This document shows, piece by piece, positions 1-23,891 of a stretch of DNA of 23,891 nucleotides. A program made the position numbers and the translations under genes. Below the pieces are notes generated by a model. It was given only the letters and a program-made list of their open reading frames with translations, had not been told where the DNA came from and ran no database searches. Every line of letters begins with the position of its first letter. The first letter of the stretch is position 1. Origin of the DNA: a virus; IMG/VR virus record IMGVR_UViG_3300032213_000123, positions 1-23,891 of that record; one strand, written 5' to 3'.

Positions 1-2645
1 GTTAAAGCATTGTAAGCAGCCGCCGCAGTAGTTGCGCCCGTCCCGCCGTTTGCAATAGCTACTGTTCCGGTTACGTTAGCTGCATTACCTGAGATATTGC
101 CGCTGACTTGAGAGCCTGGAAGACTAAGTGCGCTCAACGTAGTCAATGTGGAATTGCTTGTCGCGGTGATGTTTGCAGCAGTTCCGGTTGTATTTTGATT
201 CAGCGCAGGAATGTCAGTCGCAACAATAGCGCGGAATGTTGGAGCGCCAGCAGTGCCATCAGGCGCAGCCAAAATGTAATTGGCAGTTTTAGACGCATAC
301 GGATTTTGTGTATCACCATACGATGCGGCAAGACTAATTGCAGGGGTTGCACCGCCGCTAGAAACAATAGGGCTTGTTCCGGTGACAGATGTAACGGTTC
401 CAGAACCTTTGCTATTGAAAGTAGTCCAATCGGCAGCGGTAAGCAATCCACGATTTGCTGCTGAAGCAGAAGGCAAATTAAGAGTGATTACCGGCGTTGT
501 TGTGCCTGTCGCCACCGATGATGAAACATCGGTTCCGGTTGTGCCTAAAGTCAGCGCAGCAACCGAAGTAACCGTTCCAGTTCCATATCCCGATGGGTTA
601 GTAGCTGGGTAAGCGCCAAGGGCGGTAAGTGCAGCAACCGCAGTAGTCGCGCCAGTTCCACCATTACCGATAGCAACCGTACCCGTCACATTGGCGGCAT
701 TCCCACTAATATTTCCCGATACTTGTGAACCAGGCAAACTTAAAACACTTAATGTCGTAAGAGTGCTATTTGTGGTTGCCGTAACGTTAGCGGCGGTTCC
801 CGTAGTGTTTTGATTAAACGTAGGCCAAACAAATGTTCCGCTGGTAAAGTTACCTGATGTTGGTGTACCTAAAAGCGGCGTTACTAAAGTTGGTGAAGTT
901 GACAAAACAACCGAGCCGGTTCCGGTAGATGTTGTAACACCTGTACCGCCATTGGCAACAGGCAGCGTTCCATTTACACCAGCAGTAAGGGAAACTGTAT
1001 TTTTTTCCCAAAGACTTGTTGAACTATTGTAAACAATGGTTTGCCCGTTGGTAGGTGATTGGGCAGATACATTGTGCAGTTCGTCTAGTTCATAACCGTT
1101 TTGTACTTTGACAAAAATCTTGCCTTGCGTTGGATGAGCGTATTCAACAAAACCAACATAAACAAGATGTGCCGGAGCATATTGTTTGGTTGCTGTATAG
1201 GCTCCAGCGGTTGTTGAACTTAAATAAAGTTGTGCGCCATCGGTAAAAGCAGACGTATCAATGTTTGTAATTAAGCCAATAACGGTGACATAACCATTAG
1301 TGTTGTTTGCTAAATCTGCTGTCATCATTCCCAAACTTTGGGCAGATGTTGCATCAGAAGTCGCCAAGGCTTTAGAGACAGTAGGAATTTGTCCAGTAGC
1401 ACCGGACATATAAACAACTGTTCCTTTTGTAAGAGTAGCACCAGTTGTATTGCGAACTTGCACAATAACGTTTGTGGTGGATGCCGCAACCGATACCGAC
1501 AAATCTACCGCGCTACCAGTACGGGCAATGGCAACCGATCCATCAGCGGAGGCTACAGAACCTACCGCGCCAAGTGCCAAAAGTGCATCGCCTGTATTGT
1601 TGGAATTTGTGCCGCCATTTGCAATTGCCACTATACCCGTGACATTTGCTGCCGTGCCGGTAGTGTTTTGATTCAATGTTGGTACATCTGCGGCTTGAAT
1701 CGTAGACATCACTACGTTTGAACCATTACCACGAAGGTAAGAACCAGAAGTCGTAGCGCCAACCAAAGTATTGATAGCACCTTGGGCGGTTGTGGCATTA
1801 GTTCCACCATTAGCCAAAGGCAAAGCAGTTCCAGAATAGCCAATAGCCAATGTTCCAGCGGTAGTGATTGGGCTACCCGTAACCGATAGGAATGCCGGCA
1901 CAGTCGCTGCAACCGAAGTAACAGTACCACCACCACCACCCGAGCCGTTTGCAGCCGCTGTGATGCGTCCTTGCGCGTCTACAGTGATGTTGGCAGCGGT
2001 ATAAACGCCAGCGGTTACCGTTGTATTGGCAAGTGCGATAGTTCCCGTTGTGGTGATAGGGCCACCCGTCAAGCCTGTTCCGGTAGCCACCGAAGTAACC
2101 GTGCCGGAGCCGCCGCCACCAGTTGCGTTGATGGTTACCGCGCCGGTTCCACCCGTAGGCGAAATGGTGACATTGGTTCCTGCAACAATTTGCGTAACAC
2201 CGCCGCCACCAGAGCCGGTTGAATTGATAGTTTGATTGGGCCAAGAACCAGTGATAGTGACATTGGTTCCCGCTACTAGGGCAGGGGTTGCAGTACCCGA
2301 TCCACCGTTTGCAACGGGAAGAATTCCGGTTACGCCGGTAGTTAATGGAAGTCCGGTGGTGTTTGTCAGCACACCCGATGCCGGTGTACCCAAAGCTGGA
2401 GTAACCAAAGTCGGTGATGTATTAAGAACAACCGATCCCGTTCCTGTGGACGTAGATACACCCGTACCACCCTGGGCCACGGCAATCTGTCCAGAAATCA
2501 TGCCGGTTGAAACAACGCCGGTAGAACCTGTGCCAACAATATCGCCCGAAGTGGCTGGCATATTAAGGGTTACAGCAGTTGCCGTATTTGGGGCAACTAA
2601 ATCTGTAGTCCCACCTAATGCTGATTGAAATGTAATTTTTCCCAT
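1..2645 (-). CDS. Giant tail fibre / receptor-binding protein, partial (C-terminus beyond window)
   Basis: This reading frame starts at ATG 2645 and stays open for 881 codons to the window edge, so its stop is not seen. An AAGG Shine-Dalgarno lies just upstream, inside the end of the preceding fibre gene. The protein is rich in Gly, Thr, Ala, Ser, Val and Asn, with almost no Cys. It is built from repeated modules: [17 protein letters not shown] (about residues 65-90 and again near 575-600), [17 protein letters not shown], and ANGGTGATT. One more globular, less repetitive domain sits at about residues 395-526 (DNA 1068-1463), ending ELDELHNV. Such Gly/Thr-rich repeats are typical of phage tail fibres and side-tail fibres, which form trimers at the tail tip and contact the host surface. 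This function is inferred from composition and position at the end of the tail module. No chaperone or endosialidase tail can be judged because the C-terminus is missing. Confidence 0.85.
24..200 (-). repeat. 59-residue fibre repeat, copy A
   Basis: This codes for 59 residues running from [10 protein letters not shown] to NGGTGATTA within the giant fibre. Aligned by eye, 55 of 59 residues match the copy at 639-815. A shorter version without the middle part is found near 1605-1672. It is a protein-level direct repeat: the DNA has diverged strongly at synonymous positions. Confidence 0.9.
639..815 (-). repeat. 59-residue fibre repeat, copy B
   Basis: Second copy of the 59-residue module in the giant fibre, in the same frame as copy A. 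It is followed by a [11 protein letters not shown] linker that also occurs, as GAYPSSNPSGY, in the neighbouring fibre gene at 2655-3278. Residues differ from copy A at only four positions (module positions 11, 15, 24 and 50). Confidence 0.9.
1785..1925 (-). repeat. 47-residue module shared between two fibre genes, copy in giant fibre
   Basis: Encodes 47 residues from [10 protein letters not shown] through [11 protein letters not shown] to ATTA. The same module occurs at 2886-3026 in the upstream fibre gene, with 41 of 47 residues identical by eye. It looks like a unit exchanged or duplicated between adjacent fibre genes. Confidence 0.88.
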
Positions 2646-2654
2646 GATTCAACC

Positions 2655-3278
2655 TTATGGAGCAATGATTAATTGGGAAATAGTCAGCGCGCCCGTAGAT
2701 GGATTAAATTGAAGTTTTGTAGAACTTGTATATTCAACCGTAACATTACCGCTTGTTGCATTGGCAAACAATGGATAACGAACCGCATTAGTTGTTGTGT
2801 CATCAGTAATCGTAGCGTATTGGGTAGACGTATAGCCCGATGGATTAGATGAGGGATAAGCACCAAGCGCAGTCAATGCAGCGGGAGCCGTAGTCGCACC
2901 AGTACCGCCGTTAGCAATAGGAAGCGCCGTACCGGAATAAGTAATCGCCAAAGTACCAGCAGTGGTGATTGGCGAACCGGCAATAGAAAGAAACGATGGT
3001 ACGGTAGCAGCCACCGATGTAACGGTTCCTGTTCCACCCAAAGCAATCCAAGTAGTGTCATAGTTGGTATTGCTTGCTTTAGCCAATACCTGTCCGGTAG
3101 TGCCACCCGTAGCCACACCAGCGCCAGCAGCACCGGCTGGGCCTTGTGGGCCTGTAGGGCCAGCGGGGCCAGTAGGGCCAGCTAATCCACGATCAATGGT
3201 AACAATTTGGGTTGTAGGCGGCGTAACAACTAGATTGATGTTATTGCCGTCTATGACGTTAGCGACAATATTAGCCAT
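2655..3278 (-). CDS. Collagen-like tail fibre protein
   Basis: A 207-residue protein whose ATG overlaps the stop of the preceding gene (TAATG), showing translational coupling. Residues about 31-54 form a short collagen-like Gly-X-Y run with GPTGPAGPTGPQGPAG, which in phage fibres forms trimeric stalks. After it come GGTTGQVLAKASN (a sequence style common in fibre shafts), the 47-residue module shared with the next gene, and a C-terminal region of about 60 residues (TSTQYATITDD onward) that looks more globular. It probably forms a thin trimeric appendage at the tail tip, or a link to the giant fibre encoded immediately after it. It is short for a stand-alone receptor-binding fibre. The fibre role is inferred from composition and position. 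Confidence 0.8.
   Translation of the reverse strand: MANIVANVIDGNNINLVVTPPTTQIVTIDRGLAGPTGPAGPTGPQGPAGAAGAGVATGGTTGQVLAKASNTNYDTTWIALGGTGTVTSVAATVPSFLSIAGSPITTAGTLAITYSGTALPIANGGTGATTAPAALTALGAYPSSNPSGYTSTQYATITDDTTTNAVRYPLFANATSGNVTVEYTSSTKLQFNPSTGALTISQLIIAP
2886..3026 (-). repeat. 47-residue module shared between two fibre genes, copy in collagen-like fibre
   Basis: Residues 85-131 of the collagen-like fibre. It matches the segment at 1785-1925 of the giant fibre in 41 of 47 residues by eye, from [10 protein letters not shown] to GATTA. Confidence 0.88.
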
Positions 3279-3763
3279 TAGTTAGTTACTCCATCCGAAC
3301 GTACCAAGAACAACAAGAAAATAATGCTGTCATCGGCAGGGGTTGCACCGGAAGCGGCAAAAGAGATTTTGAGTCGTCCGCTAAAGCCCACGCAATTCAC
3401 CGCATTGATGTCCAATTGAGTATCGGTAGATACAACGCTCCATGTGGATTCATCAATCAACATTGTGAACGTGCCGGACGCATTCACCCGATTGGAGATA
3501 GTCAAGGCAATAGGGCTGGGCGTTGACACCGTATAGTCGGCAATATCAAACGTCAATCCATTGCGGGTGTCCACAATGTTGGTAACTGATCTACGGAGGA
3601 TGGACGCATCAATAGTCGCGCCTGTCAAATCAATAGGATCGCCAGCGGTATTGGTAAGTGCAAGGTTCCAGTAAGTTTTTTGGTTGTACACCAACTCACC
3701 GGCAATGATGGAATTAGAAAAGCCGCTGACTTGCGCCAGGGTATTCTTGTTAAAGATAGCCAA
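3278..3763 (-). CDS. Hypothetical tail-associated (fibre/baseplate) protein
   Basis: I choose a TTG start at 3763, giving about 161 residues beginning MAIFNKNTLAQ, because a purine-rich AAGGGG Shine-Dalgarno sits six bases upstream. A longer version from GTG 3802 would start inside a stable hairpin and add a basic, non-protein-like leader. The protein has alternating beta-strand-like segments (YWNLALTNTAGDPIDLTGAT, ISNRVNASGTFTMLIDES, GFSGRLKISFAASG) and a hydrophobic end (IIFLLFLVRSDG). The LTGATIDASI region recalls small Ig-like beta-sandwich proteins often encoded beside phage fibre genes, but I do not recognise a family firmly. Its stop overlaps the start of the collagen-like fibre, so the two are co-translated. 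A structural role at the tail tip is inferred from position only. Confidence 0.7.
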   Translation of the reverse strand: MAIFNKNTLAQVSGFSNSIIAGELVYNQKTYWNLALTNTAGDPIDLTGATIDASILRRSVTNIVDTRNGLTFDIADYTVSTPSPIALTISNRVNASGTFTMLIDESTWSVVSTDTQLDINAVNCVGFSGRLKISFAASGATPADDSIIFLLFLVRSDGVTN

Positions 3764-3792
3764 GATGTTCCCCTTCCTCGGGTGGTGACGCC

Positions 3793-3810
3793 CCCCGCGC
3801 ACTCGCAGGG
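3793..3810 (-). other. Stable intergenic RNA hairpin
   Basis: On the minus strand CCCTGCG pairs with CGCGGGG around a four-base AGTG loop (seven pairs, one G-U). It has no T-tract after it, so it is not a classical terminator. It lies in the longest gap of the window (3764-3842) and ends about 30 bases before the chosen TTG start at 3763. It could be an mRNA processing or stability element or a translational control structure. Confidence 0.55.
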
Positions 3811-3842
3811 TTACGATTCTTGTTTTGTTAAATTATTCTACA

Positions 3843-4172
3843 CTAAATTGCTGGCGTTTGGGAAGTATCCCGCGCCTGTGCGGTTGCAATATACAGACTA
3901 TAAAGGATGTTGTACAACTCTTGCTGGGTAACCGTCTGTCCCGTTGGCGTTCCGGTTGTCGGATCAAGAATCACAATATTGGATGCCCCATTAAATTCTG
4001 TTGAACAATTGGTATTGCTATTTACTACCAAAGGCGAAAGATTATCTAATGCAATTAATTGTTGTTCGCCAAATGTAATTGTTGGCGTTACACCATAATT
4101 ATTACCAATATATACGCTTGAACAGCGAGTCCAAGTACTTCCAGCCACGGGAGTTTCGTTATAGTTTGCCAT
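3843..4172 (-). CDS. Hypothetical small tail-associated protein
   Basis: A 109-residue protein starting at ATG 4172 behind a strong AAAGG Shine-Dalgarno that begins within the stop of the hub gene. It begins MANYNETPVAGSTWTRC, has three Cys residues (in TRCSS and NTNCSTE), and ends with an Ala/Gln-rich helix-like part (QQELYNILYSLYIATAQARD). The central TFGEQQLIALDNLSPLVV segment looks like beta-structure. I do not recognise the family. It lies between the tail hub and the fibre genes and is therefore probably a structural or fibre-attachment protein. The same start cassette is used here as for the tape measure gene. Confidence 0.72.
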   Translation of the reverse strand: MANYNETPVAGSTWTRCSSVYIGNNYGVTPTITFGEQQLIALDNLSPLVVNSNTNCSTEFNGASNIVILDPTTGTPTGQTVTQQELYNILYSLYIATAQARDTSQTPAI

Positions 4173-4183
4173 GATTAACCTTT
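4173..4183 (-). promoter_or_regulatory. Ribosome binding site cassette AAAGGTTAATC
   Basis: The exact 11 bases AAAGGTTAATC directly precede the ATG at 4172. The same 11 bases precede the tape measure start at 12731, and a one-base variant precedes the first capsid gene. The AAAGG core is the Shine-Dalgarno element. Confidence 0.75.
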
Positions 4184-7100
4184 ATGCTGTTGCGTTATAA
4201 GAACCGGATATTACTATTTGTGTGCCACTAACAAAATTGCCAGCACAAAAATTTCCGCTAGAACCATTTGGGACATAAGATAATTGAACGCTTGTTCCAC
4301 TATCGGCCAATGCTTGATACCATCCACCAGATGATTGTGGGCTAATACTATTTACATATATGCTAAATGCAGTAGACGCATTACATGAAAATGGCAATGT
4401 AAATCTAGTAATTGATGCACTTGAACCGGCTGCGGAAATATTTACTATCAATGTAAATGTAACAACCCTACCAATTTTTGTATATTGCGCCGTAGAAGAA
4501 GAAACCGTACCAAAATTAGTAAATGTTGAAGTCCATGTTCCTTCAGCATAAGTATCCAAAGTATTTACATCAGTACTAGAAACTGGAGTGCTTGAAAATT
4601 TAATTTGCCCCGCAGTTAATGAAATATCATAACCTGATGATGCTAATGTTACCCCTGTTCCTGCTCCAATAACATTAAGAAATTGTGCCGCATATCCAAT
4701 GCTATTAGAGTTTGATCCATAAACTGCTGATTTACTTGTGGTATTTGAACTAGCAATAATGCCAAATTGCGCTGTTGATGTATCGTTAACTATTAATCCA
4801 ACAGTTCCCAAACCACTCCAACCTGTTCCACCTGTTCCGCGAAACCTTGCATTGCCGCTAATATCAATATTTGATGCGCCGGTAATATCGCCAGTAATAT
4901 TTAATGCGGTTCCACTCCATTGCATTGAATTAGTGCTATTGCCAATTGCAAGGCGAGGCGTTCCCGAATCATTACCTAAGAAAAAGCCAGCGGTTGTATC
5001 GGTATAAGATGTTTTGCCAGAATATAAATTTCCAGCAGTTGATATTTGTACTACACCAAGATTGGCAGAAATAGCTTCTAGCGAACCTACTTTAAGATTA
5101 GATAGGTAAGGCGTTTGCCAAAGAGTACTGCCGCCGGTTGTGTAAATGCCGTCCGATTGAAAAAGGGATTCATTTACAGACAATGTTGGAGGCGAGGCTT
5201 GCCATGTTATTCCAGACACTCCAAAATGTAATCCAGTATCAGGATAAGTTGTACCGCCGGAAGTTGTATCTGTTCCTGTAAATGTTGTGCCTGATGTGGC
5301 TTTACCATACATAAGACGGGCATTGTTACCTTGTGGGCCAATACTTCCATCCAAACGATAACCAACCGTATTAAGTTGTGAATTGCTCCAATTGGTTGTG
5401 CTTGTTGTGGCAGTCGCAGTATCGGTAACAATTACATTCAATTGATAAAGTGTATATCCGCTTCCAGGGGCGGCAGGAGCCGCAGCAGTCCATCCCGATG
5501 GATATGCACTAACCGCACCTGTACTCCATGTATAGGTAAATGATTGCGTTGGGATTGAGGGAGCCGATGTAAGCCATTGATATGAACTTACGGTAATGGA
5601 TTTTGTTCCGCTTGCGCCGGTAGCACCTGTAGCACCTGTAGCGCCATTTGAACCAAACCCGCCAACATACAAGACAGTAGTTGAACTCCATGTAACTGTG
5701 CTTGTGCTTGTGGTTAATTGATCTGAATATCGCTGATCTATTTCATAAAGATTTTGTCCAGCCGAACCCGCGCCTGGTGATTGGCTCCAACCATTTAATG
5801 TGGCCGGATTCGTGAATGCGCCGGTTGCCCATGTATAGGTAGAAGTCCCTGATGGATAAGTTGTTGGAAGCGTAGAACTCCATTGGAATAGACTTAACAA
5901 TGCCGTGCGTGTTCCATTAGTTCCAGCAGTGCCTGTTGCGCCATTTTGAGCAATAGATGTGATGGATGCGCCAGCCCATGCTACACTAGTAGTGGCCGTA
6001 CCCGCAAAGGCGGTAATGCCTTGTCCAGCTTGCCAAAGCTGATAATTAGCCGTGCCAGGATTAGCAGGGATAGTTACACTCCACCCAGCCCCGCCTGTGT
6101 ATCCAGAATTGGTGGCCGTTGCCCATGTATAGGTAGAGTTACCTGTGGGACTAGATGGCGTTGTTAGCGCCCATTGGTACAAATAAACTTGTGCGGTTTG
6201 CGATCCAACCGTTCCAGTAGGTATCCAAGTAAATGAACTGCTTGTTCCTGTAATGGAACTTTGTCCAATTTCATTTTCTACCATAGCACCAAAATAATAG
6301 GTGTTTGCTGGTAATTGATTATTTGGAAATGTTAATGTTGTGCTATTAGCCAATGCACCATTTGTAGGCGCATAGGATTTATATAAAACACTCCAATCAC
6401 TAATTGATGGCGTTGCAACTGTTGTATAAAACGCCGTAACCGCTGTAACACGCCCAATTGCTGGTGTAGTTACTTGCACATTAAAAAATGGAATTGTTGC
6501 TGTTGGATTGGAATAAGAAACAACCGGAGGGCTTACTCCAGAAAAAAACTGCACCGATGCAAGATTGCTATTTGGTGTTGGTGTAAATGCGGTAATTGAA
6601 CCGTTGTCGTAAACGGCAGCGTTGTATTCATTCAAATCCAAAGATGCGCCAAGATTGCCATCAGGCAAAGACACCTCGCTTACTTTCATTACTCGGAATA
6701 ATTTGTTATCCCAACCATAAGAACTATTTGTCAATGTAACCACATCGCCGGCATCTACTTGGATGGCGGGATAGGCGGCAGAAATGGTTACCAGCAAATC
6801 CTCACGCGCTTGCTCTAACATCCGGTTCGCAAGATATGTTGCTTGAACCGAATGGTTTACCAAATCAAGACTGCATGAATATTTATTTATTGGTTCATTG
6901 GCATATAGAAGTCCAGATGGTGTTTCAAGATAAACAACATCACGCTGATCCCGATTTAATTTATTGGGAAAACTTGACTCTACTTGATTAATGGAATTAG
7001 AAATATCTAACAATGATGTTTTAATTTCACCAATAACATTGGTATCATCAAATGCAAATGTAGAACTTGCATCACGATTAATAACAACTGTCCATTTTCC

Positions 7101-8405
7101 GGTAGCGGCATTGTATTGATTCCAACTATCGCAAGCGGCCATGATGCGATCAATATTAGACAAAACGTTTTGTCCTGTATCCAATACACCATTGATACGA
7201 TACCTTTGTATGTTTGCCGTGCCACCCGTACTTGGGGTGTATGGAATCAAAGATTCGGAATAAGTATTTAATGCTATGGCAGATGAGTAATCAACTATCG
7301 TAGATAAAATTGCTGTACCAGTACCAGAACCAACTCCAGTAGCAACAAACCATACGCCTACAGAATTGCTAATTGCACCAATTGTTGTAAAACTTGTTGT
7401 ACCAAGACTTGCAATTTTATAAGTTTCACCAACCACAAAAGAACCCGCATTAGTGGTAGGCATAGATGTGTTTAACATCCCGCCGCCATACGTTTCATTG
7501 CTTATGTAGTCAAACCAAACATCACCAGGCTTTGCCACATAGGTGTTATTTAAGGCATGGCCCACACGGAATGTAATTGGCTGGAGTTGTGTTGTTCCTG
7601 CTTCTTGAGAATAAAACAATTTAACAATTGCAAACGCCAATCCATTCATTTGGCGTGTTCCTGTCCACGCATTTGCAGCCGCAACCGGACTACCACCTGG
7701 TGATGCAGTTCCAATCACGGTATCGGGCGAATACCAATTAACACTAGTAATTACTCCATCATCGGTTGATGTGTAAAAGCCAATATAAAGCTGTCCGCTA
7801 ATTTTTGTGTCTACATTGCCGGCACTATCTGTCAGGCTAATTACTTTTGATCTATCGGTTGCATCAAATTCAATGACGCGATCACCATAGTACATACTTC
7901 CTTTTGATGCGTTTCCAGTTCCCGATCCGGTGCCGGTAGCAACAAACCATGTACCAACAGTATTAGATGATGCGCCAATTAATGTAAAGTTTGTTGTTCC
8001 AACTGATTCAATTTTGTACCTTGTATTAATCACAAAGTCGCCAGCGTTTATTACTTCAATAGGATAAAAAGTAAATTGCCCATTAGGGCTAATGCTAGAA
8101 ACCGCTAGTACATAGTACATACACTTTTGATCTACCGATAAAACGGCATCCACAAAAGTGCCACCCATATACGCATCGCCATAAACAATTGGAATGCTAT
8201 TTGTAGTGGCCGGTGGAACTTGTTGTCTTACGCCATTATCAACGGGAGTATTAGCGTTTTGATCTTGGGAAAATACACGCGCAACAATTGCCGATACTAC
8301 AAAATTTATAGCAAAAGTAGCCGCAGCATATCCGGTTGCCCCTAATGCTGCGCCAGCTAATACTGCGTCCCCAAAAACTGCTGCAAGAATAAGTGATGCT
8401 GGCAT
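4182..8405 (-). CDS. Tail tip hub / host-specificity protein (lambda J-like) with receptor-binding C-terminus
   Basis: A 1407-residue protein, longer than lambda J (about 1130). Residues 1-45 are hydrophobic and Ala-rich, as in many such hub proteins, followed by a P..T.NSIPIVYG segment. Residues about 200-600 hold a tail-tip hub region, including RYRINGVLDTGQNVLSNIDR and an Asp-Gly-Asn-rich part. About 620-735 looks like a fibronectin-III-type sandwich (NTYYFGAMVENEIGQSS). Three tandem YQW/YTW repeats follow (736-1016), each ending in a short collagen-like linker. A gpJ-like distal stretch comes next (LKVGSLEAISANLG; 1100-1190). The last 120 residues (EGTWTSTFTNFG, QYTKIGRVVTF) look like a receptor-binding tip. 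Two copies of a 45-residue insertion lie at 121-165 and 321-365. The start is one base after the GNAT stop. It presumably closes the tail and recognises the host. Confidence 0.85.
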   Translation of the reverse strand: MPASLILAAVFGDAVLAGAALGATGYAAATFAINFVVSAIVARVFSQDQNANTPVDNGVRQQVPPATTNSIPIVYGDAYMGGTFVDAVLSVDQKCMYYVLAVSSISPNGQFTFYPIEVINAGDFVINTRYKIESVGTTNFTLIGASSNTVGTWFVATGTGSGTGNASKGSMYYGDRVIEFDATDRSKVISLTDSAGNVDTKISGQLYIGFYTSTDDGVITSVNWYSPDTVIGTASPGGSPVAAANAWTGTRQMNGLAFAIVKLFYSQEAGTTQLQPITFRVGHALNNTYVAKPGDVWFDYISNETYGGGMLNTSMPTTNAGSFVVGETYKIASLGTTSFTTIGAISNSVGVWFVATGVGSGTGTAILSTIVDYSSAIALNTYSESLIPYTPSTGGTANIQRYRINGVLDTGQNVLSNIDRIMAACDSWNQYNAATGKWTVVINRDASSTFAFDDTNVIGEIKTSLLDISNSINQVESSFPNKLNRDQRDVVYLETPSGLLYANEPINKYSCSLDLVNHSVQATYLANRMLEQAREDLLVTISAAYPAIQVDAGDVVTLTNSSYGWDNKLFRVMKVSEVSLPDGNLGASLDLNEYNAAVYDNGSITAFTPTPNSNLASVQFFSGVSPPVVSYSNPTATIPFFNVQVTTPAIGRVTAVTAFYTTVATPSISDWSVLYKSYAPTNGALANSTTLTFPNNQLPANTYYFGAMVENEIGQSSITGTSSSFTWIPTGTVGSQTAQVYLYQWALTTPSSPTGNSTYTWATATNSGYTGGAGWSVTIPANPGTANYQLWQAGQGITAFAGTATTSVAWAGASITSIAQNGATGTAGTNGTRTALLSLFQWSSTLPTTYPSGTSTYTWATGAFTNPATLNGWSQSPGAGSAGQNLYEIDQRYSDQLTTSTSTVTWSSTTVLYVGGFGSNGATGATGATGASGTKSITVSSYQWLTSAPSIPTQSFTYTWSTGAVSAYPSGWTAAAPAAPGSGYTLYQLNVIVTDTATATTSTTNWSNSQLNTVGYRLDGSIGPQGNNARLMYGKATSGTTFTGTDTTSGGTTYPDTGLHFGVSGITWQASPPTLSVNESLFQSDGIYTTGGSTLWQTPYLSNLKVGSLEAISANLGVVQISTAGNLYSGKTSYTDTTAGFFLGNDSGTPRLAIGNSTNSMQWSGTALNITGDITGASNIDISGNARFRGTGGTGWSGLGTVGLIVNDTSTAQFGIIASSNTTSKSAVYGSNSNSIGYAAQFLNVIGAGTGVTLASSGYDISLTAGQIKFSSTPVSSTDVNTLDTYAEGTWTSTFTNFGTVSSSTAQYTKIGRVVTFTLIVNISAAGSSASITRFTLPFSCNASTAFSIYVNSISPQSSGGWYQALADSGTSVQLSYVPNGSSGNFCAGNFVSGTQIVISGSYNATA
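5358..6200 (-). repeat. Three tandem ~95-residue YQW/YTW repeats in the tail hub
   Basis: Residues 736-1016 of the hub contain three units. Each starts with a hydrophobic strand ending in YQW or FQW (742-745, 839-842, 942-944), then a Pro-rich stretch, then STYTWATG or FTYTWSTG, GW, a Pro/Gly-rich part, Y.L or L.EI, and a Thr/Ser run ending in W. Collagen-like linkers (NGATGTAGTNG, NGATGATGATGASG, GSIGPQG) follow each unit. Confidence 0.8.
7311..7445 (-). repeat. GTT-FT-IG insertion module, copy 2 in tail hub
   Basis: Hub residues 321-365, containing GETYKIASLGTTSFTTIGA and VWFVATGVGSGTGTA. It corresponds segment by segment to residues 121-165. The two copies start exactly 200 residues apart and look like the same small beta domain inserted twice. 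Confidence 0.82.
7911..8045 (-). repeat. GTT-FT-IG insertion module, copy 1 in tail hub
   Basis: Hub residues 121-165, containing NTRYKIESVGTTNFTLIGA and TWFVATGTGSGTGNA. It interrupts the N-terminal hub region, splitting an EVIN..MYYGDRVIEF stretch. The second copy is at 7311-7445. Confidence 0.82.
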
Positions 8406-8406
8406 T

Positions 8407-8856
8407 TTATTGTTCTCTAAAAAAGGTTGCTTCCATTAGCTTGTATCCGCGCTTTGTGTAATCAATAAATGGGGAGTTTGCCAGCACAGAAGTACAAGCA
8501 AAAGTCACCCTGCCATCATTAATCATTTCTTGCGCCCTCTTGTCAAATTCTTTCCATAGCCTACCGCCAACAGTGCTTTCCCGATGTTCCGGCTTTACCC
8601 ACCATGCAATCTCATGCAACTCTATAACACTAGGACACCAGAAGTTTTGAATAACCATTGCCGCTAGAAATCCACGATTTTCATTATCAATCAGTACAAA
8701 CCCTTTTCCGGCCATCATTGTTATTATCAATTGAGCAACATGGCTTTCGTTGTGGGCTTGCTTTTGTCGTATGGCTTCAATAGGTGCTTGCGCTGAATAC
8801 TCCCGCATCATCTCTATCAAAACTGGCATATCGTATTTTGTCGCCTGTCTTATCAT
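8407..8856 (-). CDS. GNAT-family N-acetyltransferase in the tail module
   Basis: The start is ATG 8856 (MIRQATKYDMPVLIEMM), one base after the TAG of the upstream gene and behind an AAAGGA Shine-Dalgarno. A longer open frame reaching 8997 is only overlap with that gene. The product is 149 residues, normal for a GNAT domain. It shows the N-terminal IRQATKYD strand-helix, a GFVLIDN..GFLAAMVIQ central beta hairpin, the ELHEIAWWVKPEHRES strand 4 and RESTVGGRLW as the acetyl-CoA pyrophosphate loop (motif A, normally Q/RxxGxG/A), then FACTSVL and YTKRGYKLMEATF at the end. These enzymes move an acetyl group from acetyl-CoA to an amine on a protein or small molecule. The substrate is unknown. Its place between tail-tip genes and the hub suggests action on a virion or host protein late in infection. 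Confidence 0.82.
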   Translation of the reverse strand: MIRQATKYDMPVLIEMMREYSAQAPIEAIRQKQAHNESHVAQLIITMMAGKGFVLIDNENRGFLAAMVIQNFWCPSVIELHEIAWWVKPEHRESTVGGRLWKEFDKRAQEMINDGRVTFACTSVLANSPFIDYTKRGYKLMEATFFREQ

Positions 8857-8857
8857 G

Positions 8858-9541
8858 CTATCCTTTGAATGTTTTAACCATTGGCTCAGTAGATATATTT
8901 GTTCCACCAGAACCATGCCCAACAGCACTTGGTGTATTTGTTGTTGATTGGCTTGATTGAATAGGTGGCGCACCAAAGTCAAAGTAAGTAGAAGCAATGA
9001 TTGGAACCCGATTCATAGATGTATCGTTAGGATAAATAAAGTTCCATGCTTTGGGCGTAGTCTTAATGCCTTGTATTCGATTTTCAAGGATGGTGCGGAA
9101 GCTGGCGCAGCTAATGCCTACGGTGGCTATCCTTACGCGCATTTGATCGTCAAACTGCTCTGTAATGGATGCGTTGGACACAATGCCTGTGTATCGCTTA
9201 AAGAACTGCTGACTAGGCGTTGTAATGATTTGATTCTGGCTATCCAAGAACCCGCGCCATACATCAATGTTAGAACCCTTGATGTTGGCCGCCAAGACTG
9301 TTGCCACGTTAGAACCGTCCACGCCGGTAAGCTGAATCGCCAAGTCGGTAGATGTAGCCTTGATGTTGCGATCAATCGGGGATATGGACAGCAGACTACC
9401 AAGATTGGTGAACGTCATTCCATTGACAGTGATGGCCGATGCCGCATTACAAAAGTAATAAGTATCAGTTGTGGTAGTCAACCGGATAAATTCTGCCTGT
9501 ACGATTGATGGGCTCGACAGAGCCGTCATTGTGGTACTCAT
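8858..9541 (-). CDS. Tail tip / baseplate hub-associated protein (lambda L or DUF2163-like)
   Basis: A 227-residue protein whose ATG overlaps the preceding stop (ATGA). The N-terminal half follows the pattern of tail-tip proteins upstream of J-like hubs: IRLTTTTDTYYFCNA, then SISPIDRNIKATSTDLAIQL, GVDGSN, NIDVWRGFLDS, and a YTGIVSNASITEQ strand. These features match minor tail proteins that form the ring between tail tube and hub. The C-terminal 60 residues are Ser/Thr/Gly-rich and look disordered (PPIQSSQSTTNTPSAVGHGS). It ends KTFKG one base before the acetyltransferase. In lambda, L carries an iron-sulphur cluster; here only two Cys residues (YYFCNA and GISCASF) are visible, so that feature is not supported. 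Family assignment is moderate; the tail-tip role follows from order. Confidence 0.65.
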   Translation of the reverse strand: MSTTMTALSSPSIVQAEFIRLTTTTDTYYFCNAASAITVNGMTFTNLGSLLSISPIDRNIKATSTDLAIQLTGVDGSNVATVLAANIKGSNIDVWRGFLDSQNQIITTPSQQFFKRYTGIVSNASITEQFDDQMRVRIATVGISCASFRTILENRIQGIKTTPKAWNFIYPNDTSMNRVPIIASTYFDFGAPPIQSSQSTTNTPSAVGHGSGGTNISTEPMVKTFKG

Positions 9542-10215
9542 CCTGTAATGTCCTCAATAAATACAAAGTCGCCGTCCCATTGAACGAATGCGCCACTTGT
9601 CATTGGGTTAAGTGTATATGTTGGGCATTGTGACGCAAGCAAATAAAAAGTGCAAGCCGAACCCACCCCAGCCAATGTTCCAGCAGTTACCGTTCCAATA
9701 ACAGGGCGGTGTAAGGTAACGCTAATGGTTGTCCCTGATCCACGCAAAACTTGGGCCGTTACTTTGTAAGAGTAAATTCCTATTTGCAAGAAGTCGCCAG
9801 CAGCAAATGCCACGGTGGTGGCCGAAATCAATCCCGATGCCCCCGCAGCACCAATGGCCGGAAGATTCCCCACCGTGATGGTAGTCGCATTAGCCGCAGG
9901 AACCGTGGACAATGTAAGTGCCGATGCTTGTGCCGATGTAAAGCCGCCTTGATAAGCGTTAAACCAATTAAGGTTAGCGCCAGAAAAAGTAATTGTCTGC
10001 GGAATCTGTCTGTCGTAATTGTCAATCACCTGGATCACATCCCGAACTTGCGGGTAGTACAGAAAGTTGTGAGGCTTGACAACAAAGTTCCACGGCACAG
10101 ATGTCAAGTACTGCGCCACGCGAACTTGGCCCGAGCGACTGACTTGCTGCCCAACCGTCCGGCGGTTTTGGACGCTAATGGATTGGCTAATGTTAAATAT
10201 GGTTTGAAACGACAT
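9538..10215 (-). CDS. Distal tail / tail tip protein (lambda M-like position)
   Basis: A 225-residue protein starting at ATG 10215, overlapping the tape measure stop (TAATG), and ending with an ATGA overlap to the next tail-tip gene. It begins MSFQTIFNISQSISVQNRRTVG, followed by RSGQVRVAQYLTSVPWNFVVK, a pattern found in tail proteins placed directly after the tape measure. A central Ala/Gly/Thr-rich insertion (about residues 95-180) contains beta-structured segments such as GDFLQIGIYSYKVTAQVLRG. It ends FVQWDGDFVFIEDITG. Position immediately after the tape measure fits the protein that caps the distal tail tube. I do not assign a specific family name. Lambda M is only about 109 residues, so this protein is either a fusion or a different solution for the same slot. 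Confidence 0.65.
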   Translation of the reverse strand: MSFQTIFNISQSISVQNRRTVGQQVSRSGQVRVAQYLTSVPWNFVVKPHNFLYYPQVRDVIQVIDNYDRQIPQTITFSGANLNWFNAYQGGFTSAQASALTLSTVPAANATTITVGNLPAIGAAGASGLISATTVAFAAGDFLQIGIYSYKVTAQVLRGSGTTISVTLHRPVIGTVTAGTLAGVGSACTFYLLASQCPTYTLNPMTSGAFVQWDGDFVFIEDITG

Positions 10216-12731
10216 TATGTTCTCCCTCGCCCGACAGAAATATTTTTAGCGCCATAAGCATTTGCCGCCCACACCGCCTTAGAACTGCCAAGGATACGAT
10301 CTTCAAAAGATTTGGTATCAATGGCATTGATGTTGTAGTTTGTCACGTTTGTCGTGCCGCCCATGCTACCAATTTGGTTTGTCGGAATGATTGTGCCGCC
10401 CGTGTTTGGAACAAACATCTCTGGCCCTTTTTCGCCAACAAGGTAAGAATCGGTAGCCGTAACTTCACCACCCGCCGCCCGCACACCGGCTGGCATAGAT
10501 GACAAGCCACTACCTCCGCCAAACAAAGAACCAATAAAGCCAAACAAACCGCCACCACCACTATTGCCACCAAGACTTTTTAACAAGTTGCTTGCAGATG
10601 CTCTAAGTTCAATTTTCAATAAATCATTAATAATGCTTCGAGTTAAATCGCTAAATGATAATTTGCCAGTTTCAACAAAATTATCTAGCGCCGAATTCAT
10701 GTTACTGATAACTGAATTAAATTCATCGCCGCCTTTTTTGCCTTCTTGCTTTGTAGCATCAATAAAATCGCGGTATGCTTTATCCCATCCTTCAGAAAAT
10801 GTAGTTTGTTGGTATTCGGTAAACGCAATCTGCTGCAATCTAATATCGTGCAAACGTTTTTCGCCTTGAATTTCTTTGTCTATTCCTTCAAGAGTTGCCG
10901 TCAATTCCGCACCTTCACCCAATTTGGCACGGGCATCTATCCGCTTTTGTTCAAATTCCGCAAGTCGTCTTTGCAATGCAAGATTTTCTACTTGGACGTC
11001 ATATTCATTTTGCGATATGTAATAGTGCTGCATATCCATGCGCAGCTTGTCTGCATCCAAGTCATTTAGGATTTGTTGATAAGTTGATTGTTGTTTAATG
11101 GATTGAAGCTGCTTATTACGTTCGGCTTCAATTAAATTAATTTTCCGTTTAAATCTTTCTTCTGTTGCACGAACATCTAAAGCATATTGTTCGTCTATTG
11201 CTTTAGCCTCAACATCACTTTTATTTTTAAGATTTTTTTCGTTGTCTTGCAATAATTTGGATAATTCACGTTCTTTGTTATTGCGCTCTTGCGCTATTTG
11301 TATTTCATATGTTCCAACCGTTAATGCTTTTATCCTTAACTCATCATCGGCTTTATCCCAATTGTAGGAAACGCTTTTCCAAAATGTTTCTTCTTTAATG
11401 CTTTTTACTTTTTGATCCCGTTCGGCTTTGGCAATTGCATTAGCACCTTGCGCTTTTTTGTTGGCCGTTTCAATATCCAATTGATATTGTTGTTCATACA
11501 AAGAAATCTCACGTTTGCTTAACTTTTGCTTTGCAAGATTTTCAGCGTAAGTAGATTCCGCTTTGGCAATTTCTCCCAATCGCGTTACTTCAATTTGATC
11601 TAAATCGGCTTTGTACTTGTCGCCTGCAATTGCTCTGATTTTTGCGGCATCCATTTTTTCCATGATGCCAAGTAATTCACGCTGTAACGTTACTTTTGCT
11701 GCAAGCGCATCCGATTCTCTTTTAATGGTTTCCTCAGAACCACCGGCAGTTTTATTGGCTTGATTTCCAACTTTGCCAGGCTCTGATGAATTGGATGATT
11801 TAGAAAATTTGTAAACACCAACTGCGCCAATAGCCGCCAAAGACGCTACAAGCATTGGAATGTTTAATGTCATTGCGCTAGTAAATACTGCGCCAGCCGC
11901 CATTGCTTCAGCTATTTGAACTGCAATAATTGCAATTTGAGCAAATTGTGAAACAACCACATAACTTGTTATGGCAAGCAATGCGGTTTTGAATGCTTCA
12001 ATGCCAATTAAACCATCACCAATAAAAGGTGAAAACAAATCGGCAAATGCCAATTTTAAATTGTCCATTGAGCGTTTTAAATTTTCGCTAGTTTCTGCAA
12101 ACTTTGCCAATGCTTTATCATGGCCTTCAAATTCTTCTGTAGATTGATTAACCTTTTCGGCTAATTCTTCAAAAGACAAAGTAACTCCAGCCTTTCCTAC
12201 AAGGGATTTCATTACCCTAATTTGTTCGGCTTTATTTCCAATTTGCGCAATTCCATTGACAATTTTGTTTATTTGATCTTCTGGCTTTAATTTAATTAAA
12301 TCTTCAATTGTTATATTCATGCTTTCAAACAAAGCAATTGAATTTTCTGTGCCACTTTGGGCATTGGCAATTTCGCTAAACATTTTGGACAACATTGCGC
12401 CCGCTTGCTCTGCATTGCCTCCAGATGTTTGAACCGCATCCTTAAATTGAAGTGTTTTGGCAATGGAAATGTCGTAAGCCGTTGCCAAGTCTTTTGTTTG
12501 GTTTGCAAATTCAAGCGTACTAGAAACCAATTCACCAACGCCAAGGGCGGTAAGACTTGTAATCCCACCTAACTCTTGGAATCGCTTGTACAACTCTTTA
12601 ACATTTGCGCCCAATTCGTTAAACGAACTTTGCAATTCCTTGGCGCTTTTACGCGCATCGGCAGTGTCCTTTGTCCAGCCAGCGGTGACAAGTCCAAGTT
12701 TTACCGATAGTGATGCTATTTGCGCTGACAT
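10215..12731 (-). CDS. Tail tape measure protein
   Basis: An 838-residue protein with typical tape measure layout. The N-terminal 60 residues form a helical region (KDTADARKSAKELQSSFNEL). A hydrophobic stretch of likely membrane helices lies at about 246-306 (TALLAITSYVVVSQFAQIAI and onward). A long charged, coiled-coil middle follows (about 335-650). The C-terminal part has KLSFSDLTRSIINDLLKI, a Gly-rich LFGFIGSLFGGGSG and the YLVGEKGPEMFVP signature at 763-775 seen in lambda-H-like tape measures. It winds inside the tail tube during assembly, sets tail length, and is ejected on infection. With the family rule of about 1.5 angstrom per residue, the tail would be near 125 nm if unprocessed. 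It follows an AAAGGTTAATC Shine-Dalgarno cassette and ends in TAATG overlap with the next gene. Confidence 0.93.
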   Translation of the reverse strand: MSAQIASLSVKLGLVTAGWTKDTADARKSAKELQSSFNELGANVKELYKRFQELGGITSLTALGVGELVSSTLEFANQTKDLATAYDISIAKTLQFKDAVQTSGGNAEQAGAMLSKMFSEIANAQSGTENSIALFESMNITIEDLIKLKPEDQINKIVNGIAQIGNKAEQIRVMKSLVGKAGVTLSFEELAEKVNQSTEEFEGHDKALAKFAETSENLKRSMDNLKLAFADLFSPFIGDGLIGIEAFKTALLAITSYVVVSQFAQIAIIAVQIAEAMAAGAVFTSAMTLNIPMLVASLAAIGAVGVYKFSKSSNSSEPGKVGNQANKTAGGSEETIKRESDALAAKVTLQRELLGIMEKMDAAKIRAIAGDKYKADLDQIEVTRLGEIAKAESTYAENLAKQKLSKREISLYEQQYQLDIETANKKAQGANAIAKAERDQKVKSIKEETFWKSVSYNWDKADDELRIKALTVGTYEIQIAQERNNKERELSKLLQDNEKNLKNKSDVEAKAIDEQYALDVRATEERFKRKINLIEAERNKQLQSIKQQSTYQQILNDLDADKLRMDMQHYYISQNEYDVQVENLALQRRLAEFEQKRIDARAKLGEGAELTATLEGIDKEIQGEKRLHDIRLQQIAFTEYQQTTFSEGWDKAYRDFIDATKQEGKKGGDEFNSVISNMNSALDNFVETGKLSFSDLTRSIINDLLKIELRASASNLLKSLGGNSGGGGLFGFIGSLFGGGSGLSSMPAGVRAAGGEVTATDSYLVGEKGPEMFVPNTGGTIIPTNQIGSMGGTTNVTNYNINAIDTKSFEDRILGSSKAVWAANAYGAKNISVGRGRT

Positions 12732-12742
12732 GATTAACCTTT
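12732..12742 (-). promoter_or_regulatory. Ribosome binding site cassette AAAGGTTAATC (tape measure)
   Basis: The 11 bases directly before the tape measure ATG are identical to those before the small gene at 4172. It includes the stop of the preceding gene, so ribosomes finishing that gene can restart here. Confidence 0.75.
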
Positions 12743-13255
12743 CTTGGCGGCTTTGCGAGCCACTTCTTCAATGGCAAATTGTAAATACGTTCCAAGCAAA
12801 GTTACCACTTCGCCAACATTTTGTTCTAATGCTGGACGCAAAAAAGGATGTTGTGGGGTGCTTGCTGTGCCAAATTCTTGAGCAAGTGCTACTGGATGAC
12901 GGTTGCGCCATACTTTTTGGAATACGCCGCGCTTGTTTAAAACATGGGTTGCAACTGAATCATCGCGCAAACTACTAGTAGAAACCCTAGCCATAAAGGT
13001 TTCGCCTTCAACGTAATATTTGCTTCGGCGATCACCAGAATTAGGCCGATGCACTTTCATGTACATCCGATCCGCAAGTTGTCCAGTGTCTCTTGGAGCA
13101 TTGGCTTTGGCGGCTTCCAAGACGGGAGCAAAAGCTACTTGAAGCGCATTTTTCCAAATGCGATCAGTTTTGGCTTTGCCTATTTCTTCCGCCATTTCAT
13201 CCATTGCGGCAAATAAAGCATCAAACCCTTCAACTTGGAACTGTTCTGTCGCCAT
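12734..13255 (-). CDS. HK97 gp10-like tail completion / neck protein
   Basis: A 173-residue protein matching the HK97 gp10-like pattern: GFDALFAAMDEMAEEIGKAK, then ALQVAFAPVLEAAKANAPRDTGQL (the NAPRDTG.L signature), a variable middle, and AQEFGTASTPQHPFLRPAL (the E.GT...P..PF.RPA signature). These proteins usually act at the tail end of the neck and are normally encoded between the head-tail adaptor and the tail terminator. Here the gene lies between the tail chaperone and the tape measure, which is out of the usual order. It starts at ATG 13255 behind GGAG and overlaps the end of the frameshift gene by 26 bases. Confidence 0.85.
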   Translation of the reverse strand: MATEQFQVEGFDALFAAMDEMAEEIGKAKTDRIWKNALQVAFAPVLEAAKANAPRDTGQLADRMYMKVHRPNSGDRRSKYYVEGETFMARVSTSSLRDDSVATHVLNKRGVFQKVWRNRHPVALAQEFGTASTPQHPFLRPALEQNVGEVVTLLGTYLQFAIEEVARKAAKKG

Positions 13256-13568
13256 TTATTTTCTCCATGCTAAAGCCTGGTGCTTGCATCATAAATGAAA
13301 GCAACGCATTACTTATCATGTCTTGTTTTGGCAACTCCAAATCTGGGTTCTTTTCGTATTCTACAACCCAAGGAAAGATGTTTTCCGATTTATATGCTGG
13401 CGCACCTGATGGGCGGATGTAATTAAACACCGCTGTGGTTAAAGGAGTTATGGCATCAAACGTCCCTTTATTGCCCAAAATTCCATCGGAAAACATTACA
13501 CAAATTTCTGTAAATGTTTCCTCATCTATTTTATCTATACTTTCCGCACTATGTCCATTAAAAATCAT
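13230..13568 (-). CDS. Tail assembly chaperone, frameshift-accessed part (lambda T-like)
   Basis: As a stand-alone ORF this starts at ATG 13568 and has 112 residues, but only a weak GGGC lies upstream. The same frame is open further up to 13604, exactly at the slippery end of the upstream gene. A -1 shift there joins residue N172 to LRKSIRSQTRAA and then MIFNGHSAES, with no stop between. The fusion would be about 296 residues, close to lambda gpGT (279). The sequence (EICVMFSDGILGNKG, PLTTAVFNYIRPSGAPAY, FPWVVEYEKNPDLELPK) is not recognised by itself. Its place just before the tape measure and the frame relationship identify it as the T-like part, which binds tail tube subunits and coats the tape measure during assembly. 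Confidence 0.78.
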   Translation of the reverse strand: MIFNGHSAESIDKIDEETFTEICVMFSDGILGNKGTFDAITPLTTAVFNYIRPSGAPAYKSENIFPWVVEYEKNPDLELPKQDMISNALLSFMMQAPGFSMEKINGDRTVPS

Positions 13569-13600
13569 TGCTGCCCGTGTTTGGCTGCGGATTGATTTCC

Positions 13601-14119
13601 TTAGTTTTTTTTTGCTTCTTTGTAGTTTGGCCGGATTGCTTCATCAATCTTGCTAACAATTTCCTTAATGATAGATTCGGGGAATTCTTCCGCGATCTCA
13701 TCAAACGATTCTGTAATAGGTTCGCCAGTAGCTGATTGCAAAAGGGAAAAGTATTTCTCTACTTGCATTTGCCAGATTACAGTCATCTTGGCAAGGTTGC
13801 GAACCGAATTGCCATCAATCACCAAATCATTGTCGGTGATTTTGATTTTTTCTTTGTCGGCATTAAGGGCTTCTAAAAAACCTTCTTCCGCTTCATCCAA
13901 AGTTTTACGCAATGGGGCGGCAAGATTTTCATAAACGACATTGACGCGATCCGCATCTGGATCGGAAATTGTGGCCGTGATTGCTTCCATTTCCCGCTTT
14001 ACAGGAATGCGAACCTTTAAGTCAAACTCAATGTCATTAAGTTTTACATAAATGGTTTTAAATCGGGCGGCAGCGCGAATGGCCTCATAGTCCGCACCAA
14101 GTTTATTTGAAATGCTCAT
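13601..14119 (-). CDS. Tail assembly chaperone, short form (lambda G-like)
   Basis: A 172-residue, mostly helical and acidic protein (MSISNKLGADYEAIRAAA, VYENLAAPLRKTLDEAEEGF, FDEIAEEFPESIIKEIV) ending KEAKKN. It lies between the tail tube genes and the tape measure, as tail assembly chaperones do. Its last codons GCA AAA AAA AAC TAA hold the slippery heptamer A AAA AAC immediately before the stop. Normal termination gives this short form; slipping gives the long form with the next ORF. In lambda the G:GT ratio matters for tail assembly. A REMEAITATISDP.ADRVN region fits chaperone families found in HK97-like phages, but I rely mainly on position and frameshift. Confidence 0.8.
   Translation of the reverse strand: MSISNKLGADYEAIRAAARFKTIYVKLNDIEFDLKVRIPVKREMEAITATISDPDADRVNVVYENLAAPLRKTLDEAEEGFLEALNADKEKIKITDNDLVIDGNSVRNLAKMTVIWQMQVEKYFSLLQSATGEPITESFDEIAEEFPESIIKEIVSKIDEAIRPNYKEAKKN
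13604..13610 (-). promoter_or_regulatory. Programmed -1 frameshift slippery site A AAA AAC
   Basis: In the frame of the upstream gene the codons read GCA AAA AAA AAC TAA. The heptamer A AAA AAC is in the correct X XXY YYZ phase, and the nine-A run also gives A AAA AAA. After a -1 shift the next codons are CTA AGG AAA TCA ATC, then nothing but sense codons to the in-frame ATG at 13568 and on to the stop at 13230. I see no clear stimulatory pseudoknot by eye. Confidence 0.85.
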
Positions 14120-14122
14120 TTC

Positions 14123-14344
14123 TTATCCTTTAATTATCTTGTGGTAAATTTTATTGTTCAACTCCAATGCGTAGGACACTACTTCATCGGGAGTCATCTT
14201 ATCAGCATGATGCCTTGCGATCTCATGGGCCAGCGTTACCGCCGTCATGCGTTGTTGGTGGAACCCAAACCAATCTTTGCGGGATTCGGATTGGGTTACC
14301 AAGAACCCTAGTAAGTCATTTGTGTTTTGTATTTTAGTTTCCAT
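14123..14344 (-). CDS. Hypothetical small tail-module protein
   Basis: A 73-residue protein (METKIQNTNDLLGFLVTQSE) starting at ATG 14344, directly abutting the stop of the preceding gene (TAAATG). It has HHADKMTPDEVVSYALELNN near the end and looks fully helical. It contains several His residues (FHQQRM, LAHEIARHHAD), but there is no proven metal-site pattern. It ends three bases before the chaperone gene. I do not recognise it. Position between tube genes and chaperone suggests a tail assembly accessory role, but this is inference. Confidence 0.72.
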   Translation of the reverse strand: METKIQNTNDLLGFLVTQSESRKDWFGFHQQRMTAVTLAHEIARHHADKMTPDEVVSYALELNNKIYHKIIKG

Positions 14345-14563
14345 TTATTCCTCGGAGGGTGGTGGAGTGTATCGTGTAGGGGCTGTATAAGGGTTGTGTT
14401 TTGCAAGAACCCGCAAAGCAACTCCCTCTGCCGAGTCAGACTCAGTAGAGGAAAGTGCTTGTGCGACTTCCGCAGCGTCTACTACCAAACCTCGGGCAAC
14501 AATGTCCAAGTCTTGATAAGTGCTGGTTAGCACCTCCAGCGCGGCGGTAAGTTGTTCAGACAT
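14345..14563 (-). CDS. Hypothetical small protein after the tail tube genes
   Basis: A 72-residue acidic protein (MSEQLTAALEVLTSTYQDLD). Its ATG at 14563 shares a base with the stop of the second tail tube gene (TAATG). The first 50 residues form helix-like segments with heptad spacing of hydrophobics. The end is Pro-rich (NPYTAPTRYTPPPSEE). No family is recognised. The tight coupling on both sides supports a real gene. Confidence 0.7.
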   Translation of the reverse strand: MSEQLTAALEVLTSTYQDLDIVARGLVVDAAEVAQALSSTESDSAEGVALRVLAKHNPYTAPTRYTPPPSEE

Positions 14564-15081
14564 TAGGTATTGCTCCAGCCGTACTGATTACCACGGGGAT
14601 GAACCGTAAACGTGCATTTAGCTTCTGCGCCAGGCGCAGCGTCAATTTGGAACTGCGATACACGGCCATTGAAGGCGTATGCAATCGTAGTAGTTCCGGC
14701 AACCGCAGCCACCACAAACGTGCGATCAATCACGCCGCTGTAGGCATCACCACGGATCAACAGAAGGCCGGCATCCGATGGATTCCATGCCGCAGTGATA
14801 GTCATGCTGGTGGGAGCCGATTGCGTTGGGATTTTGTCACTTTGACGCGATCCAGCAACCATGAAGGAGGCCACGGCATCATCTTGGCCGAAAGCGGGAA
14901 CCGCCTCAACGTTAAGCGCCGTACCTGCTGCGCCTGTACCGTTGGCCGTTGTGCCTACGATAGTTGCGACTTGGCCTGTCCACACTGCCAAGTTTGCGGT
15001 GGAAAATGCCGTGGGGGATGCGCCTGTTTGCATCCACATCGAGGCTGAAAAGCCTGGTAGAACTACTGCTGGTGCTGCCAT
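14563..15081 (-). CDS. Major tail tube protein, second paralogue
   Basis: A 172-residue protein starting MAAPAVVLPGFSASMWMQ behind AAGGAG. From AFGQDDAV onward it closely matches its upstream neighbour: in the 42 residues to NPSDA only three differ, and in the 31 from GRVSQFQIDAAPGAE to YGW four differ. The N-terminal 60 residues are much more different and include a Gly/Thr/Ala insertion (TTANGTGAAGTAL). Size, position after the tail completion protein and abundance-type RBS fit a tail tube subunit. It may be a second tube protein, a tube-end variant, or a subunit with a decorative N-terminal loop. Confidence 0.83.
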   Translation of the reverse strand: MAAPAVVLPGFSASMWMQTGASPTAFSTANLAVWTGQVATIVGTTANGTGAAGTALNVEAVPAFGQDDAVASFMVAGSRQSDKIPTQSAPTSMTITAAWNPSDAGLLLIRGDAYSGVIDRTFVVAAVAGTTTIAYAFNGRVSQFQIDAAPGAEAKCTFTVHPRGNQYGWSNT

Positions 15082-15095
15082 GATGTTGCTCCTTA

Positions 15096-15593
15096 TTAAG
15101 CGTTATTGCACCAACCGTACAGGTTGCCGCGAGGATGGATAGTGAAATTGCATTTTGATTCAGCGCCAGGGGCCGCATCAATTTGGAATTGGGATACACG
15201 GCCAACAAAAGAGTAATACACAATGTTTGTACCATCGGTAGCCGCAATCACAAAAGTACGATCCACCGTACCGTTGTAAGCATCGGTGCGGAGCAAAGTA
15301 TTGATAATTGCATCACTAGGATTCCAAGCGGCGGTAATCGTCATAGATGTTGGGGCAGATTGGCTAGGAATCTTGTCCGATTGACGCGAACCGGCCACAG
15401 TGAACGATGAGACTGCATCGTCCTGGCCAAAAGCCGGCACTGCCTCAATATTCATCAAATTGCCAGTTACCGCAATAGCTGCCACATTTGATAGCGTAGA
15501 CAATTGAGCAAGCGTCAATACGGTAGGAGTAGTGGCGGGTTGTGCGTACATTGTGGCGCTAAAGCCAGGTAGTACTTTATTGGGTAAAGCCAT
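15096..15593 (-). CDS. Major tail tube protein, first paralogue
   Basis: A 165-residue protein starting MALPNKVLPGFSATMYAQ at ATG 15593, behind a GAAGGA Shine-Dalgarno. It has the SFTVAGSRQSDKIPSQSAP and MTITAAWNPSDA segments, then a variable hairpin region, and the GRVSQFQIDAAPGAE and FTIHPRGNLYGW ending shared with the next gene. The family is that of siphovirus tail tube subunits, which stack as hexameric rings around the tape measure; the call rests on size, position and the ensuing chaperone and tape measure genes. The 14-base gap to its paralogue suggests co-expression. The gap of 31 bases upstream holds only the RBS. Confidence 0.83.
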   Translation of the reverse strand: MALPNKVLPGFSATMYAQPATTPTVLTLAQLSTLSNVAAIAVTGNLMNIEAVPAFGQDDAVSSFTVAGSRQSDKIPSQSAPTSMTITAAWNPSDAIINTLLRTDAYNGTVDRTFVIAATDGTNIVYYSFVGRVSQFQIDAAPGAESKCNFTIHPRGNLYGWCNNA

Positions 15594-15624
15594 GATAAAT
15601 TTCCTTCAAGGTTAAATTAATGTT

Positions 15625-16038
15625 CTATGTTGGAATATCTAGTGTGCAGTCGAGAAATATCTCTGCCAGTTTTTCTTCATTATTGTATGAGTTATAAAGC
15701 CAAACTACGTCCGCTTTACTTATCCAAAAGCCGCTTGATCCACCAAACTGCCCCGAATATCCATGCAACGCTTGAAGAACCTGATTGCTAATTGTAAACC
15801 CGTCTTCAATATTTTGGGTAAATATCGAAATCTGGAATATGGGGCGATCTATCCCTTTATTGTTTTGATTCTGTCCAGTAAAAACCGGCTGATGAACATT
15901 GCGTAAATTCCAAACCAGAAACTTAGGTTGAGTAGCGTAATTCCGATTAAAAGAGGCATATACAGGCACAGGCGTGACAATGTTAGCCAATTGATATTGG
16001 ATTGCTTTTGCATAGTCAACTGGGTTGTTTTGTGCCAT
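15625..16038 (-). CDS. Tail completion / terminator protein (gp17 or DUF3168-like)
   Basis: A 137-residue protein starting at ATG 16038, overlapping the previous stop by one base (TAATG). It begins MAQNNPVDYAKAIQYQLANIV with PVPVYASFN, then RPIFQISIFTQNIEDGFTIS and ADVVWLYNSYNNEEKLAEIF. The pattern (short N-terminal helix, PVY segment, a P.FQIS.F strand, and an amphipathic helix) fits tail completion proteins that cap the tail at the neck. Gene order, after the head-tail adaptor and before the tube proteins, agrees. Confidence 0.75.
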   Translation of the reverse strand: MAQNNPVDYAKAIQYQLANIVTPVPVYASFNRNYATQPKFLVWNLRNVHQPVFTGQNQNNKGIDRPIFQISIFTQNIEDGFTISNQVLQALHGYSGQFGGSSGFWISKADVVWLYNSYNNEEKLAEIFLDCTLDIPT

Positions 16039-16382
16039 TACACCGCCGCCACAGGATCGTTACGAACGCAAATAATCTTTACAGTCATCCGATCATCAGC
16101 TTCGCGCACGTTATCTATGCGCCAATCAAAATTACGCCAATTGATTGAATACAGATTTTGGTTATCAATCATTTCTTTTGTGTTGGGCGTATAGTTCAGC
16201 GTAAAGTCCACTACATCGGAATAAACGCGATACTTTTCGCTTATTTTTACATGGTTAGCCACCGAATGCACACGCGCACGGGTTTGGAACCATTGGGTAA
16301 CAGTCGTACTTTGCTCACCAAAGGTACTTACACCAAAGGTGAGTCGATTTACCGTAATGTTTTCAAACCGTGCGATTGCCAT
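16038..16382 (-). CDS. Head-tail adaptor / head closure protein (phage head-tail joining family)
   Basis: A 114-residue protein starting at ATG 16382, directly abutting the connector stop. It contains a conserved-looking end: NQNLYSINWRNFDWRIDNVREADDRM is read as a beta-strand pair and helix, ending KIICVRNDPVAAV. The N-terminal ITVNRLTFGVSTFGEQSTTV strands and WFQTRARVHSVAN fit the head-tail joining (gp16/HK97 gp7-like) beta-barrel. It closes the portal channel and connects to the tail. Confidence 0.8.
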   Translation of the reverse strand: MAIARFENITVNRLTFGVSTFGEQSTTVTQWFQTRARVHSVANHVKISEKYRVYSDVVDFTLNYTPNTKEMIDNQNLYSINWRNFDWRIDNVREADDRMTVKIICVRNDPVAAV

Positions 16383-17054
16383 TTACATCACCAATGGTTT
16401 GTAATTTCGCAGTAAGGTAGCAACGCCAAATGGGATTTCTCGAATTGGTGTATCTACAGTATTGCTACGGTTGTTGTACAAGTGAGTAAGCAGTAACAGT
16501 CCAGCTTGTTTAATTACCGGATAAGCCGAAATCGGGTTAGCCACGGTGGAATACTCAATCACGATTGGGGCCGTCATCACCGAATTTATTGATGTCGGCA
16601 GACTGTTTACAATTACTTTGTTCCCCGAGGCATCATAGTAATAATTGGAACTTGCAATCGTCACCAAATCAGGCGGGAAGTTGTCGTTCCAGTATTTCAG
16701 CGAATTAACCGTAATGCCGGCCTGTCCACTATTGATGTTTTGGCTTACCTCGGGCAAGTCAAAGCAAATAGGCGAGGAAACTAGACTTTCAATGCCGTAC
16801 CACACTCGGTACGTCAGGCTGAAAATAGACAATCCTAGATAGTCCTCAATTGCCTGACGGGTAGCCAGTTCCAACCCTTGCAGGTAGCTGTCTTGGCTTT
16901 CATCGCCGAACAGGTTTAATTGTTGGGTGATTTCTTCCAGTGTCAACCATGCCGTCAAATTGTCGCGGTTGATTTGCTCAACCTTGACGTAATTAAACGG
17001 GTTGCGTGTGACTGCCCCGTAGGGCACTCCAACCATGACGGTATCTGCTGGCAT
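16383..17054 (-). CDS. Head-tail connector (HK97 gp6-like)
   Basis: A 223-residue protein. It starts at ATG 17054, one base after the stop of the second capsid gene. LTLEEITQQLNLFGDESQDSY followed by a helix with ATRQAIEDYLG is the typical N-terminal pattern of gp6-like connectors. The C-terminal IKQAGLLLLTHLYNNRSNT and IPFGVATLLRNYKPLVM match the ending that these proteins share. Twelve or thirteen copies form a ring under the portal. The central part (SGQAGITVNSLKYWNDNFPP) is the beta region usually found in the family's larger members. Confidence 0.87.
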   Translation of the reverse strand: MPADTVMVGVPYGAVTRNPFNYVKVEQINRDNLTAWLTLEEITQQLNLFGDESQDSYLQGLELATRQAIEDYLGLSIFSLTYRVWYGIESLVSSPICFDLPEVSQNINSGQAGITVNSLKYWNDNFPPDLVTIASSNYYYDASGNKVIVNSLPTSINSVMTAPIVIEYSTVANPISAYPVIKQAGLLLLTHLYNNRSNTVDTPIREIPFGVATLLRNYKPLVM

Positions 17055-17055
17055 A

Positions 17056-18084
17056 TTAAACGCCCACTAAACGAATACCAGCAAATGGATTACGAACGGT
17101 ACTAGCAAGACGTTTTTCCGCATACAGGTTTATGAAACCAGGCGTTGTTTGATCGAATGCTTGCACCGTCATTTCTTCAATGTCAGCAATCGTTACAAAG
17201 TTAGGCCAGTTAGCCAAATAGATGCTAAAGTTTCCAGCGCCCACCAGTTGCATATAGGGATTAGGGATCACAGGGAAACCAAATATATAAGTTACTGCGC
17301 CACCATCGCCATCACCAACTTCAGGGAATTGCTTAATTGCAGCGCCGCCCAAGTTGCGTAGATTGTGGATTGTCTGCGGGTGCATCATCCATGCAGTACC
17401 AGGCAACGTCCAATATTGGGCAGGGAACAACCGAGCCATATCAGTGATGTCACCATACGCAATAGCCGCACCCGCTTGGCTTACGGTTGCAATGCTATGG
17501 ATACCATTAGTGATTGCCGTGCCACTAGAGCCAAATGCTGACGCGCTGGCAGTCGTGTACATATTCAACCCACGCAAACCGCTTGTAGCGCCGTATGCGG
17601 TGGTTGTAGAGCCAGCCTGATCGTTGTTTAGAATCATAGATGCCGCTTCAACAGCGCCGAACTCTTGCATCAAATCTTGAACAAGAGTTTCATCCAAATA
17701 ATTTACATCTGTCATTACCGCAGTACGAATCGGCAGTTGTGCCGTAATCACGCGAGTAGGCAATTGCCAAATAGATGTGTCGGTATCGGGCGTTCCACTA
17801 TCAGCGGTGAACGTATATCCCCAAGGGTTTGTTTGGTTTGTGCTGTTACCAACTTTGGCAACAAACTGCACAGAACTTTGTCCAGCGCGAAAAACTTGTC
17901 GCGCTGCTTGTCGAATTGGGTTTGCAAAACGCAATGCTGCGAATGCGTCATCAAATAAAGTGCGTCCACCCTTGTTATCACCAGAACCTGTAAGGCTTGA
18001 TGCTTCTTTCAAGTCAATGGTTACTTTGCCACCCTCATTGATAGTTTGCTTAATGCCCGTAAGGATTTTTTCGGTAATAGTCAT
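17056..18084 (-). CDS. Second major capsid protein paralogue (HK97 fold), without N-terminal coiled coil
   Basis: I choose ATG 18084 (MTITEKILTGIKQ), giving 342 residues. A longer frame back to 18141 would translate through the terminator hairpin and give the unlikely leader MLPWWGLRPPP. The protein is a clear paralogue of the gene before it. Residues 27-64 (EASSLTGSGDNKGGRT to ARQV) match 24 of 38 positions of the first copy, and the end (QTTPGFINLYAEKRLASTV) matches 16 of 28 from QT.PG to AG.R. TSIWQL, PIRTA, EAASMILNNDQ and PAQYWT are shared. It has no N-terminal scaffold-like coiled coil and starts about 26 residues before the region where the mature form of the first protein is expected to begin. 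It could be a minor shell subunit (for example at vertices) or a second hexamer subunit. Confidence 0.85.
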   Translation of the reverse strand: MTITEKILTGIKQTINEGGKVTIDLKEASSLTGSGDNKGGRTLFDDAFAALRFANPIRQAARQVFRAGQSSVQFVAKVGNSTNQTNPWGYTFTADSGTPDTDTSIWQLPTRVITAQLPIRTAVMTDVNYLDETLVQDLMQEFGAVEAASMILNNDQAGSTTTAYGATSGLRGLNMYTTASASAFGSSGTAITNGIHSIATVSQAGAAIAYGDITDMARLFPAQYWTLPGTAWMMHPQTIHNLRNLGGAAIKQFPEVGDGDGGAVTYIFGFPVIPNPYMQLVGAGNFSIYLANWPNFVTIADIEEMTVQAFDQTTPGFINLYAEKRLASTVRNPFAGIRLVGV

Positions 18085-18104
18085 GGTGATACTTTCGGAT
18101 TGAG

Positions 18105-18131
18105 AAAAAGGCGGGGGCCGCAGCCCCCACC
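18105..18131 (-). terminator. Intrinsic terminator between the two capsid genes
   Basis: On the minus strand GGTGGGGGC pairs with GCCCCCGCC (nine pairs, one G-U) around a TGCG loop, and is directly followed by TTTTT. It begins ten bases after the stop of the first capsid gene and ends about 20 bases before the ATG of the second. It probably lowers transcription of genes downstream of the first capsid gene or protects the 3' end of its mRNA. Confidence 0.88.
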
Positions 18132-18141
18132 AAGGCAACAA

Positions 18142-19485
18142 TTAGGTTGCAGTTCCGGTAGAACGATAGCGCACACCAGCGTTCGGATCACGAACCGATG
18201 TAGCCAAACGCTTCTCGCCAAAGAACGTGATGTAGCCTGGCAACGTTTGATCGTAGCGGCGCATAACCATGTTCAGACGATCAACGGTTGTGTGAAAACG
18301 GCTCCAATCAGCAAAGTACATTGGGTACAAGCTGTTAGTGCCGGCAGAACCAGTAGTAGTCTGGCTAGGAGTGTCCAGATACTTGTTCATCACCACATCA
18401 AAGCCCAGCAGTTGGCCGATGATACCGTCAGGATTCAGAGATTCAACAGAGTTGAAAATCGGACGGCCATTGGTATCTTGCAAGCCACGGATTGCCTGTG
18501 CCAAGATGGGGTTAACCATAAACTTGGCATTGGAAGTCCAATATTGCTGTGGCAGTGCATAGATCAAGTTGATAACGTCTTTATAGGCAATGGCGTTTGC
18601 ACCAACCGTATTAGCGTTAGAAGTCAACTGATCGTAGGTTGCCAAGCTATGCAAGCCGGAAGTAGAACCAGTACCGCTAGTACCAAATGCAGCAACAGAA
18701 GATGTGCCACCAGCATAGGAACTATTAGAACCAGCATACTGATCCAAACCACGCAAACCATTAGAACCACCGTAAGGCAACGATGTTGCGCCTTGATCGT
18801 TATTTTGGATCATGGAAAGGGCTTCTGCTTGAGCAAACTCAACCAGCATATCGTCAACCACATTGGCTTCCAAACCATCAATGTCGTCCAAAGCCGCAGT
18901 ACGGATAGGAAACTGGACATTCAAGTCTTGCAGAACCAATTGCCAAATGGTGGTGTCTTCAGTAGTGGCAGAGCCATTGTTCTGAATACCATATCCCCAG
19001 GCAGCGCCAGCGTTGCCTACTTTTACGCGAAACTGATAGGAAGAACCATCAGTAGCAACGGTGCGAGTCAGGCCACGCAAGGGATTAGCCAAACGCAGAG
19101 CAACAAACGTAGGATCGTAAGCAGTACGGCCACCTTTGCCATCACCACCGCCGGTAAGGGCCGAGGCTTCGCGCAGATACGCATCGTATTGGCTTTCATC
19201 AGCAAACATCTTCAGTTCTTTTTCTACACGGTTGTTACCTTTGTAAAACTGAGTCAGTTGTTCGCGCACATTACGGTTGACATCACCACGCACGGTTTTG
19301 GCCGGTGCTTGGATGATTGCGGGTGCTTGCACAGAAGCAACTTTAGCTTCCAGGGCAGCAATTTTCTCTTGCATTTCTACCTTTGCGGCTTCAACAGCAG
19401 CGATAGATTTTGCTTCAGTGGCGCTGATCTTTTCGGCTTGAGCCGCTTCGATTGCGTCCAGTTTTTCAATGATTTCTTTAGACAT
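18142..19485 (-). CDS. Major capsid protein (HK97 fold), first paralogue with N-terminal coiled coil
   Basis: A 447-residue protein. Residues 1-52 are an Ala/Glu/Lys-rich coiled coil (delta-domain-like scaffold), followed by a linker with PAKTVRGDVNRNVREQL. The main fold starts near 105 (EASALTGGGDGKGGRT). Conserved stretches are TTIWQLVLQDLNVQFPIRTA, SMIQNNDQ, LPQQYWTSNAKFMVNP, GFDVVMNKYL and the C-terminal TFFGEKRLATSVRDP. The gene lies directly after the protease and starts with an AAAGG site, as HK97 MCPs do. The protease presumably removes residues up to somewhere between 60 and 105. The protein forms the icosahedral shell. The following terminator suggests high, separate expression. Confidence 0.92.
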   Translation of the reverse strand: MSKEIIEKLDAIEAAQAEKISATEAKSIAAVEAAKVEMQEKIAALEAKVASVQAPAIIQAPAKTVRGDVNRNVREQLTQFYKGNNRVEKELKMFADESQYDAYLREASALTGGGDGKGGRTAYDPTFVALRLANPLRGLTRTVATDGSSYQFRVKVGNAGAAWGYGIQNNGSATTEDTTIWQLVLQDLNVQFPIRTAALDDIDGLEANVVDDMLVEFAQAEALSMIQNNDQGATSLPYGGSNGLRGLDQYAGSNSSYAGGTSSVAAFGTSGTGSTSGLHSLATYDQLTSNANTVGANAIAYKDVINLIYALPQQYWTSNAKFMVNPILAQAIRGLQDTNGRPIFNSVESLNPDGIIGQLLGFDVVMNKYLDTPSQTTTGSAGTNSLYPMYFADWSRFHTTVDRLNMVMRRYDQTLPGYITFFGEKRLATSVRDPNAGVRYRSTGTAT

Positions 19486-19496
19486 AATTAACCTTT
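19486..19496 (-). promoter_or_regulatory. Ribosome binding site AAAGGTTAATT (first capsid gene)
   Basis: Variant of the AAAGGTTAATC cassette used elsewhere in the window, with one base changed (the final C to T). It overlaps the last codons and stop of the protease gene, coupling the two. Confidence 0.7.
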
Positions 19497-20261
19497 CAGT
19501 CGTTTATCGAGAGTTTTAAGAAGTTCGCGCTGCTCAAGAGCCGCGAGAATCTCCGCTTTGGTTGCCTCCGCATCAGAGTCACTCAGAATTGGTGCAGTTT
19601 CAACAGGCACTACAACAGCGTCACGCTGCTCAAGCACCTTTTTGAAAGTAGATGCAGCGGCAACCGCATCACTCTTGGATAGTCCTGCATCACGCAAGGC
19701 TTGCTCCAAAATCTTTAGATCGGCAGAGCCATCGGGCCGGAAAAACTCCAGCTTGTTGACGTTTGCCTCGGGGTTGTTGGGATACATCACGATAGATACC
19801 TCACGCAATCCACCTTTGGTGATTTGGAAATATGCTTCATCGGATTGATCGGGTTCGCCATCGGCATTAACCATTTGATAATCTTCCGCATAAGCGCCAA
19901 CAGAAACGCCGCCAAACATTTGGGGCGACTCTTGCATAATGTTGTAAATATCTTTTCCAGCGCTGGTATTTGTGTATATACGTCCTTGCGCCGTCATGCA
20001 GTTATCATCCATTTCAAAGGATGTCCACTCACCCACCGGCATTGAATCCGATTGGTGATTTAGAAACATAGGAAGGGGTTTGCCGCCTTTAGCAAAGGAT
20101 TCGGCCCAATCCATAAAGCCCTCGGGCTGATAATTGAAACGCCGCCCGTCTGCGCCTTCTCGAGCGCCCCAGGTGGTTACGGTGGCTTCAATCTTGCCGG
20201 TATTGCCCTGTTTCTCTACGATTAAACGGGCTTCGCACAGCATATTTAGGTTTTGAGTCAT
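19488..20261 (-). CDS. Prohead maturation protease (HK97-type, S78 family)
   Basis: A 257-residue protein starting at ATG 20261 behind GAGG (GAGGTAATCA). The first 170 residues are the protease domain: TTWGAREGADGRRF, the catalytic His in FLNHQSD (H69), the nucleophile Ser in FGGVSVGAY (S120), and the third residue probably Glu in LREVSIVMY (E154). In the S78 family a Ser-His pair with an acidic or His third residue cuts the capsid scaffold. The C-terminal 85 residues (DLKILEQALRDAGLS, AEILAALEQRELLKTL) are helical and may be a scaffold-like extension. The gene sits between portal and capsid as usual. It acts inside the prohead and cleaves the first capsid protein's N-terminal region. Confidence 0.9.
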   Translation of the reverse strand: MTQNLNMLCEARLIVEKQGNTGKIEATVTTWGAREGADGRRFNYQPEGFMDWAESFAKGGKPLPMFLNHQSDSMPVGEWTSFEMDDNCMTAQGRIYTNTSAGKDIYNIMQESPQMFGGVSVGAYAEDYQMVNADGEPDQSDEAYFQITKGGLREVSIVMYPNNPEANVNKLEFFRPDGSADLKILEQALRDAGLSKSDAVAAASTFKKVLEQRDAVVVPVETAPILSDSDAEATKAEILAALEQRELLKTLDKRLKG

Positions 20262-20385
20262 TGATTACCTCATCGACTTTTGTTAAATCAATGTCGTATA
20301 TTGTAGGTAATTCTAGCGCACTTACCCGCTTTTTGGGCTTATTATACTTTTTCTGTAGTGCAAGCAATTGGGCTAAGTCTATCAT
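20188..20385 (-). CDS. Hypothetical small overlapping protein between portal and protease
   Basis: A 65-residue, basic ORF (MIDLAQLLALQKKYNKPKKR) that starts within the portal stop (ATGA) and runs 74 bases into the protease in another frame. Without it, a 120-base gap would remain in an otherwise packed operon. The first 40 residues look protein-like; the end (SPFNRRETGQYRQD) is read across the protease start and may be only overlap. I recognise no family. It could be a real accessory protein or just a translational bridge that carries ribosomes to the protease. Confidence 0.5.
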   Translation of the reverse strand: MIDLAQLLALQKKYNKPKKRVSALELPTIYDIDLTKVDEVINDSKPKYAVRSPFNRRETGQYRQD

Positions 20386-21773
20386 TTCTTGCCAATATTC
20401 ATCTTTTTTCTTTGATTACCGCCGCCGCCGCCGGTATCTTGGGGGGAAGTTCCCGCAATAGGTTCCACTGGATTAGTATCCTTCAAATCGTCCGCGCCGT
20501 CAATTTGGGGCATTCCAAGGTACTCTCGGGCCTCATTTTGAGTCATTATCCCTGCGGTAACCCCTGCGGTAGCAAAATTCATTTGATCCAGTGGAGCGCC
20601 TTTTAGGAAGTTGCAAGTATCAAACTCAATCGCCAAGTTAGGATACCCTTGAAACAAATGTTGCTTTAATTTTTGCTGAACATTAACCAAAGTTGGGTAC
20701 ATGGTGGATTTGTAAAACTCATCCAACAAGGTTTGGGTGTTATTAAACTTACTTTCCCCAACGCCAATCATTTGATGCGGTACGCCAAATAAAGCGCAAA
20801 TTCGCTTCATAGTTTGATCTTTTAGCTTGGCAGCGTCCGCATCTTGCAGGGTAAGCATATTCAAAGGCGTATATTTCATGCCCTGATCTAGCAACATACC
20901 CTGCCCAGGCTTACTAGGATCGGATTGGCGGCTTCCCACCATTGAACTCCATGCCTCTTTTAGACGGGCGGCAATTTCTTTGTATTTGGCATCTGCAATT
21001 ACTTGCTCGGTGGTAAACATACCCGAGGGCTTTGCGCCGTTCTGCATTACATAGTTGGCATACAAGTCAATGTCCTGATCCAGCGACACCAACTCAGCGG
21101 CCAAGATGCCTTTGTTAAAACCAGCAGAACCTTGCCAGTTCATATCCTTGCAGTGCATCACTTGGTGGGACGCAAGCGGCTCATCCCGCGAGAACCCATA
21201 GGATGGTGTAGACAGGCGGTAAGAAGGATAGCGGGTAGGCGTGATGGTTACGGCAATAAGGGTAGAGTCCAGAAGATACATCTCCAACGGGGTATCCATG
21301 CTGTTCTTCTGATCTTTGCGCCACCATAGGGTAAACGCTTCGCCCGAAAGTTCGTACCACATGAGCCATTGATACCAAAACTCATAGGTAGATTGGAAGT
21401 TATTTGGTTGTGCCAATAAATTAGCAACTTGCTTGGCTTTTGCTTTATCTCGCGCACCCACCAATTCAGATTTGATTGCATCGACATAAGTACCATCGTC
21501 CGATTTGCTTACTACCTTAATTGGAAGTTGGGATAGCGCCCGTGCTTTAATGGCAACGCAAGACATAATGGTGGAATTGCGCGTCAACAGCGACATATCC
21601 ACCGGCCTACCAGCGTTATTAGTCGAACTGGTGGTGACGTACAGAATCTGAGTATTTACATTCGGATTCTTGTTGTCGCCTTGGTAAACAATGTTATTAC
21701 CGAGCGCAGTTTGCCCGAAAAGCGTATTGCTTTCCTTAACGTCTTTTCGTTTGAAAATATCAAGAAGTGCCAT
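20382..21773 (-). CDS. Portal protein (HK97 family)
   Basis: A 463-residue protein in the size range of HK97-type portals. It begins MALLDIFKRKDVKES, with SLLTRNSTIMSCVAIKARAL and SQLPIKVVSK, then AQPNNFQSTYEFWYQWLMWY, ELSGEAFTLWWRK, LDQDIDLYANYVMQNGAKPS and the family's KRICALFGVPHQMIGVGE plus YKSTMYPTLVNVQQKL segments, and NEAREYLGMPQIDGADDL near the end. Twelve copies form the ring at one vertex through which DNA enters and exits, and to which the terminase docks. The end (DTGGGGGNQRKKMNIGKK) is Gly-rich and basic. It starts 25 bases after the large terminase stop with a GGAG site, and overlaps the next ORF by four bases. Confidence 0.95.
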   Translation of the reverse strand: MALLDIFKRKDVKESNTLFGQTALGNNIVYQGDNKNPNVNTQILYVTTSSTNNAGRPVDMSLLTRNSTIMSCVAIKARALSQLPIKVVSKSDDGTYVDAIKSELVGARDKAKAKQVANLLAQPNNFQSTYEFWYQWLMWYELSGEAFTLWWRKDQKNSMDTPLEMYLLDSTLIAVTITPTRYPSYRLSTPSYGFSRDEPLASHQVMHCKDMNWQGSAGFNKGILAAELVSLDQDIDLYANYVMQNGAKPSGMFTTEQVIADAKYKEIAARLKEAWSSMVGSRQSDPSKPGQGMLLDQGMKYTPLNMLTLQDADAAKLKDQTMKRICALFGVPHQMIGVGESKFNNTQTLLDEFYKSTMYPTLVNVQQKLKQHLFQGYPNLAIEFDTCNFLKGAPLDQMNFATAGVTAGIMTQNEAREYLGMPQIDGADDLKDTNPVEPIAGTSPQDTGGGGGNQRKKMNIGKK

Positions 21774-21798
21774 GTTTACGCTCCATTTTCGCGGGATT

Positions 21799-23478
21799 TT
21801 ACCACTCTAACGATCTAAATCCATACGAATCACTGACAAAAACATTGTCTAAATGGCAATGCAAAGCCATAATCATGGAGATAATCCCATCGACTTTAGC
21901 ACTAGGATCAGCTTCATTCTTCCTGACTTTTACATTACCGTTCACATCAGTATATACCTCACAGTTACCCAATTGCCATCCGACAAAGGGATTTCCATCG
22001 TGCTTGATACACTTTTTCTGGATTAATTGCTCGGCAGTTTTAGACGGATTTGACAGCACAGCCATGCTTTGGCCAACCTTTTTTACGGGTAAACCCTCGG
22101 CATATAGGTTTGCCACCAGTGCAGCGGCATTGTATGGATCAAAGCCAATTTCCTTGATTTCATGCTCTACGCATTGCTGCTTGATATAAGTCTGAATCTC
22201 ATTAATATCGGTGACGTTACCCTGAGTTAGCCGCAAAATGCCGCTTAATTGCGCTTGTTGGAATATGCCCTTGTAATGGTTTGGCACAAAATCCATTGAT
22301 TGTTCCGGCAGGAAAAATTGGAATTTGGCATAGAAATTTTCTTCCGAATATCGGTGCAAAGTACAAACAGAATTTAAATCTCGGGAATGGGCCAAGTCAA
22401 ACGCCAAGAATGTAGATTCGGGTTTTTCTTCGGGAATCTTGTCAATTGAATCGTCCCAATAACGCCTGTCAATCCAAGCCGTATTAGCGGACACATAGAT
22501 ATTCAATTGCTTGCACAGGAACTCATTAAGGCTTGCAGGTTTGGCTGAGGCTTCTGCCGCCATGTGTGCAATATGCTCACGGGTAACTGATATGCCCAAC
22601 ATAGGGTTTGCCTTGCCCCACACCTCTGGGTTGCTCCATTCATCGCCTGGATCAATGCTGTAACAAAGCCCAAACCAACGGTTGTTGTCCTCGGCAGCGC
22701 CGCGCAACATATTACGCAAATGGCTTAAATCTTCAAAGAACTTGGTTTCCTTGGTAAAGCTGGCTGTAGTCAGATACATCCGCAAAGGGTTTTTCCGAGC
22801 GCCCATACCCGAATGCAGCACCTCAATAGACTGCCTATCCACAATCTGCGCCGCCTCATCTATCATGGCGCAAGACGGGTTTTTACCGTCACCGGATTTG
22901 CGGTTGTCGCGGGAAAGCGCCCGATAGGTACTTGTACTATCGCCCGTTTTTTTCAATTCGCTACGGTAAATAATGAACTTTGCGGCCAATTCTTGTTTCA
23001 TGGCCTCCACAATGGCTTTGGACGAATCAAAGCAAATAGACGCTTGTTCGCGGTTTGTTGCCAAGGTAAACACCTCTGGGCCAGCATCACCAAACTGAAG
23101 TTCGTATAGGGCAATGATGGATGCAATGGTTGTCTTGCCAGACTTGCGGGGAACAAACAGGATTACGTCTGTAATCCACCGAACGTTAATGTCCCGCCTA
23201 TCCCGAAATCCATAAATGGCCGCCAAGAACAATACCTGGAATGGCTCAAGAACGATTGACTTACCGGCATCCGGCCCTTTAACGTGCTTACAAAAACTTA
23301 CAAACTTCAAGATGTGTTCGGCTTTTGCTGGGACAAATTCGTAAGGCGCATCTTTGCGCTCCACCATATCCAAGAACCGCTGGCAAGCTAACTGGACATC
23401 CTCACACGCAAGTTTGTCCTTACGAACTACGCTAGTTGCGTAGGTAAATGCAGGGTTAAGCAGTGGCGAATAATTCAT
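21799..23478 (-). CDS. terL: Terminase large subunit
   Basis: A 559-residue ATPase and nuclease of the Terminase_1 (HK97-like) type. The ATPase motor shows Walker A PRKSGKT (110-116), a Walker B ending in acidic residues in CAMIDEAA (D207, E208) and the coupling motif LTTASFTKE (236-244). The nuclease half has an RNase H-like set of acidic residues: D361 in LAFDLAH, D447 in IGFDPYN and D530 in KVDGIISM. The protein pumps genomic DNA into the prohead through the portal and cuts the concatemer. Its start at ATG 23478 overlaps the small subunit by 23 bases. The family fits either cos or pac cutting; the sequence does not tell which. Confidence 0.95.
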   Translation of the reverse strand: MNYSPLLNPAFTYATSVVRKDKLACEDVQLACQRFLDMVERKDAPYEFVPAKAEHILKFVSFCKHVKGPDAGKSIVLEPFQVLFLAAIYGFRDRRDINVRWITDVILFVPRKSGKTTIASIIALYELQFGDAGPEVFTLATNREQASICFDSSKAIVEAMKQELAAKFIIYRSELKKTGDSTSTYRALSRDNRKSGDGKNPSCAMIDEAAQIVDRQSIEVLHSGMGARKNPLRMYLTTASFTKETKFFEDLSHLRNMLRGAAEDNNRWFGLCYSIDPGDEWSNPEVWGKANPMLGISVTREHIAHMAAEASAKPASLNEFLCKQLNIYVSANTAWIDRRYWDDSIDKIPEEKPESTFLAFDLAHSRDLNSVCTLHRYSEENFYAKFQFFLPEQSMDFVPNHYKGIFQQAQLSGILRLTQGNVTDINEIQTYIKQQCVEHEIKEIGFDPYNAAALVANLYAEGLPVKKVGQSMAVLSNPSKTAEQLIQKKCIKHDGNPFVGWQLGNCEVYTDVNGNVKVRKNEADPSAKVDGIISMIMALHCHLDNVFVSDSYGFRSLEW

Positions 23479-23827
23479 CTACGTCTGTTGTCTTGTTAGA
23501 TTTCTTGGGACGGCCACGGGCAACCAGGGCTAGTTCCGCAAGTATCTTAATGGCTTTGTCCAGGCATTCGGTGCGAATCTTGTAATGAGGGCTAGGTGCG
23601 TCACCCGATGGGTAATGGTAAGTCGGCCCTGACTTCAACAAATCCAAGTGACTTTCCAAAAGGGTTTCCATCACCATCACCAGCGCACCAATCAACAATT
23701 CGTCAGCGGCGGTAATGTTGCCGGTGGAATTTTCCACATCGTTGCGAATGGCCGTTTCAAAAGCAACCGCATTCCATGTTTTTGGTTCGCGAATAAAGCC
23801 AATTATTTGCCGTGGGGGTGTTTTCAT
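23456..23827 (-). CDS. Probable terminase small subunit (P27-like)
   Basis: A 123-residue protein directly before and overlapping the large terminase, the usual place for the small subunit. It begins MKTPPRQIIGFIREPKTWNAV and has two helices (ELLIGALVMVMETLLESHLD and TECLDKAIKILAELALVARG), ending with the basic GRPKKSNK and DVDELFATA. The ending GRPKK then a helix is like that of P27-type small terminases, which bind packaging sites and recruit the motor. I cannot see an unmistakable helix-turn-helix, so the call rests mainly on synteny and size. The upstream Shine-Dalgarno is weak (AGG). Confidence 0.62.
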   Translation of the reverse strand: MKTPPRQIIGFIREPKTWNAVAFETAIRNDVENSTGNITAADELLIGALVMVMETLLESHLDLLKSGPTYHYPSGDAPSPHYKIRTECLDKAIKILAELALVARGRPKKSNKTTDVDELFATA

Positions 23828-23891
23828 ATTGTGCCTGTGGATAACTTGTGAGTAATAGGGGTGCTGAAAATGCGTTTATACGAATTTAAGA
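23828..23891 (-). other. Leader upstream of terminase genes with perfect DnaA box match
   Basis: These 64 bases precede the small terminase and hold no gene that I can support. On the minus strand 23844-23836 reads TTATCCACA, the exact consensus 9-base DnaA box, ending eight bases before the ATG. A TATAAA lies further upstream (about 23881-23876), without a convincing -35 partner. One such 9-mer match in a window of this size may be chance. Confidence 0.4.

Follow-up and report, generated by a model that had tools for sequence, protein, structure and literature searches.

The capsid locus

The window, which is the whole 23,891-base virus record analysed here, encodes on its minus strand the packaging, head and tail functions of a siphovirus. 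Read along that strand the genes are the small and large terminase subunits, the portal protein (20382..21773; PF04860, 206.6 bits), a prohead serine protease of the Peptidase_S78 type (19488..20261; PF04586, 37.3 bits), MCP1, MCP2, the head-tail adaptor directly after MCP2 (16383..17054; PF05135, PHROG_40), head completion, tail proteins and the tape measure. MCP1 (18142..19485, minus strand) encodes a major capsid protein of 447 residues with the HK97 fold, and MCP2 (17056..18084, minus strand) a capsid paralogue of 342 residues without a long delta domain. The phage is a siphovirus of about 35-40 kb and belongs to a family of small lake phages. Two large tail-region proteins (4182-8405, 1407 residues, and 3-2645, at least 881 residues, both minus strand) have no PHROG match, and an acetyltransferase-like gene (8407-8997, minus strand; PHROG_1249) lies among the tail genes.

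Relatives were collected in searches with MCP1 alone, MCP2 alone, the MCP1 of a cultured isolate and a broad MCP1 alignment. Taking the best 80 matches of each scan, these gave at least about 290 loci. Most come from viral contigs and a few from metagenome-assembled genomes; the only member of the set that is not metagenomic is an isolate, Methylophilaceae phage P19250A. One contig (L197, IMGVR_UViG_3300022748_000017) is 75,987 bases long compared with 34-41 kb for the others, and is either a joined or duplicated assembly or includes flanking DNA. In two others a second, inverted MCP1 at the contig end is probably an assembly artefact (L125:4-1353, minus strand, and 7998-9347, plus strand; L065:5387-5479, minus strand).

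MCP1 and MCP2 are paralogues of the HK97 capsid family

Over 343 columns MCP1 and MCP2 share 41% identity (E 2e-76), and profiles of the two families align over 315 columns with a probability of 100%. Both proteins score above the cutoff of 27.5 bits for TIGR01554 (major_cap_HK97), MCP1 with 110.3 bits and MCP2 with 56.9 bits. PF05065 recognizes MCP1 (100.8 bits, cutoff 24.2); the MCP2 of the window has no Pfam match, and 35 of 45 MCP2 relatives are matched by PF05065. These results bear out the first-pass annotation, which had described the two genes as adjacent capsid paralogues. The 24 of 38 identities that it counted around the EAS.LTG.GD motif, common to both proteins, hold in the alignment of MCP1 with MCP2, as does the C-terminal block that it gave as 16 of 28, where we find about 16-17 of 28-29.

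The AF2 models of both proteins, built from input alignments that excluded the sequence of P19250A, are weak (pLDDT 50.8 for MCP2 and 40.3 for MCP1). The placement of domains therefore rests on homology, and the MCP2 model served for a fold search only. In that Foldseek search the leading matches, from a model with a pLDDT of 50.8, are all HK97-fold shells, for example those of the RcGTA particle and the HK97 and T5 capsids. About 104 residues precede the EAS.LTG.GD motif in MCP1, and residues 1-104 constitute the delta (scaffold) domain. The most confident part of the failed MCP1 model is a helix spanning residues 2-50 (pLDDT ~71-78), which supports the N-terminal coiled coil noted at first reading.

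In MCP2 only ~25 residues precede the EAS motif. The gene starts with the ATG at 18084, and 92 of 92 distinct relatives begin MCP2 with an ATG at the same place. An upstream TTG start, which would extend the gene to 18141, was rejected, as translation would run through the strong terminator hairpin described below and the ATG is universal in the relatives. The TIGR01554 alignment to MCP2 begins at residue 50 with model position 127; combined with residue 104, the start of the mature chain in HK97, this would place the mature start near residue 27 of MCP2, at the EAS motif. The leader in front of it (residues 1-25, 18010..18084, minus strand) has a predicted helix at residues 3-17 in the weak AF2 model, and in the alignments it is found in every relative with a fairly conserved sequence. 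It may be a short propeptide or a targeting peptide. The earlier suggestion that MCP2 is already mature is right only in rough outline: the long delta domain is missing and the motif lies close to the start, but since a leader of ~25 residues is retained, MCP2 is not simply born mature and does not begin exactly at the mature position.

An intrinsic terminator separates the two genes

An intrinsic terminator lies between MCP1 and MCP2 (18110..18131, minus strand). Its 9-bp stem and 4-base loop, GGTGGGGGC-TGCG-GCCCCCGCC, are followed by TTTTTCT at 18131-18110, with a folding z of -3.3. Defined as a stem of at least 6 pairs with at least 4 G-C pairs and at least 5 T in 8 bases, such a structure is present in 162 of 189 distinct spacers, compared with a mean of 8.3 and a maximum of 13 in dinucleotide shuffles. 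Stem sequences differ widely among groups (GGTGGGGGC, GGAGGGG, GCCCCTACCAG and CCCCGATGG), so it is the structure that is kept and not the sequence.

The terminator puts MCP2 on what is presumably the low-expression side of the operon, and a lower dose of MCP2 would fit a minor shell protein. In HK97 a putative terminator is annotated directly after gp5. This weakens the view that the terminator serves MCP2 specially, and, because its position is the same, MCP2 occupies the place of the low-dose head genes. In the simplest history the duplicate was inserted downstream of a terminator that already followed the capsid gene, among low-copy connector genes. The hairpin may merely be the usual terminator after a major capsid gene, and alone it is no proof of a vertex role.

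The pair is fixed, old and constrained

Among the matches listed, MCP2 follows MCP1 in all 282 loci with enough downstream sequence, in constant order and on the same strand. MCP1 is followed directly by MCP2 in 279 cases, in 3 an insertion intervenes or the frame limits are shifted, and 11 MCP1 genes lie at a contig end. The first reading had advised looking for the pair in related phages, and none of these testable loci lacks it. No single-copy relative came up among the best 80 matches of each of three viral scans with MCP1 as seed, of which one was centred on a distant member; deeper single-copy relatives may lie beyond these matches. Searching 369 genomes of the class with profiles recovered only the known pair. 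In the same genomes PF05065 gave 27 matches, no two of them adjacent, which is an approximate base rate given that this model misses some MCP2 proteins. No description of the pair was found in the literature searched, which covered few subscription journals.

In a tree of both families all MCP1 sequences form one clade and all MCP2 sequences the other, with 100/100 support and no bootstrap exception. This separation of the two copies places the duplication before the divergence of the group as a whole. In close pairs the median dN/dS is 0.073 for MCP2, and for MCP1 it is 0.097 in the mature part and 0.176 in the delta region; the MCP2 frame is broken in 1 of about 280 loci (L147). MCP2 is under purifying selection, and the earlier judgement that it is unlikely to be decaying is confirmed.

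Two adjacent paralogues of the major tail protein (15096-15593 and 14563-15081, minus strand), 63% identical and both PHROG_158, are also present in the window, whose phage carries tandem duplicates of the main head subunit and of the main tail subunit alike. This tail pair served as an internal control. Its second copy is found in only 72 of 158 loci, which means that unneeded duplicates get lost in these phages and MCP2 does not.

MCP2 is exchanged as a one-gene cassette

Between the window and a close relative (L082), 16 head and tail genes are 90-100% identical and MCP2 is 63% identical. At the DNA level MCP1 and the region upstream of it are 87-99% identical, MCP2 only 56-77%, and beyond it the adaptor is again at 89-99%. 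One breakpoint falls within the first codons of MCP2, or in other pairs somewhere in its first 35 codons, and the other at the MCP2 stop codon, which forms the 3' edge of the cassette. Swapped MCP2 alleles on near-identical backbones also occur in L092/L095, L096/L110, L036/L141, L013/L130 and others, and the reverse case, an MCP2 common to diverged backbones, in L045/L073 and L079/L117. We called two backbones near-identical when the median difference over the seven remaining head and tail genes was below 12%. Of 220 such pairs, 80 have MCP2 proteins more than 25% different; the corresponding counts are 0 of 192 for the portal, 0 of 212 for the protease, 0 of 210 for MCP1, 2 of 217 for the adaptor and 11 of 211 for the head-completion gene. 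The contrast is robust at all thresholds tried, and at least six backbone groups carry two or more MCP2 types. MCP2 has been exchanged repeatedly as a precise one-gene cassette.

Two other origins of the pattern were rejected. Chimeric assembly is contradicted by flanks that both match one backbone, by breakpoints at gene ends, by recurrence in at least six independent backbone groups and by the portal, protease and MCP1 genes, swapped in none of about 200 pairs. Rapid divergence in place of exchange is contradicted by silent sites, which differ by 0.53-0.71 in MCP2 against 0.14-0.32 in MCP1, and by foreign alleles that match the MCP2 of other backbones at 80-92%.

In three relatives, representing two lineages, an endonuclease gene is situated exactly between MCP1 and MCP2: an HNH gene (PF01844) at L229:2096-2422, another in the same place in L228, and a PHROG_314 homing endonuclease with a GIY-YIG-like start at L278:5932-6528. 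The Seg enzymes of T4 drive local gene conversion (PMC2988022), and by analogy homing endonuclease genes may have driven some of the MCP2 exchanges.

Elsewhere in the window, a three-gene block before the tape measure (12734-14119, minus strand), which includes a PHROG_5 tail completion/neck protein, is also exchanged among near-identical phages; in one relative (L002) it is 27-36% identical, compared with 97-100% in the genes on the MCP side.

Variation within MCP2 is concentrated in two segments

Swapped alleles are 76-88% identical in the first 60 residues and 78-79% in the last 40. Mean identity drops to 22% at residues 201-220 and to 28% at residues 241-260, and in 214 distinct MCP2 sequences the entropy peaks at residues ~198-212 and 240-253. 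Hypervariable segment 1 (residues ~198-212; 17449..17493, minus strand) lies in the A-domain, before and at its first helix. Hypervariable segment 2 (residues ~240-253; 17326..17367, minus strand) was placed through an alignment of MCP1 with HK97 gp5 (residues ~288-300), which is weak but contains a clear motif, LKDNEGRYIF against LQDTNGRPIF. The equivalent of segment 2 in HK97 gp5 is a loop of the A-domain near the capsomer axis, and segment 2 of MCP2 would accordingly be expected near that axis. By homology, variation thus appears to peak in the A-domain, where capsomer centres lie.

Discussion

We propose that these phages build an HK97-type shell from two paralogues, and it is probable that the hexamers consist of MCP1, which supplies the delta scaffold as well, and that MCP2 is the minor protein, with the vertex pentamers as its most likely place. 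The first-pass annotation had suggested a shell of two protein types with only one supplying scaffold. Two functional, diverged proteins and a long delta domain confined to MCP1 support this; the division into vertex and face is the best fit, given the sites of variation together with the terminator.

In the proposed mechanism MCP1 would be the major subunit, whose delta domain acts as scaffold and is then presumably removed by the adjacent S78 protease. The terminator after MCP1 would let only part of transcription reach MCP2, and the resulting excess of MCP1 would suit a shell with few pentamers, about 360 copies to 55 if the shell is T=7, as we suppose. MCP2 would join the growing shell on the MCP1 scaffold and, like gp24 in T4, supply the pentamers of the eleven vertices not taken by the portal. 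The parts of MCP2 that would face neighbouring MCP1 hexamers, the N-arm, E-loop and P-domain, are fairly conserved. In a pure MCP2 pentamer the A-domain would touch only other MCP2 copies and the outside, and would be free to vary. Recombination between homologous flanks, MCP1/terminator on one side and the adaptor on the other, could then replace the whole of MCP2 and leave MCP1 unchanged, because the A-domain would contact only MCP2 and the outside. That alleles 37% different can work with the same MCP1 would be understandable if an MCP2-only pentamer keeps the A-domain off MCP1; this is an argument and not a proof. Most HK97-type phages of similar genome size use one protein for pentamers and hexamers. 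A special penton is thus not needed, which counts against placing MCP2 at the vertices. Should MCP2 be in close contact with MCP1, its free exchange while MCP1 stays constant would also be somewhat surprising.

The same facts can be read in other ways. MCP2 might be a minor subunit mixed into hexamers or confined to special places, for example round the portal or as a regulator of size or curvature, and not fill all pentamers. The retained fold and its E-loop and P-domain motifs would allow any lattice position, and a capsid homologue can steer head size, as Ccm of SaPIbov5 does (PMC8569155). In mixed capsomers, however, the A-domain of MCP2 would pack on the constant A-domain of MCP1, yet it is the most variable and most freely exchanged part of the protein. 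Random mixing would moreover need no separate conserved lineage, and we consider a mixed or special-place subunit unlikely. By family models MCP2 keeps a complete mature HK97 fold and might build an alternative shell of its own, a second particle type or size outside the normal virion. We hold this to be very improbable for a protein that lacks a delta domain, has no second portal or protease beside it and in every relative sits among the genes of the normal head operon.

Genes in conflict with the host typically show repeated replacement of alleles, and MCP2 could be a soluble mimic of the capsid, such as a decoy for capsid-sensing defences, that is exchanged for this reason. A decoy fits poorly with a gene that is strictly fixed, never lost, strongly constrained over most of its length and clustered with structural genes, and we give it little credence. 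That MCP2 in the window is below Pfam detection might point to a decaying or neutral duplicate, an explanation that we dismiss almost entirely: the unbroken pairing, the single disrupted copy, the low dN/dS and the deep reciprocal clades already refute it.

It is possible, though somewhat less likely than not, that in this abundant lineage of small aquatic siphophages the vertices are made of a dedicated paralogue acting as an exchangeable surface allele, swapped as tail fibres are in other phages, through which the head is diversified under selection from hosts, defences or the environment. Escape from capsid-sensing defences and selection at the level of the particle are candidate reasons for the many MCP2 alleles. 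Replacement of one shell gene and not of its neighbours in near-identical phages is unexpected for a lattice protein. Natural sets of phages that differ in essentially one capsid gene raise the question of what selects for head variety.

Comparison with known systems

The module resembles that of HK97 gp4/gp5 in the order of its portal, protease, delta-bearing capsid protein, terminator and adaptor. In HK97 a single capsid gene serves both pentamers and hexamers, whereas here a second gene stands between terminator and adaptor.

By analogy, the pair would work most like gp23/gp24 of T4 and like the phi12 capsid protein with Ccm of SaPIbov5, and it is a member of neither family. MCP1 and MCP2 are adjacent, diverged and conserved, as expected of a two-protein shell of the T4 kind. 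As with gp23 and gp24, the presumably minor paralogue is downstream and has the shorter N-terminal extension; the MCP2 leader of ~25 residues is comparable to the short propeptide of gp24. The T4 shell is matured by a protease, and so presumably is this one, judging from the adjacent S78 gene. No T4-type capsid model matched MCP1 or MCP2 (Pfam E up to 0.1, NCBIfam up to 0.01), the only matches being PF05065 and TIGR01554. T4 is a 169-kb prolate myovirus with a separate core, while the phage with MCP1 and MCP2 is a ~38-kb siphovirus with a built-in delta domain. In T4, gp24 pentamers stand beside gp23 hexamers (PMC3012670), so that the vertex role of gp24 is known, whereas that of MCP2 is predicted and MCP2 is swapped among near-identical phages. 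Like the endonuclease genes between MCP1 and MCP2 in L278 and L228/L229, a free-standing GIY-YIG endonuclease gene, segD, lies between T4 genes 23 and 24 (PMC2988022).

Ccm, a capsid-protein homologue, fills the pentamers among hexamers of the helper phi12 capsid protein, as seen by cryo-EM (PMC8569155). The two are 24% identical, compared with 41% for MCP1 and MCP2. Ccm comes from a parasitic island, carries an 87-residue delta domain and redirects capsid size, whereas MCP2 belongs to the phage's own head operon and has no long delta domain. MCP2 is not a satellite gene of the Ccm type found in PICIs: its locus has its own terminase, portal and protease wherever the contig reaches that far.

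HK97-fold vertex proteins are thus known in T4-like phages and in the parasite's Ccm. According to a 2026 review, separate penton and hexon genes are rare, and T4 has them in connection with the large size of its genome (PMC13185644). A capsid pair fixed in phages of ~38 kb, a quarter of the size of T4, would let one ask in a much smaller and simpler virus why a penton protein evolves. The cultured member, P19250A (KX815270, 38,749 bases), has the same pair in the same place, 61% (MCP1) and 54.5% (MCP2) identical to that of the window, and only one major tail protein. There MCP1 (4600-5988) is annotated as 'gene transfer agent capsid protein' and MCP2 (P19250A_0006; 6066-7124) as 'hypothetical protein', not named as a capsid paralogue. 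With this one cultured phage the idea of MCP2 as a vertex protein, familiar from gp24 and Ccm, becomes testable.
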